DNA of 63,669 nt, taken from IMG/VR virus record IMGVR_UViG_3300042691_022190, positions 1-63,669 of that record; one strand, given 5' to 3'. Positions 1 through 63,669 of this stretch are shown in pieces. The notes beneath the pieces were generated by a model. That model made no database searches and was not told the origin of the DNA. It saw nothing but the letters and a program-made list of their open reading frames with translations. Each line of letters begins with the position of its first letter. Within the stretch, counting starts at the first letter, position 1. Source of the DNA: a virus. The position numbers were made by a program, and so were the translations under genes.

Positions 1-63
1 ACTGATTGGTGTTAAATGTCGATGTCCCAGTACCAGATGTAGAGGTGCTAAATTGATTGTCAG
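1..63. repeat. Terminal direct repeat, left copy (closure overlap)
   Basis: Bases 1-63 are identical to 63607-63669. A reading frame continues through the join, so this is an assembly overlap that shows a circular (or circularly permuted) molecule of 63,606 bp. It is too short to look like a biological T7-type terminal repeat. Confidence 0.95.
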
Positions 64-370
64 CAGCGTAGCGGCTTTGGCTGTCAAATAGGCTGTAGGG
101 CGCGCTAACACGCAGTCTGCCAAAAGCATCTACGTTGGTGCCGCCTATCGATATCGGAACTGTTGAGCCTGAGTTCATTTCACACTGCCCTCCGTTTGCC
201 TCGAACCAAGATAACGCTGCAGAGGTGTTCTCTGTAATGACGGGCGTGTAGGTACTATTAAGCTGCAGCACAATCTGCTCCAGCGAGCGCACAAGCTGGT
301 TAAACTTTTGTGGGTCATAATCAGTGGTAGATGAGGTATCCGGTAGGCGAACATTGGTAATTTTGCTCAT
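1..370 (-). CDS. Fibre-like virion protein, N-terminal part (continues at 63606)
   Basis: The gene is cut by the window edge. ATG is at 370-368 and the frame reads MSKITNVRLPDTSSTTDY and onward, crosses the circular join and ends at 62549, giving 475 aa. The start overlaps the stop of the nozzle gene as ATGA, which supports both calls. This part holds a short helical N-terminus (about residues 18-38) and then the motif DAFGRLRVS followed by LFDS. I know that motif from tail- or capsid-fibre proteins of many phages. The function as an appendage or fibre is inferred from that motif and from its place between the nozzle and the internal virion proteins. Confidence 0.85.
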   Translation of the reverse strand, partial: MSKITNVRLPDTSSTTDYDPQKFNQLVRSLEQIVLQLNSTYTPVITENTSAALSWFEANGGQCEMNSGSTVPISIGGTNVDAFGRLRVSAPYSLFDSQSRYAADNQFSTSTSGTGTSTFNTNQ

Positions 371-2232
371 CGCAATCCGTCCGGCTGAATATCAACACGC
401 ATTGTTCCAAAGCGCCAATTAGTGTCTGTTGCATCACTTTCAATTGATAGGCTTATCTGTCGTCCCCTTGCCCGTGTATCAACCTTTTGCGTAGTCGGCG
501 TAATGATATACGGGTCGAGCGAACTGGGAGATGCAGAGGCCTGGGGATAAGGCCTAAGTAGTAAGCGAACCGTAAGATTACCAACCTGATTCTTAAAATC
601 AGGTATAAAGCGACGCATGTAAAGCATGTTATCGCCGTCACCAATATCAAAATAACCGGACTTGATATACGCAAAAATAGGAGAACCATTTGCATTTGTC
701 CCGTCCTCCTGGTTATATACAACAGATCTTCCAGCACTCAAGCCGTAGATAGTAGAAATAGTGCTTTCTGTACTTGCGAACAGAAACTCACTGGCAAGAG
801 GCCTGTCATATGTTCCAATGTCCACCCAAGCCATACGAGCCATAGACCCTACTGACCAGCAGTTTTCAAGGTAGTTATACGTTACAAAGCGGTCAACATA
901 GTCCGAAGTAAAGGAGCAATACCACCACGTCACTTCGTTAAATTGGGAGTTGACCCCTGCGTAAACTTTGAACCCCTGCACAAGATTAATGTCTTTAAAC
1001 ACATAGTCCTGAACTGTACAAGGCATTTTCTTGACGGTACCGTCAAAGAGGTAAAAGGCCTCTGTGCCCATCCAAAACGCCAATCCGTTTACGTCAACCG
1101 CGGCATGTGGACCAAGACAGCCACAGTTTGCTCCAAGCTGCGTAAAGCCAAAGGTGTAAGGAGGGCCAACATACTGCATGCCATGCAAAGAGGTGTCTGT
1201 AAAAATCAGGATCTGACCACGAGAACGAACAGCGGATACAATCCTGCTTCCATCACTGAGGCGTTGACCACCAGCGGTGTTTGTCGCAGTCTCTGTAAAT
1301 GTATTGATGTCCTCTTGATTTGAAAATCGTACGAACATCGGATCCTGTGTGGTAGGAGACCCCACAGTGGTTTCCGTGCCAAAACAAACAAGGTGCCTGT
1401 CCGGAGTAGAAACCAAAGCATATGTGCTCTTTGTTGGTGCTCCAGCAATAGCTGTAGCACGCGTTCCAACCCCTGCACTGGTGTCAAATAGATACACGCC
1501 ACCGTCAACCGCCTGGCATATGACGTCTTCACCAAACTTATCAAACTGCCAGACGCGAGGGTACAGTTGCACGCCAGTAGAGGAAGGACGTGGTGTTCCC
1601 CAAGTAAAGAATCCCCAGGTACCGATACCCCAGCCGTAGTCAAAATAAGCGTTGTCAGATCCCACGTTTATTTGATACTGACCTACAACGGAAGCGCCAC
1701 CATTACCTGAATCAGACGCGTTAGCTGCAGTAGGAACTGTTATGCGATAAGTATTGGCAGATAGAACTTCAGTGATTTCGTACTCACTGTTGAGGATGCC
1801 CGCAGTTACGTTGCCACCCAAGGAAGAAGCACCAGAGAACGTGACAAAATCGCCCGTGATTGCCCCATGTCCGTTATCAGTAACCGTAACACTGGTCGAT
1901 CCATTAGTGGCAGCAAACGTCACTTCCCCGGCCGTAGTTGTAGTACGTATGGGGGTGATGTCCGTCCAAGCACCCCCGCTAAATACGTACAACTTTTTGG
2001 TTGTCCCTAGAATAATGTATGGGGAACCGGTAAGGCTATTCCAAGTAAAAATGTCACTGGCCTGCCCTACCAAATAGACTTGGCTTTCAGTAATCTGAGT
2101 CCAGCCGCCCATCTTCTCAGGCAGGCCATACCGAAATCGAATGTAGTCCCCGTCGATCCAACCGCCCTCAGCACCGTATTCGGTGTTTTGCTTGTCAATT
2201 CCAGGATTAAAAGCGAGTCTAAAGTAAGCCAT
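367..2232 (-). CDS. Tail nozzle / packaged-DNA stabilisation protein
   Basis: The protein has 621 aa and is predicted to be mostly beta-sheet, with repeated short strands as in a propeller. The N-terminus reads MAYFRLAFNPGIDKQNTE and then YIRFRYGLPEKMGGW. That 'G(V/I)DK..T ... VRFR.G.PEK.GGW' pattern is typical of P22 gp10 and T7 gp12-like tail nozzle proteins of short-tailed phages. They close the tail channel and carry fibres. I chose ATG 2232 because it overlaps the upstream stop as TAATG. A start at 2259 would overlap more and has no signal. The downstream gene starts inside its stop codon (ATGA at 367-370). Confidence 0.75.
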   Translation of the reverse strand: MAYFRLAFNPGIDKQNTEYGAEGGWIDGDYIRFRYGLPEKMGGWTQITESQVYLVGQASDIFTWNSLTGSPYIILGTTKKLYVFSGGAWTDITPIRTTTTAGEVTFAATNGSTSVTVTDNGHGAITGDFVTFSGASSLGGNVTAGILNSEYEITEVLSANTYRITVPTAANASDSGNGGASVVGQYQINVGSDNAYFDYGWGIGTWGFFTWGTPRPSSTGVQLYPRVWQFDKFGEDVICQAVDGGVYLFDTSAGVGTRATAIAGAPTKSTYALVSTPDRHLVCFGTETTVGSPTTQDPMFVRFSNQEDINTFTETATNTAGGQRLSDGSRIVSAVRSRGQILIFTDTSLHGMQYVGPPYTFGFTQLGANCGCLGPHAAVDVNGLAFWMGTEAFYLFDGTVKKMPCTVQDYVFKDINLVQGFKVYAGVNSQFNEVTWWYCSFTSDYVDRFVTYNYLENCWSVGSMARMAWVDIGTYDRPLASEFLFASTESTISTIYGLSAGRSVVYNQEDGTNANGSPIFAYIKSGYFDIGDGDNMLYMRRFIPDFKNQVGNLTVRLLLRPYPQASASPSSLDPYIITPTTQKVDTRARGRQISLSIESDATDTNWRFGTMRVDIQPDGLR

Positions 2233-2672
2233 TATGTTATCGGGCCCCCAACAAGCCATGCGTCACAGGTACGATCTCCTGCGCATTTGAAATGAAATAG
2301 TTCGCAATAGCCTAAATTAGAGGCTTTTATGACGTCCATCGAAGAGTCCATGTGTGGCTCATCGCCGGCTTCCATGCCTTTTGCGATGCACTGCAACATT
2401 TCTGGTGTTTTAATAAACGCGGCACAGTTTCCGCAACGGGCTGTTTTAGCTTCGTCAACAGAAATCATCCACATCTTTGCTTTTTTGTCCCAAAAGTCCT
2501 TTGATGGCTCGTTTGGGTTTAGCGGTCCATAGCCGTAATCCTCAATCGCATGATTGCGGTTTTTAAGGTTTACGTGAATATCAAGCGTGGCCACCGGGCA
2601 TGCATTTACCCCGCCCCCTTCGGCGTAGGCCTTCTTCATTTCCTGCCCAATGGCGTCTTTTTTAACTCTCAT
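2232..2672 (-). CDS. Cysteine-rich small protein, possible metal-cluster binder
   Basis: This 146-aa soluble protein has a C-terminal half with ordered cysteines: CGNCAAF near residue 80, then GYCELF and a C-x5-TCDAW-x2-GGP ending. The pattern C-x2-C ... GYC ... C ... CDAW-GGP recurs in small proteins of aquatic phages and suggests a four-Cys zinc or Fe-S site. The function is unknown. Its N-terminal part contains YAEGGGV, which resembles the GG motif found in several virion proteins here. It lies between the endolysin and the nozzle, with TAATG coupling to the latter. Confidence 0.7.
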   Translation of the reverse strand: MRVKKDAIGQEMKKAYAEGGGVNACPVATLDIHVNLKNRNHAIEDYGYGPLNPNEPSKDFWDKKAKMWMISVDEAKTARCGNCAAFIKTPEMLQCIAKGMEAGDEPHMDSSMDVIKASNLGYCELFHFKCAGDRTCDAWLVGGPIT

Positions 2673-2674
2673 AA

Positions 2675-3181
2675 TTAGCTCATAAATAGGGCAATTTCGG
2701 CCTTACGGCGGCGTATCAATCCCTTAGTAAAAGCACTACCGGGGTTTATGTACATCATAAAGCCATCAGCAATACTTTCCAATGGCTCGTCCCGCAAAAT
2801 ACGCTGGCGTAGGGTAGACCTCTGGAACCCACCTACCCCTATGTTGTAGCTAAGAGCGACACAAGCGTCAAAAAGGCCTTGACGCCCAGATAAATTAGGG
2901 GCAAGTCGAAGAACACCACGCTCAAAACTGCCGAGGAGATTCTTGAAGCGTTCCTCCAGCTCTGGCTTTGACCATACCCGATTGTGTTCTGGTGCAAGGG
3001 GAAACTCCTTCCTTATCATTCCGGTGTAGCCTTCTTTGCGTACTACAGGCAGGCGGATCTGTTCCTGGTGTAGAACCTCACCCCAGCCCACGGTCCAAAT
3101 TGATGCAGGGCACAAATAAGGGCGGTCACGATAGCCCTCAAATTGGTGCATTACATGAATGCCGTTGTCAGAAGTTTTCAT
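2675..3181 (-). CDS. Endolysin, GH24 lysozyme (muramidase)
   Basis: This 168-aa protein is the right size for a T4/P22-type lysozyme that cleaves the MurNAc-GlcNAc bond of peptidoglycan. Glu15 (in FEGYRD), Cys24 and Thr30 have exactly the E-8-D/C-5-T spacing of the GH24 catalytic triad. Cys replaces Asp, as in P1 Lyz-type enzymes. Later motifs SYNIGVGGF and KGLIRRRKAE are also typical. There is no signal peptide or SAR helix, so release should depend on the holin upstream, which its start overlaps (ATGA, 3178-3181). Confidence 0.9.
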   Translation of the reverse strand: MKTSDNGIHVMHQFEGYRDRPYLCPASIWTVGWGEVLHQEQIRLPVVRKEGYTGMIRKEFPLAPEHNRVWSKPELEERFKNLLGSFERGVLRLAPNLSGRQGLFDACVALSYNIGVGGFQRSTLRQRILRDEPLESIADGFMMYINPGSAFTKGLIRRRKAEIALFMS

Positions 3182-3660
3182 TTTTTAAACGACTGGCTTC
3201 CAAACCAAAACGCAATCACGGATGAGAAAATAATGGCTGAGTCCTCATCCCACAAGATTTGCATGGCCTGGTCAAACGGTACGCCCGTCTTCCAGGCGTA
3301 GAAAAACCCAAAGATGTTAACAAACAAGAGCATGGAGAACATGCCGTAGGTAATGACCGGCCGCACACTAGCCCTCATGTTAATCACCCACTGGGAGGCG
3401 CCCTTGCCTATCTCTATATCATGTGCGTACAAGGCCTGGCGTTCCTGGACAGCCGTTTGCATGGCAATTTGATCTGTCCTTATTTCTTCTATTTTAGCCT
3501 GTGCCGCATAGCCGGCGGCCAGCATCTTTAACTCCCGCTCGGTCTGCATATTAGCTAATGCCAGCTCATGGTTCTTGTCCGACTTATCTTGGAAGAAGTC
3601 CAAGATCTTGGGCAAACCGCCCATCAGGAAAGAAATCAGGGTTGAAAGTAAAGTAATCAT
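3178..3660 (-). CDS. Holin (3TM-type, phage/GTA family)
   Basis: This 160-aa protein has an N-terminal hydrophobic or amphipathic segment (LLSTLISFLMGGLPKIL), a charged helical stretch, then WVINMRASVRPVITYGMFS followed by a membrane segment and a last one ending in FWFGSQSFKK. 'N..R..VRP.ITY' and 'FWFGS..F' match the Holin_3TMs family. It would permeabilise the inner membrane and release the endolysin. It overlaps the genes on both sides by 4 bases (ATGA), as in a tight lysis operon. Confidence 0.85.
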   Translation of the reverse strand: MITLLSTLISFLMGGLPKILDFFQDKSDKNHELALANMQTERELKMLAAGYAAQAKIEEIRTDQIAMQTAVQERQALYAHDIEIGKGASQWVINMRASVRPVITYGMFSMLLFVNIFGFFYAWKTGVPFDQAMQILWDEDSAIIFSSVIAFWFGSQSFKK

Positions 3661-4073
3661 GCTTTCCTCGCTGTTTTAACTTCGTTATCGCCCTTGCGGA
3701 CAGTAATCTTTTCCCCGTCCACATCAACCGTCATTGGGTCTCGGTCAGCCATCCTGTCTAGCCGATCAATGAGCTGCTTCATGATGTCAAACTCCGGCTT
3801 ATCCTGCTTAGGCGTTGCCCCGGCGATCCCGTTCATCATAGAAATCAGCGCCGTAAGGGATGCACCTAAGAGTCCCATGACCGCAGCCATCTTGGACTCT
3901 TCAAGGTAAAGGCTTGCGCCAACCCCGATGATCACAATGATGGTGATATAAAAAAGGCCATATCTGCCGATAGACTTACCGGCAACCTCTTTGGCGGTCT
4001 GATTAGCCTCAAGTCGATTTAACTCTGCGGCTATGTCAATCTTGGCTTTCTTTAGGTCTTTGTCTGCAAACAT
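3657..4073 (-). CDS. Two-transmembrane protein of the lysis cassette
   Basis: This 138-aa protein has a charged N-terminal helix (KDLKKAKIDIAAELNRLE), two hydrophobic helices near residues 38-80 (ITIIVIIGVGASLYLEES, then MGLLGASLTALISMM) and a polar C-terminal tail. I do not recognise the family. Position between a coiled-coil membrane protein and the holin suggests a second holin, an antiholin or a spanin partner, which is inference only. The start ATG 4073 overlaps the upstream stop as TGATG. Confidence 0.75.
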   Translation of the reverse strand: MFADKDLKKAKIDIAAELNRLEANQTAKEVAGKSIGRYGLFYITIIVIIGVGASLYLEESKMAAVMGLLGASLTALISMMNGIAGATPKQDKPEFDIMKQLIDRLDRMADRDPMTVDVDGEKITVRKGDNEVKTARKA

Positions 4074-4531
4074 CACCACACCTTTGTCGCTTTAAGAATT
4101 CCGTAAATCAAAGCTGAGATCAAAATAATTATCAGCCACTCATTCCTACTCGCCTTACGATCTGAGTCATATTCTTTTTGTAACTCTTTGCGTTCCCGTC
4201 GCAGTCTCGCCTCTAGATCGTTGACTTCCTGTATTGCCCTACGCCCAAACTCTTTCTCTATCTGTTTAAACGCTTTGTCCTTCTGAGCCTTGATGTCGGC
4301 CAGAATCCTGTACTCGTTGATGGCGTCGATATACATCATGTCCCCACGCCGCTGGACTTCATGTTGACGACGGCGCCAGGCCACGCGGGCGCGCGCCTCC
4401 TCGTCCAAAAAGGCATTGACTTCTTTGGCTGTTTCCTTGATTTCCTTCCCAGCCTTTAGTGCCTCTCTGATACCACCGAGCGCAGTCTGTACGACCTTTG
4501 ACGGGTCGGTTGGATCGGGCAGTTGAGACAT
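4073..4531 (-). CDS. Coiled-coil protein with C-terminal membrane anchor
   Basis: This 152-aa protein is charged and helical with long heptad-like stretches (residues about 20-125, many R, K, E and Q). It ends in one hydrophobic segment, EWLIIILISALIYGILKAT. A C-terminal rather than N-terminal anchor is unlike Rz-type inner-membrane spanins. It sits one TAAATG junction after a 26-aa hydrophobic peptide and just before the two-TM protein, so a role in lysis or envelope contact is likely but not shown. Confidence 0.75.
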   Translation of the reverse strand: MSQLPDPTDPSKVVQTALGGIREALKAGKEIKETAKEVNAFLDEEARARVAWRRRQHEVQRRGDMMYIDAINEYRILADIKAQKDKAFKQIEKEFGRRAIQEVNDLEARLRRERKELQKEYDSDRKASRNEWLIIILISALIYGILKATKVW

Positions 4532-4612
4532 TTACCAGCTCCATTTAAATAGAGATATAGCAAGCAAGCCTAACAAAACGCCCATAAAAGTAAATGCCCA
4601 AAAGCCCATCAT
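4532..4612 (-). CDS. 26-aa hydrophobic peptide
   Basis: MMGFWAFTFMGVLLGLLA begins this single-membrane-span peptide, which ends KWSW. The stop TAA directly abuts the ATG of the next gene (TAAATG). This is a predicted toxin-like or holin-accessory micropeptide by position only. Support comes from the gene packing and the hydrophobic content. No family was recognised. Confidence 0.45.
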   Translation of the reverse strand: MMGFWAFTFMGVLLGLLAISLFKWSW

Positions 4613-4676
4613 GTCACCATGATGAGCACAGCGGCTAAAACAGCCGCAGCCAAGAACCACGCCCCGAACTCTGGCG

Positions 4677-4853
4677 CTACTTTCCGAGTTTCTGGAGGGT
4701 TTGCGCTAACCGTGCGCGTTGTCCCAACTTCCCCGGTTTCTTTGCTGCGGCTTCTAGCTTTTTTACAGGAATCGTCTTTCCTTTTTTTGCACCAAGCGAA
4801 CTTCGTAAAGTGCCTGGTTTTTTGATTGCTTTTTGTATCCATTTTTCAGCCAT
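4677..4853 (-). CDS. Small basic conserved phage protein (58 aa)
   Basis: The protein begins MAEKWIQKAIKKPGTLRSSL and ends LAQTLQKLGK. It is very rich in Lys with no acidic cluster. The pattern 'W(I/L)QKAIK.PG.LR..LG.KKG..IP..KL..AAKKPGK.GQRARLA.TL' is one I recognise as a common tiny protein of tailed phages, usually near lysis or tail genes. Its function is unknown, possibly nucleic-acid or envelope binding. A longer overlapping frame (4609-4842) is rejected in its favour. Confidence 0.8.
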   Translation of the reverse strand: MAEKWIQKAIKKPGTLRSSLGAKKGKTIPVKKLEAAAKKPGKLGQRARLAQTLQKLGK

Positions 4854-4863
4854 CTTTTACCCC

Positions 4864-5733
4864 CTAAAATGTTATTGAACCGCTTGCTGTCCAAGTATAG
4901 GTTCGATACCCGCCAGACACCGTTATGGTTGGCGACCCTGTCGTAGACGTAGCCGCAGCGTAAGTATCAGCGTAACGGACAATCACAATGCCTGATCCGC
5001 CGTTGCCCCCAAACTCGTTTGTAGTGCCCCCGCCACCTCCGCCTCCTGTGTTTGCAGTTCCTGCAGTTCCTGCAGTAACGTCACTGCCTGTGCCACCGCC
5101 ACCGTTACCACCAGCGCCACCGTTGGCAGCATTTACGCTACCACCCCCGCCTCCACCAGCGTAATACGTGCCGTTGAATGCTTGCGTTCCGGCGCCACCT
5201 GCACCGGCATATCTGGGTGATGAATCAATGTATCCATCCTGACCGGCAGCGCTTGCTCCGCCGCCACCACCAGATGCTTTATATCCACCGTTGTATGGTG
5301 CTCCATTTCCGCCTTTATTTCCTTGCCCAGCTGTTCCGGCACCACCATCTTCTGATCCGTTTGGGGTTAAATTTCCAAATCCTCCTCCACCACCAGAGCC
5401 ACCAGAATATGACTGCAGCCCATCATAGGCATCGTTTCCGCCCGTTGCTCCGCCGCCGCCATTTGATGTGATGGAGCTAAATACCGAGTTGTTTCCGGTG
5501 GATCCTCTGCCACTACTTCCGCCTCTAGCTCCGCCCGCCCCCACAGTAACGGTGAGCGCCACGCCGGAAGACACTGAAAAGCCTGATGCGGTTCTAAAAC
5601 CACCAGCACCGCCTCCACCTCCGCCATCACTACCCGCGCCACCGCCACCAGCAACAACTAGATACTGGACAGACGGAGGAGGGACAAGCCCACTGCCGTA
5701 TGCAGCAAAAAGGTTATTTAGGATTCCGGTCAT
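4864..5733 (-). CDS. Glycine-rich adhesin-like appendage protein 1
   Basis: This 289-aa protein has a short N-terminal anchor (MTGILNNLFAAYGSGLVPPP), then VQYLVVAGGGG, a central region dominated by runs of Gly with Ser, Ala and Asn, and the conserved end GSGIVIVRYADTY ... GSPTITVSGGYRTYTWT. Long Gly-rich blocks in phage adhesins can pack as polyglycine-II helices, as in the S16 gp38 tip. It is one of five paralogues here and shares its anchor type with 12800-13651. It probably binds a host surface receptor. It overlaps the previous gene as ATGA. Confidence 0.8.
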   Translation of the reverse strand: MTGILNNLFAAYGSGLVPPPSVQYLVVAGGGGAGSDGGGGGGAGGFRTASGFSVSSGVALTVTVGAGGARGGSSGRGSTGNNSVFSSITSNGGGGATGGNDAYDGLQSYSGGSGGGGGFGNLTPNGSEDGGAGTAGQGNKGGNGAPYNGGYKASGGGGGASAAGQDGYIDSSPRYAGAGGAGTQAFNGTYYAGGGGGGSVNAANGGAGGNGGGGTGSDVTAGTAGTANTGGGGGGGTTNEFGGNGGSGIVIVRYADTYAAATSTTGSPTITVSGGYRTYTWTASGSITF

Positions 5734-6785
5734 GTCAGGTTATTCCCAGAAATGATCCACGTGGTTGATGCAACCTTCATTGCCGATGCCATACCGTAAG
5801 CAGCGAGAGTGCGCGACCCGGTTGTCCCTGGGCCCGCCAAGTACATGGCGTCTGATGTAATCGCTATCGTTACGTTGCTGGATGACAGGTTCACAAACGA
5901 CACGACCGTTCCTATGGCGTAATTAACACTACCGTTGGACGGGATCGTAAATGTGCGCGGATTAGCATCTGAAGCGGGGTGGTATATGGTTTTACCGGCA
6001 TCTGCCAAAACAAGCGTGTAGCTTGTTGATTGGGAGTTAATTGGGGTATTTCTAAATCCAACCGAATCAGTTCCGTCAACCGTACAGTTGCTCAGAGTTC
6101 CGGCTGACGGGGTTCCAATGTTTGGAGTACTAAAAGAGGGCGAATTTGTAAGAGCTAAACTGCCCGATCCAGACACGTTTTGTCCCAACGCAGTCGCCAC
6201 ACCGGTTCCAAACGCTGTGATTCCAGTTCCGCCATTAGCTACCGGCAATGTACCAGTAACTGCGGAGGCCAGGTTTACGTTGGCCAGAGTGCCGCCAAGT
6301 GTCAAACTGCCTGTGGTAGTGACGGTTCCGGTAAGGGTCAAACCATTCACCGTTCCAGTTCCGCTTACTGAAGTTACGCCCGAAGTCTCGGTAATGTTTA
6401 CAAAATCAGATCCGTTCCACGCAACAACAGCCTTGGACCCAGCAGTAATTGTGACGCCTGTTGTGGCAGAAGCTTTGACCACTACAGAAGCATTAGATTG
6501 GTTAATTACTACGTAAGCTTTTGATTGCGCAGGAGCGATAATGTTTCTAGTCACCCCCGGAGATCCGGTCGGGCGCAAGATTGCACACCGTGCCTCGTTC
6601 GCGGCTCCAGATCCGGTCGTAGATAGCGTCCAATCACCGGCACCAACCGATGTGGTGGCCGTTGCAGCAATTGAGTCCTCGACCAGCTCTGTAATGCTGT
6701 CATTAACAACCGTTCCCCAGGTTCCTGAGAGTTCCCCGGTGGTAGGAAGAGCAAAGCCAAGTAATGATGTGTAATTAGTTGCCAT
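5730..6785 (-). CDS. Tail fibre-like protein
   Basis: This 351-aa protein begins MATNYTSLLGFALPTTGELS, a start typical of many environmental phage fibres ('NYT.LLG.ALP.TGELSGTWG..VN.SIT'). The middle is a low-complexity Gly, Thr and Ser beta-repeat (SVSGTGTVNGLTLTGTVTT). The end is a small beta-domain with YTLVLADAGKTIYHP. I infer an appendage subunit that contributes an N-terminal attachment domain and a shaft. It is translationally coupled (ATGA) to the glycine-rich gene that follows. Confidence 0.75.
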   Translation of the reverse strand: MATNYTSLLGFALPTTGELSGTWGTVVNDSITELVEDSIAATATTSVGAGDWTLSTTGSGAANEARCAILRPTGSPGVTRNIIAPAQSKAYVVINQSNASVVVKASATTGVTITAGSKAVVAWNGSDFVNITETSGVTSVSGTGTVNGLTLTGTVTTTGSLTLGGTLANVNLASAVTGTLPVANGGTGITAFGTGVATALGQNVSGSGSLALTNSPSFSTPNIGTPSAGTLSNCTVDGTDSVGFRNTPINSQSTSYTLVLADAGKTIYHPASDANPRTFTIPSNGSVNYAIGTVVSFVNLSSSNVTIAITSDAMYLAGPGTTGSRTLAAYGMASAMKVASTTWIISGNNLT

Positions 6786-6794
6786 AATTAATCC

Positions 6795-7847
6795 TTAAGC
6801 TGCAGTGTCAATTTCTATCCAATTAGACGTTTGAGCGTCGTTTACTTCAATCCAGTTAGGTGTTTGATCATCATTTACAATGGTCCACCCTGCAAATATT
6901 ACGGTTCCTACCGCGCCTGCTCCTTGAACACCAGTCACAACAACCGAGTCATCCGTTTCAAAAACTACAGTTCCAATAGTTCCTGTTCCAATTGTTCCAT
7001 TTGGATTTGCAATTGCAAGGGGTGTAACAGTACCTACTGCTCCTGTCCCCTCCACACCAGTAACTGTAATTTGATCGCTGATTGAAGCTGTTACATTGCG
7101 TACCGCACCTTCACCCTGTACGCCAACAACAGACAAATTACTGTCAATCTGGAACGTAACGTCATTTGCTGCCCCGGTAGCTTCAACTCCCGTTACTGCA
7201 AAACGCGCTAATGGGATTACTGCCCCAGCCTCTCCAGAGGCAGAAACACCAGTAACTAAGATCGTGTCACTTACATGAACAGTTACGGTGCCGACCGCAC
7301 CAGTGCCAACAAGCGGCTCGGTATCAGGAACAATTGAGTCGCTGGTGTTTGTTATAACGCTGTTTGATTCTCCAAGACCCTGAACGCCGGTCGGAGTAAA
7401 TGCACTGCTCCAAATGTTATTTGTTGTGCCAACGTCGCCGGTGCCTTCAACGCCCGTAACTGGAACGGTTTTCCCGGTTACAGTAGCTACCGTACCGATC
7501 TGGCCAACACCCTCTGCGCCACCATCAATATGGGTTACTTCTGGGGTTGTCGTTCCAATCGCGCCCGTGCCTTCAGTACCTGACACTCCATATGAGACAA
7601 AAAGAGCCACCGTGCCAACGGTACCTGTACCAACAAGTGGCTCAGTATCAGGGACTATAACTTCATTGGCGTTGGTGAATACACCGTTGATCTCTCCAAG
7701 ACCTTCAACACCAGTGGCATTTGCTTTTACAACAGTGGTTACGTTACCAACCGCGCCGGTGCCTTGAACCCCTGTAACCGATACGATTAAGGATCCAGAC
7801 TGAAAGTCGTCAAACGCCCCGACCGAAAATGGTACGAAACCGAACAT
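6795..7847 (-). CDS. Appendage protein built of ~14 TGVxGxGxVGTV repeats
   Basis: This 350-aa protein is almost wholly made of about 14 degenerate units of roughly 23 aa, each with a core such as TGVEGTGAVGTV. Two of the units form a longer duplication containing VPDTEPLVGTG. The C-terminus carries 11-12-aa repeats of the type NDxQTxNWIE. The result should be a regular beta-solenoid or shaft. The same core appears once at the end of the connector-region protein 16191-16559 (QGVGSVGNV). No enzyme motif is present. It is inferred to be a virion appendage. Confidence 0.7.
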   Translation of the reverse strand: MFGFVPFSVGAFDDFQSGSLIVSVTGVQGTGAVGNVTTVVKANATGVEGLGEINGVFTNANEVIVPDTEPLVGTGTVGTVALFVSYGVSGTEGTGAIGTTTPEVTHIDGGAEGVGQIGTVATVTGKTVPVTGVEGTGDVGTTNNIWSSAFTPTGVQGLGESNSVITNTSDSIVPDTEPLVGTGAVGTVTVHVSDTILVTGVSASGEAGAVIPLARFAVTGVEATGAANDVTFQIDSNLSVVGVQGEGAVRNVTASISDQITVTGVEGTGAVGTVTPLAIANPNGTIGTGTIGTVVFETDDSVVVTGVQGAGAVGTVIFAGWTIVNDDQTPNWIEVNDAQTSNWIEIDTAA

Positions 7848-7856
7848 TTATAGTCT

Positions 7857-8225
7857 CTAGATAACCACTTCAACCCACGATGTCGTAGCCTCGTCCCACC
7901 GGTAAAACTTGCCGTCATCGGGCTTAGGGGTTGGAGCTTCCCAAATGCAATTATTCTCGTTTAGTACCCAACTTGAGAATGGCTGGGGAGCAATAAAAGC
8001 ATCTCGACTAGCGTCATACGTATACCCAATACCGGCGTAGTTTTTACGAATATTGCCGTTATAACTGGTCTGAACCCAGTTGGTGTTCCAGCCAAAAAGG
8101 GACTTGCAAAATGCCACCCCTTTTGACTCATTTTCATTCCCGGTCTCGTCAATCAGTTCATTGTTGTGGACAACAATCACCTCCAAGACCACGTTGTTTT
8201 CATCAATTTTTGCAAAATGCGCCAT
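7857..8225 (-). CDS. Conserved appendage-associated protein (122 aa)
   Basis: It begins MAHFAKIDENNVVLEVIVVH and is followed by a Trp- and Tyr-rich body (FGWNTNWVQTSYN, IGYTYDASRDAFI). I know this N-terminus from small proteins common in cyanophages and other aquatic phages, usually found with tail-fibre genes. It has no membrane segment. It is thought to be a structural or fibre-associated protein whose exact role is unknown. It sits between the repeat protein and the second glycine-rich adhesin. Confidence 0.7.
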   Translation of the reverse strand: MAHFAKIDENNVVLEVIVVHNNELIDETGNENESKGVAFCKSLFGWNTNWVQTSYNGNIRKNYAGIGYTYDASRDAFIAPQPFSSWVLNENNCIWEAPTPKPDDGKFYRWDEATTSWVEVVI

Positions 8226-8234
8226 GTTTACTCC

Positions 8235-9164
8235 TTAAAAAGTAATAGATCCAGAACTGGTAAAAGTGTAATACCTATATCCACCAGACGTTGAGACACT
8301 TGGAGACCCTGTTGTAGAGGCAGCAACTGGATATGTGTCTGCGTAACGAATAATTACAATTCCAGATCCACCATTACCACCAATAACATTGCCGGAGCCG
8401 CTAGAATAAGAGCCCGCTCCACCGCCACCACCAGTATTAGCCGTACCCGCAACTCCTGCTCCGCCTCCACTAGTTGGGCCACCCGCCCCACCACCACCCG
8501 CCCCACCAGATGAACGAGTAAGCCCCATGCGATCATCACCGCCAGCGCCACCTCCTCCGGCATAGGTAACCCCATTTGACCAAGTCTTTCCAGCGCCACC
8601 ATTTGCGGTGTTACTTTGACCATTTACCCAAGACTGTCCTGCGGCATTGGCTCCACCACCTCCACCACTTGAAACCGATGTTCCATTACCTACAGCGGTA
8701 CCACCACTATTACCCTGCCCCGATGTACCAGAAGCTCCAACTTGAGACCCACTATAACTTGACAAAGCACCGCCACCACCAGATCCAAATGTACCGCTAG
8801 GAGTTCCTCCGTCGTAACCACCCGCACCGCCTTTGTATGCTGTTATGGTCGACGAACCGCTTAATACAGAATCGGAACCATTATTGGATGTGTTTGTATT
8901 GGTAGCAGTCCCCCCGGCACCGACCGTTATGGTTATTGCTACTCCTGCGGTAACTGAAAATCCTGTACCGGCTAGATATCCACCTGCGCCACCGCCACCA
9001 CCATTTGAAAGGCCACCGCCGCCGCCTCCAGCAACTACAACATACTCAATAGACGGAGTTGCAGGTGAGGCCGCAGAAGGCCAGTTATCTCCTGCCTCAG
9101 CTCGATACTGATCCGTTAATGTCCAAATATCAGACGCTGATGTGGTTGAAGGAAATTGAGCCAT
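8235..9164 (-). CDS. Glycine-rich adhesin-like appendage protein 2
   Basis: This 309-aa protein starts MAQFPSTTSASDIWTLTDQY. That anchor ('MA.FPSTTSA.GIW.L..Q...GDNWP') is shared with the next two paralogues. It then has IEYVVVAGGGG, a Gly-rich core and the end GSGIVIIRYADTY ... SGGYRYYTFTSSGSITF. The start at 9164 is chosen over 9197 because it matches the paralogues and lies just 3 bases past the upstream stop. It is likely receptor-binding, as for the other copies. Confidence 0.8.
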   Translation of the reverse strand: MAQFPSTTSASDIWTLTDQYRAEAGDNWPSAASPATPSIEYVVVAGGGGGGLSNGGGGGAGGYLAGTGFSVTAGVAITITVGAGGTATNTNTSNNGSDSVLSGSSTITAYKGGAGGYDGGTPSGTFGSGGGGALSSYSGSQVGASGTSGQGNSGGTAVGNGTSVSSGGGGGANAAGQSWVNGQSNTANGGAGKTWSNGVTYAGGGGAGGDDRMGLTRSSGGAGGGGAGGPTSGGGAGVAGTANTGGGGGAGSYSSGSGNVIGGNGGSGIVIIRYADTYPVAASTTGSPSVSTSGGYRYYTFTSSGSITF

Positions 9165-9166
9165 GA

Positions 9167-10069
9167 TTAGAACGTAATTGAACCAGAACCGGTCCACCTA
9201 TAAATTCGATATCCACCAGATGTAGTAATAGTTGGAGAACCTGTGGTAGATGTAGCTAAAGGGTAGGTATCTGCGTAACGGATAATTACGATTCCAGAAC
9301 CACCAGCTTTACCAATACTGTCTTTACCTGTACCGCCACCGCCCCCTCCAGTATTTGTACCCCCAGCAGTTGCAGTGCCTCCTTCAGTACCAATAGCACC
9401 ATTACCTCCACCGCCATTACCCCCAGTTCCCCCCGTTCCGCCGCTATGAGATCCACCCCCGCCACCGCCACCAGCATAGTAAGTAGCGGAACCACTAATA
9501 GATGACTGAAGCCCTACGCCACCATTACCACCGGTATTTGATCCAGCATTTCCCCCTACTGCGCCAGCGCCACCGCCCCCACCTGCTGGATACGGGGATC
9601 CTCCAAAGGCAGTAGTTCCACCATTATTTCCTTGACCTGAGGTTGCAGTTCCACCACTAGCACTAGTGTATCCAGCGCCTCCACCAGACCCACCATTTCC
9701 ACCAGTTGCGTTTGTATAACTGCCACCATACCCACCTCCAGTAGATGTTATGGTGTCAAAAACTGAGTTACCACCTTGTGTTCCAACGGTACTAAATCCA
9801 GCATTTGCAGGGGCTGCACCACCTGCACCAACAGTTACTGTATAAGCAACACCCCCTGTAACCGAATATCCAGAAGCCGTTCTATATCCACCTGCTCCGC
9901 CACCCCCAGCAGTGTGGTTACCTCCGGGGCCTCCTCCAGCAACGACAAGATACTCAACTGATGGAGGAGCTGTAACTACTGTCGGCCAGTTGTCACCTTG
10001 CTCGGCACGCTTTTGCTTTACCAAAGTCCAGATACCGCTTGCACTAGTTGTTGAGGGGAATTGAGCCAT
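9167..10069 (-). CDS. Glycine-rich adhesin-like appendage protein 3
   Basis: This 300-aa protein has the same three-part design: a FPSTTSASGIWTL anchor, VEYLVVAGGGPGG, a long Gly-rich core and a closing beta segment (IVIIRYADTYPLATSTTGSP). The core differs from its neighbours mainly in the order of Gly, Asn, Ser and Thr, as if the tandem copies diverge fast. It is adjacent to copies 2 and 4 with 2-base gaps, so the three look like a tandem duplication. Confidence 0.8.
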   Translation of the reverse strand: MAQFPSTTSASGIWTLVKQKRAEQGDNWPTVVTAPPSVEYLVVAGGGPGGNHTAGGGGAGGYRTASGYSVTGGVAYTVTVGAGGAAPANAGFSTVGTQGGNSVFDTITSTGGGYGGSYTNATGGNGGSGGGAGYTSASGGTATSGQGNNGGTTAFGGSPYPAGGGGGAGAVGGNAGSNTGGNGGVGLQSSISGSATYYAGGGGGGGSHSGGTGGTGGNGGGGNGAIGTEGGTATAGGTNTGGGGGGTGKDSIGKAGGSGIVIIRYADTYPLATSTTGSPTITTSGGYRIYRWTGSGSITF

Positions 10070-10071
10070 GA

Positions 10072-10983
10072 TTAAAACGTGATTGATCCAGAGCTAGTCC
10101 AAGTGTAAATACGATACCCGCCAGATGTTGTAATGGTTGGAGAACCGGTTGTAGCACTAGCTAACCCATAAGTGTCAGAGTAACGAATAATTACAATTCC
10201 TGATCCGCCATTACCCCCGCTGTTGTCCCCGCCACCACAACCTGCTCCACCACCAGAGCCAGAGTTTGCTGTTGCCGAAGTACCACTAGTGCCAGAATTT
10301 CCAGCGCCATTGCCTCCTCCAGCCTGTCCTGTGCCGCCACCACTGCGAGAGCTACCACCACCGCCACCAGCATAGGTAACAGATGAACCAGAAATTGAAC
10401 TGCTAGAACCAGCTCCGCCATTACCTCCAGCGCCGCCACTTGATGAGTTGGCCCCAACACCACCAGCGCCGCCACCACCGCCTCCACCATAAGGAGAAAC
10501 TACGCCAGGGCCAGATCCACCGTTATTGCCTTCTGACGGGCTGTAACTACCGGCATTACCAAGACCTCCAGTACCAGTGCCTAAATAAGAGTTACCACCA
10601 CCAGAACCACCAGAATTTGCTTGCGAACTAGTTTCTCGTTGCCCCCCACCACCACCGGTAGAAGTTATAGCCCCATAAACCGAATTATTCCCATTAGAAC
10701 CAGCAGTATTTGATGTTCCTCCAGCGCCACCGGCACCAACAGTTACAGTATATGTATTACCACCTGTAACTGATAATCCTGAGGCTGTTCTATAGCCCCC
10801 GGCACCGCCACCACCATTACCCGCCCCACCGGAGCCACCACCACCGCCACCAGCAACAACAAGGTACTCAACCGTGGTAGGGCCGTTGTATAAAGAAGGC
10901 CAATTTCCTCCCATGACCGCATCTCGTTGATCGGTCAGGTTCCAAACTCCATAAGCTGAACTGGTGGAGGGAAAGTCAGCCAT
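10072..10983 (-). CDS. Glycine-rich adhesin-like appendage protein 4
   Basis: This 303-aa protein begins MADFPSTSSAYGVWNLTDQR. It then has VEYLVVAGGGGGGSGG, a Gly-rich core and the end IVIIRYSDTYGLASATTGSP ... YTWTSSGSITF. It is the third of the tandem copies. The stop of the preceding gene in transcription order overlaps its start by one base, so the locus reads as one operon. A structural or receptor-binding role is inferred from the family design. Confidence 0.8.
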   Translation of the reverse strand: MADFPSTSSAYGVWNLTDQRDAVMGGNWPSLYNGPTTVEYLVVAGGGGGGSGGAGNGGGGAGGYRTASGLSVTGGNTYTVTVGAGGAGGTSNTAGSNGNNSVYGAITSTGGGGGQRETSSQANSGGSGGGNSYLGTGTGGLGNAGSYSPSEGNNGGSGPGVVSPYGGGGGGGAGGVGANSSSGGAGGNGGAGSSSSISGSSVTYAGGGGGSSRSGGGTGQAGGGNGAGNSGTSGTSATANSGSGGGAGCGGGDNSGGNGGSGIVIIRYSDTYGLASATTGSPTITTSGGYRIYTWTSSGSITF

Positions 10984-11336
10984 TAGTTAATCTCTTCGTA
11001 TGAGCAAACTGCCTCAAGATCACTATTAGCATTTGCCGTTAGGCGCAGGGCATCCCCTTCTTCAAGGTAAATTGAGCTGCTTAACACATCCAGAACAGCG
11101 TCTGCTGGAACCACAACCGTACTGGCTAAGCGGTATGCCGTGCTGCTGCGATAGATATCAATTGTGATCTCGGCATTACTTGTGCCATCCACGTTAGCCA
11201 CATAAAGTGAGTTGATCTTTAAGACTTTTCCACTTGCAGCTGAGTTAGTGACAATCGCCGTGGCCGAGGTAGTGACTGCCAGGACTGCGGTTTTACCGTA
11301 AATTGCTGAGACGTTTACTATATTAGGCGCTGCCAT
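10983..11336 (-). CDS. Small beta-rich virion protein
   Basis: This 117-aa protein begins MAAPNIVNVSAIYGKTAVLA. It has alternating Thr, Ala, Val and Ser with the segment VADVLDVLSSSIYLEEGDA-like near residues 80-98 and an ending SDLEAVCSYEEIN. It resembles the small head- or fibre-decoration proteins common in aquatic myoviruses and podoviruses ('...VPA.ATLDVL.K..YLEEGD.L...A'). A similar design appears at 62209-62544. It is probably a structural subunit. Confidence 0.65.
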   Translation of the reverse strand: MAAPNIVNVSAIYGKTAVLAVTTSATAIVTNSAASGKVLKINSLYVANVDGTSNAEITIDIYRSSTAYRLASTVVVPADAVLDVLSSSIYLEEGDALRLTANANSDLEAVCSYEEIN

Positions 11337-11338
11337 TT

Positions 11339-11557
11339 TTATCCTCCAAAGACTATTGCCATTGCAATGGCCTTACCGGTTGTTACAGGGGCTTTGCCAT
11401 TACTAAAAGTTAAATTACCGGTAACCGCTACGTTTTGACTGGAATCAATCGTAATAGCTGTGGTTCCATTAGTTTGAATCTCAAGTTGCCCAGAATCGTC
11501 CCCGGAACTAATTAATCCGCCAGCTCCGGTCGATGTTGAGTTAATAGTTGATGCCAT
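11339..11557 (-). CDS. Short fibre-repeat protein (72 aa)
   Basis: This is a short Thr-, Ser- and Gly-rich protein with GQLEIQTNGTTAITIDSSQN, a motif repeated in the longer protein 13648-14307 (SLVLKTNGTTTALTLDTSQN). It may be a trimmed duplicate of that fibre shaft. The gene is closely packed with neighbours on both sides. The function is inferred from the shared motif only. Confidence 0.65.
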   Translation of the reverse strand: MASTINSTSTGAGGLISSGDDSGQLEIQTNGTTAITIDSSQNVAVTGNLTFSNGKAPVTTGKAIAMAIVFGG

Positions 11558-11568
11558 GTTTAACCTCG

Positions 11569-12261
11569 TTAGCTGGTTAATCCACCAATATAATATGGTT
11601 GAGTGGGAACAATAGTTGGATCAAAAACTGCCCCACTTCCATAAATAATGTAATCGTTGTAACTCCAGGCCAGTGTGTTGGTATTAGACCACCCAAAATA
11701 CCAATTACAGTATAGGTTAGATCCGTTACTTCTACCAAAACTAGAACCTAGTAATGACCCATTTCCGTACATATTCCCAGTAGACCGCTGGTATGCAATG
11801 TACGTCCAACCACTAGGTAAAACTAAAGTATCTCCACTTAAAGACAAAGACCCGCCTGTACTACCATCTAGCAAAAATCGAGTAGTACAGTCCCCGTTGC
11901 CCATAAAGTGAGACCCACCGGATCGTGGGTTAACCCACATACGCACCCAAGACCAGTCTGTAGGTATGGTAGAAACACTAGTAATTAGAATAGCTGAGGA
12001 ATTAGTTTGCGCATAAGAGTAGCCATATGCTGACCATTTTGGTGTGGGGGAAGTGCTTACGCTTTGAAATCCTGTTGGATTGCTCAAAGCTCCGCCACCA
12101 GTATCTGTATTAGACTGCACGTTAGCGGCGGCGTTTTTCATTTGATAACGATTATCGCCAAGACCCACGTATAGCACAGCCGCCCGATTGGTGGCCGAAT
12201 CGTTCCAGAGCGGCGCTCCAGCAGCTCCACCTACTTGAAATCCGTTTCTAGCTGCAAACAT
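11569..12261 (-). CDS. Appendage protein with lectin-like beta content
   Basis: This 230-aa protein is rich in Trp, Tyr, Ser, Asn and Gly (GWTYIAYQRSTGNMYGNGSL, YCNWYFGWSNTNTLAWSY), consistent with a LamG- or concanavalin-like beta-sandwich, though I cannot assign a family. ATG 12261 is preferred over a TTG at 12318: it follows the upstream stop by one base (TAATATG) and avoids a 56-base overlap. It is likely part of the appendage set. Confidence 0.65.
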   Translation of the reverse strand: MFAARNGFQVGGAAGAPLWNDSATNRAAVLYVGLGDNRYQMKNAAANVQSNTDTGGGALSNPTGFQSVSTSPTPKWSAYGYSYAQTNSSAILITSVSTIPTDWSWVRMWVNPRSGGSHFMGNGDCTTRFLLDGSTGGSLSLSGDTLVLPSGWTYIAYQRSTGNMYGNGSLLGSSFGRSNGSNLYCNWYFGWSNTNTLAWSYNDYIIYGSGAVFDPTIVPTQPYYIGGLTS

Positions 12262-12262
12262 A

Positions 12263-12790
12263 TTATGGGGTATAGTTTTGAACTGCGTTACCGTACCAAT
12301 TTGTCCCATCTGAGACAAAACTCAAAATATCCATCTTTCCTGCTGTAGCCGTTATTGTTGGAGCTGTACCACCAGACCATTTAACGTTAGTAAACGTAGC
12401 CGTGCCGTTACCTGTTGAAGCTGCCTGCTTTAACAACACAATAAAAGACTTGCCAGCCGTGGCTGTAGGCATTGTAAAAGTACAAGCCGTTGAAGCCGTC
12501 AAAGTTGCTGTTTGTAAGGTGCCGTTTGTGAGACTAAATGTGTGGGAGGACGTTACTGTACCGATAGCCACAACACCTTCTGTGTAATTATTAATTGACG
12601 GATTAGTCAAGGTTTTGTCCGTCAATGTCTGACTAGTACTTGTACTTGCTACCCCAGTCAAAGTGTTATCTGCAAAAGCGATTGTCTTATTTGTGAGTGT
12701 GGCTGACCCTGACGCCGTGAGTCCTGCGGACGCCTGAGTTGTTGTATCTGGAAAGGTGACACCAGAGGTGCCGTCAATAGTCATGCTCAT
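12263..12790 (-). CDS. Tail fibre-like protein with GVTFPDTTTQ N-terminus
   Basis: This 175-aa protein has an N-terminus containing GTSGVTFPDTTTQ, a short motif very common at the start of phage fibre proteins. It is followed by Thr-rich repeats (LTNKTI, LTDKTLTNPSI) and a small C-terminal domain with FIVLLKQAASTGNGTATF. It is probably a fibre subunit that attaches to a common base. The next gene begins immediately after its stop. Confidence 0.7.
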   Translation of the reverse strand: MSMTIDGTSGVTFPDTTTQASAGLTASGSATLTNKTIAFADNTLTGVASTSTSQTLTDKTLTNPSINNYTEGVVAIGTVTSSHTFSLTNGTLQTATLTASTACTFTMPTATAGKSFIVLLKQAASTGNGTATFTNVKWSGGTAPTITATAGKMDILSFVSDGTNWYGNAVQNYTP

Positions 12791-12799
12791 ATCATTACC

Positions 12800-13651
12800 T
12801 TAAAATGTGATTGAACCGCTTCCCGTCCACTTATATGTTCTGTAGCCACCAGACACCGTTATGGTTGGAGACCCGGTTGTGGATGTGGCCGCTGCAAAAC
12901 TATCGACATAACGAATAATGACCACTCCAGAACCCCCGTTGTAACCATACGGTGGGCTTACTTGAACGTCTCCCTGCCCCCCGCCCCCGCCACCGGTATT
13001 TGCAGTTCCAGCAGTTCCTGGGACGCGCGAGTTTGTTCCGCCATTACCACCACCACCAATACCGCCAGCGCCACCAGCGTCACGACTTCCGCCACCACCT
13101 CCACCGCCGTAATAAGTGCCGCTTCCAGATGGCCATTCTCTACCTGCACCCCCCACTCCAGCATCCGTTCCACCCTGACCAGCTTGACCCACAGCTGTTG
13201 CTCCGCCGCCTCCCCCGCCATTGGTGTAGCTGCCGGCATTGCCGCCGTTGTACCCCTCTTGTGGACTGTATCCACCAGCATTGCCCGAGCCCCCAGATCC
13301 GGAGTTGTATCCGCCGCCGCCACCGGATCCACCGTTTGATCGACTTGGTGCGGTCCCTCCTCGGTGTCCTGCGCCACCCCCTGTTGCTGAAATAGAGCCA
13401 AACTCGGAATTTCCACCGGCAGTTGCATTGTCGTATGTGCCGCGAGTGCCCCCACTACCAACTGTTACCGTGTAAGTAGCCCCAGCTGAAACAGCAAAGC
13501 TACTCCCATACCGAAGACCCCCTGCACCGCCGCCCCCACCGTCGTCGCCAGCTCCACCGCCGCCACCAGCAACAACCAAATATTCCACGGTAGACGGGCC
13601 ACCCGCCGCTGCTGGTTTTGACCCGACAAACATTTGCATTATTCCGGTCAC
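12800..13651 (-). CDS. Glycine-rich adhesin-like appendage protein 5
   Basis: This 283-aa protein starts MTGIMQMFVGSKPAAAGGPS, then VEYLVVAGGGGG, a Gly-rich core and the end SGVVIIRYVDSF ... GGYRTYKWTGSGSITF. Its anchor matches copy 1 (4864-5733), not copies 2-4. The five paralogues therefore fall into two anchor classes at separate positions of the locus. It overlaps the previous gene as ATGA. A host-recognition role is inferred. Confidence 0.8.
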   Translation of the reverse strand: MTGIMQMFVGSKPAAAGGPSTVEYLVVAGGGGGAGDDGGGGGAGGLRYGSSFAVSAGATYTVTVGSGGTRGTYDNATAGGNSEFGSISATGGGAGHRGGTAPSRSNGGSGGGGGYNSGSGGSGNAGGYSPQEGYNGGNAGSYTNGGGGGGATAVGQAGQGGTDAGVGGAGREWPSGSGTYYGGGGGGGSRDAGGAGGIGGGGNGGTNSRVPGTAGTANTGGGGGGQGDVQVSPPYGYNGGSGVVIIRYVDSFAAATSTTGSPTITVSGGYRTYKWTGSGSITF

Positions 13652-14307
13652 GACACGTTTCCTGATACAACGCAGGTGGTGGAGCTAATAAACAGTATTG
13701 TGGCAACACCACGAGTGGCCAAAGTCATCGTAGACTTGTCCGTGTCAGTGCCAGCAATGTAGGCTGTGGTTATTGAACAGGTGATTGTTATGTTGCCAGA
13801 AGTGTTATTAAAGATTGTGATTGCGTCACCTTCGGCAAACGTAGCGTCTGGAATAGTGATTGACCCGCCAGAACTTACCTGTACGTATTTACCAACATCC
13901 CCAGTAGCCAGCGTGTAGCTTCCTGTTTTTGTTCCTACTGCCGGTAGATTTAAATACCCAAGAGTGCCGTCAGAAGAGGGAAGCGTACATGTAACGTTTC
14001 CTGCAAGGCTGTTTGGGGCTTTTACCGCAACGTAGTTACTACCGTTGTCGGTATCTTCCGGCAGGCGAATCTCTGATCCAGCGGATGAGTTTCCTACTAC
14101 GGTAAGCGGGGTATTGAACGTTGGAATGCCACTTCCGGCACTTACCGATCCGGTAACAGTAACGTTCCCAGCAAATGTGGCGTTTTGGCTTGTGTCCAGC
14201 GTAAGCGCTGTCGTTGTGCCGTTTGTCTTGAGTACTAAACTGCCAGTCGTGTCTCCGCTATTTACTAGCGCAGTACCGGATGTAGTACCTGCTGATATTG
14301 AACTCAT
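13648..14307 (-). CDS. Fibre-shaft-like protein
   Basis: This 219-aa protein begins MSSISAGTTSGTALVNSGDT and contains LVLKTNGTTTALTLDTSQNA, FAGNVTVTGSVSAGSGIPTF and a C-terminal domain around KYVQVSSGGSITIPDATFAEGD (split across the text here). These elements are typical of modular phage fibres, where the first part attaches and the last part is a beta-sandwich. It is coupled to the glycine-rich gene downstream by a 4-base overlap. Confidence 0.7.
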   Translation of the reverse strand: MSSISAGTTSGTALVNSGDTTGSLVLKTNGTTTALTLDTSQNATFAGNVTVTGSVSAGSGIPTFNTPLTVVGNSSAGSEIRLPEDTDNGSNYVAVKAPNSLAGNVTCTLPSSDGTLGYLNLPAVGTKTGSYTLATGDVGKYVQVSSGGSITIPDATFAEGDAITIFNNTSGNITITCSITTAYIAGTDTDKSTMTLATRGVATILFISSTTCVVSGNVS

Positions 14308-14316
14308 GGCTATTCC

Positions 14317-14781
14317 TTAAGCGACAACCCATTTTTGACCTGAAGGCACGGTGACTGATACGCCAGAATTAACAGTAATTGGGCCTATAGAAAAGCCATT
14401 TTGCCCAGAAGGCAGGCTGTAGTTCTCTGAAATCGTGGTCGTATTTAAGTTGATTGCACGATTTGCCCCGCTGATTACCGCCGTTTCTGCCGGGTAAGTT
14501 ACAAAGACATCTTTAGATACTGATGCAAAAGTAACCAGGCTCCCAGAGTTGCTCGACGCCAATACCACGTCCCGCGATAGCGTAGTCCCTGACGACGTGT
14601 ATGTGCCTAACCCAACTTCCCAGGTGTTATTGACGCTGTCAACAATCGTGTAGTACGTTGTATTTCCATTGCCAATCACCGAAAACGACTGAAAACCGGC
14701 CACGGCTCCTGCAAGAGTGACCGTACCGGTTCCAGCGGTAGTCGTGGTTTCTTTGACTCTATCGGCAAGAATAAGAGCCAT
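14317..14781 (-). CDS. Virion appendage protein (154 aa)
   Basis: It begins MALILADRVKETTTTAGTGT, a start I associate with many environmental phage structural proteins ('.ALI.ADRV.ETTTT.GTG.'). It continues with beta-rich FQSFSVIGNGNTTYYTI and WEVGLGTYTSSGTTLSR and then a short low-complexity end. It has no catalytic motif. It is likely a short fibre or an adaptor between the tail and longer fibres. Confidence 0.7.
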   Translation of the reverse strand: MALILADRVKETTTTAGTGTVTLAGAVAGFQSFSVIGNGNTTYYTIVDSVNNTWEVGLGTYTSSGTTLSRDVVLASSNSGSLVTFASVSKDVFVTYPAETAVISGANRAINLNTTTISENYSLPSGQNGFSIGPITVNSGVSVTVPSGQKWVVA

Positions 14782-14790
14782 GCTTGCTCC

Positions 14791-15249
14791 TTAGGCGATA
14801 CGAATGATCGCTGTAGCAGCCGCAGCAGCCGGGAACTGAATTTGGAAGTCGCCCGAAGAAACCTGCTGATCACCACCAAAACTCAGGACAGCACAAGCCT
14901 GGTTTGATGACGAACTGTTATAAATAATCGCGCCAGAAGTTGTGAAGGTAGCTGAAGACCAGGTTGTGTTGTCAAAGTCACAGACAGCAACCGTACCATC
15001 AGCGACCGGTGTCACCGATGTCAGCGTGTTTCCACCTGTGGTGTAGCCGTTACCGTTGGGCAGCTCATCCGAGTTACCAGTCAGGTTTGAGTAGTTTGTC
15101 GTGGCAGCGCCATAGGTGCCGGTGATCGAAGCCGTAGCTTTGCCAAGGGCAATCTTAAATGTATTGCCACCGGGGTTTGAAAAGTTATGAACAGCCTTCA
15201 GGATCTCTACCTTAAAGCTGGTCGGCATAGCGGTTGTAAATCCTGCCAT
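14791..15249 (-). CDS. Conserved beta-rich virion protein (152 aa)
   Basis: It begins MAGFTTAMPTSFKVEILKAV and continues with NTFKIALGKATASITG and GYTTGGNTLTSVTPV. This pattern recurs in structural proteins of aquatic short-tailed phages ('FK.ELL...H......D.FK.AL..').The gene stands between the tail adaptor and the appendage genes and is likely a tail or fibre-base component. No membrane or catalytic feature is present. Confidence 0.65.
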   Translation of the reverse strand: MAGFTTAMPTSFKVEILKAVHNFSNPGGNTFKIALGKATASITGTYGAATTNYSNLTGNSDELPNGNGYTTGGNTLTSVTPVADGTVAVCDFDNTTWSSATFTTSGAIIYNSSSSNQACAVLSFGGDQQVSSGDFQIQFPAAAAATAIIRIA

Positions 15250-15250
15250 T

Positions 15251-15538
15251 TTATTTCTCCAAAAGTTGAGTTAATTCAGAATGCCCCGCATCGCGAAGGC
15301 GGTTTGCAATCGTAGTATGGTTAGATTTGACGCATTGATTGCCATAACTAACCAATACAGAACGAATATGTTGTCGAAAAGCTTCCGCCTGCTGACGAAT
15401 TACCGGATCAGCAGTAGAACTGATAGAAATAATCCGATCGAGGGCGTTTTCGGCCAACTCTTCCGGCGTAAACCCACGGCCTGAAACTCTCATGGCCTTG
15501 ATTTCGCCTAGTAACGCACCTCCGGTTGCACTCATCAT
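15251..15538 (-). CDS. Small helical protein near the tail adaptor
   Basis: This 95-aa predicted all-helical protein (EELAENALDRIISISSTADPV, IRQQAEAFRQHIRSVL; both cut at 20 residues or fewer) has no known family that I recognise. Two ATGs occur in tandem at its start. The upstream one overlaps the adaptor stop (ATGA at 15535-15538), so I use it. It may be an accessory or assembly factor of the tail. Confidence 0.65.
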   Translation of the reverse strand: MMSATGGALLGEIKAMRVSGRGFTPEELAENALDRIISISSTADPVIRQQAEAFRQHIRSVLVSYGNQCVKSNHTTIANRLRDAGHSELTQLLEK

Positions 15539-16194
15539 GGTCCAGGGCTCTCCGATTTAATAGGAACTCTTGCCATACCATCGCGGAACTCATCACGGCG
15601 ACGACGTCCTTGCTGTTCAACACCCAGGCCTTGAATAGACTGTTTATAGCTGTTTTCAAAGTACTGGAGCATCTCCAACGGACCTTTTGTATAGCTGTAG
15701 GCTTGAATTAAGCAAGCATAAAGTAACGCCTCAGGAGCATTATTGCTTACCCAAGTTGTCGGATTTCCAGACGAAAGCTGGGCAGGACGATAGATATACC
15801 CTAGTTCTACTGAAAAATTAGTATTTGGGGTAGGAGCCACATAAAAAGTATTTTGATCCCATACCGAATAGTACTTTGGGGTGCCGGTATCGGCCCCATC
15901 TGCCCAATATTCCTTCATGAAAGACGTGTCACGGAATTGCAAAAAGATTTGATCTCCATTTGCTGGTGTCAGGATCATGTAACGATGAGTTAAGATGTCA
16001 GTAGGAGCTGTAAGGAACTTGTTCCCACTGGTCATAGTTCCGGTAACTTCTTTTTTAAATACATCTAAATCAATGTCACGAAGAATCCTATTCTCCGCCA
16101 TCGTAATAAACGTATTAATTACCGAACTAGTGAACACATTAGAGTCCACCTCGGTGTAATTACGTATGTTGGTAACCAGTTCGTCGTAGGTCAT
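15535..16194 (-). CDS. Head-tail adaptor protein
   Basis: This 219-aa protein begins MTYDELVTNIRNYTEVDSNV and continues with INTFITMAENRILRDIDLDV. This is the N-terminal helical pattern of the phage adaptor family (SU10/T7 gp11 type) that sits under the portal and joins it to the nozzle. The body contains TAPTDILTHRYMILTPANGD and a C-terminal helical region. Its place between two other connector-type genes and before the appendage locus supports the call. Confidence 0.75.
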   Translation of the reverse strand: MTYDELVTNIRNYTEVDSNVFTSSVINTFITMAENRILRDIDLDVFKKEVTGTMTSGNKFLTAPTDILTHRYMILTPANGDQIFLQFRDTSFMKEYWADGADTGTPKYYSVWDQNTFYVAPTPNTNFSVELGYIYRPAQLSSGNPTTWVSNNAPEALLYACLIQAYSYTKGPLEMLQYFENSYKQSIQGLGVEQQGRRRRDEFRDGMARVPIKSESPGP

Positions 16195-16559
16195 GGCCCG
16201 TTCGCTATCACAATGGTTACATTACCGACCGATCCAACCCCTTGGACGGGGTATTGGATCGGATAGGGCTGCATATTAGTCCTGTTGATCGTAGCGTAGG
16301 CACTGCCAATGCTTTGAAAAGCAGAATCGGCAGGAGTGCCCAGAAACACGACCACTGGTTCAATTCTGTCAGGGCGCGGCTCCAAAAGAGCGATCGCGTC
16401 CCCTCTGTACTTGAGTGGCTCAAGTTGAGGTTCTTTTGGCTCGTAGTCTTCCGGGCAGACTTTGAATCCGCGCCAGTTCTTGCGAAGGATGTTATATGGA
16501 TAACGTTGTCCGCAGTAGTCGCAAAGCCCGAAAGAGAACTTACCGGTTGCATAGGCCAT
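16191..16559 (-). CDS. Zinc-ribbon connector-region protein
   Basis: This 122-aa protein has an N-terminal zinc-ribbon-like pair: CDYCGQRYP near residue 13 and a single later Cys in KVCPEDYEP. A middle charged region follows, then an end carrying PVQGVGSVGNVTIVI, the same repeat core as in the solenoid protein 6795-7847. It is flanked by adaptor-type proteins with 4-base and 1-base junctions. It may stabilise the neck or anchor an appendage, which is inference. Confidence 0.65.
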   Translation of the reverse strand: MAYATGKFSFGLCDYCGQRYPYNILRKNWRGFKVCPEDYEPKEPQLEPLKYRGDAIALLEPRPDRIEPVVVFLGTPADSAFQSIGSAYATINRTNMQPYPIQYPVQGVGSVGNVTIVIANGP

Positions 16560-16560
16560 C

Positions 16561-17229
16561 TCATGCCCCTACATCCGGGATGAAAGAAACACTTGCTGTG
16601 TCTCTGTCTTCCAGGGCTGCACGGGTAAAGTCCTCTTCATAAATCTGTTTGAGAGCTGCCGTGCGCTCAGGCGCGTACTTGAGCGACAAGTAGTACGCCA
16701 GGCCAGAAGCCAGACAAGGCAAGAAACGAAAGTTTACGTCAGGCGTGTTTGTGTAGCCGCCGGCATCCTCAATACGACGGATCCTGTAGTAAACAAACGT
16801 GTAGTAATTAAACTGAGCTGCCGGATACAAAAACACCTTAAAAGTGTTTGCCCGCTGCACGTAGTACTGTGCCGGGCGGGCTGTGGTCGTTTTATCCGGG
16901 ATATTTAAGTACTCTTCCCGGCTAATACGATCAATTGTGATATCCGTTGATGGACTTTGAGAGGCATCACGAATGACTGCTGACAGTACGTTTACCGTGT
17001 CCGAGTCAAGCGTAATCTCGTTGGTTCCGTTTGTCAGCGGGTATGTGGCCTCTTCAATTGTCCAGAGGTTTAGTCCGCGGTTTGCCCAGTCTAAAAACAT
17101 CAGGTTTAACGACCGACGAGCACTGCCAAGCTGATGCCCATAGGTCATCTGCATGCCACAACGCTCAAATGCCTCTGCAATCAGTTCATCGATTGAGAGG
17201 TTAAAGTTGGTCGTTCCTGATGTTGCCAT
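16561..17229 (-). CDS. Head-tail connector / tail-tube-type protein
   Basis: This 222-aa protein starts with a Ser-, Thr- and Asn-rich tail, then FNLSIDELIAEAFERCGMQM and HQLGSARRSLNLMFLDWANR. A helical head followed by VYYRIRRIEDAG and LASGLAYYLSLKYAPER is typical of the tail tubular A/connector family in short-tailed phages. These proteins form the ring under the portal. Together with 15535-16194 it gives two related adaptor-type proteins, as in several such phages. Confidence 0.7.
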   Translation of the reverse strand: MATSGTTNFNLSIDELIAEAFERCGMQMTYGHQLGSARRSLNLMFLDWANRGLNLWTIEEATYPLTNGTNEITLDSDTVNVLSAVIRDASQSPSTDITIDRISREEYLNIPDKTTTARPAQYYVQRANTFKVFLYPAAQFNYYTFVYYRIRRIEDAGGYTNTPDVNFRFLPCLASGLAYYLSLKYAPERTAALKQIYEEDFTRAALEDRDTASVSFIPDVGA

Positions 17230-17441
17230 TACTTACAAGCGCTCCCGCCCTTGCGATATCCCTTGACCATGCCACCGCCCATCATGCCCATGGCCATGCG
17301 CTTGTGCTGATTTACAGCTCCGCCTTTGGCCATCATCACGGGACCGGTTTTTTTGCTGGTCTCAGAAATCATTTTATTTTTGGGGCCTGATTCAACAGCA
17401 CCACCACCACGAGTTGCACAACCCATTCCACGTCCAGCCAT
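17229..17441 (-). CDS. Small Gly/Met/Lys-rich protein with KGG motifs
   Basis: This 70-aa basic, low-complexity protein contains MAKGGAVNQHKRMAMGMMGG and ends YRKGGSACK. It has no predicted fold. It belongs to the set of small virion-locus proteins here that share a GG-containing short motif. Its start lies 3 bases past the previous stop and its own stop overlaps the next start. The function is unknown; DNA- or protein-binding in the capsid is possible. Confidence 0.65.
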   Translation of the reverse strand: MAGRGMGCATRGGGAVESGPKNKMISETSKKTGPVMMAKGGAVNQHKRMAMGMMGGGMVKGYRKGGSACK

Positions 17442-17443
17442 GA

Positions 17444-17983
17444 TTACTTCCCCTTCTTCATTGCGCGGCCTTTTGCATCCGCTGTTTTACGTCCTAAGGC
17501 ACGGCCTGCTTTATCAGCCATTCCACCTTTTTTCATTTTTCCAACGCCATCAGCGGCAAATGCTGGAACTTTTTTGCCGCCTTTGACCACCATTTTCATC
17601 TTTTCTTTCATGACAGAACCTCCGTTTTTAAAAAGTGTAGTTCCTGCAACTTTACCTGCGCGTTTGTCAGCTTTTTCTTGTTGAATCCGCTCACGAGCTA
17701 CATCTCTTGCAGCTTGCATACTTGCACGTCCTTCTTGACGTGCTGTTTTTACGGCCTCTGCTCCCATTGGTTTGGCTTCTTTAATACTGGCTCGTTTTAA
17801 CTGCCTGGCTTCTTTGACTTCAGGAGCACGATCAATTCTGCTTCTTCTCCCGCCTCCACCGCCAAAAAGTTTGTCCATACCAATGCTGGTTATTACGGAC
17901 TTGCCAATCGAGACAGGATCAGGCGGCCCAAGTAATGCACTTGTAATAATTGACCTTCCTACTGATTTACCGGAAACGGCCAT
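17444..17983 (-). CDS. Basic helical protein with KGG motifs
   Basis: This 179-aa protein has a hydrophobic/Gly N-terminus (SIGKSVITSIGMDKLFGGGG) followed by a strongly basic helical region with many K, R, A and E, then FKNGGSVMKEKMK, VVKGGKKVPAF and MKKGGMADKAGRALGRK. It has a high positive charge throughout. It may be an internal head protein that contacts DNA or a scaffold helper, by composition only. TAATG coupling links it to the 52-aa gene upstream. Confidence 0.65.
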   Translation of the reverse strand: MAVSGKSVGRSIITSALLGPPDPVSIGKSVITSIGMDKLFGGGGGRRSRIDRAPEVKEARQLKRASIKEAKPMGAEAVKTARQEGRASMQAARDVARERIQQEKADKRAGKVAGTTLFKNGGSVMKEKMKMVVKGGKKVPAFAADGVGKMKKGGMADKAGRALGRKTADAKGRAMKKGK

Positions 17984-18141
17984 TATTTTTTACCTTTTTT
18001 AGCGGTCTTTGCAGACTCACGAAAGGCTTTTGCCGTAGGCGCGCCTTTAGAGCCGGGCTTACGCATTTTTTCGCCAGATCCTTCAGCAATGCGTTTACGC
18101 TTAGCGTTGATGTTTGCGTACAAGCCTGGTTTAGCAGCCAT
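17983..18141 (-). CDS. 52-aa basic protein
   Basis: The protein begins MAAKPGLYANINAKRKRIAE and ends AKTAKKGKK. It is very basic. The 'GLYANI.AKR.RI..GS.E.MR.PG..GAPT..AF..SA.TAK' pattern is one I recognise as a widespread small protein of tailed phages with no assigned function. Its stop overlaps the next start (TAATG). Confidence 0.8.
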   Translation of the reverse strand: MAAKPGLYANINAKRKRIAEGSGEKMRKPGSKGAPTAKAFRESAKTAKKGKK

Positions 18142-18146
18142 TTTAT

Positions 18147-18392
18147 TTAGCCCCTTTGAACAAGCTGATCAATTTTGCTTTCAAGTCGATTAAACCTTGC
18201 GTCAACATGCTCCACAATTTTGTCAACTTTTGCGTCAACTTCTGCACGAGTGATGTGATCACGGGCCACCTCCTCTCTGGTTCGATTTAACAATATGCTA
18301 ATTCGACTGATTTCATCCATCTTTGTTTTGTAGTTATACATGAGTAACCCTACAAACCCAGTCAAAATCGCGTTCCAAATCATCATTTCCAT
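18147..18392 (-). CDS. Small membrane-anchored coiled-coil protein
   Basis: This 81-aa protein has an N-terminal hydrophobic helix (MMIWNAILTGFVGLLMYN) followed by a heptad-like charged helix to the end (EVARDHITRAEVDAKVDKIV ...LESKIDQLVQRG). The layout resembles small phage proteins with one inner-membrane span and a coiled coil. It may be a spanin-like, superinfection or assembly factor. It is positioned among small virion-locus genes rather than in the lysis cassette. Confidence 0.65.
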   Translation of the reverse strand: MEMMIWNAILTGFVGLLMYNYKTKMDEISRISILLNRTREEVARDHITRAEVDAKVDKIVEHVDARFNRLESKIDQLVQRG

Positions 18393-18674
18393 TTAGCATT
18401 TCCACCGTTTTCTCGCTTGACGAATACGGCTGTTTGGGTCCTTTGCCGCTTCTGGAAATTTTTTCATTTGACCCAATGAACGTGCACAAAACGACTTGCG
18501 TCGCTTCGCGCGCCCGGGCGATGGACTGTCTTCTGTCACAGCAGTTTGAAGCTTGCTACCAGGATTAGCACGACGGTACGCCGCCACACCTTTCTTGGTC
18601 ATGCCCGCTCCCTGCTTTGTCGGGCGAAAATTGCCAGACTTAACAGAGGTTTTAATGCCCATGCCCTTAGCCAT
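18393..18674 (-). CDS. Small basic protein, DUF5872-like
   Basis: This 93-aa protein has the pattern GMTKKGVAAYRRANPGSKLQ, then PSPGRAKRRKSFCARSLGQM and RQARKRWKC. The 'G.T.KG...YRR.NPGS.L...VT......G..A.RRKSFCARM' core is common in phage and plasmid-borne small proteins (DUF5872-like, named from memory). It is basic with two conserved Cys and probably binds nucleic acid. The function is unknown. It abuts both neighbours. Confidence 0.75.
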   Translation of the reverse strand: MAKGMGIKTSVKSGNFRPTKQGAGMTKKGVAAYRRANPGSKLQTAVTEDSPSPGRAKRRKSFCARSLGQMKKFPEAAKDPNSRIRQARKRWKC

Positions 18675-18976
18675 TAGACTGCCGCTCCGCCGTAGAAAAA
18701 CAACGTAACGCTAGATACGTTTGCATTTTCCAACTCAATAAAAACACCATCAGAAAACAGTACCCCCATGTCTGGGAAAATAATGTCATAGGCACCGGCA
18801 GCGCCTGGGGTTTTTATATCTACTAACGTTGGTGCCGCAGTTGTGGAACCGTTCTTTAATTGAAAAGATGACGCTGTTCCAAGGCAGGTGTAGTAAATAG
18901 CTGCCACACGAGTACGCCCAGCGATCGCATCATCATCTGCGGCTTTTGTGACAGCATTAAGATTGCTGTAGCTCAT
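18674..18976 (-). CDS. Small beta-rich structural protein (100 aa)
   Basis: It begins MSYSNLNAVTKAADDDAIAG and has a beta-rich body (DIIFPDMGVLFSDGVFIELE) ending SVTLFFYGGAAV. The 'P..GVLF..GI.V.......VT.FY' pattern is common in small virion proteins of environmental phages. It probably decorates the head or neck. Overlap with the next gene is 4 bases. Confidence 0.65.
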   Translation of the reverse strand: MSYSNLNAVTKAADDDAIAGRTRVAAIYYTCLGTASSFQLKNGSTTAAPTLVDIKTPGAAGAYDIIFPDMGVLFSDGVFIELENANVSSVTLFFYGGAAV

Positions 18977-19176
18977 TCGGATTCTCCGTTAAGCGGTTCT
19001 GGATCAGGAAGCCCTAAGTCCGAAAACTTAAGATCTTCTGCCAAATCAAGACGGTTAACTAATGACGACAAAACATCAACTGCTGCCTGGGAGGCCACAG
19101 CTACGTCATGAGCATGGTTGCGTTGAGCTTCCATTCGCCTGATCTCTGACAGAAGATATTCCTTGGTTATTTCCAT
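18973..19176 (-). CDS. Small helical protein (67 aa)
   Basis: The N-terminal two-thirds is a predicted helix (ITKEYLLSEIRRMEAQRNHA ... VASQAAVDVLSSLVNRL) and the end is acidic and polar. The 'E....GAI..LEYL...L' type helix seen in small phage virion accessory proteins is similar but I cannot name the family. The start is 6 bases from the previous stop and a 4-base overlap links it to the next gene. Confidence 0.65.
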   Translation of the reverse strand: MEITKEYLLSEIRRMEAQRNHAHDVAVASQAAVDVLSSLVNRLDLAEDLKFSDLGLPDPEPLNGESE

Positions 19177-19182
19177 TTGCCA

Positions 19183-19788
19183 TTAACCGCGGTTTGTAGC
19201 GGAATCGGTACACATAATGTAGTAAGCCGTACCGTTTGCCGAACAGATGCGAATCGAATGAGTCATCGTCTGCGTGGTGTGAGTGGCAAAAATTGTTCCG
19301 TTAGACGGATTAGGAATGTTCAACAAACGGCCAACCTTGGTCGTGTTGGTATCCGTAACACGAATAAAGGATGCGGTTGCCGGGACCGTAGCAGTAGCAT
19401 TTAAGTCAGAATCTACTTGCAGTGCAGCAACTGTACCGCCGGTGGTGACACCAGCTGCAGCGCCAAGAGTGACGCGCAGGGCGTTAGCTGCACCAGAGAT
19501 CGTGCCGCCGGAGTTTACCGACAGAGAAATATGGGCGCCGTTTACAGTACCACCAGTAGCGGCGTCGGCACCGCTAACGCGGGTAAATGCCCGAAGAGTC
19601 TCGCCAGAACCGGTGCTGGTGATGTCTAGGCGGGAATAGTTAAGACGCGTGTCGCCGGTCGTAGCCGAAGACGAAGCATAAAAACTAGAAATATTTTGTG
19701 CGGAAGTTACAGTAATCGGGGAAGTTGCGGTACCCCCGATAAAGCCGTTGTCGGATGCGACTGGGCCGGAGAAGGTCGTGCGAGCCAT
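19183..19788 (-). CDS. Beta-rich virion protein (head/appendage)
   Basis: This 201-aa protein begins MARTTFSGPVASDNGFIGGT. It then has repeated Ala-, Thr- and Gly-rich strands (NGAHISLSVNSGGTISGAAN) and a closing segment THTTQTMTHSIRICSANGTA. The N-terminus 'F.GPV.S..GFIG' is common in environmental phage structural proteins. It is the first gene after a terminator and a predicted promoter, so it heads a new transcription unit. Confidence 0.7.
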   Translation of the reverse strand: MARTTFSGPVASDNGFIGGTATSPITVTSAQNISSFYASSSATTGDTRLNYSRLDITSTGSGETLRAFTRVSGADAATGGTVNGAHISLSVNSGGTISGAANALRVTLGAAAGVTTGGTVAALQVDSDLNATATVPATASFIRVTDTNTTKVGRLLNIPNPSNGTIFATHTTQTMTHSIRICSANGTAYYIMCTDSATNRG

Positions 19789-19858
19789 TTGAGTTTACCT
19801 CTCATGCGAGTTAGGCGCGCCTGTCTGCATGACGTCTAGCCGGGACTAGTCAGACGCA

Positions 19859-19871
19859 CCGGGGACCCCGG
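19859..19871 (-). promoter_or_regulatory. Leader hairpin downstream of predicted promoter
   Basis: CCGGGGACCCCGG can fold on itself just below the predicted start of the minus-strand transcript that feeds 19183-19788. More inverted sequence (CTAG...CTAG) follows in the same leader. It matches the promoter-hairpin layout seen at 34785 and 62162. Confidence 0.4.
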
Positions 19872-19880
19872 AATAAAGGC

Positions 19881-19886
19881 AATATA
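19881..19886 (-). promoter_or_regulatory. Possible -10 element
   Basis: The minus strand reads TATATT just after the capsid terminator, with a poor -35. It is the best candidate for restarting transcription of genes 19788 and below. Confidence 0.3.
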
Positions 19887-19903
19887 CACCAATCCTACAA
19901 AAA

Positions 19904-19930
19904 GAAAAGGGGTCTTTTGGACCCCTTTTC
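19904..19930 (-). terminator. Rho-independent terminator after the major capsid gene
   Basis: The stem GAAAAGGGGTC pairs with GACCCCTTTTC (11 bp, 5-base loop) 10 bases after the capsid stop. On the minus strand the run TTTTCTTTTTG follows. Confidence 0.85.
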
Positions 19931-19939
19931 CTCTACCGT

Positions 19940-20848
19940 TTAGGCAGCTCCGGGTGAACCGAAGATACCGCGCGGATCGCTAAAGCCAAAGCTGTAGCGC
20001 TCACGAGCCTTGTAACGGACGTTGCCCGTGTCGAAGTCGCCTTCGAAACCGGTCTTCATCGTTACACGCTGGAACATCTTCATGCCGTTGGGGGCGTCGG
20101 TCTTAATGAACCAGGCGTCCGGATCGGTCAGGAAGTGGTTAACAGAGTAACCCTGGGGAACCATGCCCATGTTCTTGACTGCGTTGATGTCGTTATCTGC
20201 AGTACCAACACGCAGAGTGGACTTCATAATACGGTCAGCCGTAAACATGAGTTCCTTCGGGATGATCAACTTCAGGCCTTGAACAGCGATCTTCAGGCCA
20301 CGCTCATCGGTGAACGCAGCGATGTCGATCAGGGCCTGCTCAAGGGAAGTCTCCGACAGGTCGGCCGGCGTGGTCAGTTCGTTTTTCAGATCTGGGCCGG
20401 ACAGGGTCGGGTGATCAAGTGCGCAGAGGGGCTTGCCGTCGCCACCGGTAGAGGTGGTAAAGGCGCCGTTCAGAACGGCTGCAGCCTTGATCTGCTTGGT
20501 TTGTGCCATGGAACGAGCCAGGGCGCGGGTGTAACGAGCGGCAAGACGGTCGTACAGGTTGTCTTCCACTGCCTCTTCGGTCAGGGAGAAAGCCAGTGCG
20601 ATTGTCTCGTGGGTGTAGCGAGCCGTGTAAACTTCTTGCGCGTTGTCATAAGCGACGCCAGCGCCTTCAGTCTTAACGGGTGCCTCACCAAAGCCGGACT
20701 CCATCACTTCCTCTTCAAATGCACGGTCAGAGGACTCGACAGAATAAATCTCGGCATGCTCGTTTTCGTAGTTCTTGTACTCCAGACCGAACAGGGCGTT
20801 CAGGCCGGGCTCAAGTTCTTTTACCAGTTGTGCGCGTGAAATAGCCAT
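19940..20848 (-). CDS. Major capsid protein (HK97-fold, gpT-like)
   Basis: This 302-aa protein has an N-terminal helix (LVKELEPGLNALFGLEYKNY), the typical E-loop region with ARYTHETIALAFSLTEEAVE, and AAAVLNGAF...CALDHPTLSG in the middle. The end carries KARERYSFGFSDPRGIFGS. This matches the Mu gpT-like branch of HK97-fold capsid proteins. The gene follows the scaffold and a decoration gene and precedes a strong terminator, as expected for the most abundant virion protein. There is no sign of an N-terminal delta domain, in keeping with a separate scaffold. Confidence 0.85.
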   Translation of the reverse strand: MAISRAQLVKELEPGLNALFGLEYKNYENEHAEIYSVESSDRAFEEEVMESGFGEAPVKTEGAGVAYDNAQEVYTARYTHETIALAFSLTEEAVEDNLYDRLAARYTRALARSMAQTKQIKAAAVLNGAFTTSTGGDGKPLCALDHPTLSGPDLKNELTTPADLSETSLEQALIDIAAFTDERGLKIAVQGLKLIIPKELMFTADRIMKSTLRVGTADNDINAVKNMGMVPQGYSVNHFLTDPDAWFIKTDAPNGMKMFQRVTMKTGFEGDFDTGNVRYKARERYSFGFSDPRGIFGSPGAA

Positions 20849-20860
20849 CTGTCATGCTCC

Positions 20861-21436
20861 TTACGATGCCACGCCAGCCACGCCGGAACTGCCATAGCTG
20901 TGGTGGTTGATTTTTACGACGAGCTGGGCATAAGCACCCATTTCGTTGCCAGGAACGTCGTACAAACCGACGATCTTAAGGGTTTTCCCTGCTGTGGTAT
21001 CAGGTGCACCAGTGGTCGTCATTCCTGACTGGCCAGTTGTTGCACTGCCCGTACCGTAGTCAACGCCAACGTTCTCGCCAATGTCGGCTTGAACCGTGAC
21101 GTTGCTGTCAGCCTGGATCAGGAACAGCTGGTTGGGGTCATCGATGATGTCAGCCTCAATATCTACGGTAAAGGCTGCATTGGCAATAAACTTGTTTGAC
21201 CAAGTAGGCTTGCCGGTGACCGGATCAGTGTAATAACAGCCGTTAAACACGCCGACTGCGGCTTGGGTTGCTGTACCCAGGCGCTCAATGTAACCACCCA
21301 CTAGACGTACCAGGTCGCCCTGATAAATGTTCGTGCCGTAGTTCTCCTTAATAAGATACCCATACTGCTTTTGCGCTCCCGTAGCAGAAAGATTGCCTAG
21401 AGGGCGCATACCAAAAGGTTTATTGGTATTGGCCAT
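20861..21436 (-). CDS. Putative head decoration protein
   Basis: This 191-aa beta-rich protein begins MANTNKPFGMRPLGNLSATG. The middle has VRLVGGYIERLGTATQAAVG and a later segment TVDIEADIIDDPNQLFLIQA. Start patterns such as 'N.PFG.RP.G......' are common for proteins encoded right beside the major capsid gene of environmental podoviruses. These are thought to decorate or stabilise the shell. The function is inferred from position and pattern. Confidence 0.65.
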   Translation of the reverse strand: MANTNKPFGMRPLGNLSATGAQKQYGYLIKENYGTNIYQGDLVRLVGGYIERLGTATQAAVGVFNGCYYTDPVTGKPTWSNKFIANAAFTVDIEADIIDDPNQLFLIQADSNVTVQADIGENVGVDYGTGSATTGQSGMTTTGAPDTTAGKTLKIVGLYDVPGNEMGAYAQLVVKINHHSYGSSGVAGVAS

Positions 21437-21456
21437 TTTGTAATCCTTAAAAAAGG

Positions 21457-21951
21457 TTATTCATCGCCCTTTGCAGGGCCTCCGAAAGATGTTTGTGACC
21501 GCCGTTGTGGGTTGTTAATGCGCATACTCGAATGAGCATTTGCCTTCATCAACTCATTATCGACAGCCTGAAGCTGATCACGTGTCCGAGATTTGTAATA
21601 CGCACTGCGCTCTTCCACTGTCTCAACCGGGATTCTTGCAAGCAACAGACTTCCCACCCCGATCACGCCGGAGTGTCGGCCGTCGTCTACCGACGCAGAT
21701 TGATAGTCAGCGTACTCATCCGCACGGACGAGTTCGTAACCCTCGCGAAGCTTGGCCGCGACATTACTGCGGTCATCAAAGCCATTTGCTTCTTTTCTAA
21801 TCCATCGGTGCTTGAAGCCCGCGGGAGCCTCTGGAGCGTCCAATTTCGAAGGAGGGGCCCATGGTTTGCGACGCGCGGTGGCTTCACGAGAGACGGACTC
21901 ACGTGGACCGCGATTTAATTTAGGTACACCTGATGTAACTTTGTCGTCCAT
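21457..21951 (-). CDS. Capsid-locus protein of unknown function (164 aa)
   Basis: This is a charged, largely disordered N-terminus (many R, S, P and K) followed by GFKHRWIRKEANGFDDRSNV and EGYELVRADEYADYQ. The core 'HRW.R.E..G..D..NV..KLREGYE.V' is common in small proteins next to scaffold and capsid genes. I do not know its role. It begins 3 bases after the scaffold stop. Confidence 0.65.
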   Translation of the reverse strand: MDDKVTSGVPKLNRGPRESVSREATARRKPWAPPSKLDAPEAPAGFKHRWIRKEANGFDDRSNVAAKLREGYELVRADEYADYQSASVDDGRHSGVIGVGSLLLARIPVETVEERSAYYKSRTRDQLQAVDNELMKANAHSSMRINNPQRRSQTSFGGPAKGDE

Positions 21952-21954
21952 GAT

Positions 21955-22926
21955 CTACTCCTTAACGTATTTGGCGTATTCCTCAAGCGGAACACCAAGT
22001 TTTTTAGCGATCGCCACCTGACTCGGGGTCAGTTTGACGGTCCTGCGTGCAATGTTATTTACCCCGGATGACCGGGATGCAGGCGCAACCGTTTGCACGG
22101 GACGGCTGGCTCTGGAAGTCGTTTGCTGCACTGCTTGCTCCTCCTGAAAACGATGCGGGAAGGCGTCGCGAATGCGGCGATCCAATTCATCATAATACTC
22201 ATCTGATGTTGGGTCAAATCTTTCTATGCTTATTAATTGAGCATGAATTCCTTGAGCGGCACTGGTCATCGCAACATCCCTGCCATACCAGTCATTTTTT
22301 TCCGCCCATTCCTCTGCTCTTGGATCAGGACGAGGGGCCTGTTGGGCATAAGCCTGTTGCTGCTGTTGCTGGCGTGCCACTAGCTCCTGTTGTTGTTTAG
22401 CCAGGGCAAGCTGTCTTTCCCGAACAGCTTCTTCATCCTTGACCCGGCGCTGCTCAAACAGGATTTCGGTCAACCGTTCCTGCGCTTCGGTCTCAGTATC
22501 AATGTCTCCCTCTTCACGGGCTTTCTTGATAATCTGTTTTAAGGCCACGGCTTGGGTCTCAATCCGGCTCTTCGCCTCGCCAATCCGTTCGCTGTCCGTG
22601 TGCTGGAAGCGCTTTTGTAGCTCCTGGGCCTGGACCTGGACCTGCCGGGCGTAATCCAAGGCTGCCTGCTCACGGCGCTCGGTCTCGCGCAGACGGGCGG
22701 TCAGCTTGTCAATACGCTTTTTGACAGTGTCAGTGTACTGGCCAAGCTCCTTGTCCAAAGTAGCTTTTGGTTTTTCCTCGGATGGCTGCTCAATCTGCTC
22801 TACCCGTGTTTCGGTAGGCTCTGCGTCGGCAACCTTCGCCTCCAGGCCATCTTCGCTTTCGGTCAGTTCGACCGTGGCGGGCTTTTCGTCTTCGCCTATC
22901 TTAAATTCTAGTTCCTGCTGACTCAT
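21955..22926 (-). CDS. Scaffolding protein
   Basis: This 323-aa protein is predicted almost wholly helical, very rich in Gln, Glu, Ala and Arg, and has a polyglutamine-containing stretch (KQQQELVARQQQQQQAYAQQ). It ends with a small basic segment VKLTPSQVAIAKKLGVPLEE. Such acidic/Gln-rich coiled-coil proteins between the portal and the major capsid gene are phage scaffolds, which guide capsid assembly and then leave. The basic C-terminus would bind the shell. Confidence 0.75.
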   Translation of the reverse strand: MSQQELEFKIGEDEKPATVELTESEDGLEAKVADAEPTETRVEQIEQPSEEKPKATLDKELGQYTDTVKKRIDKLTARLRETERREQAALDYARQVQVQAQELQKRFQHTDSERIGEAKSRIETQAVALKQIIKKAREEGDIDTETEAQERLTEILFEQRRVKDEEAVRERQLALAKQQQELVARQQQQQQAYAQQAPRPDPRAEEWAEKNDWYGRDVAMTSAAQGIHAQLISIERFDPTSDEYYDELDRRIRDAFPHRFQEEQAVQQTTSRASRPVQTVAPASRSSGVNNIARRTVKLTPSQVAIAKKLGVPLEEYAKYVKE

Positions 22927-22938
22927 GAAGCTCTCCTC

Positions 22939-23412
22939 TTACATGTGAAGGATGTCTTCCGGGTCGTTGATCACGCCCAGGATTTCATCGTCGTTCAAAA
23001 TCCGAATCTCGCCCCCATCAATCTGGATTCGAGAGCCGGCATAGCGGCCAAAGATGATCCAATCCCCCTCCTGGCACCACGGGCCGTTAGGAAACTTGGA
23101 TTCGTCCTTGTAAGCAAGATCGCCCATGCGCAAGACATACCCGCAGATCGTCCCCAGCTGGGTCTTTCTTTGGGTTTCCTCGGCAAGGACAATGCCTCCT
23201 TTGGTTTTTTCTGAGCCACGATAGGGCAGGATCGCTATCCGCCAGCCAGTTGGCTTGGGTATCCGGCCTAGCACCTCGCCATTTAGGCTTTCTGGGCGCA
23301 GTCTTCCGTCTTCGTCAAAGGCATCGTCCAGGCTCGGCTCTTTGGCCGCGGCCTCCTCTTGCCACTTGCGCTCCAACGCTGTCAAAGGTTTATCTATTGC
23401 TTCGTCTTCCAT
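22939..23412 (-). CDS. GroES-like co-chaperonin
   Basis: This 157-aa protein has a charged N-terminal extension (about 45 aa) and then a GroES-like fold: GWRIAILPYRGSEKTKGGIV, LAEETQRKTQLGTICGYVLR, DWIIFGRYAGSRIQIDGGEI and ILNDDEILGVINDP. These match the GroES mobile loop (KTKGGIVL), the beta-barrel core ('G..V.FG.YAG..I..DG.E...L...DIL..I'). It would cap host GroEL and help fold the capsid protein, as T4 gp31 does. Genes on both sides are head genes. Confidence 0.8.
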   Translation of the reverse strand: MEDEAIDKPLTALERKWQEEAAAKEPSLDDAFDEDGRLRPESLNGEVLGRIPKPTGWRIAILPYRGSEKTKGGIVLAEETQRKTQLGTICGYVLRMGDLAYKDESKFPNGPWCQEGDWIIFGRYAGSRIQIDGGEIRILNDDEILGVINDPEDILHM

Positions 23413-23429
23413 TTGGTTCTCCTCTGGGG

Positions 23430-23621
23430 TTAAAAATCAGACTTTTGATACCGTTTGACCAAGTCACGAACGGTCATCTCAATTATTTTTAAGCCTTCCA
23501 GACGACCCATCAGGAAGCGATACCGCTCCATGTCAGACACCGTGCCGTTTAGCACCAGCGCCTCAGAGTCCTGCTGCAGTTTTCTAATTTCTTTTAACAC
23601 GGCTTCTGCAAATTCAAGCAT
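23430..23621 (-). CDS. Small helical protein (63 aa)
   Basis: Predicted to be helical: FAEAVLKEIRKLQQDSEALV, a short turn, then YRFLMGRLEGLKIIEMTVRD. The 'YR...GRLEGL......I.DLL...' pattern is common in small proteins between portal and capsid genes of environmental phages. The function is unknown; a portal or scaffold accessory is likely by position. Confidence 0.65.
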   Translation of the reverse strand: MLEFAEAVLKEIRKLQQDSEALVLNGTVSDMERYRFLMGRLEGLKIIEMTVRDLVKRYQKSDF

Positions 23622-23640
23622 GGGTTAATTCCATGAAAAG

Positions 23641-23663
23641 CAGGCGGATCAAGCCTCCGCCTG
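23641..23663 (-). terminator. Hairpin between small head genes
   Basis: The stem CAGGCGGA pairs with TCCGCCTG (8 bp, 7-base loop), followed on the minus strand by CTTTTC. This could be a weak terminator or an RNA-processing hairpin that tunes expression between 23677-23928 and 23430-23621. Confidence 0.5.
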
Positions 23664-23676
23664 AAAGGCTCTTGAA

Positions 23677-23928
23677 TCAATAAATCTTTGTCTTCTTAAA
23701 GGCGTCCTTGCGGTAGACCTCTTCAAACGGCCCCTGCACCGAACCACCTTTTTTCATTTTCCGTGACTTGCCGGCGGTAGACAGGGCAATTGCCACTGCC
23801 TGCTTGACAGCCTTGCCCTTGCTCTTTGGCTTACTAGTCCCAATCGAGCCGGTCTCTTTAAACTTGCGCACCATCTCCCCGATGTTTCCAGAGATGGTCT
23901 TTTGGCTTGAGCCTTTTTTAAGCGGCAT
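23677..23928 (-). CDS. Small basic protein (DUF6496-like) with KGG motif
   Basis: This 83-aa protein begins [20 protein letters not shown] and contains [20 protein letters not shown] and [12 protein letters not shown]. The pattern 'MPLKKG.S.KTIS.NI..E....GK...QAVAIAL..A' is widespread in phage small proteins next to the portal. It is basic and probably binds nucleic acid or protein. It overlaps the portal stop by 11 bases. KKGGSV is one of the shared GG motifs. Confidence 0.7.
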
Positions 23929-26299
23929 TTTGATTTCTCCGTTGTTGTTCCAACATTACGTCCACTCGCTCGCGTGCCACGTCCGCACGCAGGTTCGCGA
24001 TGTTTTCTTGTGATGCAATCCGAGCCTGATTGGCCTGGGAGTTAGCTGAAATCTTCTCCCGGTCGATCTGCTGTTGCTGTTGCTTTGCAGCAATGTCGGC
24101 CTGGTCCTTGGCAGCACGCTGCTGGAGCTCTTGCTCTTTTAGCTGTACCACCGGATCAGGCTGGCCTGCGCCCATGAGCTGGTTCTGCAGATCGCGAGCC
24201 TCTTGCATAAACTGCGCACATTTGATTGCGACCATGCCTTCCTTCTGGATGGCCGACACCATGCGGTCCGGATCCGTGCCATAGGCCTTGAACAGTTCCA
24301 CTTCGACAGCTTCTTCTGCCTTCAGGCGTACATGGCTCAGAATATGCTTCTGCAGCTCCATCGCGGCCATCGGGTTGGCCTGGAGCATGGGGGACATCCC
24401 CATCATCAAGTGGTTGACGATGTGCGCGTCGTGCTGCTGGCCAGCAAAAGCCTTTAGTTGCATGCCATCCAGCACATCTGCGTTCTCGCTTGCCGGATCC
24501 TTGGGCATTTGGTTGGACTGCGGACGCAAGATGCCGTCGATGTCCCGCACGTTCATGGCCTGATAGACCCGGTAGTAAGCCTCATACAGATTGTGCATCT
24601 GCGGTGCGCTCTGCGCGAGTTGCAACTGCGTCTGAGCAAGGGTAATGCGCTGTGCCGCCGAGAAAATGTTGGGGTCGGCAACAGGCAAGACGGCAACGAG
24701 GTCATTAAAATCTTTTTTCTTAATCGAACGGTCTGCGCCAGGCACAGAGTACGGATATTCGTCAGGCAGGTACTCGGCAAAGCCCTTTGCCAGCAACTCA
24801 AACTCAAGCTTTTGCGCATAATGCAGGCGTTTGTGGATGGCCGACATCACCATCGAGCCCCGCTCAAGCAATGCCAGCGTTGTTCCTACTGCCGCCATCT
24901 GATTTGCATCGCCAACCTGCATGTCCGCAATGCTGGCAAGCCGTTTTCCTGCGTCTACCGTAAATCCAAGCAGCTGAAAGAGTGTCTGCGACGGCTCTTT
25001 GTACGGCAGCGGCATGAGTGAGGACGAAAGTTCAGCGCCACCTGCGTCCATGTCGCGCCATTCGCCCGGCTGGATCGGATTATCGTCGTCCGAGATCCGT
25101 GCGCCTTTGGCCTTAAAGCCTGCCGGCAGGTTTGAAAGCGTTCCTGCGTCCAAAAGCTGACGCATTGCCATCGTCGCCGTCTTTGAGAGGCTACCGATTA
25201 AGTGAACAAAGCCCAAGCCATACGCACCAAGGCCCTCGACCAGCACGTAATGCACAAAATACTGGCGTCGGCAGCACTTATTGTCGCCTTCGATCCAATT
25301 TCTGCGGATTGCCAACACTTTTCCGCTGGTCTCATCAATCGTTACGACGTACGGAAGCTTAATTCCGGTCGGTTCGCCGTCTTCTCCAATGTCCTCAAAG
25401 CCCGGAATGTCCAGATCTACGTGAAATTCCAACAAAAAGATCTCTTCCGGCGCTCCGGTCTCCACTACACCGGTCTGTTTGTCCACGGAATACGTGATTT
25501 GGCTGGCATCTGCAGGCGATTCTGCCGGCTGAACGTCCAGATCCAAGTACTCCCCGGCCACAACACGCTTGCGGAAGTCGTTTGTGTTCATGGCAATGCG
25601 GTGCGTGATCCGTGGGCACTCGCTCATGACGCTTGAACCCCAGTACGGGATGAACACATCGTCTGCCAGACACAGTTTTGACACCATCCGGCCTACCTGG
25701 GCGTCGTAGTAGACCTTCTTAAAGGTCGATCCGCCATAGCCGGTGTAGAAAAGCAGCTGATCAAACTCCGGTGTGTACTCCTTCATCACCGTCGTGATCT
25801 GGTAATTCATGAAATCCTGTACGCGAGCAGCCTGTTGGGCCTTCTCCAGCGTCTCTTTTCCAACAATTTGCGACCGTACGGGTCCCCCAGCGGGCATCAA
25901 TTCTTTCAGGGCTTGCGCCTGGAACTGGATAATGGCTTCGGTCAACATCGGGTGCACCGATCCTGCTGCACCGCGGAAGGGTTTTGTGCGCTCTTCGATC
26001 TTCAAGCCCAACAGCTCAAGGCCCTTGGCGTACATCATCTCCCAGTCTTGACGGCTGGACTTGTCTGCCTCGAACAAAGCCTGGAGTTCCAGGGCAATGC
26101 TTTGGCGCTCGTCCATCTCAATAACCTCGGCCAGGTTGTCATAAAAGCCAACCTCGTCTGCCTCGTCCTCGCCAATCTCAACAACAGCACTGCCATCCTC
26201 TTCCAAGACGACCTCGATCTCCGGCATCTCCTGAGCGTCGATCTCTATCTTGAGTTCGCCCTCTGAGGGCATCTCGTTTAGTGCTTTGTCAATGGGCAT
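23918..26299 (-). CDS. Portal protein
   Basis: This 793-aa protein fits P22-type portals in size and order. After an acidic N-terminus (about 60 aa), the core carries [20 protein letters not shown] and [20 protein letters not shown]. In the centre are [20 protein letters not shown] and [21 protein letters not shown] long Gln-, Ala- and Glu-rich helical C-terminus (from about residue 690) may form the barrel. The dodecameric portal is the DNA entry channel, which recruits the terminase. It lies between the 831-aa protein and the small head genes. Confidence 0.85.
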
Positions 26300-26317
26300 G
26301 ATGTGCGCCTTTATACA

Positions 26318-28813
26318 TTAAAAAATGCTCCTTGCGCCAAAACCAGCCCTATCCGACCAGTCTATCCTGACCGCTTCTTCTAGTTCTTCGCCGGTTCTGG
26401 TTTTTATATAGCGCTCGGGCTGGATCTTTTCGATGGGCAAATCTTTCAAAAATTGTACGATGATTTCCTGGTCTGCTGGATCAGGAAGCCCGTTGAAGTT
26501 GCCTTTGATCTGTTTTACAAAGAGTGTTCCATCGTCGTTTTTACGTGCCTCGATAGTAACTCGTGGCATGTTATCTGGTCCGCGCAATGAGAATACCTGC
26601 GCCCGTCCAGACTCCAGGGCCTCCCGTCCACCTTCTCCGTAGCTGCCTTTTTTGGCATAGCCACCGACAGAATGATGCATTGCCGCGCCTTCTAATTGCA
26701 CGGCCTGGGGAGTGAGTAGTTTTACCCACTTGTCTTGGCCCATGGGCCTAAAGGTTTCCGTTCCAATGTCAAACATCTCCTTAGGCACAGTCTTATTGCC
26801 TTCGACCTTCTTAATTACCTCATCCCAGTCGCGCTGCAGCCTCGTGTTTTTTGTGCCTTGGATCACGGCCTCTGCAAAACTCATATTGCTTAGTTTGTCC
26901 GGGTTTAGTGTAGCAAGACTCTTGGCAAGGTTTTTAGGGTCTAAAAAGTCTAAAGAAGGAGAAGCGGGTATGTCATAGAATACTTCTCCCTCACGAGCGG
27001 CCCTAATTAAAGTCTCATCCGCCTCAGGGAGTTCTTCGCCCAATAGTCTTCGTGCAAGGTTTTTTTGGTACTCGGGCGAGTAGTTCTTAAGCATTGACTT
27101 CATATCTACACGTGATACAAAAGGATCAATGATCAACTCTGGATTAACTCCCTCTTTTGCAATCTTGTCCAACATATCTTGGGTTGCTTTATCCCTAATC
27201 TTGGCGCTCAATTCATATTGATCTTCACCGGGAACTGCAACATAGCTACCAAGTCCAGACTTGGTGTCGTACATCCTCTCAAAATCTTCTAACGCCCTGG
27301 GGTTGCCTTCACGAGCAGCTTGCAGCATATAGTCTCTGAAGTTTTTCGAATCAGTCCCAAACGCGGGTAATCGTCCCTCCAACAAGGCGTCCCGTAGTGG
27401 GTCGCTTCCTGTTCCGTAAGTCGTGGTCAAATACTTACGGCCCTTGTCTTTAATAAACTGATTTAAGGTCTTAATCTGTCCAACGGTCAGATCCTGTGCC
27501 TCTCGTCCGACCTGCTCTTCCACACGTTGCAAGAAGTTATCTATCCCGGAGCCGGTTTCTGCTTTTGGGAATACTCCGCCTTTGGGTTTAATTACGCCTA
27601 AAGGTGGTCCGACCATTGCACCAGATGCGGCCGCCTTTGCAGGAAGTCCAATGGGTGCATATCCAATGGTCTCCGCGACGTAGCCCTTATCTCGGGTAGT
27701 AATTGGAATATTGCCGCCAGTTCCAGACGGAGGCATTCTAAACAGTGGATCGCCATAGCTCCACTTCTCCACAGTCTGAGAAGTAGGCAGGATTAGGTCC
27801 AATAAAGCGGCGGTAGGACTATTTAAGTCCTTGGTCGCTTCTTCCCGGGCCTTTAGGGCCTTGGCAATAAACCCAACCAAAGCGTTTTGTGGGGTGGCTT
27901 TTAGTTCTGGTTGTGATACTTCCCCGTCAGAAGTGCTGCCATCTTTACGATAGACAACCTCGCCGCCTTTTGATAGAGGTTCGTAAAGAATATCCGCCGC
28001 AAAAGGTTTAAGCGGTCTTTTTCCTTCACGTATTTCTGTTTCAGCTTGTTTTTTAATTGAGTCCTCCAAATCTAAAGCCTTAGAAAAAAGTTCTGGAGTC
28101 AATCTCGGCTTAAAGGTTTCAGGATTCGTTACTAACTCTGTGTCTGTTGTTCCAAACACCTTATCTAATTCAAACTCAGAGTAATTTGGAAAAAACTGTT
28201 TTAAATCAGCGGCCGATGTCCGGCCTTGGCGGTATTCTTCAATTGTGTTTTGTAACTTTTCATTTAGAAAATCAATTAAATCAACAACGTTTTGTGTTGA
28301 TTTTGATTGTTTTTCCGTTTCCTCGCCTTCTGCTGGACTGCCATCTTTACGGTGGACAACCTCGCCACCTTTAGCAAAACGTTGGCGATACTGCAGCATG
28401 GCCTGATAGGCGTCCTTGCCAGGCAGGGGGACATATGATCCTTGGGCCGCGAGTTCTGAGTCCTTATCCAACTGCTTACGGTATGCGCCAGTTATCACCG
28501 GCGTACGAGTTTGCGGATCATACGTATAAGCCAGTTCATAACCGCCCTCCGGCCCCATACGGCCAGTACGCGCGCCATAACTCTGAACAGGCTCTTGAGC
28601 AAAAGGGTTAACATTTACAAAGGGAGTGACAAAAGGATTTTCGATAGATAGCTGCGCTTGAGGGCCCGTGGGAAACGGAACAGCGGCCACGGACAAGGGA
28701 CCGGCAGTGGTCCTCATGTTGCTCAAGGCCTGCGCATAACGCTCCTGGAACATCCGACGACGATCTTCTTCCGACAGATCGAGGCCTGGCTCCGACAAAG
28801 ACGGCTGCTCCAT
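26318..28813 (-). CDS. Large head-locus protein with PcfJ-like C-terminal domain
   Basis: This 831-aa protein sits between terL and the portal. It has two near-identical internal motifs, FAKGGEVVHRKDGS and LSKGGEVVYRKDGS. About residues 700-800 carry MHHSVGGYAKKGSYGEGG, ALESGRAQVFSLRGPDNMPR and LFVKQIKGNFNGLPDP. The order 'L..E...M.H.V..Y......G....FSLR......VT.E......V.QI.G..N' resembles PcfJ-like/polyvalent-protein domains. The role may be virion-borne or an injected effector. ATG 28813 is used rather than the TTG before it. Confidence 0.65.
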   Translation of the reverse strand: MEQPSLSEPGLDLSEEDRRRMFQERYAQALSNMRTTAGPLSVAAVPFPTGPQAQLSIENPFVTPFVNVNPFAQEPVQSYGARTGRMGPEGGYELAYTYDPQTRTPVITGAYRKQLDKDSELAAQGSYVPLPGKDAYQAMLQYRQRFAKGGEVVHRKDGSPAEGEETEKQSKSTQNVVDLIDFLNEKLQNTIEEYRQGRTSAADLKQFFPNYSEFELDKVFGTTDTELVTNPETFKPRLTPELFSKALDLEDSIKKQAETEIREGKRPLKPFAADILYEPLSKGGEVVYRKDGSTSDGEVSQPELKATPQNALVGFIAKALKAREEATKDLNSPTAALLDLILPTSQTVEKWSYGDPLFRMPPSGTGGNIPITTRDKGYVAETIGYAPIGLPAKAAASGAMVGPPLGVIKPKGGVFPKAETGSGIDNFLQRVEEQVGREAQDLTVGQIKTLNQFIKDKGRKYLTTTYGTGSDPLRDALLEGRLPAFGTDSKNFRDYMLQAAREGNPRALEDFERMYDTKSGLGSYVAVPGEDQYELSAKIRDKATQDMLDKIAKEGVNPELIIDPFVSRVDMKSMLKNYSPEYQKNLARRLLGEELPEADETLIRAAREGEVFYDIPASPSLDFLDPKNLAKSLATLNPDKLSNMSFAEAVIQGTKNTRLQRDWDEVIKKVEGNKTVPKEMFDIGTETFRPMGQDKWVKLLTPQAVQLEGAAMHHSVGGYAKKGSYGEGGREALESGRAQVFSLRGPDNMPRVTIEARKNDDGTLFVKQIKGNFNGLPDPADQEIIVQFLKDLPIEKIQPERYIKTRTGEELEEAVRIDWSDRAGFGARSIF

Positions 28814-28852
28814 CAAAGCGCCCTATAGAAAAAAGTTACTAGATTTTAGCCT

Positions 28853-30325
28853 TCAATAGTATTCTGGCACAAGACCTTCGCCAGAAGATGGCTCATCTTC
28901 GTAGTCTGTATCCAAACGAACAAAATTTCCAGACCTAAATCGCATAAGGGCCTGTGTGGTCGAGTCTACCAAGTCGTCGTTGTCCCCGTTTGGAAACGCC
29001 GCACACTCCTCGATTAACTCCATTGCCCAGTCGGTGTCCGGGGCCCAGACCATGCCGGCCTCCAATATCGGGGCAACAGAGTTGGCTCTCGCGACCTTGT
29101 CCTGCCCGGCCCGTCTTCCACCCGGCGAGTACAAAGTTACAGGAATTCCCACGCGCCGAAGCTCCTGCTGCAGCGTGATTCCGGTGGCCTTTGCCTCGAT
29201 CAGCACGTTGTCCGGCTTCCAATAGTCGTGCTCTTCCTTGGCAATACGCTTTAGTTCCGGGAAGTCCCACCTCCCCTTTCTCACCGCAAGTAAGATGATG
29301 CTTGGGCCACCGTCCTCGTGCGGATGGAACACGCCCCAGGTCGTAATGACCGAGAAGTCAGCCGTCTCCTTTTTGGAGTAGGCCGTGTCGTAGGACTGGA
29401 TAATGTAGTCAACCGGTGGCGTGTGGTCATGCTCCCAGATCTGCCACCACTCGCGCTTGAGAATCGCGCCCTCGTCGTTGGTCGGCTGCTGCTGGTACAT
29501 CGCGTTCCACTTCTGAGGTGATAACGATGCCTTGACCCCGAGCAACTCTTCAAGGTTCCAAAAGGATGGCCATAGGGGATTACCACTAGGCAGGATTGCC
29601 GGGAATTCAATAACTTCCCACCTGTCCGCCTTGTGTGACACTTGGGCCTTGATCAGTCGTGCAGTCAAGTCTTTTGTTCCCCAACGGGTCATGACCACGA
29701 CCACCGCGCCGCCTGGCTGCAGCCGTGAGCGGGGGCCAGAGCTGTACCACTCCCAGGCATTTTCCAAGGCCAGATCTGATAATGCGTCTTGTTCAGAGTG
29801 TGGGTCGTCAATGATCAAGAGGTCCGCGCCGCGTCCAGTCATCGCACCGCCTACACCGACAGCATAGTATTCCCCGCCGTCGCTAGTGTCCCACCGGCCG
29901 GCAGCCTTGGAGTCCGCCTTCAAGAATACCTGCGGGAATAGCTCGCGGTAGCTTTCAGCAGACATCAAGTCCCTGACCTTTCGGCCAAAGCGCACGGCAA
30001 GCTCGCCGGTGTGAGTCGCTTGAATGATCTTGGTCCGCGGCTTACGGCCCATCATGTAGGCGGGCAGGAGATAGGATGCAAACTCAGACTTCGTGTGCCG
30101 TGGGGGCATGTTGATGATCAGGCGTTTGAGTGTCCCCTTTGCAATCCGATCAAAGGCCTCGGCCATCTTTTCATGGTGCGAGGACAGGATGGCTGTTGGC
30201 CAAACGTACCTAACGAAATCAATAAAGTTGTCTTGTGCACGCTCCTGGGCTTCCAGGAGATGTAGGCGAAGCTCAAGTTTTAGGCGTTCTGCTTCAACAT
30301 CAACAGACGCGGCGGGCTGGTTCAT
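28853..30325 (-). CDS. terL: Terminase large subunit
   Basis: This 490-aa protein is the packaging ATPase-nuclease. The ATPase domain has an unusual Walker A (MPPRHTKSE near residue 75), a Walker B LLIIDDP and motif III-like VVVMTRWGTKDLTARL. The C-terminal RNase H-like nuclease domain has acidic residues in IIQSYDTAYSKKETADFSVI, DNVLIEAKATG and GDNDDLVDSTTQALM. It makes concatemer cuts and pumps DNA through the portal. The small subunit lies 5 kb upstream, with the early cassette between them. Confidence 0.9.
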   Translation of the reverse strand: MNQPAASVDVEAERLKLELRLHLLEAQERAQDNFIDFVRYVWPTAILSSHHEKMAEAFDRIAKGTLKRLIINMPPRHTKSEFASYLLPAYMMGRKPRTKIIQATHTGELAVRFGRKVRDLMSAESYRELFPQVFLKADSKAAGRWDTSDGGEYYAVGVGGAMTGRGADLLIIDDPHSEQDALSDLALENAWEWYSSGPRSRLQPGGAVVVVMTRWGTKDLTARLIKAQVSHKADRWEVIEFPAILPSGNPLWPSFWNLEELLGVKASLSPQKWNAMYQQQPTNDEGAILKREWWQIWEHDHTPPVDYIIQSYDTAYSKKETADFSVITTWGVFHPHEDGGPSIILLAVRKGRWDFPELKRIAKEEHDYWKPDNVLIEAKATGITLQQELRRVGIPVTLYSPGGRRAGQDKVARANSVAPILEAGMVWAPDTDWAMELIEECAAFPNGDNDDLVDSTTQALMRFRSGNFVRLDTDYEDEPSSGEGLVPEYY

Positions 30326-30338
30326 TCAGGTCCGTTCG

Positions 30339-30362
30339 AAAAAATTTTTGCAAAAATTTTTT
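30339..30362. repeat. 24-bp perfect AT-rich palindrome
   Basis: Six A, five T, GC, five A and six T read identically on both strands, 13 bp upstream of the terL start. A-tracts of this kind bend DNA. It could be a regulator or packaging-related site. Confidence 0.8.
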
Positions 30363-30404
30363 GCCAAGTGGCTTTTTAAAACAAAGGGGGCCCTTTTGGC
30401 AAGC

Positions 30405-30420
30405 GGTTTCACGGGAAACA
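30405..30420. promoter_or_regulatory. parS-like palindrome
   Basis: GGTTTCACGGGAAACA differs from the chromosomal parS consensus TGTTTCACGTGAAACA at two of 16 positions. ParB binding is possible but unproven. Confidence 0.35.
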
Positions 30421-30514
30421 TTAGCTGATTCAATTTTGGGCCCTATTGTTTGTGTGAAATCGGGCAAAAGCCCTCGCCAGCCAAGCCACGGGCCGATTTT
30501 AGCGGCCCGGGGTT

Positions 30515-30528
30515 AGTGAGCGCTCACT
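30515..30528. promoter_or_regulatory. 14-bp perfect palindrome, operator candidate
   Basis: AGTGAGCGCTCACT is self-complementary. TTTTAGCG (30497-30504) and its complement CGCTAAAA (30531-30538) lie around it. The arrangement suits a dimeric regulator acting on terL or the leftward unit. Confidence 0.4.
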
Positions 30529-30570
30529 GTCGCTAAAACGCCCGCTGGGTCTCTACCCCCCATGCGCGGT

Positions 30571-30990
30571 CCATGGGCCACGGGCCACGGGCCAGGCGCC
30601 CAGGGCAAATCCACCAGGGCGCGCGGATCACGGGCCACCAGCTGCGGGCCCTTGTTTGTAATCCCGGCCACCAGCTGCAGGCGATTACAAACACCAGGCA
30701 AACACCAGGGCGCGCAGCTCATTCGCAAATTAAGGTCCACGGCCCACGGCCTGGCGCGGGTTTGCGGGCGCAAGCTGCGCAGCTGAGCGGGTTTCACGGC
30801 CCACGGCCCAGGGCCGCAGCTCACGGCAGCTCACGACTCACCAGGGCGCGGGGGTTTGCGATATCGATCAAAGGGCCACGGGGCGCGGCCCACGGGCCCG
30901 GTTTGTATTACCCCCATGGTCGGCCAGGGCCTGGCGGGATAATGACCAGGGCGCCCAGGACGGGCCAGGGCTGGCGCTTACGATACGGCG
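30571..30990. repeat. GC-rich degenerate short repeats
   Basis: Heptamer-like words start in register at 30571 (CCATGGG, CCACGGG, CCACGGG, CCAGGCG, CCCAGGG) and then decay. CACGGCCCACGGCC recurs at 30738 and 30795 and again at 36569 near the candidate origin. The composition is far richer in G+C than the late genes. Confidence 0.6.
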
Positions 30991-31010
30991 CGCCCGGGAA
31001 TAGGGAATAA

Positions 31011-31036
31011 AAAAGGGCGCCAGCTGGCGCCCTTTT
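31011..31036 (-). terminator. Rho-independent terminator after the DUF932 gene
   Basis: This is a perfect palindrome, AAAAGGGCGCCAGCTGGCGCCCTTTT, followed on the minus strand by TTTTTTATT, 17 bases beyond the stop at 31054. Confidence 0.85.
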
Positions 31037-31053
31037 AATGAGCTGCGGGGGAC

Positions 31054-32109
31054 CTAAGCGGCCAGCTCTACCGGTTCAGCTGCCGGCGCCCAGGCATCAG
31101 GACCGGCCGTTAGCAGCTCCACGGCGCGAGACTTTAGAGCGGCCCCGCTGCCGAACCAGGCGGACTCCACGCGGGTATTTTTTGAGCGGCCGCGCTCATG
31201 GTCTACCAGCTCCGTCACAGCATTAAGCATCGCCCAGCGCGTGCCTGCGACGCCCGGGATATCCGCCCCGATAGCGCCACCGTTAAAAAGCTGGAGAATG
31301 CGGCCGAATGCGCGGGATTCTTTAATGTCACGCGCGGCCCGGTCCCAGGGTTTCAGCAGCGCCACCAGGAAATCATCAGCTTCAGCTGCGCTCATGCCCT
31401 GGCCCGCCAGCTGGCGAGAATTAATTAAAAACTTTTCCCAGGCATTCGCAGCGATCCCCAGCTGCAGGCGTACAGCGTCGGCCTTGAAATTCTCCGAATG
31501 CAGCACGCGAACGGCCGATTTCAGATAACCGAGGGATGTCTCGGCCTCGCCCTTAATTGGCGCGCCGTTAGCATATCCGCCGACTGCGGCCGTGATCGTG
31601 TTATTGCAAACAACCCGGACGGCCGTGAATTTCGCTACGGTGGCCATTGTCCCATCGTAACTAGTGGCCAGCAGGAAATACGGTTTCACGATATCCCGCG
31701 AAACCACGGGCGCAGCATCGCCCACGCTGGCCAGGGCCCAAACCCTTTTTCCGTCCGATAACGCGCCGGCCGTCTCCAGCTGGAACCCGCCGATTTTCAC
31801 CAGCTCGCGAAAAAAATCCATCACTTCGCCCGGCTGGACTACCCGGTAGCCGTCCGAGACCACGGCCAGGGGAGCGCCCGTGTCCGAGCGGTGCAGGACT
31901 TTCCGATTCGGCCAGGATTGCAGCTCGGTGGCTGCGGGGGAGTTGTAAAGCACGGGGGATTCCAGGACCGTGTACCCCAGGCCCGCTTGCTGCGTCCAGG
32001 TTTCAATACTGGCGCCTGGTGTTAAGGCCTGGCCTAAACCGTGCCAGGGTGTAGCGCCGATGTACGCGATAGCGTCCCGGCCGGTGGTGTTGTCAATCAT
32101 ATGAGCCAT
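31054..32109 (-). CDS. DUF932 family phage/plasmid protein
   Basis: This 351-aa protein matches the DUF932/TIGR03299 pattern: WHGLGQALTPGASIETWTQQ, VLHRSDTGAPLAVVSDGYRV, VQPGEVMDFFRELVKIGGFQ and LATSYDGTMATVAKFTAVRV followed by NNTI. These proteins are common in phages and conjugative plasmids but have no proven activity; roles in DNA metabolism are suggested. ATG 32109 is supported by the AGGA of the CATACAGGA leader. The gene and its neighbours are clearly richer in G+C than the rest of the genome. Confidence 0.8.
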   Translation of the reverse strand: MAHMIDNTTGRDAIAYIGATPWHGLGQALTPGASIETWTQQAGLGYTVLESPVLYNSPAATELQSWPNRKVLHRSDTGAPLAVVSDGYRVVQPGEVMDFFRELVKIGGFQLETAGALSDGKRVWALASVGDAAPVVSRDIVKPYFLLATSYDGTMATVAKFTAVRVVCNNTITAAVGGYANGAPIKGEAETSLGYLKSAVRVLHSENFKADAVRLQLGIAANAWEKFLINSRQLAGQGMSAAEADDFLVALLKPWDRAARDIKESRAFGRILQLFNGGAIGADIPGVAGTRWAMLNAVTELVDHERGRSKNTRVESAWFGSGAALKSRAVELLTAGPDAWAPAAEPVELAA

Positions 32110-32239
32110 TTTTAAATATCCTGTATGAGCGCGGGGAAATTCCCGCCTGCGAATAATAAACCGGTTTTGTTTTGGCGCGCAAGCTGCGCAGCTGCGCAAG
32201 CTGGCGCCGTTCGATCCAGCGCAGGATTAAGAGAATCAC
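32093..32239 (-). CDS. Possible 48-aa basic protein
   Basis: GTG 32239 overlaps the upstream stop (GTGA) and opens a frame beginning MILLILRWIERRQLAQLRSL that ends inside the start of the DUF932 gene. It is basic with a short hydrophobic N-terminus. The overlap supports it; there is no independent evidence. Confidence 0.25.
   Translation of the reverse strand: MILLILRWIERRQLAQLRSLRAKTKPVYYSQAGISPRSYRIFKNGSYD
32131..32146 (-). promoter_or_regulatory. Leader hairpin before DUF932 gene
   Basis: GCGGGAATTTCCCCGC on the minus strand folds into a stem just before CATACAGGA and the start at 32109. It is part of the recurring hairpin-plus-ribosome-site leader. Confidence 0.45.
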
Positions 32240-32442
32240 GGCGCCACCTCCAGCGGGTGAACCGAAGAAACAAGGGTATTTTCCGGGTCCCTTGTTTTCC
32301 TGGCGTCATAGGCGGCCCATATAGCGCGCCAGGCGGGAGAGCCCCGCCGGTCCTGCTGGCGCAGGGCGCCGCGCATTGTGCGGTAGCCCTTAGGATTTCC
32401 CACAATACCCCCATTGCAATCGAAAATAAAAAAGGGACCCAT
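32236..32442 (-). CDS. Small protein of the GC-rich island (68 aa)
   Basis: It begins MGPFFIFDCNGGIVGNPKGY and continues through MRGALRQQDRRGSPAWRAIW. The 'F.FD..GG..GNPKGY.T..GA..Q' core resembles small phage proteins often paired with DUF932/DUF7227 genes. The start overlaps the upstream stop as TAATG. The function is unknown. Confidence 0.65.
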   Translation of the reverse strand: MGPFFIFDCNGGIVGNPKGYRTMRGALRQQDRRGSPAWRAIWAAYDARKTRDPENTLVSSVHPLEVAP

Positions 32443-33137
32443 TACGCGGCCCTCCCGATATCGCCTGCGACATGGTGGCGGAGCATTGAACCAGGCGGCA
32501 AGCTGCGCGCAAAGTCTCGCAGCGCCTGGGCATCGTCCGCGCGGCCAGCTTTCCGGGTGCCGTGCCACTGTATAGCCGTCGGCCCATTCGCGGCATAGCA
32601 GCCACCAGGGAGCGCCGTTCCCACGCGCTTAGCACTCGGCCCATGGGCAACAAACACCACAACAAAATCGCGGTCCGCACGGGCGCACAAGGGGCGCCCG
32701 CCCCCGCACTGCGCGCATGTGAAATTCTCGGCCAGCTCGGCCGGGCATTGGATAAAACGGCGGCCGCGGTATTCCACGCCCCCGGCCCATTCAGTACCGG
32801 CCGGGGCGGCCACCACGGCCGGGCGGCCCGCGTCCATCGCGAGCACGGCATCGAGCATATTGTCGCAGCTCGCATTGATCACGGTTTCACCAGGGCCAGC
32901 AATCGGCAGCAGCTCGGCCGGGAAATGCGAATAGGTCCAGGCCTGGCCATTACGCGGGACGGCGGCCAGCAGCGCGGCCAAATAATCGGCGTCAATTAAT
33001 TCCGCGCCGTTTTCCCCGTCCGGGTGCAGGGCGCAGCTCTTCGGGCATGTCGCATATGTCTGATGTTCGCCCGCGCGATAAGTCACGGCGATAGGGCCGG
33101 TTTTACGATTGGCCGAAACGGCCACGGTTTTAAGCAT
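32442..33137 (-). CDS. Cysteine-containing phage protein (DUF7227-like)
   Basis: This 231-aa protein starts MLKTVAVSANRKTGPIAVTY. It has TCPKSCALHPDGENGAE near residue 32, a Gly- and Ala-rich middle and CAQCGGGRPLC near residue 150, a likely zinc knuckle. The 'SA..KTGP..V.......T.CP..C.L' beginning is common in phages that carry DUF932 genes; I name DUF7227 from memory. It may act on DNA. The leader holds a hairpin (33158-33174) and CATACAGGAGAAAA. Confidence 0.65.
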   Translation of the reverse strand: MLKTVAVSANRKTGPIAVTYRAGEHQTYATCPKSCALHPDGENGAELIDADYLAALLAAVPRNGQAWTYSHFPAELLPIAGPGETVINASCDNMLDAVLAMDAGRPAVVAAPAGTEWAGGVEYRGRRFIQCPAELAENFTCAQCGGGRPLCARADRDFVVVFVAHGPSAKRVGTALPGGCYAANGPTAIQWHGTRKAGRADDAQALRDFARSLPPGSMLRHHVAGDIGRAA

Positions 33138-33157
33138 TTTGTTTTCTCCTGTATGTA

Positions 33158-33174
33158 ACCGAGCGGCGCCCGGT
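33158..33174 (-). promoter_or_regulatory. Leader hairpin before DUF7227-like gene
   Basis: ACCGGGCGCCGCTCGGT on the minus strand forms a stem directly before TACATACAGGAGAAAA and ATG 33137. Confidence 0.45.
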
Positions 33175-33223
33175 GTTTGTGAATATTAAAACAAACATGG
33201 CCGCGCATGCAAACAAAAAAAAA

Positions 33224-33245
33224 CGGGCCCCGTGCTGGCGGCCCG
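33224..33245 (-). terminator. Rho-independent terminator
   Basis: CGGGCC pairs with GGCCCG around a 10-base loop, followed on the minus strand by nine T. It lies just past the stop of 33266-33553. Confidence 0.75.
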
Positions 33246-33265
33246 CCCATACAGAGACCGGGTTT

Positions 33266-33553
33266 TTAATTTTTGCGAATGCTCGGGAAATCCTTCACGC
33301 TGGGAAACATGCGATCCATTGCGTCCAGGGCGTCCAGTTCGCGGGCCTCTTCGGCCAGCGCGTTTTTTTCGTTTTCGATCTTTTCCAACTCGTTGCAAAT
33401 TGTATTGACTACAACTTGCACGGCCACCATTACATGCGGGGCGCCATCTGTTGATTTTGCAACGGCCAGCGCGTAATCGTAGGCTTCCTGGATTGTCGGC
33501 CGATCAGCAAAAAAGCCATTGCGCAGGCCTTGAATTAATTCAGCGTGTGTCAT
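33266..33553 (-). CDS. Small helical protein (95 aa)
   Basis: It begins MTHAELIQGLRNGFFADRPT and is helical, with acidic NTICNELEKIENEKNALAEE. The family is not recognised. Start 33553 is decided by the leader CATACAGGAGAAAAC; a frame open to 33694 lacks that signal. It belongs to the early-type cassette driven from 34809-34837. Confidence 0.7.
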   Translation of the reverse strand: MTHAELIQGLRNGFFADRPTIQEAYDYALAVAKSTDGAPHVMVAVQVVVNTICNELEKIENEKNALAEEARELDALDAMDRMFPSVKDFPSIRKN

Positions 33554-33575
33554 TTCTGTTTTCTCCTGTATGTGT

Positions 33576-33592
33576 CCTGGCGAATTGCCAGG
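33576..33592 (-). promoter_or_regulatory. Leader hairpin before 33553
   Basis: CCTGGCAATTCGCCAGG on the minus strand (6-bp stem, 5-base loop) lies before CACATACAGGAGAAAAC. It is one of the recurring leader hairpins. Confidence 0.5.
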
Positions 33593-33612
33593 GTTTGAAC
33601 TGTAGGCCCTTT

Positions 33613-33855
33613 TTAAAAATTGATCAAGCCCTTCAAAAAAGTACGCGAAAAAACAATATCGCCCTGGAATTCTGACGGCACCAGCCAGTCGCAACCGTCC
33701 GCTGCGTCTTCCACCTTATCCGGGTCCATGTACCGCTTTTCGCAAATATTGTGGACCAGCGCGATTTGATTCACATGAATATGTGGATTGCTGCCGACTG
33801 AAAAGGTTCCAAACTCCATTTCACCAAACCAAACTTCTACCCGTTTTTCAGACAT
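33613..33855 (-). CDS. Small protein of the early cassette (80 aa)
   Basis: It begins MSEKRVEVWFGEMEFGTFSV and contains IALVHNICEKRYMDPDKVED and CDWLVPSEFQGDIVF. No family was recognised. ATG 33855 follows a strong ribosome site (GAGGAGATCAAAA) inside the end of the NinX-like gene. An upstream in-frame start at 33882 would lack one. Confidence 0.65.
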   Translation of the reverse strand: MSEKRVEVWFGEMEFGTFSVGSNPHIHVNQIALVHNICEKRYMDPDKVEDAADGCDWLVPSEFQGDIVFSRTFLKGLINF

Positions 33856-34243
33856 TTTTGATCTCCTCGCACTTGCAACCAAACCCGTCTATGGCAGGGC
33901 AGCCTTCTTTATGGTCTCGGATTTCGACAGGCAAATCTACTTCATCACCTAACTCACTAAATACATAGCACCTCATGGCGGCGACAAGGGGAGTCGAATC
34001 TTCGACTGCCGGAAATTCCTTCCAATAATCTTGGGCTATCCATGTCTCTCCACAATCTATGGCATCAAGCGTAATTCTCTCCCGCTCAATGATCGGCCCA
34101 CCTTGTGACCAATTGGATGAGGGTTTGAAGTCCACGCAGTCATCCTCGGTAATCCAAAAACTGCCATTCGGCCCCTCTGCATACCCCTCAATGTATGCCA
34201 CCGCCCAATCCAGCTGCGCACCGCTTAGTTCTGAAACTTTCAT
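33848..34243 (-). CDS. NinX-like protein (DUF2591)
   Basis: This 131-aa protein starts MKVSELSGAQLDWAVAYIEG, the hallmark 'MKV.EL.GA.LDW.VA...G' of NinX/DUF2591, and continues with FKPSSNWSQGGPIIERERIT ('PS..W..GG.IIER..I'). Lambdoid phages carry it in the nin region with no known essential role. The C-terminus has GFGCKCEEIKNV. Start 34243 is set by the ribosome site after a perfect leader hairpin (34262-34280). Confidence 0.8.
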   Translation of the reverse strand: MKVSELSGAQLDWAVAYIEGYAEGPNGSFWITEDDCVDFKPSSNWSQGGPIIERERITLDAIDCGETWIAQDYWKEFPAVEDSTPLVAAMRCYVFSELGDEVDLPVEIRDHKEGCPAIDGFGCKCEEIKNV

Positions 34244-34261
34244 GTTTTTCTCCTGTATGAA

Positions 34262-34280
34262 TGCCGGCAATCTGCCGACA
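34262..34280 (-). promoter_or_regulatory. Leader hairpin before NinX-like gene
   Basis: TGTCGGCA pairs over 8 positions with TGCCGGCA around GAT (one G-U). TTCATACAGGAGAAAAA and ATG 34243 follow. Confidence 0.55.
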
Positions 34281-34310
34281 ACAAAACAATAAACTTTTGT
34301 TTCCTCGATG

Positions 34311-34466
34311 TCAACGGCCCCCGCCTGTGATCTTCGCCCAAAGCATCATCAGCAACAGGCGAAACACCATGGGCTTTACTTCCTGCATCTTGTCCCGCTT
34401 GAGCTTCGCCAGCTCTCGGCGCTTTTCAATGCGTTCGCGCAGCTTTTCATATTCCCTTTCTTGCAT
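34311..34466 (-). CDS. Small basic helical protein (51 aa)
   Basis: It begins MQEREYEKLRERIEKRRELA, a charged helix, and ends in a short hydrophobic region LLLMMLWAKITGGGR, possibly a membrane contact. No family was recognised. It follows a terminator hairpin (34485-34504), and a GGGGGAT ribosome site lies just before its ATG. Confidence 0.55.
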   Translation of the reverse strand: MQEREYEKLRERIEKRRELAKLKRDKMQEVKPMVFRLLLMMLWAKITGGGR

Positions 34467-34484
34467 GCATCCCCCAATAGAAAA

Positions 34485-34504
34485 GGGAGGGCCGCAGCCC
34501 TCCC
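34485..34504 (-). terminator. Terminator or attenuator hairpin
   Basis: GGGAGGGC pairs with GCCCTCCC around CGCA, followed on the minus strand by TTTTCTATT. It lies between 34510-34755 and 34311-34466, so it may reduce read-through in the cassette. Confidence 0.7.
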
Positions 34505-34509
34505 GGTCA

Positions 34510-34755
34510 TTACTCCGCCAGTTTATCCAAATTGAACCATTCCCCATTGTCATTCAGCCAAACAAATGCCCCCGATTCCGGGCAAACAATGTGGATGTAT
34601 TTTCTCTTGAACTCATCATTCGGCCACCAAGCAAATACATCGTGCTTAACGCCAAGCTTGCGCATTACCTTGTTCGCAAGCTCTGCCCGCTGCTTTCCTA
34701 CTTCATCACCTTCTTCGCGCGTAGGGCGGACGAGTTCGATCCAGATCTTGTTCAT
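34510..34755 (-). CDS. Small protein, first gene of the early cassette (81 aa)
   Basis: It begins MNKIWIELVRPTREEGDEVG and continues with RAELANKVMRKLGVKHDVFA and IHIVCPESGAFVWLNDN. No family was recognised. It follows a consensus promoter (34809-34837), a 5' hairpin and CATACAGGAGAAAGTC. High expression early in infection would fit. Confidence 0.7.
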   Translation of the reverse strand: MNKIWIELVRPTREEGDEVGKQRAELANKVMRKLGVKHDVFAWWPNDEFKRKYIHIVCPESGAFVWLNDNGEWFNLDKLAE

Positions 34756-34784
34756 GACTTTCTCCTGTATGGTTAAAGAACGAT

Positions 34785-34802
34785 GTCGAATTTTAACTCG
34801 AC
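34785..34802 (-). promoter_or_regulatory. 5' leader hairpin at the predicted transcript start
   Basis: GTCGAGTTAAAATTCGAC on the minus strand is an imperfect palindrome (7 of 8 arm positions match). It falls right where transcription from the promoter at 34809 should begin, so the mRNA would start in a stem. It could also act as an operator. Confidence 0.55.
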
Positions 34803-34808
34803 AACATC

Positions 34809-34837
34809 ATCATAGCACAACTCGATCTGTTTGTCAA
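34809..34837 (-). promoter_or_regulatory. Sigma-70-type promoter
   Basis: On the minus strand TTGACA (perfect -35), a 17-base spacer and TATGAT (5 of 6 at -10) lie just past the stop of the nuclease gene. This is the best promoter seen in the window and drives the cassette down to the terminator at 31011. Confidence 0.85.
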
Positions 34838-34838
34838 A

Positions 34839-35249
34839 TCAGCCATCCAGTCGATCTCTCAACTCGTGCCAGTTTACATCATCAAACGCCCACTGCTGCA
34901 GCGGGACTGTTTCAATCCCGCGTGCAAATAAATCTGCGGCTTGCGCAGCCGTGTAAAGCAATAGTTTAGGTTTTGCTTTTAGTTTTGCAGGCGGGTGATA
35001 TTGCACAAGGATAAAGCTTGGGCATCCCATGTCCGCATGCTTAAGATGAAACGATATCTGATGAGGGCTAAGTTTTACCTTCTTCCCCGTCTTCACTACC
35101 TTCAGCTCCACCATCACAAACTTCCCCTTCAGCGCTATCAGGCAGTCCGGGATCCCCAGGTTCACCCTGCTTTCGATCCTCGTTATATGGCACGCTGGTA
35201 GATTGTCTTTTACTTTCTTGTAAAGCAATCCTTCGGGCTTGCTCGGCAC
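34839..35249 (-). CDS. VRR-NUC-like PD-(D/E)XK nuclease
   Basis: This 136-aa protein starts MPSKPEGLLYKKVKDNLPAC. Its core is VNLGIPDCLIALKGKFVMVE followed by LK, giving the nuclease signature G(I/V)PD-x(8-12)-(V/I)E-x-K. Glu of an N-terminal helix (E6) may complete it. VRR-NUC and Holliday-junction-type enzymes share this layout; it may process replication or packaging intermediates. It overlaps the C-terminal coding end of TerS by 182 bases in another frame. Confidence 0.75.
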   Translation of the reverse strand: MPSKPEGLLYKKVKDNLPACHITRIESRVNLGIPDCLIALKGKFVMVELKVVKTGKKVKLSPHQISFHLKHADMGCPSFILVQYHPPAKLKAKPKLLLYTAAQAADLFARGIETVPLQQWAFDDVNWHELRDRLDG

Positions 35250-35883
35250 GGCGCATTTCCTCCCGCATTGTCAGCTGCTTAACTTCCTCGTGGGACTGCT
35301 CTTTCTTTACGGACTCAAGAATTTCTTCCTCGTCCATGTCAATAATATCTTTTGGAGGAGGCCCGCCGTAGAGCTTTTTGATCTCTTCCAATTTACGCTG
35401 CACTTCTTCCTTGCTCATGGAATCAATCGTGCCAACCCGGATTTCCTTCCGGTCTACATAAATCGTGCCCAGGGCCTGCCCCCTTCGAAACTCTGCCTGG
35501 ACAGCGGCACCAAACGCACCGGCCTGCAAAGCGGCATCCCGAATGGCCAACAAATCTCGCATGTGGCGCTCGTAGGTCGTATTGTACTTGGCATTCAGTT
35601 CTGCCCGGTATTCCTGGATCGCGGCGACGATATGGGGACATATTTCCGGGTCAGTAAGCTTCGAGGCAGTGTTGCTTGCCGACTTTGGGCTAAAGCCTGC
35701 CCGGATGGCCGCTTCCTTCATGGTTACAGAGCCATCCCCTGCCACCAGCTCTTTAACAAAGGTCCATTCCCGCTCGTTGAGCTTCTTCTGCTTACGCAGA
35801 GGCGCCACTGGGGTCGATAGCCGCTTCTGCAGCTTGTCTCCCAAGACAGGAGGGGTGTTGAATAGGTCGCGGCGCTTGCTCAT
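35068..35883 (-). CDS. terS: Terminase small subunit
   Basis: This 271-aa protein begins MSKRRDLFNTPPVLGDKLQK and has a helix-turn-helix region (LNEREWTFVKELVAGDGSVT then MKEAAIRAGFSPKSASN). A central oligomerisation helix (NTTYERHMRDLLAIRDAALQ) and a long low-complexity charged C-terminus follow. It recognises the packaging site. Start 35883 overlaps the upstream stop as ATGA. Its last 60 codons also encode the nuclease's N-terminus in a different frame. Confidence 0.8.
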   Translation of the reverse strand: MSKRRDLFNTPPVLGDKLQKRLSTPVAPLRKQKKLNEREWTFVKELVAGDGSVTMKEAAIRAGFSPKSASNTASKLTDPEICPHIVAAIQEYRAELNAKYNTTYERHMRDLLAIRDAALQAGAFGAAVQAEFRRGQALGTIYVDRKEIRVGTIDSMSKEEVQRKLEEIKKLYGGPPPKDIIDMDEEEILESVKKEQSHEEVKQLTMREEMRRAEQARRIALQESKRQSTSVPYNEDRKQGEPGDPGLPDSAEGEVCDGGAEGSEDGEEGKT

Positions 35884-36137
35884 GACACCCTCCGGCAAAT
35901 CCACTCCCCATCCTCTCGTTGGCGCACAGTAAACTTCCTGGTGGGCGTCCGTCTGTAAAAACTTTGCAGGGCGCTCCTTACAAGAATCGACTCCCCAATC
36001 GTGTACACCCGGAAATAGTCTCCAATCAACATCCCCTTAAACGGATACCTGGTTCGGCCTCCAACTGTCTTTCTCAGGGCATGCTCCCGGGCCACGATAA
36101 ATGAATCAGGGTTCTTTACCTCCTGATCACGCAACAT
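35880..36137 (-). CDS. Small basic protein heading the terS unit (85 aa)
   Basis: It begins MLRDQEVKNPDSFIVAREHA, is rich in Arg and ends GEWICRRVS. ATG 36137 has the ribosome site GAGGAGAAGAAA; an alternative at 36176 lacks one. There is no family I recognise. It is the first gene leftward from the noncoding region 36138-36835. Confidence 0.7.
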   Translation of the reverse strand: MLRDQEVKNPDSFIVAREHALRKTVGGRTRYPFKGMLIGDYFRVYTIGESILVRSALQSFYRRTPTRKFTVRQREDGEWICRRVS

Positions 36138-36220
36138 TTTCTTCTCCTCGTTAGTATGAAAGTAAGAGTATGCCACTTAAGTTTACAAGGCACAACTCCT
36201 TCCCAAACTCAATTTTTCGT

Positions 36221-36249
36221 TTTACTAAGATAAACTTCCTGTAAAAAAA
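36221..36249 (+). repeat. Inverted repeat arm A (29 bp)
   Basis: TTTACTAAGATAAACTTCCT plus GTAAAAAAA matches the complement of 36410-36438 at 26 of 29 positions. Confidence 0.85.
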
Positions 36250-36409
36250 CAATTTTCATTTTCAAAAGGCCTTGCGCGCGCACCCCGTAAAATCCTTACA
36301 CTACACACTACCATACTTTTTTTTCAACCTTCGTAACCCATTGATCTTAAAAGGTTCTTGCACCAAACATCAACTACACACATACTGTCTACGCAAAATT
36401 TGAATTTCA

Positions 36410-36438
36410 TTTTTTTACAAAAAGTTTACCTTAGTAAA
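36410..36438 (-). repeat. Inverted repeat arm B (29 bp)
   Basis: Read on the minus strand from 36438, TTTACTAAGGTAAACTTTTT plus GTAAAAAAA pairs with arm A 160 bp away. It also contains a short internal TTTAC/GTAAA palindrome. Confidence 0.85.
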
Positions 36439-36444
36439 TGTTCA

Positions 36445-36475
36445 GTGTAATGGCACTAATATACTTCCATTACAC
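36445..36475. promoter_or_regulatory. 9-bp inverted repeat, operator candidate
   Basis: GTGTAATGG and CCATTACAC are perfect complements separated by 13 bases. This is typical of a dimeric-repressor site between divergent units. Confidence 0.5.
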
Positions 36476-36479
36476 CTGT

Positions 36480-36610
36480 TTTTTGTCTGTCCCTGATCCG
36501 TGGTCCTCGCCCCCTTCTCCATCCTACGCGCCCTCCCCCGCCTTTTCCCCTCCTCCTCACCCCCTCCCCACGGCCCACGGCCCCCCTTTTTTCTCCCCAT
36601 TTAGACCCCT
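36480..36610 (+). other. Polypyrimidine tract
   Basis: The plus strand is dominated by C and T with long runs (CCCTCCCCCG, CCCCTCCTCCTCACCCCCTC). CCACGGCCCACGGCCC at 36568-36583 repeats words of the 30.6-kb region. Such strand bias can mark primer-RNA or unusual DNA structure sites. Confidence 0.6.
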
Positions 36611-36635
36611 CACTCTACTCAACTATTTTCAAAGT

Positions 36636-36644
36636 TATCCACAG
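36636..36644 (+). promoter_or_regulatory. DnaA box (perfect)
   Basis: TTATCCACA matches the DnaA 9-mer consensus exactly. A single copy can occur by chance; its place beside AT-rich repeats makes it worth noting. Confidence 0.5.
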
Positions 36645-36778
36645 CCATTTAGTCCCATTCAGCTCCTTTTTTGCTCACCCGATTGAGTACTTTCACTCAC
36701 CCCTGATCCCCATCTGAGGTAACCTTATCCTCCCCGGCGGTAACAAACGCATCCCCTGCAACGTGCGGATTCGGTTGT

Positions 36779-36805
36779 TGTACACACCCGCCGGGGCCTG
36801 TACAC
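36779..36805. promoter_or_regulatory. Two TGTACAC boxes, 20 bp apart
   Basis: TGTACAC at 36779-36785 and 36799-36805 lies directly upstream of the rightward unit. GTGTACAC also occurs in the other divergent promoter region (50948-50955). It may be a shared regulator site. Confidence 0.45.
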
Positions 36806-36835
36806 TTCCAACATCTCTACCCTGTGAGTTCTAAA

Positions 36836-37570
36836 ATGGCTTACACAGACCAGGAAGTACGGCAATATCTAACCAATAACCTACCTAATGCCTCAGACCG
36901 GCAAATCGCTGCCGAGATGGTTCGTTTTGGCGTTGGCTCAGACCAAATAGCCCGCGTCATGAACCAGACCCCACAGGCCGTTCAAGAACGCTTCGAGGCC
37001 GCTCAAGCCCCTCTTGCAAACACTTCCTTATCCGATAATGACGTTCGCCAGTACCTACTTGATAGGCCCGGCTATACCGATGCCCAGGTCGCATCGGACA
37101 TGATTCGATTTGGTGTAAGCCCCGCCCAAGTATCTCGGGCCACTGGACTTCCTCTCACGGACGTGCAGGCACGGTTTCAGGCCGTTTTGGATCCGCTACG
37201 AGCAACGGCCCGCGGCGCGACAACAACGTACACAAATACCGGGGGTGGCACCACTACAAATGGTGGCACCACAACCACCACTGGCGGTGGTACGGACAAC
37301 CGTACGGTAGTTCAAACAACCCCAATCACCCCGCAGACAACTGCAGCAATGCCTACTCGCTACATCCAGCCTTCTCCCCTGACCGTTGCCGGAGCCCTGA
37401 CTCCTCAGTACACGGAAGTGCCGGCTGGAATTTACAGCCTGGGGGTCCCTTTGTTAAATGTTAGAAACCTGATCAACCTAGCCAGGGTCCCAAGCTACGT
37501 GGCTGCTCCGAGGTCCACGGAAAGTATGACGTTTAACCCGATCACTACAGTAGGCGATCAAGTTATCTAA
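36836..37570 (+). CDS. Protein with two tandem ~65-aa helical repeats
   Basis: This 244-aa protein contains repeat 1 with DQEVRQYLTNNLPNASDRQI and RFGVGSDQIARVMNQTPQAV, and repeat 2 with DNDVRQYLLDRPGYTDAQVA and RFGVSPAQVSRATGLPLTDV. The repeated pattern 'D.(E/D)VRQYL........Q(I/V)A..M.RFGV...Q..R......VQ.RF.A...PL' looks like a small helical DNA- or protein-binding domain. A Gly/Thr linker and the tail GIYSLGVPLLNVRNLINLAR follow. The family is not recognised. It is the first rightward gene; ATG 36836 is preferred to GTG 36824. Confidence 0.7.
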   Translation: MAYTDQEVRQYLTNNLPNASDRQIAAEMVRFGVGSDQIARVMNQTPQAVQERFEAAQAPLANTSLSDNDVRQYLLDRPGYTDAQVASDMIRFGVSPAQVSRATGLPLTDVQARFQAVLDPLRATARGATTTYTNTGGGTTTNGGTTTTTGGGTDNRTVVQTTPITPQTTAAMPTRYIQPSPLTVAGALTPQYTEVPAGIYSLGVPLLNVRNLINLARVPSYVAAPRSTESMTFNPITTVGDQVI

Positions 37571-37640
37571 GCAGTAAAAACCCCTAGCGGTTCGAGTCCC
37601 GATCTTTCTGGCGCCACAAATCTCAGCCGTGCAAAAATAA

Positions 37641-37661
37641 CCCTCGGTTCGATTCCGGGGG
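37641..37661 (+). promoter_or_regulatory. Hairpin covering the ribosome site of the HNH gene
   Basis: CCCTCGG pairs with CCGGGGG over 7 positions around TTCGATT (one G-U). The 3' arm is the G-rich ribosome site for GTG 37670, so folding should block translation. The arm and loop look like a tRNA T-arm. Confidence 0.45.
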
Positions 37662-37669
37662 GAAGCGTC

Positions 37670-38095
37670 GTGCCGTACAAAGACAAGGCCGAAAAAAAGG
37701 CCAAGGACAGCCTGTACAAGAAGGCCTACTACCAGCGTAACAAGGACGCCGTGCAGGCCCGTGTAGCGCGAAACAAGAAGCTCGCGCGGGAGAAATGGAT
37801 CGAGTTCAAGGCCATCCAAAACTGCCACTACTGCGGCGCAAGCCACCCTGCCATCATCGACTTCCACCACGTTGTGCGAGATGGCACCCAGCAGTCCGTA
37901 AACCGCCTGGCGGCAGACAACAAGTGGGGGGCCATCTACCGAGAGGTCAAAAAGTGCATCCCTTTGTGCTCCAATTGCCACAGGGTCCTGCACTGGAACG
38001 AGAGCCGTGGTCGGATGATCACTAAGAACATGGAATTAAGCACGATCAACCGCACTGTGGAGAGTACGAATGACGACGATAGCGGCCCGCTTTAG
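37670..38095 (+). CDS. HNH endonuclease
   Basis: This 141-aa protein starts MPYKDKAEKKAKDSLYKKAY, a basic DNA-binding head. It then has CHYCGASHPAIIDFHHV, CIPLCSNCHRVLHWNE with the HNH residues (His in FHHV, Asn in SNCH, His in CHRVLH) and two Cys pairs for zinc. It may be a homing or packaging-linked nuclease. A GTG start at 37670 follows GGGGGGAAG. Its end overlaps the next gene by 26 bases. Confidence 0.85.
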   Translation: MPYKDKAEKKAKDSLYKKAYYQRNKDAVQARVARNKKLAREKWIEFKAIQNCHYCGASHPAIIDFHHVVRDGTQQSVNRLAADNKWGAIYREVKKCIPLCSNCHRVLHWNESRGRMITKNMELSTINRTVESTNDDDSGPL

Positions 38096-38519
38096 CACCC
38101 TGGAAATCGCGGCCGACAGTCAAGTCTCGGGCGACGACGTCAAGTACTACATCGAAAAGCTAAGGCGCGGCAAGGACTGCATCTTCGGAGGCGCGGGGGA
38201 CCTGGACAAGCTTTTGAAGTTTTACGACTCTGTGCAAAAGAACGGGGAGTTTGACGAGCCGATCGAGGTGGATATCCTGGAGCTGCGCCATGACGGGATC
38301 TACGTCTACGAAAGTACCATCCACCCGGTCAAGATCCGTGGAGACTTCTTCTCGGTGGGGACTGGCTCAGCCTACGCGCTTGCTGCAATGCACCTTGGCA
38401 AAAGCCCAAAGGAGGCAATCGAGATAGCGTCAATCTTTGACCCCGTGACGGGCGGCCCGATCGACGCCATGACCCTTGAGCCGTTGTCCGTGGCCCGTAA
38501 GCCACGGACTAAGAAATAA
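38070..38519 (+). CDS. HslV/proteasome-beta-like Ntn-hydrolase
   Basis: This 149-aa protein starts MTTIAARFSTLEIAADSQVS. Removal of Met would expose Thr2 as the N-terminal nucleophile. Asp16 (AADSQ) and Lys30 (IEKLRR) match Asp17 and Lys33 of the proteasome fold, and FGGAGDLDKLLKFYDS and FFSVGTGSAYALAAMHLGKS match the later HslV/proteasome strands (G-S-G loop). It is shorter than bacterial HslV (about 175 aa). A self-compartmentalised peptidase or inactive mimic is possible. No HslU-type ATPase is encoded in this window. Confidence 0.75.
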   Translation: MTTIAARFSTLEIAADSQVSGDDVKYYIEKLRRGKDCIFGGAGDLDKLLKFYDSVQKNGEFDEPIEVDILELRHDGIYVYESTIHPVKIRGDFFSVGTGSAYALAAMHLGKSPKEAIEIASIFDPVTGGPIDAMTLEPLSVARKPRTKK

Positions 38520-38864
38520 CTACTTCTTTTCTTTCATCATGGCCCGGTTGGCGCGGAAAAGCTCGCCGGACAACTCGCCACACGTCTCGCTCGTGCCCCT
38601 TAAAAGCCTCTCCGCCAGGCACAAAAGGGTCGTGGTACGCGAAGAGCTGCTGTCAAAGCAGTCATCTGCGGCAACGGCCAAAAGCTCCTCGATCTCGGCC
38701 AAGCGGTTACAGATATCGTCCAAGTCGTTAGCGATAGTGTGAATGGACCGGGGGTCCGGGAAACCCTTATCTAGGTCCAACAAAATCTCATGCAGGGACT
38801 TGTCGGCCTTCTTAGCGGGCTTTTTGGTGGCCTTCTTGGCCGGCACTGATTTAGTAGCTTTCAT
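38520..38864 (-). CDS. Lys/Ala-rich-tailed small protein (114 aa)
   Basis: The N-terminus is basic and disordered (KSVPAKKATKKPAKKADKSL, histone-tail-like), followed by a helical domain with RSIHTIANDLDDICNRLAEI and SRTTTLLCLAERLLRG. No family was recognised. It converges with the Ntn-hydrolase gene with no gap (38519/38520) and its start overlaps the stop of the RAMP-like gene (38861-38864). It could bind DNA or RNA. Confidence 0.65.
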   Translation of the reverse strand: MKATKSVPAKKATKKPAKKADKSLHEILLDLDKGFPDPRSIHTIANDLDDICNRLAEIEELLAVAADDCFDSSSSRTTTLLCLAERLLRGTSETCGELSGELFRANRAMMKEKK

Positions 38865-39478
38865 GAGAGCACCTCAAAGTGTGTAATGTTATAACGTCCG
38901 TAAGTCGGGCGAAAATCGCCAACCCCAACCAGGCGCCCGGCAGTGTTCAGTACGTCTTGAAAAAGGAAGGGGTCGATATACTCAGGGGTGAGTATCTGAA
39001 ATTGTAGATCCACCTTCCATCCGATGCGCATGGCAGGTCGTGTTCGGTTGACCCCGGCTCGCTGTACTGTGACCCGACGAGTGTCAAGGTAGTCCCACTC
39101 ATCGCAACCAAGTGGCGCAAGCTGAGTAAGCGAAACGATCCCGGCTTTAAACAGATCCATCGCGGATTTACGCGGTGAGCGGGGGTCTTGCTTAAACTTT
39201 GCAGCATGGATGAGGGACTGGCGGAAGTATTCGCCTGGAATACAAAGCTCACCTTTCTCGTTCCTCCATATGTAGGACTCAATATCATCCTCCTTTTTCG
39301 CCTTGGAGTTCTTGGCCGCTTTGGACTTTGCCTCCACGGACTCGCAGTTCCATCTGTGAAAAAGAAGATCCGCTGCCCCCGTAGCGCGTAGCGCCACAGC
39401 ATACGGAAACCCCTGTTCAATGGCGGTCTTGCCACCATTGGTTACAGCACTTACAACCTTCAAATTGGACTTAGCCAT
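38861..39478 (-). CDS. RAMP/Cas7-like fold candidate
   Basis: This 205-aa protein starts MAKSNLKVVSAVTNGGKTAI. It contains ALRATGAADLLFHRWN, CIPGEYFRQSLIHAAKF and, near the C-terminus, YLDTRRVTVQRAGVNRTRPA, IGWKVDLQFQIL and AGRLVGVGDFRPTYGRYN. The order (first strand, 'IPG..(F/L)...L..AA', then 'aG..(V/I)G.GDFRP..GR(Y/F).(I/V)') is that of RAMP/Cas7-type RNA-binding proteins. No other CRISPR genes occur. It may bind RNA, or only share the fold. It starts directly downstream of the pentamer tract. Confidence 0.55.
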   Translation of the reverse strand: MAKSNLKVVSAVTNGGKTAIEQGFPYAVALRATGAADLLFHRWNCESVEAKSKAAKNSKAKKEDDIESYIWRNEKGELCIPGEYFRQSLIHAAKFKQDPRSPRKSAMDLFKAGIVSLTQLAPLGCDEWDYLDTRRVTVQRAGVNRTRPAMRIGWKVDLQFQILTPEYIDPFLFQDVLNTAGRLVGVGDFRPTYGRYNITHFEVLS

Positions 39479-39501
39479 TATTACTTTCTCCGTTATTAAA
39501 A

Positions 39502-39515
39502 TCCCCCGAGGGGGA
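39502..39515 (-). terminator. Terminator/attenuator before the RAMP-like gene
   Basis: TCCCC pairs with GGGGA around CGAG, followed on the minus strand by TTTTAATAA. It lies between the pentamer tract and the ribosome site at 39485-39490, so it may control read-through. Confidence 0.5.
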
Positions 39516-39740
39516 ACCACACCATGCCATATCACACCATGCCGGACCGTACCTCATCACGCCTGACCCCGGCTAGCCATGCCTGACCGTACTCTTAAAA
39601 CTTTTCCTAAGGGGCCTGTCACGCCCGATAAGAAAACCATACCATGCCCTACCTAACCTAAGCATGCCAAACCTCACCATGCCCTACCGCACCTTACCTG
39701 ACCATGCCTTATCTTGGCATGCCATGCCTCACCGCATACA
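39516..39740. repeat. Degenerate 5-base repeat tract (RCCNN)
   Basis: Read in steps of five from 39516, nearly every unit starts with a purine and has C at position 3 (ACCAT, GCCAT, ATCAC, ACCAT, GCCGG, ACCGT ...). Sixteen units reach 39595; a 40-base interruption (exactly eight units) keeps the phase; 21 more units run to 39740. CATGCC occurs nine times at spacings that are all multiples of five. On the transcribed minus strand GG falls every five bases. Confidence 0.85.
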
Positions 39741-39745
39741 ACACT

Positions 39746-39904
39746 TTACTTGTAACCTAGCGCAATCATGGTAAGGCCCACGTTGCCTACTAGGTACCCA
39801 AAATACGTGACCGCCATCCAGGGCTGGTCATGACGAAAAAACAACACAGCAATCATCGCGTACTGCAGTGCAATAAAAGCAATCAGCCACGCCGGAACGG
39901 TCAT
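39746..39904 (-). CDS. 52-aa two-span membrane protein
   Basis: It begins MTVPAWLIAFIALQYAMIAV, with a hydrophobic helix, the turn FRHDQPWM and a second helix (TYFGYLVGNVGLTMIALGYK). No family was recognised. The start overlaps the upstream stop (ATGA at 39901-39904). It is the last gene before the pentamer tract. Confidence 0.7.
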   Translation of the reverse strand: MTVPAWLIAFIALQYAMIAVLFFRHDQPWMAVTYFGYLVGNVGLTMIALGYK

Positions 39905-40134
39905 TGCGCCAAGACCCCGCCGGCGGAGTTAAAGGCACCAACAGCCACGCTAAGCAGCACCGGGGAGACCTGCTCGCCAAAGGTGATGGTCTCGATCTGG
40001 TCTGCATCCTCTGGGGCCACCGGGGCGCCAAGAAAGACCAAGACCTTGCCGTTTTCCAGGGTGATGTAGATCACCTGGATTTTTTGGCCAGGGTCTTTGC
40101 CCAAAAGCGTCTGAATGGCCTCGGCGTAGTTCAT
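39901..40134 (-). CDS. Small accessory protein (77 aa)
   Basis: It begins MNYAEAIQTLLGKDPGQKIQ and has beta-rich VIYITLENGKVLVFLGAPVA plus TITFGEQVSPV. No family was recognised. It is coupled on both sides (TAATG at 40132-40134; ATGA at 39901-39904). It is one of a run of about 15 short accessory genes. Confidence 0.65.
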   Translation of the reverse strand: MNYAEAIQTLLGKDPGQKIQVIYITLENGKVLVFLGAPVAPEDADQIETITFGEQVSPVLLSVAVGAFNSAGGVLAQ

Positions 40135-40328
40135 TACAGCGTCTTGCCCTGAGTCTGTCTAATGACGTCGGCAAGCGTCTTGGGCGAGCGCATATCAAAC
40201 AGGATCGAGCGCTCAAGCTCATCAATACGGGCCAGTAAAAGCGTCATCACGCCACGCCAACCTTCGTCATTAACATCAATGCCTTGGGTCCAGGCCTGGG
40301 CCAGGGTCCTTGCTTCTTGATAGTTCAT
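40134..40328 (-). CDS. Small helical accessory protein (64 aa)
   Basis: MNYQEARTLAQAWTQGIDVN begins this helical protein, with MTLLLARIDELERSILFDMR in the middle. No family was recognised. Its start lies 53 bases inside the end of the previous gene, with no ribosome site that I could clearly identify. Confidence 0.55.
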   Translation of the reverse strand: MNYQEARTLAQAWTQGIDVNDEGWRGVMTLLLARIDELERSILFDMRSPKTLADVIRQTQGKTL

Positions 40329-40521
40329 CTTTGATCCTCTTGTTCTCTCTAAGCAAAAGGCGACAGCTCTCTGTCAGCTCTAGGATATCCTTATTTTGCC
40401 TGGAAATGTGATCAAGCAATCCACGCACCATGTACAAAAGAGGCGCCTGCTGCTGGTTCATGGTGCTCCGCATGTTCTCGGACCAGGCCTCGGCCATGGC
40501 AATCGCTTTGTTCTGACTCAT
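40276..40521 (-). CDS. Small helical accessory protein (81 aa)
   Basis: It begins MSQNKAIAMAEAWSENMRST and has a coiled region (SRQNKDILELTESCRLLLRE). Its AEAW start resembles the AQAW of the next gene, hinting at old duplication. The leader has ATACAGGAGAAG. No family was recognised. Confidence 0.6.
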   Translation of the reverse strand: MSQNKAIAMAEAWSENMRSTMNQQQAPLLYMVRGLLDHISRQNKDILELTESCRLLLRENKRIKDELSRSKDPGPGLDPRH

Positions 40522-40703
40522 TTGACGGGCTTCTCCTGTATATCCTCTGGCGGCTTTGAGTCGCTAGGGCAACTCTCTTCGTACTTCTTTGGCTCTGGAT
40601 CTTCTACCCCAAAAATACGATCAAAGTTTTTCCAGAACACATCGTCTGTCACGGCCTGCGGCCGGCGCTTTGAACCCTTGCCACCATCACCCATGTTTAT
40701 CAT
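40518..40703 (-). CDS. Small charged protein (61 aa)
   Basis: MINMGDGGKGSKRRPQAVTD begins this short polar protein, with NFDRIFGVEDPEP in the middle. The pattern 'MG..GKGS..RP' and 'W..NWDRIFG' is common in tiny phage proteins of unknown function. Start 40703 overlaps the upstream stop as ATGA. Confidence 0.7.
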   Translation of the reverse strand: MINMGDGGKGSKRRPQAVTDDVFWKNFDRIFGVEDPEPKKYEESCPSDSKPPEDIQEKPVK

Positions 40704-40903
40704 TGCTTTACCCTATAAAAGCGAGTCGTACCTTGCTTATCCATTTCTGCAAGGCCCTTAAACACAAAGTAATCCAGTGCGCGGCGGGCATGCGTCTCAC
40801 TTATAAGTAAGACTTTCATGGTCTGCTTAATCGTCACTGGTCTTTTCTTCTCAACTAGGTATTCCCAAACTTTCTGATCTTTCGGGTCGATACTAACGGG
40901 CAC
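40700..40903 (-). CDS. Winged-helix-like DNA-binding protein
   Basis: This 67-aa protein (VSIDPKDQKVWEYLVEKKRP, then TIKQTMKVLLISETHARRAL, then GLAEMDKQGTTRFYRV) has the helix-turn-helix plus wing layout of small regulators. It may regulate the accessory operon. GTG 40903 is favoured because TAAGGAG lies 7 bases before it. An upstream GTG at 40942 would overlap the previous gene by 50 bases. Confidence 0.6.
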   Translation of the reverse strand: MPVSIDPKDQKVWEYLVEKKRPVTIKQTMKVLLISETHARRALDYFVFKGLAEMDKQGTTRFYRVKQ

Positions 40904-41108
40904 TGCGAAGCTCCTTATTCCAGTATTTTTTATTCTGCTCACCCACCCACAGTCCTGCGCAGGTTAGCTCCAGCTCCTCGCTCGGCGGGTTGGTCTTTAG
41001 CGCCATGCCACGGCCTTCCCTAAACCCTGCTTTGTATTGCCGCTCGAAGGCGTTATTAATGAGTAGATATCCTATTCCGATTAGGATGCTTACCAATAAA
41101 ATCTTCAA
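40893..41108 (-). CDS. Small membrane-anchored protein (71 aa)
   Basis: An N-terminal membrane segment (MKILLVSILIGIGYLLINNA) is followed by a polar domain (FREGRGMALKTNPPSEELEL, TCAGLWVGEQNKK). The start is TTG with the strong ribosome site GAGGAGAACAC, right after the micropeptide stop. The soluble part probably faces the periplasm. No family was recognised. Confidence 0.65.
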   Translation of the reverse strand: MKILLVSILIGIGYLLINNAFERQYKAGFREGRGMALKTNPPSEELELTCAGLWVGEQNKKYWNKELRSAR

Positions 41109-41117
41109 GTGTTCTCC

Positions 41118-41177
41118 TCAAGAAAAAATAATAAACGCTATGACGGCTCCAATTAAAAACCATTCCAGCGGAGTCAT
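41118..41177 (-). CDS. 19-aa membrane micropeptide
   Basis: MTPLEWFLIGAVIAFIIFS is a single hydrophobic helix. Its ATG overlaps the stop of the gene before (ATGA, 41174-41177), and AAGGATAAGAACAC lies in front as a ribosome site. Its stop runs into the next ribosome site (TGAGGAG). This packing supports real translation. Confidence 0.5.
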   Translation of the reverse strand: MTPLEWFLIGAVIAFIIFS

Positions 41178-41500
41178 GTGTTCTTATCCTTTATTGTTGG
41201 GCGTGTTGCTTTTGCAATTGCGGTGCGCGCTGCTTCAACTGCTGCCACTGTCTGGTCATCACGTTCTTCGTCATAAACACACGCCAACATACCCCGCAAC
41301 GCGCTTAACAAATCCGGGGCGGCGGCAATCAACCTTGCATTTGCCCTTTGTTCTTCCGGCGGGATTGTGGCACGAACTGGAATGTTAGCAATTACCGCAG
41401 AGTGAACCCCACGCTTACGCGCGCTGATGCTAAACGGGTGTGTTTTCCAATTAAAGTTTTCGTTGTAAACCCACTTTTCTTTTGTATGTAATGTGTTCAT
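41174..41500 (-). CDS. Small accessory protein (108 aa) with ANARLIAAAPDLL core
   Basis: It starts MNTLHTKEKWVYNENFNWKT. A middle region is followed by EEQRANARLIAAAPDLLSAL, a helical motif found in many phage accessory proteins. The function is unknown. The start at 41500 has AAAGGAGAAGAACAC; a frame open to 41566 lacks this signal. ATGA overlaps occur at both ends. Confidence 0.75.
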   Translation of the reverse strand: MNTLHTKEKWVYNENFNWKTHPFSISARKRGVHSAVIANIPVRATIPPEEQRANARLIAAAPDLLSALRGMLACVYDEERDDQTVAAVEAARTAIAKATRPTIKDKNT

Positions 41501-41748
41501 GTGTTCTTCTCCTTTAGTTTGGCTTCGATGTTGATAGCCGATTGAACTGCCGATGAACTCCAACAATCAGCCCTTTCCTCATCCGTCAGCCCAACCCATT
41601 CTGGCTGCGCTAGTGCTTGGCGTAGTGCTATTTCTGCCAACGCCGCTTTTTCGGGATCAACTGTTGAGTATCTTCCACACATGTTTAAAATATTTTTAAA
41701 CCGAAGAGCCTCAATCGCCATCTCTGCTGCTTTGCGTAGGTCCCTCAT
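41497..41748 (-). CDS. Small accessory protein with QPEWVGLTDEE motif (83 aa)
   Basis: It begins MRDLRKAAEMAIEALRFKNI and has LAEIALRQALAQPEWVGLTD followed by EE. The motif 'ALRQAL.Q.EW.GLT.EE' is widespread in phage accessory proteins and of unknown meaning. The gene is coupled to those on either side by 4-base overlaps. Confidence 0.75.
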   Translation of the reverse strand: MRDLRKAAEMAIEALRFKNILNMCGRYSTVDPEKAALAEIALRQALAQPEWVGLTDEERADCWSSSAVQSAINIEAKLKEKNT

Positions 41749-42041
41749 TGTTTCCTCTGGAAGTGTTCTATGGGATACACCATGCGCTCACGTGTTTTTA
41801 GGTAAAGCACATGCACCATGCCATCTACGATCGTCCAACAAGCCTGTTGGTGAGGACTTGCCGGGCTCCATGTATAGGCCTCTCTAAGCCCTTCGACTGT
41901 CTCGCCTCCTATCAGGCACGGCCGGGCGGTTAGGGTAATCTCGCCCCCGCTTTTGTTGGGCATCACGAATACCTGTGTCCGAGCAGGCGTGGCGCACCCA
42001 ATAAGTGCGAATGCAACTGTGGTAAGTAGGACCCGTTTCAT
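41745..42041 (-). CDS. Predicted lipoprotein (98 aa)
   Basis: MKRVLLTTVAFALIGCATPA is a signal peptide with lipobox (LIGC), so Cys15 would be lipidated. The mature part (ITLTARPCLIGGETVEGLRE, YTWSPASPHQQACWTIV) has Cys pairs that may form a disulphide outside the cytoplasm. It could protect the host from other phages or act in the envelope. Start 42041 is set by CCAGAGGAAAAT. ATGA overlaps on both sides. Confidence 0.75.
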   Translation of the reverse strand: MKRVLLTTVAFALIGCATPARTQVFVMPNKSGGEITLTARPCLIGGETVEGLREAYTWSPASPHQQACWTIVDGMVHVLYLKTRERMVYPIEHFQRKQ

Positions 42042-42241
42042 ATTTTCCTCTGGCATGAAAAGGCTTGTGAATCGACGCGGAAAGCCCCTGCGTATTTGCA
42101 GTCGTTGATGATTGACCCGGTAGTACCGAGCACACCAATGAGAACACCAAGCAGTAGAGCAAGGATGGGCCAAAAAGATGCCGTCCAGATGCGCTTGCCG
42201 GTTTCTTTAATTCGTTTGTATTCTGATTCATTTAAAAACAT
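42038..42241 (-). CDS. Small single-span membrane protein (67 aa)
   Basis: A charged N-terminus (MFLNESEYKRIKETGKRIWT) precedes a hydrophobic helix (SFWPILALLLGVLIGVLGTT) and a tail with two Cys. The leader has GACAGGAGAAAGGA. It is followed directly by a lipoprotein gene, a pair layout reminiscent of spanins, though there is no coiled coil and the site is far from the lysis genes. Confidence 0.65.
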   Translation of the reverse strand: MFLNESEYKRIKETGKRIWTASFWPILALLLGVLIGVLGTTGSIINDCKYAGAFRVDSQAFSCQRKI

Positions 42242-42268
42242 TCCTTTCTCCTGTCTAAAGTATGGTGG

Positions 42269-42487
42269 TTAAAAAGGTAAATCATCTTCCATTCGTTTGT
42301 CAAGAAACTCTCTACACCATATGCCAACAAGCATGGCGTCCACAGCAATCTTCCTGGCCGTATTGCGCGCTGCGGAAAACTTGTTTTCACGTAGTTCTTT
42401 TTGCAGCTGCTTGTGTAGCTGCTGGATGCGGATCATCGCCTCGGAATAATCCTGGTCCAAGACGTTGGATTCGTTCATGGTCATCAT
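42269..42487 (-). CDS. Small helical accessory protein (72 aa)
   Basis: It starts MMTMNESNVLDQDYSEAMIR and is helical throughout (IQQLHKQLQKELRENKFSAA). ATG 42487 overlaps the upstream stop as ATGA. No family was recognised. Confidence 0.65.
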   Translation of the reverse strand: MMTMNESNVLDQDYSEAMIRIQQLHKQLQKELRENKFSAARNTARKIAVDAMLVGIWCREFLDKRMEDDLPF

Positions 42488-42765
42488 TGTTCTCTTTCCC
42501 CTTCTAGGATTTCATCTTCCAAAGAAATAACGTACTCCTCCGGTAAAGACGGAAGAATATCAATTTGTAGGTCTTTATTTATTTGTACATACACATTCGT
42601 AATATCGACTTGTTCCGGGAGCCGTGGTGCGCCGCCCAGGTACAACCCACCTGAGTCAGCCTCCGCCTTTCCGTACACCGCCGGAAATATCTCATACTTC
42701 ACGATGAGAGTAGGGAACTCAACGTAGAAGTTGTTTACCTCTCTAGTCCTTAAATATTGGGCCAT
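42484..42765 (-). CDS. Small acidic accessory protein (93 aa)
   Basis: It begins MAQYLRTREVNNFYVEFPTL and is mostly beta, with VDITNVYVQINKDLQIDILP and an acidic end (SLEDEILEGEREQ). The family is unknown. It overlaps the previous gene by 23 bases and the next by 4. Confidence 0.65.
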   Translation of the reverse strand: MAQYLRTREVNNFYVEFPTLIVKYEIFPAVYGKAEADSGGLYLGGAPRLPEQVDITNVYVQINKDLQIDILPSLPEEYVISLEDEILEGEREQ

Positions 42766-43021
42766 ATTCTTCCTCTAACTGTCTAGCTTTCTCTGGGTCC
42801 GTCTCTGCCAATTGACGGACAAACTCTGTCTGTATAAGCGCCATGGCAGCAGCGCCAATCGTGCAGTTGTGAAACTCTGCCAGCTCTCGAAGCATCGCGT
42901 AGTGCTCCGCTCTTATGGTGAGTGTAGCCCAAGGCGTTTTACGACGAGACGGCGACGGTTCTGGGTTTATCACGGGCTTTCGCGGCCTTTTGTAACGGCC
43001 ACAAAGCTTTCTGTACCGCAT
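42743..43021 (-). CDS. Ribbon-helix-helix-like small protein (92 aa)
   Basis: A basic N-terminus (MRYRKLCGRYKRPRKPV) is followed by WATLTIRAEHYAMLRELAEF and NCTIGAAAMALIQTEFVRQL, a strand-helix-helix order like MetJ/Arc regulators. It may control the accessory operon. It heads the leftward unit just after the terminator at 43059, with AGAAAGGAGAAAG before ATG. Confidence 0.6.
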   Translation of the reverse strand: MRYRKLCGRYKRPRKPVINPEPSPSRRKTPWATLTIRAEHYAMLRELAEFHNCTIGAAAMALIQTEFVRQLAETDPEKARQLEEEYGPIFKD

Positions 43022-43058
43022 CTTTCTCCTTTCTAAAAAGTATATTAACAGAAAAAGA

Positions 43059-43080
43059 GGGCCGAAACAGCTTTCGGCCC
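43059..43080 (-). terminator. Rho-independent terminator after the replication genes
   Basis: GGGCCGAAA pairs with TTTCGGCCC around CAGC, followed on the minus strand by TCTTTTTCTG. It separates the replication block from the accessory genes. Confidence 0.85.
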
Positions 43081-43131
43081 ACCAAGCTCACCAAGAAGGA
43101 AACAGGCAGCTGAAGAAACTACCCGCCATGA

Positions 43132-44061
43132 TTATGCCGCCTCCAAAACGTTTTCGCTAGTTTTTAAATTGACCCAGCAAGGTTTTACAAAGGTAAGTTT
43201 TTCTGAATCAAGCTTTCTCATGTGCCCCCGTCGGTAATGGGCGCAGGGAGAACCGTGAGCATGGGTCCTTTGCTGCAGTGCAATCAAAGCCTCATCCCGC
43301 TCCTCTATGCCTACTTTGGTGCTGTTTAGCAGACGCAGCTGATGCATCATCTTGATCCCGGCCATGCCTCCTGGGATGGCGTTTAGGCCCATGGGAGTCA
43401 AGGTAAGTTCTCCTACCAAATTCTCTTCGAGCTGGTAGATCTCTTTTAAGCTATTTGCGGTGCCCGTGATCTGCACTGCCGGGTACATTTGAATTTTCTC
43501 TTTCAATAGGCTGTGCCACACGGAATGAAACAGGTAGCCGGTGTTGTTTTTTGCCTTATCGAAGTGCTCCCAAAAACGGGTCATGTATCCGCGCTTAGTG
43601 ATCCCAAAGTAACCGCGTAGTAAAGGCTTGGATTCGTTTTCTGAAAGGCGCGTTTCCTCTTCTGGAATACAGAATCGAATGTGATAAAGCCCGTATTTAT
43701 TTATCGGGATGCGGTCAAAGGCAAAGAAAAACGGGAGATCGATGCGGATGCCTACGTCAGTGTGTTCAACGTTTTTTATTTCTCCATTCTCATCTAGTGG
43801 GTTTTTGTTGCACATGTAAATCATTACCTTAGACACCATTTCTTTTTGGCTTGCCGCTAACGTAACGCAAGACAGTTTGTCCTCTAGGGTGTTATTTGGC
43901 CCCAGGACTGTCTTTGTAAACACCCAAATTTGAAGCTGTATGCCTGAACTAAGTTTGGTTTCCTCGGGGTGCTCCTTCGCAAAGTTTTCCAGCGGCATCG
44001 TGATGAGCTGTCTTAGATGCTCATGCGGCAGTAGATACTGAAGGTTTGCCCACTTATTCAT
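43132..44061 (-). CDS. GIY-YIG-like nuclease
   Basis: This 309-aa protein has no close family that I can name, but the middle carries the GIY-YIG order: NKYGLYHIRF (GIY-like), LLRGYFGITKRGYMTRFWEH (YIG-like Y-F-G, then Arg), and later EIYQLEENLVGEL with Glu and GLNAIPGG with Asn. The unusual forms of the first two motifs make it a diverged member. Such enzymes act in DNA repair, recombination or host DNA attack. Its start overlaps the polymerase stop as ATGA. Confidence 0.55.
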   Translation of the reverse strand: MNKWANLQYLLPHEHLRQLITMPLENFAKEHPEETKLSSGIQLQIWVFTKTVLGPNNTLEDKLSCVTLAASQKEMVSKVMIYMCNKNPLDENGEIKNVEHTDVGIRIDLPFFFAFDRIPINKYGLYHIRFCIPEEETRLSENESKPLLRGYFGITKRGYMTRFWEHFDKAKNNTGYLFHSVWHSLLKEKIQMYPAVQITGTANSLKEIYQLEENLVGELTLTPMGLNAIPGGMAGIKMMHQLRLLNSTKVGIEERDEALIALQQRTHAHGSPCAHYRRGHMRKLDSEKLTFVKPCWVNLKTSENVLEAA

Positions 44062-45914
44062 TTTGCCTCTCCCCAGGAGGGCCCCATTTCAACGTCCACG
44101 CGAGAGGGGACCTCCAGGCTCACGGACTGAGCCATGATCCGTGCTGCTTCTTGCGCCTCGTCTTTGTCGTTAACCGAGAGCGCAATCTCATCGTGCACCT
44201 GAAGCAGGATGCGAAAGCCGGCCTTGTGCAGTGCAACCATGGCCGCTTTGGTCTGGTCAGCAGCTGAGCCTTGGATCAGGCGGTTTAGGCCTTTGTAGGT
44301 CATGGCGCGCTTGATCCTTGGGCCGTATTCAATGATCGCTTGCTCGTAGGGCAGCGCCTTGTTAACTCCCCACTCGGTGGGTTCCCATAGCGGAAAGCGA
44401 CATTTGCGGCCAAGCAGGGTGCGGATAGACCCGCCGGAGGCGCGATGCTCAATGCGCTTCATGACCGCGTCGATCGTGCCACGCAGAAAGGGGACCTTGC
44501 TGTGGAAGGTGGCGATCAGTTCGCTGGCCTCCTCGACGGGCAGGTCTAGGCTGTTGGCGAGCTTTTGTTTGCCCATGCCATACATCAGACCCAGGCCGAT
44601 GGTCTTGGCCTCTTTGCGTTTGATGCCGGCCATGTCCGCCACCATCTGGTGGAAGTCCGTATCAGGGTTTTCCCTATAGGCCTGTGCCATCTTCTCCGCC
44701 CCGGGCAGATCCAGGAGCGTTGCGTAGTGGACCAAGAGCCTTGGCTCTTGGGAGGAAAAGTCATTTGCGGCCCATAACTGACCCTCTTCAGGCAGGAAGA
44801 GGCTGCGTACCAGGGGTCCGATGATCTCGTGGCGGGCAGGAACCTGCTGCAGATTGGGGTTAGCCATGGATAGGCGGCCCGTGACGGTCCCGCCGTCGTC
44901 GGACCGTATCTGGTTCACATGCGGGTGAATGCGCCCGTCCTTGGCCGAAAAATCAAGGTAGGGGCTCAAGAATGTCCCGTGGGTCTTGTTCAGCTCCCGG
45001 GCCTCCACGATCAGCCTGGAGATGGGGTGCTCGTGGGTATCCAAGAAGGACTTGGTAAAGCTGGGTAGCCCGGTGGCGGTCTTGGGGTAGGAAATCCCTA
45101 GTTTGTCAAAGGCCGTTGCAATCGAGGCAGCGGCCCAGATATCCACCTTGGCGCCGGATATCTTTTTGATGTCGGCCAGGCACTTCTCCTCCTTGCGCCG
45201 CATCTCCTCGATGCGACGTTCGCACTGGTCCCGATCAAACCTTATTCCTTTGCGGGTAAGTTCGACGATGATAGGAAGTAGATCGGTCTCAAGTGCAAAG
45301 ATCGAATCAACTTCCTCCTTTCGGAGTAGGCTCTTAAAGTGCTGCCATAACTTAAGGGTAAGTGCAGCATCTTGTTCTGCGTACACTCCAACGTACATAG
45401 CAGGGAGTTTCCATAACTCTTTCTTAGCGTGGACGCCAAAGTCACCCGCCGCTTCTTTAAGGCCTTGTTCTGATTTAACCTCTTTAAGGTAATCGAAGCC
45501 GAGCGAATTGAGGCTAAACGAAAAGCGGTTCTCGTCCAGGAGCGGCGCGGCGACCATGGTGTCAATGATACGACCGCTAATGGAGAATCCACTTGAAAGA
45601 AGCCACCCGGCGTCGTATGCGGCGTTGTGCATGATTTTGTCGGCTGGTGTGGCGAGAACCTTTCTAATCCACCGCTCAACCAGGCCGCGGTCAAGGTTGC
45701 CGCCACCGCCATGAGCAACAGGGAAATAGCCGCTCCAGCCGTCCACGGCGACAGCATAGCCCACGATAAACCCGTCATTGCGAGGCCAACCAGGGCCCAT
45801 TGACTCCATGTTGGGATCACAAGTTTCGAGGTCAATTGCAATCTCCTTCGCGTTTGATAAGTCTGGAAAACTTTCAGGAGGCACCCACTCAGATGCCATT
45901 GGGAATAAAGACAT
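44058..45914 (-). CDS. DNA polymerase, family A (Pol I-like), with 3'-5' exonuclease
   Basis: This 618-aa replicative polymerase has the exonuclease sites IDLETCDP (Asp28, Glu30), MHNAAYDAGWLL and YAEQDAALTLKLW. Polymerase motif A is NDFSSQEPRLLVHY, motif B is RKEAKTIGLGLMYGMG and motif C is LQVHDEIALSV. At the E. coli Phe762-equivalent (AKTIG-L-GLMYG) it has Leu. No 5'-3' exonuclease domain is present. ATG 45914 is used; a TTG at 45923 overlaps the helicase stop and is possible. Confidence 0.95.
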   Translation of the reverse strand: MSLFPMASEWVPPESFPDLSNAKEIAIDLETCDPNMESMGPGWPRNDGFIVGYAVAVDGWSGYFPVAHGGGGNLDRGLVERWIRKVLATPADKIMHNAAYDAGWLLSSGFSISGRIIDTMVAAPLLDENRFSFSLNSLGFDYLKEVKSEQGLKEAAGDFGVHAKKELWKLPAMYVGVYAEQDAALTLKLWQHFKSLLRKEEVDSIFALETDLLPIIVELTRKGIRFDRDQCERRIEEMRRKEEKCLADIKKISGAKVDIWAAASIATAFDKLGISYPKTATGLPSFTKSFLDTHEHPISRLIVEARELNKTHGTFLSPYLDFSAKDGRIHPHVNQIRSDDGGTVTGRLSMANPNLQQVPARHEIIGPLVRSLFLPEEGQLWAANDFSSQEPRLLVHYATLLDLPGAEKMAQAYRENPDTDFHQMVADMAGIKRKEAKTIGLGLMYGMGKQKLANSLDLPVEEASELIATFHSKVPFLRGTIDAVMKRIEHRASGGSIRTLLGRKCRFPLWEPTEWGVNKALPYEQAIIEYGPRIKRAMTYKGLNRLIQGSAADQTKAAMVALHKAGFRILLQVHDEIALSVNDKDEAQEAARIMAQSVSLEVPSRVDVEMGPSWGEAK

Positions 45915-45919
45915 AGTGC

Positions 45920-47419
45920 TCAAATCCGAAACCCCTTTTCTTGGTTTTTAGGCAGAACAATATGCAGCGACTTTCGTGCGCGGGTGACCCCCACGTAAAA
46001 GAGTCTGTGTATATCGTCTGCGTTTTTTTCGTACTCTTTTGCAAACTTTGTGGATAAGTCCATGCGCAGTAAAACGTTGTCTGCTTCGCCGCCCTTTGCT
46101 CCGTGGATCGTGGACAGTTTTATAGGAATCTTGCCGGCAATCCTGGTGCCCCTGCGCAGTAGGGCAATGATGTAGTCACGCTTGTCTTCCCCGATCTTTT
46201 CAAGCGCCTCGTGCCATATCACATCTGTCAGGAGGCCGTGCTTGTCTTTTAGGGTCTGCATGGAGTAAAGCGCCTCCTGGTCAGCGTCCTTTAATTGCTT
46301 AAACCCCCGTTTGATATACTCAGAGCCGAGGTACTTATAAACCAGACGGACAGTTTGGAAGGGGACTTCTTTACCCTTTCGCAGCGCTTCCCAGCCTAGA
46401 ACGGCAGCCATGACGGATTCAGGAATGCTCCGTTGTCCGTGGCGCTCGAACAGCAGCCCCTGGGATTTGATCCAAGTATGCATGTCGTTGAGCAGGTAGT
46501 TAGTAGAGGCCAACACCAGCCAGTCTCCGTTGCTGATGTCCACATGCTCAAAGTCGTTGTAGTACTGAACCTCGCCGTCGTAGTCTCGCGGATTCCAGAC
46601 CTTGGGCTGGCGCTTTCTAATCCGCTTGACAATGTCTCCGGCTAACGCGTGAACTTTTGCAGGCACGCGGTAAGATTGGTCGAGGACGGTGATCTCGCCT
46701 TCGAAGTCCAAAAAGGACCTCACATCGGCGCCTGCCCAGGTGTAAACCGCCTGGTCATCGTCCCCGGCTAAAAAAGCCCGGCTGGCCCTGTGGCAAAGTT
46801 CTTCGACCAGCTCCCACTGCAGCCGAGAAAGATCTTGTGCCTCGTCAATGATCAACACCTCAAGACTCGGCAGGCGGTCAGCCTCTTGAAGAACCTGCTC
46901 CAGAAGGTCTGTGAAGTCGATCAGGTTGTGGGCGTTTTTGTAGTGCCTGTACGCACGCTCGACGTATTCGAAATGGAACCATTCGATATCCATTTGTGAG
47001 CGGTTGTAGTACGTCCGAAGATCCTCACCCCTAATACGCGCGATATTGATCTCGTTAAGTATTGGGTTATCCGTCCGGATGACAAAGTCTTCCTCACCCG
47101 TCTCGACAGCAACCTCAAGGCCGGCTTGCTTAGCGAAGTCATGGTAGTGCTCCGGTTTCATGATGTCCTTAGCCGTTACGCCAAGACAACGAAACGCAAG
47201 GCTGTGTAGCGTACGGAACCATGGGAAGTCCGTCTCGGCGTTTAGGTGCGGGAACTTTGCAATCGCCCGCTCCTTTGCTTCGTTGGCTGCCTTGCGGGTA
47301 AACGCAAAATAGCCAATGCTTTGTGGAGGCACGCCGTTATTAAGTTCTAGCTCAACCACGTTTAAAAGAAACGTAGTCTTGCCTGAACCAGGAGGGCCAA
47401 AGACTTTACGGACGCTCAT
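45920..47419 (-). CDS. Superfamily 1 helicase, UvrD/Rep-like
   Basis: This 499-aa protein has Walker A GPPGSGKTTFLLN, motif Ia-like GYFAFTRKAANEAKERA, Walker B EVLIIDEAQDLS, motif III AGDDDQAVYTWAGA, motif V KLSTIHGAKGGEADNV and motif VI FYVGVTRARKSL. It probably unwinds DNA ahead of the family A polymerase, since no DnaB-like helicase was found. Start 47419 (MSVRKVFGPPG) is favoured, with a 14-base overlap with the previous gene. Confidence 0.9.
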   Translation of the reverse strand: MSVRKVFGPPGSGKTTFLLNVVELELNNGVPPQSIGYFAFTRKAANEAKERAIAKFPHLNAETDFPWFRTLHSLAFRCLGVTAKDIMKPEHYHDFAKQAGLEVAVETGEEDFVIRTDNPILNEINIARIRGEDLRTYYNRSQMDIEWFHFEYVERAYRHYKNAHNLIDFTDLLEQVLQEADRLPSLEVLIIDEAQDLSRLQWELVEELCHRASRAFLAGDDDQAVYTWAGADVRSFLDFEGEITVLDQSYRVPAKVHALAGDIVKRIRKRQPKVWNPRDYDGEVQYYNDFEHVDISNGDWLVLASTNYLLNDMHTWIKSQGLLFERHGQRSIPESVMAAVLGWEALRKGKEVPFQTVRLVYKYLGSEYIKRGFKQLKDADQEALYSMQTLKDKHGLLTDVIWHEALEKIGEDKRDYIIALLRRGTRIAGKIPIKLSTIHGAKGGEADNVLLRMDLSTKFAKEYEKNADDIHRLFYVGVTRARKSLHIVLPKNQEKGFRI

Positions 47420-47663
47420 CGATCTCATCCAAAGTGGACGGCCACATGATGATTGGAGTGGACTCTCCTCCGTATGCGCCGATGATATTAAAGTCAATGT
47501 ACTCCTGAGCCTCTTCCTCGCTCATACCCTGACCCTGTAGGATTGCTGTGATTTGTTTGCCGTCGTATACGATGCGCTCTACCAGCATGTTTCCGTGCCA
47601 GGTCATGCATATCCCAATAACAGCGGAATCCATGCCTGTTATTTTTAAAAGATCGTCGTTCAA
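47406..47663 (-). CDS. Small protein between primase and helicase (85 aa)
   Basis: It begins MNDDLLKITGMDSAVIGICM and contains VERIVYDGKQITAILQGQGM and YIDFNIIGAYGGESTPIIMW. The pattern 'G...A..G......F......YD...I...L...GM..EEA.E...FNI.GAY.G..TP' is common in small proteins of replication operons. The role is unknown. A 4-base overlap joins it to the primase gene. Confidence 0.75.
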   Translation of the reverse strand: MNDDLLKITGMDSAVIGICMTWHGNMLVERIVYDGKQITAILQGQGMSEEEAQEYIDFNIIGAYGGESTPIIMWPSTLDEIDERP

Positions 47664-49189
47664 AATGGACTTCCTTTCTTCATTTCTGGCGTCTCAAAAG
47701 GTGCATCCTGGCGGGTGAAACGCGGGATCCGCCAGACACGTGTGCTGCGACTTTTAAGAAAAAGGCTTGCTGGCTCTCCGCCAAGGTCCCTGATCCGTTG
47801 TGCGATCTTCGGGGAACTCATTCCCATAAAGTTGTTGCGCTTTAGGTGAGCCTCTAAGTCTTTCATTCGGAAATAGGTCTTGGCCTCTTCCTCGTGCGTC
47901 CATGGCCGGCCGAGAAGAATCTCGTCTTTATCCATGGCCTGTTGCAAGTGTGTAGTGAATTCCTCGACCAGGTCCATGAAGCGTCCGGTGACGGTGGTGT
48001 CTTCCGGTGCGTCTTGAATCTGCTCCAGCTCAACCATTTCCTTTAGCAACGCGTTTAGTGTGGACTCCCAGTCCTGCTTACGCAGCGTGGGTGGTACGAC
48101 GTTAATTCGCTCCATGCATGCACGCTGAAACGACACCTGGTTAAAGAGGTGCTCAGTCTCAAGCTCAATGCGTTTGCCATTTACATCTAAGAACCACAGT
48201 GGAGGCTCGGAGTTGTACTTAGACAACGCACCCATCTGCGGCGAGTCAGGGCCATCTGCACCAACACCAAATTTGCGCGTGCGGCATAGGCCGGAGTTAC
48301 AAAAGCTGTTAATAGGGGCGTCTTTACACTTGTACTTGTAGTCTTTTTTGTTTAGCTGCTTAGTAATGACCTGCAGCTCACTGAGACTAAGCGGTGGCGC
48401 CACAAACTTTTGGTTGTACTCCATCAGCTTGTCTTCCCAGCCAACCGTGTACGCCTTTTTCAAATAAATGCCGATGTTAAATAGGCCGTTGTTCCGTGTG
48501 CCTTCGGGAAAGCCCTGTGAGCACAGGACCTGCAAGCATGGTGGGCCGTCCTTGACCGGGTGATCCGCCTGCTTTGGTTCCTCCGGATACGTCAGTGGAA
48601 TAGCCTGCACGTGTTTGTCGTACAGCTCGTAGAACTCTTCTAACGTGGCCGCTGAGCCGTCGTCCTTGATTGCATAGCGGGTGCCATTGTCGCCCGCAAA
48701 ATACGGCAGGTTCAGGAAGTTGCCCGTATCGCCGCGGTCTACTAGGATCTCGGCCTGCTTTGGAAATATCTCCCGGCCAGACTCACCGAGGATGCTGGCG
48801 CATGCATTCAGATAACGCTGCATGTTCGCCGCCTCGACTGGCTCTTTTGTAAAAAGAAACACGTGTGCTCCGCCAGACTTGCTGCGGCATACAACCAGCG
48901 GCAGGTTGCGTTTGCGAATCTTGTCAACCAGGCCGGCGTGATCGAGCGGGTATTGATCGATGTCGATACATCCCCACGTGCACGTGTTATCTGATCGAAT
49001 TGGAATAATGCCGAGGCTTGGCTCTACACCCTCAAGGTGCTTTCTCCAAAGCTCGTCAATTGGTGGCTTGCGGACAACAACAGCCTTTCCGGCCTGCTTG
49101 CCCGAATCCTTGGCTTTCTCAATTTTGTAGGTGCCATAAGCGATATCCAAGCCAAAGAAAATCGCTTTAAACCGTGTTATGTCGGTCAT
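47660..49189 (-). CDS. Archaeo-eukaryotic-type primase (AEP), TOTE/PriCT-like
   Basis: This 509-aa protein has the AEP motif I WGCIDIDQY, motif II LVVCRSKSGGAHVFLF (Ser-x-His type) and then FLNLPYFAGDNGTRYAI. The middle has a cysteine set (YKCKDAPINSFCNSGLCRTR) that may bind zinc. The end has winged-helix character (YFRMKDLEAHLKRNNFM). Primases of this family prime DNA in phages that lack DnaG. It follows the SSB-like gene and precedes the helicase. Confidence 0.85.
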   Translation of the reverse strand: MTDITRFKAIFFGLDIAYGTYKIEKAKDSGKQAGKAVVVRKPPIDELWRKHLEGVEPSLGIIPIRSDNTCTWGCIDIDQYPLDHAGLVDKIRKRNLPLVVCRSKSGGAHVFLFTKEPVEAANMQRYLNACASILGESGREIFPKQAEILVDRGDTGNFLNLPYFAGDNGTRYAIKDDGSAATLEEFYELYDKHVQAIPLTYPEEPKQADHPVKDGPPCLQVLCSQGFPEGTRNNGLFNIGIYLKKAYTVGWEDKLMEYNQKFVAPPLSLSELQVITKQLNKKDYKYKCKDAPINSFCNSGLCRTRKFGVGADGPDSPQMGALSKYNSEPPLWFLDVNGKRIELETEHLFNQVSFQRACMERINVVPPTLRKQDWESTLNALLKEMVELEQIQDAPEDTTVTGRFMDLVEEFTTHLQQAMDKDEILLGRPWTHEEEAKTYFRMKDLEAHLKRNNFMGMSSPKIAQRIRDLGGEPASLFLKSRSTRVWRIPRFTRQDAPFETPEMKKGSPF

Positions 49190-49235
49190 TCTACTTTCTC
49201 AGTTGAAAGACCGGGGGCGAGCCCCCGGCGGACGT

Positions 49236-50015
49236 TTAGAACGGAATATTACTGGAGGCCTCAGACTCCTCCTGGTGCTTGACTTTTACCTCGCCGGAAC
49301 TAACCGACTGGGCAAACGTTTTCGCAGCGTGATACACGTTCATGTCCTCAACCGAACCAACACGTTCGACCTCCCAACCAAACCACTTACCTTTGTCGTT
49401 AGACTCGCCAACAGTGGTCAGACGGTAGACCTGGCTGTACATCGGAGGCGTATACAAACCATTTGCTCCTTGCAGCTTCACTGACATCATCATGGAGTTC
49501 CACTTGCGGCTTTTCTTGAGCTGCGTGGATTTCATCACGATCAGTGCCGGGCTTGGAACACCCGTCTCGTCAATCACCATGACGTAGTGATTGGCCGTGT
49601 TCTCGATGTAATTACCGTTATCGAGATAGTCTTTGTTATCGCCTGGTTCGCGATGTGTTTTTGAGAGGATATCGCTAGTAGCAGGATAAATCCCCATTGG
49701 TGCGCCACTTCCGCTGCCACGCGGAGCCCATTCAATGTACTGCCGTACATAGGCGGTCGGTACTACAAGAATGCCCTTCTTGCCGTCGAAGAGCTGACCG
49801 GTGACGCTGTTATAAATCATCCCAGGCATTGCGCCATCCACCTCACCAACTTCCGGTGAGGTGTTAGTTAGCAAACGCAGAAACGGAAGCGCGTAGTCTT
49901 CCTGCGTCATGTTTGCAAAACCGTCATGAGCGCTTTCTTCAAAACTGCTTGCAAGCACAAGTGCTCCTGCCTGCCCCTTCTTTACTTCTACTGCTGTCGC
50001 TTGTCCTTTACTCAT
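49236..50015 (-). CDS. Single-stranded DNA-binding protein candidate
   Basis: This 259-aa protein has a beta-rich core (FLRLLTNTSPEVGEVDGAMP, KKGILVVPTAYVRQYIEWAP, HYVMVIDETGVPSPALIVMK) and ends with an acidic tail and NIPF, like the tip of bacterial SSB (DDDIPF). Such a tip binds partner replication proteins. Proteins of this design next to primase and polymerase genes are commonly phage SSBs. A terminator-like run follows in the gap. Confidence 0.65.
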   Translation of the reverse strand: MSKGQATAVEVKKGQAGALVLASSFEESAHDGFANMTQEDYALPFLRLLTNTSPEVGEVDGAMPGMIYNSVTGQLFDGKKGILVVPTAYVRQYIEWAPRGSGSGAPMGIYPATSDILSKTHREPGDNKDYLDNGNYIENTANHYVMVIDETGVPSPALIVMKSTQLKKSRKWNSMMMSVKLQGANGLYTPPMYSQVYRLTTVGESNDKGKWFGWEVERVGSVEDMNVYHAAKTFAQSVSSGEVKVKHQEESEASSNIPF

Positions 50016-50035
50016 TTTTCGTTTTCCTTTTTTCG

Positions 50036-50590
50036 TTAAACAGACTTAATGGTTGCTTTTTGGCCGATGTACAAACCAAAAAGATCCGCAGGGATTGCGT
50101 TTCCACGCTCCACCTGTTCTTTTGCCCACGCCTTGAGAGTCGCGGGCTCTATCTTCTCGGCCTGCTCAGCTGGAAAGCCTTGCGTGCCAAGTAGATTAAT
50201 TAGACGAGCACAAAGCTCGTCTTCGCCGCGTCCAAATCGAACGCTGACGGTGTTCTTGATAATGTCGTCAAAGCCGTGTTCCCTGAGCCATTCATAGGCC
50301 TCCGCACGCCGTGCTTCAGGAATCGAGGCGCTGTAAAATGGCTTGACGGTAACTTGCGAACCGTCATCCATCACAAAGCCCTTCATGCCCAGCTCTGTCA
50401 GTGCCTCTGGAATTGATTCCTCGGTGAGTTTGCGGAACTGTTCTTTGATGCCCTTAAGCACCTGCTCCTGCTCATCGATTTGTTTCTCCAGTTCCTTGGC
50501 GCGTTTGCCGAGAGCCGCAATGCCAGACAGCTTGTCGTCTTCGACTTTGAACGCGTTGGAATCCTGCTCAAATAAATTAGTAAGACTCAT
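50036..50590 (-). CDS. Coiled-coil protein paired with the SSB-like gene
   Basis: This 184-aa protein has a coiled-coil first half (AALGKRAKELEKQIDEQEQV, LKGIKEQFRKLTEESIPEAL) and a compact second half (MDDGSQVTVKPFYSASIPEA, RLINLLGTQGFPAEQAEKIE). The layout 'L..L...I..LE..L......L........IP..M.E.G...F.L.DG....V...Y..SI' is common in phage proteins next to SSB/recombination genes. It may inhibit or recruit host nucleases (Gam-like idea). Unproven. Confidence 0.65.
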   Translation of the reverse strand: MSLTNLFEQDSNAFKVEDDKLSGIAALGKRAKELEKQIDEQEQVLKGIKEQFRKLTEESIPEALTELGMKGFVMDDGSQVTVKPFYSASIPEARRAEAYEWLREHGFDDIIKNTVSVRFGRGEDELCARLINLLGTQGFPAEQAEKIEPATLKAWAKEQVERGNAIPADLFGLYIGQKATIKSV

Positions 50591-50915
50591 AACTTTCTCC
50601 TTTCTTAAGATTTAAATCTACCTGAATTGGGATGTAACGACGTTCGTACTTATCCCACTTCAGACACTTGTATCGCCCGTTATTTTTTGCGGCCGCTACA
50701 GCACTAAGGATAGCAATTGCTGTTGGGTCCCCAATAAACAAAAGGTAATCATCATCACAAAACTTTTCAAGCTTACGCTGAACACGTGCAACAGTAGGCG
50801 CGACGGAGAATGTAACCTGCGCTCTCGGAGGGAGAACGACCTCAATCTCGCCAAAGTCCATTGCAGACGTAATGTTGTGCTGTCCTGTCTCAGAAACAAC
50901 ATAGACCTTGGGCAC
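50577..50915 (-). CDS. Small protein, first of the replication operon (112 aa)
   Basis: It starts MPKVYVVSETGQHNITSAMD and has SVAPTVARVQRKLEKFCDDD, YLLFIGDPTAIAILSAVAAA and GRYKCLKWDKYERRYIPIQV. The 'DYLL..GDP..I.......A.........LKWDR....Y......' pattern is common in small early phage proteins of unknown role. GTG 50915 follows AGAAAGGAGAAAG and a 9-bp inverted repeat in the divergent region. Confidence 0.75.
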   Translation of the reverse strand: MPKVYVVSETGQHNITSAMDFGEIEVVLPPRAQVTFSVAPTVARVQRKLEKFCDDDYLLFIGDPTAIAILSAVAAAKNNGRYKCLKWDKYERRYIPIQVDLNLKKGESYESY

Positions 50916-50931
50916 TTAACTTTCTCCTTTC

Positions 50932-50964
50932 TAAAATCGAACCGCTAGTGTACACTCGATTTTA
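50932..50964. promoter_or_regulatory. Inverted repeat in the divergent promoter region
   Basis: TAAAATCGA (50932-50940) and TCGATTTTA (50956-50964) are perfect complements; GTGTACAC, itself a palindrome, lies between them (50948-50955). It may be an operator for both directions or a 5' leader hairpin of the minus-strand transcript. Confidence 0.6.
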
Positions 50965-50996
50965 TGGGGGTGCAACCCCAGCAGAAAGAGAGAATC

Positions 50997-52451
50997 ATGG
51001 AAGATAAATTTTTAGCCGCTTATCCCTATAAGAATAAGCCTTTCCTGCATCAGCAGGCCTACCTGACGCGCTTTTGGAAGATGCGAAACGCGGCCCTGTT
51101 TGCCGATATGGGAACGGGGAAGTCCTTTATGGTCATTAACAATATCGCCATGCTTTACGACACCGGCGAGATTAATGCCGCATTAATTGTCGCGCCAAAG
51201 GGCGTGTACAGAAACTGGATGGATACGGAGCTGCCTAAGCATTTACCCGAACACGTTGTGCACCGCACAGCGATTTGGACCCCCTCGCCTAGAAAAGCCG
51301 AGAAAGAGGCCTTGGATCACCTGTTTGAGATATCAGAGGACTTAAAGATCCTGGTAATGAACATCGAGGCCCTATCTACCGAGAAGGGCGTAAAGTTCGC
51401 CAATCGCTTCCTGCTTTGCCATGACGTCTTCATGGCCATTGATGAGAGCACGACGATTAAGACCCACAGCGCGGCCAGGAGCAAAAACGCCGTAAAGGTA
51501 GGCAAAGCAGCCCGGTACAAGCGAATCATGACCGGATCTCCTGTGACAAAGTCACCCATGGATTTGTTCCAACAGTGCGAGTTTTTAAGCCCAGAGTGCC
51601 TTGGAGTGAGCAGTTACTACGGCTTTCAAGCCCGGTATGCCATTGTTATCGAGAGAAACGTCAGCACGCACAGCTTTAAACAGGTTGTTGGGTATAGGCG
51701 CCTGGATGAGCTGCAAGAAAAGCTTGATAAGTTTGCCTTTCGGGTAACCAAGGACGAGTGCTTAGATCTACCGGACAAGCTGTACGTCAAGCGGGAGGTG
51801 GACCTGACCGAGGAGCAGGAAAAGGCCTACATGCAGATGAAGGCCATGGCGCTTGCTCAGTTTAGCCAGGGCATAACCAGCACGGTCAACGCCCTTACCC
51901 AGATAATGCGCCTGCATCAGATCGTTTGTGGCCATATTAAGTTGGACAACGGCGAGGTCATCAACCTGCCCAATCGACGCATAGAGGAATTGCTATCGAT
52001 AGTCGAAGAGTCATCGGGAAAAACTATCATCTGGGCCAACTACCGGCACGACATTGAGGCCATCAAGCTCGCTTTATCAAAAGAATATGGCATGAACTCA
52101 GTGGGCACTTACTACGGCGACACAGACGAAGACGAGCGTAGGCGCGTGGTCCGTGAGTTTCAAGACCCGGACTCTGAATTGCGGTTCTTTGTTGGAAACC
52201 CTAAGACAGGCGGGTACGGGTTAACCCTCACTGCTGCAAGTATTGTGGTCTATTACAGCAACAGCTTTGATCTGGAGGTCCGGCTGCAGTCAGAAGACCG
52301 TGCACACCGTATTGGCCAAACAAAAAATGTAACCTACATTGACCTGATTTGTCCAAAAACAGTCGATGAAAAGATTGTCAAAGCGCTAAAAGACAAGATC
52401 GACATTGCCAGTCAGGTGCTGGGAGAGGAACTAAAACAATGGTTGATCTAA
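50997..52451 (+). CDS. SNF2-type superfamily 2 helicase
   Basis: This 484-aa protein has Walker A ADMGTGKSFMVIN, motif Ia LIVAPKGVYRNW, motif II MAIDESTTIKT (Asp-Glu-Ser-Thr, not DEAH), motif III GSPVTKSP, motif V GYGLTLTAASIVVYYSNSFD and motif VI QSEDRAHRIGQTKNVTYIDL. The order and the RxHRIGQ box are SNF2-like, common in phage replication or repair modules. ATG 50997 has GAAAGAGAGAA in front; a further upstream start (50964) lacks such a site. Confidence 0.9.
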   Translation: MEDKFLAAYPYKNKPFLHQQAYLTRFWKMRNAALFADMGTGKSFMVINNIAMLYDTGEINAALIVAPKGVYRNWMDTELPKHLPEHVVHRTAIWTPSPRKAEKEALDHLFEISEDLKILVMNIEALSTEKGVKFANRFLLCHDVFMAIDESTTIKTHSAARSKNAVKVGKAARYKRIMTGSPVTKSPMDLFQQCEFLSPECLGVSSYYGFQARYAIVIERNVSTHSFKQVVGYRRLDELQEKLDKFAFRVTKDECLDLPDKLYVKREVDLTEEQEKAYMQMKAMALAQFSQGITSTVNALTQIMRLHQIVCGHIKLDNGEVINLPNRRIEELLSIVEESSGKTIIWANYRHDIEAIKLALSKEYGMNSVGTYYGDTDEDERRRVVREFQDPDSELRFFVGNPKTGGYGLTLTAASIVVYYSNSFDLEVRLQSEDRAHRIGQTKNVTYIDLICPKTVDEKIVKALKDKIDIASQVLGEELKQWLI

Positions 52452-53122
52452 TTCCGATAGTTAAAAATTACAAGTATGAGCGGCTGACGCGGGAAGATGG
52501 GGATGGAGGCAGGAAGTACGTTTACGGGGATCAGCGCCTGCCAAGCGTGACCACTATCCTGTCTGCGACGAAGGATAAGTCTGGCCTTGATGCGTGGGCC
52601 GCGAGGGTTGGTAAGGAAAACGCGGAGAAAATTAAGTCGGATGCTGGCGCAATAGGCACGCACATGCATAACGTTATTGAGCGAATGATCGCCTATCGCG
52701 ACCTGCCCAGGCCTACAAACTGGCTAATGACCAAGGGCTACGAGATGGGGTACAGGCTTATAAATACGTACTTTCAGTATATACAAGAAATATGGGGCTC
52801 AGAGATACCGCTTTACTACCCAGAAAAGTACGCCGGCACAACCGACCTGGTATGCGTATACCGTGGCAAGCCGTGCATCATGGACTTCAAACAAAGCAAC
52901 AAGCCCAAAAAACGCGAATGGATTGAGGATTACTTCCACCAATTGGCAGCCTATGCCTTAGCTCATGACATCATTCATGGGACAAACATCGAATACGGCG
53001 TGGTTCTAATGGCCGTTCAAGATAACACGACCATGGAATTTTCCACGGCCGGCCAAGAATTTAGTCGCTACAAAGAAGAGTGGCTTAAACGCGTTGAAAA
53101 ATATCACGCCGGCGGAGGCTGA
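52439..53122 (+). CDS. PD-(D/E)XK exonuclease (Cas4/RecB-like)
   Basis: This 227-aa protein has RLPSVTTILSATKDKSGLDA and GTHMHNVIERMI (His of motif I), then YAGTTDLVCVYRGKPCIMDF and KQSNKPKKREWIEDYFHQLA (Asp in TTDLV, Asp-x-Lys in DFKQS, then Tyr/Gln in YFHQLAAY). The order matches RecB-family phage exonucleases. It likely resects DNA in recombination or processing with the SNF2 helicase whose gene it overlaps by 13 bases. It has no clear four-Cys Fe-S cluster. Confidence 0.85.
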   Translation: MVDLIPIVKNYKYERLTREDGDGGRKYVYGDQRLPSVTTILSATKDKSGLDAWAARVGKENAEKIKSDAGAIGTHMHNVIERMIAYRDLPRPTNWLMTKGYEMGYRLINTYFQYIQEIWGSEIPLYYPEKYAGTTDLVCVYRGKPCIMDFKQSNKPKKREWIEDYFHQLAAYALAHDIIHGTNIEYGVVLMAVQDNTTMEFSTAGQEFSRYKEEWLKRVEKYHAGGG

Positions 53123-56100
53123 TTCGCTGCCATCCCGCTGATGGTGTCAAACGGGAAAAGCGAAGCCAACATCTGACGGCTTTGCGTTGGGGCTGCCTCT
53201 GACCGTGGTCCGGGGGCCGGGGCTCCTGGTCCTTGTTGCATGGGCAGTTGAAAGCCGGGCACACCCTTGGTAGGAGGAGCCGGTGGCGCCACTCGCGGAG
53301 CGGTTTGACGAAGCATCTGAGCAGCTGACGGTCCAGTTGTAGGTGTAGCAGGGATTTCAGGAATCTCAGGTGGCTCGTATGTCAGGTAGTTGTAGCCAGA
53401 CGTCCAAAGATAGTTGTGCAACTGACGGCCAAGTTTGACGCGCTCATCTACTGTGCGACCCTTTTGCAGAAGCATCGACATAAGCTGTGGATCTTTCGTG
53501 GCGTCTTCGATGATCTTCGTAATCGACATCGTGGGATACTTATCGAACAATGTGCGAACGGCCTTGGAGCCGGCAGCTGCAGCGATTAGAGAACCCGGGC
53601 CTCCCGGAGCGGCTGCGGTGCCAATCCTAGAACCGATGATCCGAAGCGCAAGTTCCGTAACCGCATCCGCGCCTGTAATCATGCTGTCTACAGTCTCGCC
53701 ACGAGCTAGTCCTGCTTCAGCCTTCTTCATGGGCTCGATAAGACGTTTTAAGTTCTTTACCTCTGTAAGAGACAAAACGCCTTGAGAACGAAGGATGTTT
53801 ACAAGCGTTGCATTGGGCTGGTCAGGATTAACAGATTTAAAGAGCGCGTCTTCAAAGGCCTGTGCGCTGAACTTTCCATTCATCCCACCGGCACGAGTAA
53901 AAGCGTAGTCATAAACGCTGGACTTAAGCCCATCAATGGCATCTGTTGCTCCAGCGGTTTTGTCCGCTCTACGAGCAAGTTCTACTATTTTATTAAATGA
54001 CTTAAACGGAGTATCACTGTTGATCGCTCCAGCAATAGCTTGAGAAGGTTTTTCCCCTCCTGCAAGAATAGTGCTAAATGCGGTTTGATTAATCCACTTT
54101 TTGTTTATCTGGCTGTTGACATCACTCACCTGACGAAGAAGGTTTTCAGCGGCTGTTGCGTCTTGTAAATCAGCAGTCAAGCCAAGTTTGTCAAGAATGG
54201 GTTTGTTTTCATTAACAAATCTTTGGAGTCGGTTTGGATCTACGCGACCATCCATTCCTACCATCTTGTTAACGTTAACTAAAAGGGCATCACGCTGTGC
54301 GTCCATGATTGATGTGACGCGCTTATCCGAAAGGCTTGCATATGGCGCAAGTTGAGATAAAAGTTGGTTCTTGCGTGCTGTTGGAATATCCGGGTCTGCT
54401 TGAATCTTGTTATATTGATTACGAGCAAAGCTTGCTGCGTCTTCAATTTCATTGATTCGAAGTGCAGTTAGATCAGCGTTTGAGCCATAGACCTTACTTA
54501 CTAAAACCTCTGCCGGTAGGCGATCACGGCCACTAATTCCAGTGGCACGAAGTTCGTTTGCATATCCGCGAGTAAAGTATTCGTTTAGATCTTTCGAGAA
54601 CTGGCGCGCTGTGTTGTAGGCAGCATGCCCTTCCTTACTGATGTCGTCTAAAACGGCTTCTGCCAGACGTCCATAAATTCTGGCTTCGTCTGAATCATTG
54701 TTACGAGCAGCCTTACGGGCATACGACAACAAATCAGATCGAATTTGAACCAGATCTTCAATGTTAGTTGCCTTGCCGCGAACGTTCTTGAGATATTCCT
54801 CTGGTACACGTTCAGTCTGCAAGAACTGCTCAGTACGCTTTCCCTGCACAAAGCGATTATAGAAATCGTCCTTATAACCCAATCTGGTCATGATCGAGCC
54901 AAGAGTTCCCATATACTCTTTTGAGTATCGCTCTGGAGTCATGCCATCTAACACATACAAAAATTCTTTCATTGTGTTAGATGGTGTAGCGGCCTTAGGA
55001 ACAATCTCCCCAGCTCGTGTGCGACGGAACCCTTCTGCAACGGCCTTTTTCCACAGGTCTCGTTCAAGTTCACGAGCCTCGTCTAGTGCTGCAAGGGTTT
55101 CGTCTTTAACAACCTGACCTACTTGGCGCCTGGTAGATGGGCTATCCACCTTAATACGATCGATCTTGTCTGCTGCATTTTTAGCGGCAAGATCCATGCG
55201 ACTATTAACCATGTCCATGAAATGACGGCGCTCTAGGTCCGCAGCCACAGTCATTGCCTGTGGATTTCCAATCTCTCGTAATCTTCCAATTAATAGTTTG
55301 TATGCCGAAAGAGCATCCTCGCCCTGTTTATCAATTTCAGCTCTGTAGTTTGGGTGACTTTTGGCAAGGGTGGCTTCAAGCCTTGTAAACAACGGAACAC
55401 CCGTAAGTTGCCCCACGGTAGGATTAGCAGTACGAATTGCTTCTAGTGCGCGGGGACTGTTTAAGAAGTCAATAATTTTTTTAGGATCTTCCCCGGACTC
55501 AACAAGACCAGAGTAAAGAATATTTGCAGCTTTTGCTTCACGGGAATCAGGAGAGAAAGCCTGAGCAAAGTTAGTCAAAAACCCTTTTGCCGCTCCAGTT
55601 TGATTGACCAGAAGGCGGTATGGAGAAGTAGCCATGCCTCCACCCAACTCTGCAAAGAACCTAGTTCCAGCTTCTCCTGGGGCGTACGCCTCTGACATGC
55701 CGCCGCCAATACCGGATCCTGTTCCGCCAATGGTTTCTGCAGCCATGAATCCTCTCGGATACCTGCGGGCAGCAACACCAACACCAGACAGCCAACGAGC
55801 AACAGCATTGGCAGACATTTCTGGAATACCAAAGGCAACCGGAGCCCCAGCAATCACCGATCCTGTGGTTTTAGCACCTTCGCGATAAGGAACTAAATCT
55901 TCCCGTTTTGGTAACGGAAAAAACTGGTCTAGTCCTTGATCAAGTAAAAATCCTGTTGTTACACCACCGACAAACCCCAATGTCCCACCAACCACGGGAC
56001 CAAGCGGGCCAAATGGAACCCCTGCCATAGCACCTAAGCGTGCGCCGGTGAAACCACCACCCATGATAGCGGCACCGGTTTTACCCCCTTGTACAACGCC

Positions 56101-56316
56101 AATTCCAATTTCCCCTGCTTTTTCAGGAATGCTGGGTCCTGCGGTAACGTCTCCCTCAGGCGGAGGAGGCATGTCGCTAGTGAATCCCTCTACAAAAGCC
56201 CCCCCAAGTCTTTCTGACATGGTTTTTCCAACAGGGGTATCTCCCTCTGGAGCATTTGGGACTTTTTTGTCTGGGCCAGCTATAGCGTAAAAAGGTACAA
56301 TTAAATCAGGGGACAC
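53104..56316 (-). CDS. Very large internal virion protein (1,070 aa)
   Basis: The N-terminal part has hydrophobic Gly-rich segments (AKTGAAIMGGGFTG-like, then VGGTLGFVGGVTTGFLLDQG) that could insert in a membrane. The long middle is helical and charged (LLIGRLREIGNPQAMTVAAD, KAARNNDSDEARIYGRLAEA). A Pro-rich end follows. This design and the location after the tail genes fit an ejection or core protein of a short-tailed phage. It has no lysozyme or transglycosylase motif. GTG 56316 is preferred over GTG 56325 by spacing to AAGAAAGG. It converges with the exonuclease gene by 19 bases. Confidence 0.65.
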   Translation of the reverse strand: MSPDLIVPFYAIAGPDKKVPNAPEGDTPVGKTMSERLGGAFVEGFTSDMPPPPEGDVTAGPSIPEKAGEIGIGVVQGGKTGAAIMGGGFTGARLGAMAGVPFGPLGPVVGGTLGFVGGVTTGFLLDQGLDQFFPLPKREDLVPYREGAKTTGSVIAGAPVAFGIPEMSANAVARWLSGVGVAARRYPRGFMAAETIGGTGSGIGGGMSEAYAPGEAGTRFFAELGGGMATSPYRLLVNQTGAAKGFLTNFAQAFSPDSREAKAANILYSGLVESGEDPKKIIDFLNSPRALEAIRTANPTVGQLTGVPLFTRLEATLAKSHPNYRAEIDKQGEDALSAYKLLIGRLREIGNPQAMTVAADLERRHFMDMVNSRMDLAAKNAADKIDRIKVDSPSTRRQVGQVVKDETLAALDEARELERDLWKKAVAEGFRRTRAGEIVPKAATPSNTMKEFLYVLDGMTPERYSKEYMGTLGSIMTRLGYKDDFYNRFVQGKRTEQFLQTERVPEEYLKNVRGKATNIEDLVQIRSDLLSYARKAARNNDSDEARIYGRLAEAVLDDISKEGHAAYNTARQFSKDLNEYFTRGYANELRATGISGRDRLPAEVLVSKVYGSNADLTALRINEIEDAASFARNQYNKIQADPDIPTARKNQLLSQLAPYASLSDKRVTSIMDAQRDALLVNVNKMVGMDGRVDPNRLQRFVNENKPILDKLGLTADLQDATAAENLLRQVSDVNSQINKKWINQTAFSTILAGGEKPSQAIAGAINSDTPFKSFNKIVELARRADKTAGATDAIDGLKSSVYDYAFTRAGGMNGKFSAQAFEDALFKSVNPDQPNATLVNILRSQGVLSLTEVKNLKRLIEPMKKAEAGLARGETVDSMITGADAVTELALRIIGSRIGTAAAPGGPGSLIAAAAGSKAVRTLFDKYPTMSITKIIEDATKDPQLMSMLLQKGRTVDERVKLGRQLHNYLWTSGYNYLTYEPPEIPEIPATPTTGPSAAQMLRQTAPRVAPPAPPTKGVPGFQLPMQQGPGAPAPGPRSEAAPTQSRQMLASLFPFDTISGMAANQPPPA

Positions 56317-58264
56317 GTTTTGCACCTTTCTTCATCGGGTAAACGCCTTGCCAAAGATATTCTTGCCCAGGTTGGAGATTCTTGTAAACCTGGTCTTCCG
56401 CTGAATAGATTCTTGGTGGGAGTACAAACTGTTCCCGCAGTGCAATAATCTTTCTTACCATTTCACGAGCGTTTCCACGAACATCAGGTGGAAGTTCTTT
56501 GTCGTAGGAATCTTTTTCTTCTTTCCTCAGACGTTCTGCTAACAGATTATCGATCGCTACAACTTCGCTCTTGTAGAGTTCAGGGTCAGTGAAGGGCCGT
56601 GGTCCAAGACCAAAAATCGCTTTTAGACGACTTTGTTCATTAACTGCTCCAGCCCGACTTTTCAACGACGCTTCAATTAAATCCTCTACCGCCAACTGTC
56701 CCATCTTAACTGCCTGAGTAACTTCTGGGAAGGGGTCACCAAAGCCGGGAACGCCGCTGATCATTCGAGCCATCGCTGCGCCAGGACCTGCAATTTTTGA
56801 CGCCATGCCGTAAAGACCAACCTGCCGTGGGGGAAGTATTCCGGTAGGCCCAACAACAGCTGCCGGAGCAGGGCCAGATGTCAAGACCATATCCCCTCTC
56901 CTGCCAGAATCGGCTAAATTAATTTGGCCAGGAGCTAATTCACTCCTGGTTCCTGGTCCGGGAGCCGCGGCAGGTGCTGCTGCAGGTGCTGCTGCAGGTG
57001 CTGCTGCAGGCGCAGTAGTCGGCCTAGTTGTAGTTCCAGCTTTTGCATCAATTGCTTGTTGCAGGAAAGGCGGAATCAAACGATTACGGGTAACGGTATA
57101 TGGCTCTTTGGTCACCGGATCAACTCGGTTTTCAATAATCGGGTTTTTAAACTCCGTGATGGCTGAATCAATCAAGTTGTTTTCTTGGTCCGTGGTTTTA
57201 CCCTCTACCCAACGGGAAAGAAGTCCAGGACGATTAATAATGCCCCATTCCCAGTCGCCCTTGCCAAAGGGACTTACCCCAGAGCTTTTAATAATTTCTG
57301 TAAATGCTTTACGCTGACTTTCGACCAGCTTGGCGTTTTGCTCACGGATGTCGGAAACGGCCTTCTCTGCGCCCTGCAGAGCGGCAAGCTTGACCTGGCG
57401 CTCTTCTTTTTGCAGCTCGCCGGCACGTGCGCCGATCATCGCAGGAACCTTGGACAGACCTGCGGCCAGGCGTGTAGCGGTGGACTGCGGCCCACGCAGT
57501 TGACGTCCCTCGGCGTCTGTGCCGGCAGCCACGTTTAGTGCGCCCTGGGCAATGTCAAACAAGATCTGTGCCTGCGTCATGCTTCGATCACCGCCGCCTA
57601 TAACTTGACGATACAGAGGCTCACGACGAGCGGCCTCTGCCGCTAGATCAGGAACGGCAAGAGGAGCTTGATTGATGAACTTCATGACCTCAGAACGTGC
57701 TCGTTCTACGATCTCAGGAGGGTAACTAGCTGACTGGGTCGTGACCGCCTCCTCGTCCGACCCGTCCTTAAAACGCTGGACAATTCCTCCATTGCGCATT
57801 GCAACAGGAGCAGGCTCACCCAGTGAGCCTATGCCTCCAGGTGGCATTGGCCCTTGAGCCATGGGCATTGGAGCCTGGGCCATTTGGTCAGCCGGCATCG
57901 GAGGAGGCATCATGGCGGGAGGAGTAGCCGGCACGGCTTCCTGTGACCCGAGTACCGGCTGAAGGAGGGCTAACACCTGAGTAGGCGTTTCCATGGCAGC
58001 GCCATACCCCACCAGGTCGGCAAGTTCTTCCACGCGGGCGTCGATAGAGCGCATATCCCCGCGTAAGTTGTTCATGAGGATCTCAGGCGAGTCAGGCGTG
58101 CGACCGCTTACTTTTTCAGTCTCATCGCCCTCTTCTTCCATGTCATCGTCCAACTCAAGTTCGCCGAGCATGTCTTTAAAGCCCTGCATAATCCCGACGT
58201 TTTCAGGGTCGATGTCTCCCCCCTTTTTCTTAAACATCGGACGATCGAGTACTTTTGATTTCAT
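56306..58264 (-). CDS. Internal virion protein with GG motifs and Ala-Pro repeat
   Basis: This 652-aa protein begins MKSKVLDRPMFKKKGGDIDP and contains MRNGGIVQRFKDGSDEE near residue 155. The helical middle (ILFDIAQGALNVAAGTDAEG) is followed by an APAAAPAAAPAAAP spacer encoded by near-identical 12-base units (about 56960-57015). No catalytic motif. Start 58264 has GAGGG 7 bases before. It likely forms part of the internal core or ejection complex. Confidence 0.65.
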   Translation of the reverse strand: MKSKVLDRPMFKKKGGDIDPENVGIMQGFKDMLGELELDDDMEEEGDETEKVSGRTPDSPEILMNNLRGDMRSIDARVEELADLVGYGAAMETPTQVLALLQPVLGSQEAVPATPPAMMPPPMPADQMAQAPMPMAQGPMPPGGIGSLGEPAPVAMRNGGIVQRFKDGSDEEAVTTQSASYPPEIVERARSEVMKFINQAPLAVPDLAAEAARREPLYRQVIGGGDRSMTQAQILFDIAQGALNVAAGTDAEGRQLRGPQSTATRLAAGLSKVPAMIGARAGELQKEERQVKLAALQGAEKAVSDIREQNAKLVESQRKAFTEIIKSSGVSPFGKGDWEWGIINRPGLLSRWVEGKTTDQENNLIDSAITEFKNPIIENRVDPVTKEPYTVTRNRLIPPFLQQAIDAKAGTTTRPTTAPAAAPAAAPAAAPAAAPGPGTRSELAPGQINLADSGRRGDMVLTSGPAPAAVVGPTGILPPRQVGLYGMASKIAGPGAAMARMISGVPGFGDPFPEVTQAVKMGQLAVEDLIEASLKSRAGAVNEQSRLKAIFGLGPRPFTDPELYKSEVVAIDNLLAERLRKEEKDSYDKELPPDVRGNAREMVRKIIALREQFVLPPRIYSAEDQVYKNLQPGQEYLWQGVYPMKKGAKRVP

Positions 58265-58273
58265 AGTCAACCC

Positions 58274-59401
58274 TCAGATTAAACCTGCTCTGGCTGCGCC
58301 AGTGGCGGCGGTAACGCCAGAGATACCTAAACTTGTAGCCTGGAGCAACGGGCTCGTTGTCGGTGCCGTCTGTCCAGTGATGGACATCTGACTGGATGGT
58401 GCGCCCTTGTATATGTCCGACAAGAAGCTGATCTGCTGGTACGGAGCCATTGTCTGCTGCAGTTGCGTTGCACGTTGTGCATCCAAAGCCTGTTGTTGCA
58501 GCTGACGATTTTGTTCGCCCATAGTAAACAGCATATTGACATCCTGCTGCCCCAGTTTTTGAGCGGTCTCGCCCAACGCAGTTTGTTGCACGCCTAACGC
58601 ACCCAACCCTTGGCCAAGGGTTCCGTACAGCTGAGCGCCAGTGCCCATGATATTGGCCTGCTGCGCTGCGATCTGAGCCGGAAGCATTGCAAGCTGGCCC
58701 TGTTGGCCCGCCAGGTTGCCCATGAGCCCTGCACCGGAGAGTTGACGTTGCTGTTGCTGCTCAAAGCCCTGCATCGCGGCCTGTTGGGCCTGTGCGTAGT
58801 TTGCTGCCAGGTCCTGAGCAATACGCTGTCCCATCAAGTCTTGAACGTTGCGCTCCATCTCGGCACGCTGAACGCCCTCACGGGTGCCACCAAATGCGCC
58901 AGAACGAACGGCCTGAGCAGCCTGGCTTTGGCCGGCAATATCCGCCTGACGACGCATTTCTTGCAGTGCCTTTTGTGTGACCTGCTCCTGGTAGGGATTC
59001 ATGAAGTACTGAGCGGCGTTAGGGTTATACGCCTGAGATGCCCCAACAGCTCCCATGCCAGCAAGGCCCACAAGATTTTGTGCTGCGGGCAACGCGGCCA
59101 TGCCGGCGCCAGCTGCTTGAGCATACTGAGGCAGTTGAGAGGCCAGTTGTGTTCCATAACCAAGGGCCCCAATTCCACCCTGTACAGCCTGCGCTCCTTG
59201 CGAAAGAAAGGGTGCATAAGACCCAATTCCTTGTTGCGCCAGTTTTGCGGCGGCGGTTTGTTCGGGGGTCATGCCTGCTACTTGGTAGGCAGGCAATTCC
59301 ATCGGCTTAGCGATCTGGCCCTTTGCGGCTTCCAAGAGGCCTATCTTGTAGGCCTCGATCTGTGGCGCTTCGCGGACTATCTGTTCGGTTACGTCAGCCA
59401 T
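58274..59401 (-). CDS. Internal virion protein, Gln/Ala-rich helical
   Basis: This 375-aa protein begins MADVTEQIVREAPQIEAYKI and has FMNPYQEQVTQKALQEMRRQ, RSGAFGGTREGVQRAEMERN and many Gln/Ala helices (QGFEQQQQRQLSGAGLMGNL). The motif 'YMNPY...V........(A/G)GAFGG(S/T)R..' is widespread in internal proteins of environmental short-tailed phages. It is likely ejected with DNA. It overlaps the 908-aa gene's end by 8 bases. Confidence 0.75.
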   Translation of the reverse strand: MADVTEQIVREAPQIEAYKIGLLEAAKGQIAKPMELPAYQVAGMTPEQTAAAKLAQQGIGSYAPFLSQGAQAVQGGIGALGYGTQLASQLPQYAQAAGAGMAALPAAQNLVGLAGMGAVGASQAYNPNAAQYFMNPYQEQVTQKALQEMRRQADIAGQSQAAQAVRSGAFGGTREGVQRAEMERNVQDLMGQRIAQDLAANYAQAQQAAMQGFEQQQQRQLSGAGLMGNLAGQQGQLAMLPAQIAAQQANIMGTGAQLYGTLGQGLGALGVQQTALGETAQKLGQQDVNMLFTMGEQNRQLQQQALDAQRATQLQQTMAPYQQISFLSDIYKGAPSSQMSITGQTAPTTSPLLQATSLGISGVTAATGAARAGLI

Positions 59402-62120
59402 TTCGTTTTTTCTCCAGTGCTTTCATCATGGCATACATGCGCTTAGCGCCCATGCGCCGTGATCCGTTGCCCGCGGCACGTACTGCTTTGGCCGTGAATA
59501 CAAACTCCCCGTCTGAAAGCATAGCCGGGACGTCATCAGAGGTTCCCGTGCCAGGGCCGTTGATGTGGCCATTACGACGCGGGAAATAACGAGGCTCTTC
59601 TAAACTAGCAATCCCACCTTTAGCCATTTGCATTGGTTGTTGCTGTGGAAAGAAGGGATTGTTCTGAGTGGCAAGACCATAAGAGGTAGCATATGCTGGA
59701 TTTTGCCAAGAATACATATTTGGCGAAGTAAACACGGAAGGCGCATAAGGCACTGATTCCATGCCCCCTGTTGTGTTCATTACCGGTGCGCTAACCGAGG
59801 TAGCCGGAGCAGAAGAAAGCTGTTGAAAGTTAGGGGCCGTTAACAATGGATTTGGCATTTCACCCACTGTTATAGAAGAAGGGCCATAAAGTGGCGCAGA
59901 ACTAGTTCCTCCACCAACCTGAGTGGATGGAACGTTTGCTCCTCCTGTTGAAACAATTGGGGTTGTAGGTACGATCGTAGGTGGAGGGGTTGTTGGAGCA
60001 GTTGTTCCTTCGTTTCCACCAGCACCTGTTGTTCCACCTGTTTGGTTTTGCGCTTGAACGTATAAATCAGGTGTTTTGAGAAGATCAGCAGCCTCTTGAA
60101 AAAAACGAGTTCTATAAGCTAATCCACTTTCTCCAGGCCTTCTATCTTCAATATACCTACCTATGCCTTCTTCCCTTGTTGGACCACTTAAACGAAGTCC
60201 GCTCGGGGTATTAATCATTTCATAAAACTGAGCATACTCAGGATTAACCATCTGACCAGCAGGAGCACCGACCGCTAAATCTTCAGGTGACATAAATGAG
60301 CCCGATTTAACCGCCGCCTTAGCTGTAAGAGCGTCTGCTTTTGCATAAAGTTTATTGGCTCTTTCAGTTTTTCCTTTAGCTTCTAGCCTTTCTGCTTTAG
60401 CTTCTGTTTTTGTGGCCTTTTTTTGAATTTTCGTAGAAACATTTCCCCCTTGAGCAAGGGTCATAATACCTTCGCTTGGGTATACGGTTCTGCCCCCACC
60501 AACTCTTACCCCATAAATGTCTGGGCTTCTACGCAACAGATCAAACCCCGTTTCTGTAGGAACAATACCAGGCCGTTCTGGTTGCTTTGGTGTAAAGCCT
60601 CCAGTTAATGCCAGAGTTGTAAGTCCTGCCCCGGCAAGTCTAGCTCCCGTCCCAAAAGTAGGAGCAGCAGCTTTTTCAGCCATTTCCATGGCTTTTGTAG
60701 CAATAATCTTTGGATCTGTACCGGGAAACTTGAGATTAAGATCGGCCTTATATTGTTCAAAAAGCTTAGCTACTTCCGCAACGTCTGTTTTTGGGAAGAA
60801 GAAATCTTTTACTTTTGTTCCCCCCTCGCTTACTAAATCAAATAAATTGGACTGTTGTCCAGCCGCTTGAGTAGTCGCCTGTCCAGCCGCTTGAGTAGTC
60901 GCTTGGGTAGTTGCATCAGTAGCTGTTCCAGTAGCAGCTTTGGCAAATTGCTGCATGGGCTGAGCAAAATTAGGATTTTGTGGCCCATAATTAATAACGC
61001 CATCCGGACCAATTGATGGCCCAGGCAATGCGGATACATCTGACGGTGTTAGTACCTCTGGACGAACCCCTTGAGAAACCGTTTCAGTCACATTAGGAAT
61101 TGCGTCTGTGGGAGCCTGTGCAACAGTTGTTGAGGCCTTTGATGCCTCAGCTGCTTGAGCCGCGGCATATGGATCCGCCTTCATCATCGTCGCGCCGCCG
61201 TAGGCCATAAGACCTTGGATAGCTCCGGATTTAAGTGCATCTTTAAATTTCTGGCCGGAAGCCACACCGATTACGGTTGAGGCAATCGCGGTGTTGACGC
61301 CAAGGGCCGTGGCCCCTGTAAGGCCTGTGATGGATCCAGCCGTTCCAGCAAAGTTTAATCCTGCCGGCCCCATGAAATAGACAGCGGCGACGGTTAAGGC
61401 AATACGACCAAGGGGACTAGAGGCAATATCTTTAATTACATTTCCGAGTCCTTTTACAACACCTTTGACGGCATTGCCTACGCCTTTAAATACGTTACCT
61501 ACAGATTTGGCCAGACTTTTAAGGAAAAACTCGGGCAACCCAGTACGTGGATTGATAGTTCCACTTCCTCCGCGGCGACGCAACATACGAGCTTCAGACG
61601 GAGTAATATGGGCCAACATTGTGTCCCCACGTCGTCCCATGCTTGCAAGTTGAGCGGCAATTGGAGACATGACCACTCCACCGTCCGCAAATCCAACAGG
61701 AGTCTCAGGTAGTTCTGCGTCTACTAATTCGTCAAGAGCCAGGTTTAATGCGGCAAAATATGCCGGATCAAACTCTAATGGAAGAATATCTTCCGGGACA
61801 CCTTCTGCAATAAATTCTGCGCGGATCTGCTGGTAGTTCTGTGGCTCTGCCAGGACGGCGTCCACCATTTGCCCCAGAGCATCAATAACCTCGGGAGGCA
61901 GGTCCATCTCTGCCAGCATGCGGTAAAAACGAGTTACAAGCTCAGGATCTTCTTCACCCAAGGCCTCAAGAGTGTTTTTTGACACCTCATTCGGGGTCAT
62001 CATTGATCGGCTTGCTTCTATGGCTGCAGCCAGTTCCGGAGGCACTGCCTGGGCTGTTGGGGCTGTCGTGGGTGCCTGCATGCCTCCCATAGGGAGCGCC
62101 ATGATTCCTTGGTCTTCCAT
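59394..62120 (-). CDS. Large internal virion protein with 'SDGEFV' C-terminus (908 aa)
   Basis: The N-terminus is acidic and helical. FADGGVVMSPIAAQLASMGR leads to RRGDTMLAHITPSEARMLRR and GSGTINPRTGLPEFFL, a motif I know from podoviral internal proteins. A Gly/Val-rich possible membrane region follows (FKGVGNAVKGVVKGLGNVIK). The C-terminus has MAKGGIASLEEPRYF and DDVPAMLSDGEFVFTAKAVR, another recurrent phage motif. It probably helps form the DNA-ejection channel. Start 62120 has GGAAAGGACACAA in front. Confidence 0.75.
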   Translation of the reverse strand: MEDQGIMALPMGGMQAPTTAPTAQAVPPELAAAIEASRSMMTPNEVSKNTLEALGEEDPELVTRFYRMLAEMDLPPEVIDALGQMVDAVLAEPQNYQQIRAEFIAEGVPEDILPLEFDPAYFAALNLALDELVDAELPETPVGFADGGVVMSPIAAQLASMGRRGDTMLAHITPSEARMLRRRGGSGTINPRTGLPEFFLKSLAKSVGNVFKGVGNAVKGVVKGLGNVIKDIASSPLGRIALTVAAVYFMGPAGLNFAGTAGSITGLTGATALGVNTAIASTVIGVASGQKFKDALKSGAIQGLMAYGGATMMKADPYAAAQAAEASKASTTVAQAPTDAIPNVTETVSQGVRPEVLTPSDVSALPGPSIGPDGVINYGPQNPNFAQPMQQFAKAATGTATDATTQATTQAAGQATTQAAGQQSNLFDLVSEGGTKVKDFFFPKTDVAEVAKLFEQYKADLNLKFPGTDPKIIATKAMEMAEKAAAPTFGTGARLAGAGLTTLALTGGFTPKQPERPGIVPTETGFDLLRRSPDIYGVRVGGGRTVYPSEGIMTLAQGGNVSTKIQKKATKTEAKAERLEAKGKTERANKLYAKADALTAKAAVKSGSFMSPEDLAVGAPAGQMVNPEYAQFYEMINTPSGLRLSGPTREEGIGRYIEDRRPGESGLAYRTRFFQEAADLLKTPDLYVQAQNQTGGTTGAGGNEGTTAPTTPPPTIVPTTPIVSTGGANVPSTQVGGGTSSAPLYGPSSITVGEMPNPLLTAPNFQQLSSAPATSVSAPVMNTTGGMESVPYAPSVFTSPNMYSWQNPAYATSYGLATQNNPFFPQQQPMQMAKGGIASLEEPRYFPRRNGHINGPGTGTSDDVPAMLSDGEFVFTAKAVRAAGNGSRRMGAKRMYAMMKALEKKRNG

Positions 62121-62161
62121 TTGTGTCCTTTCCAAATAGGGCAGTGGACCTACCTCGTCCG

Positions 62162-62180
62162 CGCGTCGGGAAAGGACGCG
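62162..62180 (-). promoter_or_regulatory. 5' leader hairpin after the promoter at 62193
   Basis: CGCGTC pairs with GACGCG around a 7-base loop. It begins about 6 bases after the expected transcription start, the same layout as 34785-34802. Confidence 0.5.
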
Positions 62181-62192
62181 AATTTGGCCAAT

Positions 62193-62222
62193 ATTATGAC
62201 GGATTTCATTAATTTCTGTCCA
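62193..62222 (-). promoter_or_regulatory. Sigma-70-type promoter for the internal virion genes
   Basis: The minus strand has TGGACA (5 of 6), an 18-base spacer and CATAAT (5 of 6), overlapping the last codons of 62209-62544. It would give the four large internal protein genes their own transcript. Confidence 0.65.
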
Positions 62223-62544
62223 TCTCTAAATAGGACAGATAGAAGTGGTTCGTGGCCAGGGAAGAGGTGACTTTGAGCACGTCTCCGGCCTCCAAAACAC
62301 AGGGTACGCCGTTAAAAACGTCAATTGTGGTGTTCACGGCCAGGGATTTGGCCTTAAGCAAATAGTGCGCCGTGGCGCTCCCACTATTGTATTGGGTCAC
62401 GGTAATTACAGATGGTCCGGTGGAATTGGCGTTGGTCACCCGAAGCGACCGTAAAACACCGGTATTAGCTGCCGGGACCGTATACATCGTGGTTTCAGAG
62501 GCAGCTGACGGGATCAGGGCTTGATGTAGATATTTATTGGCCAT
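62209..62544 (-). CDS. Small beta-rich virion protein (111 aa)
   Basis: It begins MANKYLHQALIPSAASETTM and has VLRSLRVTNANSTGPSVITV and VPCVLEAGDVLKVTSSLATN. The 'Y....IP......Y.VPA...G.(I/L).S..V.N.......(I/V)T' design is common in small phage head or fibre proteins, like 10983-11336. Start 62544 lies 5 bases after the fibre-gene stop. A longer in-frame start (62622) would overlap 74 bases of that gene. Confidence 0.7.
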   Translation of the reverse strand: MANKYLHQALIPSAASETTMYTVPAANTGVLRSLRVTNANSTGPSVITVTQYNSGSATAHYLLKAKSLAVNTTIDVFNGVPCVLEAGDVLKVTSSLATNHFYLSYLEMDRN

Positions 62545-62548
62545 GGCG

Positions 62549-63669
62549 TTATTGGGTAAGGTCGTAGAAAGTAATGGAACCAACCCCGTCGCCAGTTGTG
62601 GCACCGGCAATTGTGCGGACACCCAGGGTGTAGATATCGCTAACGTTTGTCAGAGATACGCCAAGTTGCTGGTCCCAGTTAAACCCGGTCGGAGCCGTCG
62701 TGTTTGCTTGGCCTCCGCCGCCTGAACTGGCAATGTACCCAATTTGAACAATCGTGCCTGCCGTAGCAATCGCCGTAGCCGCAACGTCAAATTCCACATT
62801 GCTGTCAGAAGGAACCGTTGCCGCCCAAGTAGCTCCCGTAAGAACGGGGTTCTTGATTAATGCGATTTCGTAGTCTTGTAGTGTGGTTGGCTGAAACTGT
62901 ATACGATTTGGAAGCACCACCGCGCCCAGAGCCGTCGAAGCCAGCCGGATCGAAACGACAGGAAGGAAGTTGGCTGCTGTGTTGATGGTCCCAAGCACCG
63001 TTGTGCGTCTGGCTACGTGCTCAATTGACGTAGCCTCAAAGCCACCCTCTGATACTACCGAAGAACAAATCTGCGTAAGCGTGGCGGCAACTGCTGCTGT
63101 CGTTGTGGTGATCTCGTAGCGCATGGGCAAAATGGCCGTGGTCATGTACACCGTAGTGCCAAAGACGTTGGCGGTGTTGAATGTGTGGCAAAGAACGTAC
63201 TGCCCATTGATGATGAAGCCGCACCGGACTGAGCCAACGCCAAGCCATTCAAAGTCCATCCACAGAATCTGTGGGTGATCAAGGTCTAGCGTATAGCCAG
63301 ATGTGCCAGTGCCATCCAGTTTGTCGCCGTTCCAGTCCGCTTGATTGGCAAAACGAGCATCGCTTGGAGTGCCAGAAGTGTTTGAACGCATGACAAAGGC
63401 ATTGACCCCGCCAGTGCGACGGAAGAACACTCCGTTCTGCGTATTGAAATACCCAACACTTTGATTAAGGTTGGCAGATGTGCTGTTGTCCATCTGAAAC
63501 GTCGCCAGAACCAGCAGCCCCTTGCCCGGCTGATACAGCATATTGCGAAAGGACTGACGCACCACAGAGCCAACGCCGCCACCCGTCACAGCCAGACTGA
63601 CGCTGGACTGATTGGTGTTAAATGTCGATGTCCCAGTACCAGATGTAGAGGTGCTAAATTGATTGTCAG
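62549..63669 (-). CDS. Fibre-like virion protein, C-terminal part (start lies at 370)
   Basis: This is the main body of the 475-aa protein that begins at 370. It is rich in beta-strand, Thr, Ser and Gly, with no transmembrane segment, and ends in GSITFYDLTQ. An internal GTG near 63589 could be mistaken for a start, but the frame is open further upstream through the closure repeat to an ATG overlapping the previous stop. It has no enzymatic motif that I recognise. It is most likely a tail or head appendage subunit. The following gene starts 5 bases after its stop. Confidence 0.85.
   Translation of the reverse strand, partial: DNQFSTSTSGTGTSTFNTNQSSVSLAVTGGGVGSVVRQSFRNMLYQPGKGLLVLATFQMDNSTSANLNQSVGYFNTQNGVFFRRTGGVNAFVMRSNTSGTPSDARFANQADWNGDKLDGTGTSGYTLDLDHPQILWMDFEWLGVGSVRCGFIINGQYVLCHTFNTANVFGTTVYMTTAILPMRYEITTTTAAVAATLTQICSSVVSEGGFEATSIEHVARRTTVLGTINTAANFLPVVSIRLASTALGAVVLPNRIQFQPTTLQDYEIALIKNPVLTGATWAATVPSDSNVEFDVAATAIATAGTIVQIGYIASSGGGGQANTTAPTGFNWDQQLGVSLTNVSDIYTLGVRTIAGATTGDGVGSITFYDLTQ
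63607..63669. repeat. Terminal direct repeat, right copy (closure overlap)
   Basis: This is an exact copy of bases 1-63. When it is merged with the left copy, the minus-strand gene that starts at 370 continues in frame to its stop at 62549. Confidence 0.95.

Follow-up and report, generated by a model that had tools for sequence, protein, structure and literature searches.

A PPH-type proteasome/HslV-like hydrolase, predicted to lack helix H2, in the genome of a tailed phage

The gene at 38070-38519 (+ strand) of the IMG/VR virus record IMGVR_UViG_3300042691_022190, the 63,669 nt of which we call the window, almost certainly encodes a PPH-type Ntn hydrolase, i.e., a proteasome/HslV-like N-terminal-Thr hydrolase of 149 amino acids, as judged from its match to PHROG_1040, its predicted fold, its conserved catalytic residues and its dN/dS values. 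The PPH family was defined by Fuchs, Alva and Lupas in 2021 (PMC8665760) as proteins of ~140 residues from tailed phages and their prophages, in which helix H2 is missing and a propeptide is absent, without AAA+ interactor and with an uninformative gene context. We have judged membership on the testable features of this description, taking PHROG_1040 as a proxy for the published sequence set. The window protein is a new member of the family named in 2021, not new as a kind. PPH is the first branch of the proteasome family to come from viruses; hundreds of sequenced phages carry it, among them well-studied phages of Salmonella, E. coli and Pseudomonas, and the window phage adds a conserved, context-mobile member. 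Our preferred reading, to which we assign a probability of about 0.6, is that PPH is a stand-alone, ATP-independent Thr peptidase that serves as an accessory factor.

The open reading frame starts with an ATG preceded by a ribosome-binding sequence, GGAGAG, and the predicted protein begins MTTIAARFSTLEIAADSQ. Codon comparison against eight relatives yielded dN/dS values of 0.022-0.067, which mark 38070-38519 as a real protein-coding gene under strong purifying selection. Directly upstream is a gene for an HNH endonuclease (37670-38095, + strand; 141 aa, GTG start; PHROG_3106, E 8e-21; PHROG_2255, E 4e-19), the end of which overlaps the PPH start by 26 bp. The two constitute a two-gene unit running left to right, while most genes around it run the opposite way. 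The ends of the record share an exact overlap of 63 bp and, therefore, the record is probably a closed, complete genome. The nearest named relative is the syntenic phage DSL-LC04 (OR003939), which carries the same HNH-PPH pair, annotated there as HNH endonuclease and ATP-dependent protease. The terminase encoded in the window and the synteny with DSL-LC04, the annotation of which includes portal and capsid genes, identify the carrier as a tailed phage.

The leader of the HNH-PPH unit contains two tRNA T-arm-like motifs, GGTTCGANTCC (37589-37599 and 37646-37656, + strand; chance expectation in the window, 0.09), at which ARAGORN finds no tRNA. The second of them folds into a hairpin of 7 bp, the T-loop of which has 7 bases, just 5′ of the HNH start and overlies the likely ribosome-binding region of that gene; comparable motifs occur at the equivalent position in five relatives. 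Upstream of the unit, 36824-37570 (+ strand) specifies a 248-residue open reading frame for which there is no PHROG family; two segments in its N-terminal part resemble each other, and its middle is rich in Thr and Gly. As relatives were seen in only one close-relative contig (L002/L042), this gene is probably lineage-specific. Elsewhere in the window, 47660-50590 (− strand) is a Pam3-like replication module, in which matches to the Pam3 gp33-like and gp34-like families adjoin a TOTE-type archaeo-eukaryotic primase domain.

Over residues 1-143, the PPH protein aligns with PHROG_1040 (“peptidase HslV family”; E 7.4e-28). Pfam and NCBIfam scans with the single protein gave no match, and the assignment to the HslV/proteasome group therefore rests on this phage-specific profile and on the fold. 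A second profile, built from 17 phage relatives, matches HslV (1.7e-13) and BPH (9e-10), and also proteasome beta, on sequence alone. De novo TIM barrels, returned by phmmer when the single sequence was run against the PDB, are spurious, and only the search with the 17-relative profile is informative. A library of defence systems gave no match for PPH.

The single-chain AlphaFold2 model, generated with the window protein and 49 environmental relatives, has a mean pLDDT of 90.9 and a pTM of 0.84. Its top matches by VIA-align are HslV, BPH and proteasome beta, with Z scores of 16.4-18.4 over 134-144 residues; these include E. coli HslV L88A (Z 18.4; 2.5 Å over 138 residues) and Thiobacillus BPH with epoxomicin (Z 17.5). 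In most rows, the alignment begins at residue 2 of the open reading frame, which is set against residue 1 of HslV and of the beta chains. Strands are modelled at residues 3-7, 12-16, 18-21, 24-27, 31-33, 37-42, 68-73, 76-81, 87-89, 93-97 and 131-135, and helices at 45-56 (after strand 37-42), 100-108 and 113-123; the chain ends 14 residues past the last strand. One helix (45-56) is thus present before strand 68-73, which implies that, in the model, HslV helix H2 is missing from PPH, as in the published family.

The sandwich core carries the complete set of active-site residues: Thr2 (Thr1 of the predicted mature protein), Asp16, Lys30 and the oxyanion Gly40, corresponding to the Thr1/Asp17/Lys33 triad and Gly47 described for PPH (PMC8665760), as well as the GTGS loop (97-100) and Asp124. 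All 17 diverse phage relatives, the most distant of them at 25% identity, have Thr2, Asp16, Gly40, Gly97, Gly99 and Asp124; Lys30 is shared by 16 of the 17. An alignment of 50 sequences shows Thr2 and Gly40 in every row and Asp16 in 49; its lysine column is divided because the alignment is shifted in the Medea1-like group, the printed rows of which have a K two residues ahead of that column. The protein is compact and propeptide-free, and 122 of the 122 environmental (IMG/VR) homologues checked have a Met-Thr-Thr start. A sequence-only reading of the window had recognised an N-terminal MTT, Asp16, Lys30 and a GTGS loop in this open reading frame, proposed a phage-encoded HslV/proteasome-like Ntn hydrolase, and held that homologues devoid of the Thr/Asp/Lys set, or a fold other than the Ntn sandwich, would speak against it. 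All these residues are present (M1-T2-T3, D16, K30 and G97-T98-G99-S100), and since both the catalytic set and, in the predicted model, the proteasome/HslV fold are kept, the proposal withstands its own test.

In the relative from Microbacterium phage Cassita (gp16; L218, ~4641-4674), the annotated GTG start cuts off the catalytic Thr. Upstream in frame, following AAGGAG, the codons ATC-ACT-ACC-ATT-GCG-GCC would give (M)TTIAA, which suggests that gp16 starts at an ATC codon.

Conservation of the active site does not separate a protease from a ligase, because connectase, a monomeric proteasome homologue that is a protein ligase, keeps a proteasome-like active site (PMC8665760). PPH might accordingly be a peptide ligase or a highly specific transpeptidase of the connectase kind, rather than a general protease, and loss of H2 may favour assemblies other than rings; the model, however, is without the helical S3/S4 insertion of connectase and a substrate motif is not known, so that we regard a ligase as improbable.

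The residues through which HslV works with its unfoldase are well mapped: Phe54, Phe57, Gln114, Ala79 and Lys80 surround the HslU tail (PMC6429459), and Arg86, Arg89 and Lys90 lie at the pore (PMC5777263). In the profile alignment, GGNLTKAAVELAKDWRTDRVL (T. maritima HslV 68-88, including Ala79, Lys80 and Arg86) is a 21-residue insertion without PPH counterpart, and the window protein consequently has neither H2 with the HslU contacts A79 and K80 nor the pore residue R86. The spacing between the oxyanion Gly and the GxG loop is 57 residues in the window protein versus 78 in HslV. Across the wider family, this spacing varies from 57 to 81; the argument from the missing H2 against HslU docking therefore holds firmly for the window protein and those close to it, and less strongly for the whole of PPH. 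In a pull-down with BPH, a close relative that retains H2 without the HslU-contact residues, HslU was not recovered (PMC5777263). Given this and the absent counterpart of HslV 68-88, it appears unlikely from the anatomy that PPH docks to HslU in the known way or enters HslV rings.

Two of the roles floated by the sequence-only reading are affected directly. The phage subunit could replace HslV under the host's HslU and so redirect degradation: HslV provides the closest solved structures, and the phage encodes no unfoldase, so that an ATP-dependent enzyme would have to rely on that of the host. The lack of the 68-88 stretch, with its HslU-tail contacts and Arg86, and the behaviour of BPH both argue against such a hijack, as does the occurrence of relatives in phages of Microbacterium. 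This actinobacterium is expected to be without HslUV. We now consider use of host HslU to have a small chance of being correct. Alternatively, PPH could co-assemble into host HslV rings to block or re-specify them, to which the HslV fold, the small size and the absence of an ATPase of its own would lend themselves. But PPH is without H2, which in the HslV ring lies on the apical and pore side, and the catalytic residues are kept across very distant phages, which a structural poison would not need; a mixed-ring poison is, in our view, highly improbable, more so than the hijack. That these two models are now among the less likely ones is the most useful result of this work: use of the host HslU, a long-standing guess, has become directly testable by the mapping of H2, and less likely.

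The same reading had stated that the genome lacks a partner ATPase, which holds: neither HslU (TIGR00390) nor AAA_2 (PF07724) nor AAA has a match in the window record, and the ATPases among the ten window proteins scanned are a UvrD helicase, an SNF2 helicase and the terminase. With H2 and a phage-encoded unfoldase both absent, PPH is most likely AAA+-independent. AAA_2 was detected in one of the 27 PPH- or RPC-bearing records screened, that of Vibrio phage VnaP. There, a 725-residue ClpA-like double AAA+ protein (L213, 240-2417) is encoded ~50 kb from the RPC gene; it is possible that it is a phage-encoded unfoldase for RPC.

Relatives of PPH are present in about 500 of 50,697 GenBank phage records (E 0.01 or better), and those of the window's subclade are encoded on 178 environmental stretches; two search patterns retrieved no relatives of this subclade from 84,980 bacterial and archaeal genomes. 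The gene context is a different one in most lineages. HNH adjoins PPH in all 17 close-relative loci (~62% identity or more, with a neighbourhood shared with the window) and in none of the 69 loci of the neighbouring group of the same clade (54-62% identity). In that group (e.g., L057, 4395-5381, and L115, 4422-5363), the gene after PPH, which slightly overlaps it, encodes a metallophosphoesterase with an N-terminal HTH-like segment, and next comes a lysis cassette. Its holin-like and endolysin genes are homologous to the window's own lysis genes (2675-4531). In Guernseyvirinae, PPH is located just ahead of holin-holin-endolysin, and in another lineage ahead of PhageMetallopep-DUF2280-terminase; it lies between terminase and portal in phiM5, among head-tail connector genes in one Vibrio phage, by replication genes in KPP10 and Shewanella phage 3/49, and by NAD-metabolism genes in CcrRogue and V10. 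Cassita, too, carries a PPH relative. Across the lineages compared, no upstream or downstream partner gene is conserved. With the context varying by lineage and without a common partner gene, the data fit a mobile accessory gene, the product of which would be self-sufficient. We found no report in the literature of the function of a phage HslV-like protein established by experiment, and the main text of the PAK_P3 transcriptome paper makes no statement on the PPH gene.

Some of these positions could point to late processing of a structural or lysis protein, i.e., to a protease linked to virion maturation or lysis, the former also among the suggestions of the sequence-only reading. The Guernseyvirinae arrangement, the metallophosphoesterase and lysis cassette of the second environmental group, and the locations in phiM5 and the Vibrio phage with the connector genes are in keeping with it. 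In the window, however, PPH is ~35 kb away from the endolysin gene, in the HNH unit on the opposite strand, and elsewhere its neighbours are genes of replication (KPP10; Shewanella phage 3/49) or NAD metabolism (CcrRogue; V10). As a functional clue, proximity to lysis genes is true of two lineages only and absent in most. Moreover, the phiM5 proteins that its depositors mark as seen in particles include portal, scaffold and capsid, whereas the peptidase carries no such mark, and Cassita is annotated with a separate capsid maturation protease. PPH may yet have a transient role in the virion, but virion processing finds no positive support, and we hold a late processing role to be rather unlikely, if somewhat less so than the HslU hijack.

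For the stand-alone peptidase that we prefer, the following course of events can be envisaged. Host methionine aminopeptidase would take off Met1, exposing Thr2 as the N-terminal nucleophile, which Asp16 and Lys30 would activate in the manner of HslV and proteasome beta; as in those enzymes, the amide of Gly40 would form the oxyanion hole. No AAA+ partner would be needed. PPH presumably self-assembles, into a homo-oligomer or a smaller assembly, and in the infected cell may cut a host or phage protein at accessible, unfolded or specific peptide segments, while its gene would move between phages as a stand-alone accessory, here in the HNH-PPH unit. HslV has only weak activity in the absence of HslU, and a relative lacking H2 might require an activator yet to be recognised, a point against the stand-alone model. 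A bolder version, which we offer as speculation and hold to be unlikely, is that PPH is a proteasome-type protease stripped of H2, with an assembly unlike the barrels of HslV, the proteasome and BPH, and that in the phages of many hosts it works, without an unfoldase, as a protease (or ligase) the target of which is a host protein, perhaps one of defence or stress response. If true, it would be a viral proteasome of new architecture, with the first known viral function.

Amongst known systems, RPC, with relatives in phAPEC8-like, Vibrio and Aeromonas phages, has the core and active site in common with the window protein, but RPC includes a C-terminal extension domain, whereas the window protein ends in a short basic tail (residues 139-149). 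HslV (ClpQ) shares the fold and the active site, at ~21% identity for the E. coli protein; however, it is longer (~175 versus 149 residues), possesses H2 (68-88) with HslU-contact and pore residues, and works with a cognate HslU, none of which is encoded by the window phage. BPH is, like the window protein, a propeptide-free Group I proteasome homologue for which no unfoldase was found, but it is bacterial, keeps H2 and carries a long acidic pore loop, while the window protein is phage-borne and appears to be without H2. The published PPH proteins are the closest counterparts, sharing size, tailed-phage origin, absence of a propeptide, the triad and Gly, the absence of H2 and that of an AAA+ partner; nowhere does the window protein fall outside their description, and only in its own clade is PPH paired with an HNH endonuclease.

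Follow-up and report, generated by a model that had tools for sequence, protein, structure and literature searches.

VIPR (Viral Interference Programmable Repeat) was described in a 2026 preprint as a CRISPR-like system, apparently turned by phages on their rivals, in which a protein, Vipr, is combined with vrRNAs made of alternating GGY and NN motifs (PMC13142463). For the published members, vrRNA expression, copurification with Vipr, a one-base skip rule, and silencing have all been demonstrated: the NN letters pair with DNA under a one-base skip, double-stranded DNA is bound, targets lie in competing phages, and the vrRNAs, ~100 nt long with 9–16 repeats, are trans-acting guides (PMC13142463). 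A VIPR locus further includes a conserved, structured 3' tail behind each repeat tract and an accessory gene, vap, and seven types are distinguished (PMC13142463). This RNA-guided DNA recognition with a gapped guide code is reported to be older than CRISPR (PMC13142463).

Here we analyze a stretch of 63,669 nucleotides from a virus record (IMGVR_UViG_3300042691_022190; the window) in which a five-base period lies beside a gene for a protein with a predicted RAMP fold. The tract almost certainly represents two vrRNAs of a VIPR system, situated in the leader of their own vipr gene and next to the protein that would use them as guides. The system is a divergent VIPR member of a kind already, if very recently, described.

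Results

The five-base period is pronounced, with a mean autocorrelation at lags 5, 10, and 15 of 0.463 relative to 0.282 +/- 0.017 in dinucleotide shuffles (10.5 SD; none of 5000 shuffles reached the value), and the best 200-base segments for this period across the whole 63.7 kb are located at the tract. Counted from 39516, the tract comprises 45 five-base units, 37 of them outside an interruption at 39596-39635. These 37 all begin with a purine, with C at position 3 in 35 and at position 2 in 30, and one phase holds 29 of 37 CC dinucleotides. Nine copies of CATGCC (39523, 39538, 39578, 39643, 39663, 39678, 39703, 39718, and 39723) are spaced 15, 40, 65, 20, 15, 25, 15, and 5 bases apart. The unit counts, copies, and spacings given in an earlier note on this DNA were thereby reproduced, and its description of the tract as non-coding and distinct from an ordinary tandem repeat also holds. 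That note had specified in advance that a period no stronger than in shuffled controls, or missing from related phages, would speak against it; the excess was found and, because the period persists in related phages, the claim stands. Its statement that the 40-base interruption keeps phase is correct for the window, where this is probably due to chance since the corresponding inter-tract gap in close relatives, 52 bases in L004 and 34 in L002, is not a multiple of five. An Rfam scan returned no match.

Reading the minus strand gives the clearest motif, GGYNN, whose third base is a pyrimidine in 35 of 35 units; this is consistent with the ordered RNA carrying GG every five bases that the earlier note had proposed for this strand. 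The features of the locus, with predicted roles where named, are as follows.

39634..39733, minus strand: vrRNA A repeat tract, 20 GGYNN units, 17 with perfect GGY
39602..39638, minus strand: hairpin 3' of tract A (TTTTCTTATCGGGC / GCCCCTTAGGAAAA), fold -14.7 kcal/mol, overlapping the last unit of the tract
39514..39588, minus strand: vrRNA B repeat tract, 15 GGYNN units, 12 with perfect GGY
39492..39515, minus strand: short CCCCC/GGGGG hairpin and T-rich run immediately ahead of the ribosome-binding site of vipr
38861..39478, minus strand: vipr, 205-aa RAMP (Cas7-like) protein, phrog_4652
38520..38864, minus strand: candidate vap, 114-aa protein overlapping the vipr stop, with a coupled counterpart in close relatives

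Both tracts reside in the leader of vipr and on its strand, with 20 and 15 YNNGG units upstream of the gene. Tract A is longer than the published 9–16 repeats, and its 5' part (GGCATGCCAAGAYAAGGCATGGTCAGG), which is common to close relatives, may be a leader. A hairpin follows each tract: that at 39602..39638 is the probable 3' tail of vrRNA A, and the arms found in this position in relatives are spelled differently yet still paired. The hairpin and T-rich run at 39492..39515 are predicted to serve vrRNA B as a tail or terminator. The tail motif of Escherichia phage SUSP1 does not occur in the window. The candidate vap product has a lysine-, alanine-, and proline-rich, histone-H1-like N-terminus, gave nothing above cut-off in Pfam or PHROG, and shows no similarity to SUSP1 Vap1; the coupled lysine-rich ORF after vipr is conserved only within the close clade.

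The protein encoded beside the tract was rightly regarded as RAMP-like in the earlier note. Its family profile matches PDB 36pp ('SUSP1 Vipr protein', 36pp_D) at E=1.3e-44; the window protein alone reaches E=1.5e-4. An AlphaFold model built from a 90-sequence alignment (pLDDT 91), which replaced an earlier model from 18 close sequences (pLDDT 71), matched type VII Cas7, Csm3, and gRAMP in Foldseek at E of 6e-8 to 1e-5, predicting a Cas7/Csm3-like RAMP fold. As in published Vipr, the RAMP homologue would combine an RRM core with a G-rich loop, and the GxGDxRPxxGRF loop region is conserved in the family. No Pfam family passed the curated cut-off for the window gene, and a set of nine diverse relatives was unmatched. 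Phrog_4652 is annotated as 'unknown function'; the members tested are Vipr homologues, making the name Vipr now available for it. The gene at OR003939.1 22429-23046 in phage DSL-LC04, annotated as a 'helix-turn-helix transcriptional regulator', likewise encodes a homologue of Vipr that shares 90% identity with the protein of the window.

As a positive control, our tract finder was applied to SUSP1, where it gave four tracts, one upstream and three downstream of vipr, in agreement with the number and layout of the four vrRNAs sequenced in PMC13142463. Like SUSP1 VIPR type II (PMC13142463; PDB 36pp; KT454805), the window carries a Vipr RAMP encoded by a phage, vrRNAs built of GGY/NN pentanucleotides in the orientation of vipr, and a small gene directly 3' of vipr. 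In contrast, its Vipr is only 23% identical, both of its vrRNAs are upstream of vipr, its tail hairpins differ, and its lysine-rich neighbour is unrelated to Vap1. Because the 36pp profile match, the GGY/NN tracts, and the SUSP1 control fit the preprint, we classify the window as a VIPR locus (PMC13142463), which supersedes the earlier note's remark that no described element of this kind was known. The class 1 CRISPR RAMPs (type VII Cas7, Csm3, gRAMP/Cas7-11) resemble the window protein in predicted fold and in the oligomerisation on guide RNA expected from it. Unlike them, the window encodes a single 205-aa RAMP and its guide is a repeat code with no contiguous spacer. Neither a CRISPR array nor the multi-gene cas operon of class 1 CRISPR-Cas was seen at the locus: no CRISPR-like array occurs among the tandem repeats identified in the window, and PHROG identified no cas gene among the neighbours of vipr, the matches being an HNH endonuclease and an HslV-type peptidase.

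The window Vipr has 21 relatives in IMG/VR and one in an isolated phage, DSL-LC04, which has a gammaproteobacterial host; together with the viral source record, this accords with the reported occurrence of VIPR mainly in phages or proviruses. It belongs to a separate 19-member clade, apart from SUSP1 Vipr (support 0.998). Closest are DSL-LC04 (OR003939) and IMG/VR loci L003-L008 and L013, which share Vipr at 87-91% identity, a leader tract, the coupled lysine-rich gene, and, in most, the interior hairpin, and differ from the window in guide letters and unit numbers. A GGYNN tract is found in the leader of all relatives, even where the letters wholly differ, with the exception of L016, which has no tract upstream of its vipr homologue. 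In the 625 units that precede 22 vipr homologues, the consensus is GGY/NN, with C or T at position 3 in 94% and positions 4-5 open. Summed over comparisons between relatives, GG changes less (30/254 sites) than Y (39/127) or NN (65/255). GGY is conserved and NN hypervariable, as in VIPR, with a Y that varies yet mostly stays a pyrimidine. Where relatives differ by gaps inside a tract, most gap lengths are multiples of five, such as 5 or 10.

The association between tract and gene was approached from the repeat alone by searching IMG/VR with a pattern comprising only GGY/NN, with AT at two NN positions and no protein information, which retrieved at least 120 stretches. Among the matches listed, 91 of 120 tract-bearing stretches encode a Vipr-family homologue according to an HMM from the window protein family. 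Iteration of the HMM used these very stretches, which makes the count dependent on the model; the controls (0 matches in reversed sequence; 0 of 69 unrelated stretches fetched for other reasons) limit this concern without removing it. Tract and vipr homologue share a strand in 137 cases and lie on opposite strands in 9, and tracts occur family-wide upstream of vipr, downstream, or in multi-copy arrays; this bias and placement point to an RNA element. Two independent routes, the five-base period in raw sequence and the tract-only search, thus reach the same protein family, providing independent support for the preprint (PMC13142463).

A control scan with GGR replacing GGY yielded complex GGANN tracts in L145, L146, L149, L151, L154, L156, and L157, each with a Vipr homologue, and seven further matches that are simple repeats without vipr. 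L146 and L157 look like one sequence, and the GGANN loci come from no fewer than two or three distinct lineages of Vipr. Judging from these sequences, a GGA/NN version of the VIPR repeat code seems to exist; the preprint mentions 'a related consensus' (PMC13142463).

Searches for a DNA target of the window guides using one-skip (xNN)n patterns, four in IMG/VR and one in a genome collection, returned matches only at chance level. Seed matches of guide B converge on a single large, tail-like gene of big phages (isolates of ~160 kb; 10-11/16 units), a convergence that we judged to be chance; its remaining matches and all those of guide A are chance-like, and the genome-collection scan gave one match, in Roseobacter. 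When guides of the whole family were pooled, matches of at least 9/10 units numbered seven for one skip, none for skip 0, and one for skip 2; the five-base period confounds skip 3. A single L067 guide accounts for three of the seven matches, which lie in codon phase within vipr genes of other phages, and both this and the pooled one-skip excess are suggestive only. The L067 vrRNA (L067:3118-3268) directly follows its own vipr; under one skip and in codon phase it matches a conserved RPAxxAGW-coding stretch of the L125 and L087 vipr genes, and it mismatches its own vipr in three units, making it, on the basis of sequence, a possible candidate anti-VIPR guide. The exact pattern has no perfect match in IMG/VR.

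Discussion

The tract, the protein family and its modeled fold, the association of the two, and the strand bias are results of the present analysis, and the identity of the tract can be weighed against three other readings. The tract could be a cis-acting leader in which Vipr, bound to GGY repeats of its own mRNA, represses translation or steers termination without any external target. The TRAP/trp leader provides a precedent, with protein-docking triplets (NAG repeats) about five bases apart in an mRNA leader, although the TRAP fold is unrelated to that of Vipr. In the window clade only a terminator-like hairpin separates the tract from the ribosome-binding site of vipr, and the failure of target scans to yield more than chance-level matches for the window guides fits such a role. 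Unlike the trp leader, however, VIPR tracts across the family also lie downstream of the gene and in arrays, positions in which a leader role fails; the NN letters drift apart where GG persists, and the published members act in trans (PMC13142463). We consider this reading unlikely, and cis-leader regulation could coexist with guide function.

A two-layer G-quadruplex, or another RNA that folds without protein, is suggested by the five-base recurrence of GG on the transcribed strand, as the earlier note had envisaged. The G-quadruplex option of ViennaRNA leaves the optimal fold of both tracts unchanged, and such a structure would account neither for the pyrimidine at position 3 nor for the link with one RAMP family, leaving it very improbable. 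A degenerating microsatellite, or another repeat acting at the level of DNA (iterons or a packaging site, for instance), could draw on the weak 15-base arrays that TRF reports within the tract. Two positions are free in each unit, yet phase and GGY are kept across divergent phages, and the true simple repeats of the GGR scan occur without vipr; the strand bias and gene association in particular disfavour this reading, which is the most improbable of all. Elsewhere in the window, 30560-30900 and 36440-36600 are G-rich repetitive minus-strand stretches containing repeated GGCCGTG / GGCCCGTG and GGGGAGG-like runs; they lack five-base phase and are not GGYNN tracts.

If the tract encodes VIPR guides, as is almost certain, the minus-strand transcript would be processed to a repeat tract with a hairpin tail, on which Vipr monomers would assemble with each GGY triplet as a docking site. 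Double-stranded DNA would be recognized through joint pairing of the NN dinucleotides in an (xNN)n pattern, silencing a gene that belongs to a competing phage or a satellite. For the window phage, we infer expression, processing, oligomeric assembly, and a target by analogy with the published members. More tentatively, the layout of this clade, with both guides in the vipr 5' leader and a histone-H1-like partner, may tie the making of guides, the synthesis of Vipr, and possibly autoregulation into one coupled event, within a family whose code may itself vary (GGA/NN in several Vipr lineages) and some of whose guides may target rival vipr genes. As a divergent clade with guides in the vipr leader, the window is useful for testing the VIPR code. 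In two other loci, L009:5670-5931 (two cassettes) and L010:5819-5930 (one), large inverted repeats, e.g. AAGGTTTYATTGGAAAAACT / GGTTTTTCCAATRARACTTT, surround GGYNN blocks, which suggests that guide cassettes are gained or lost as units.
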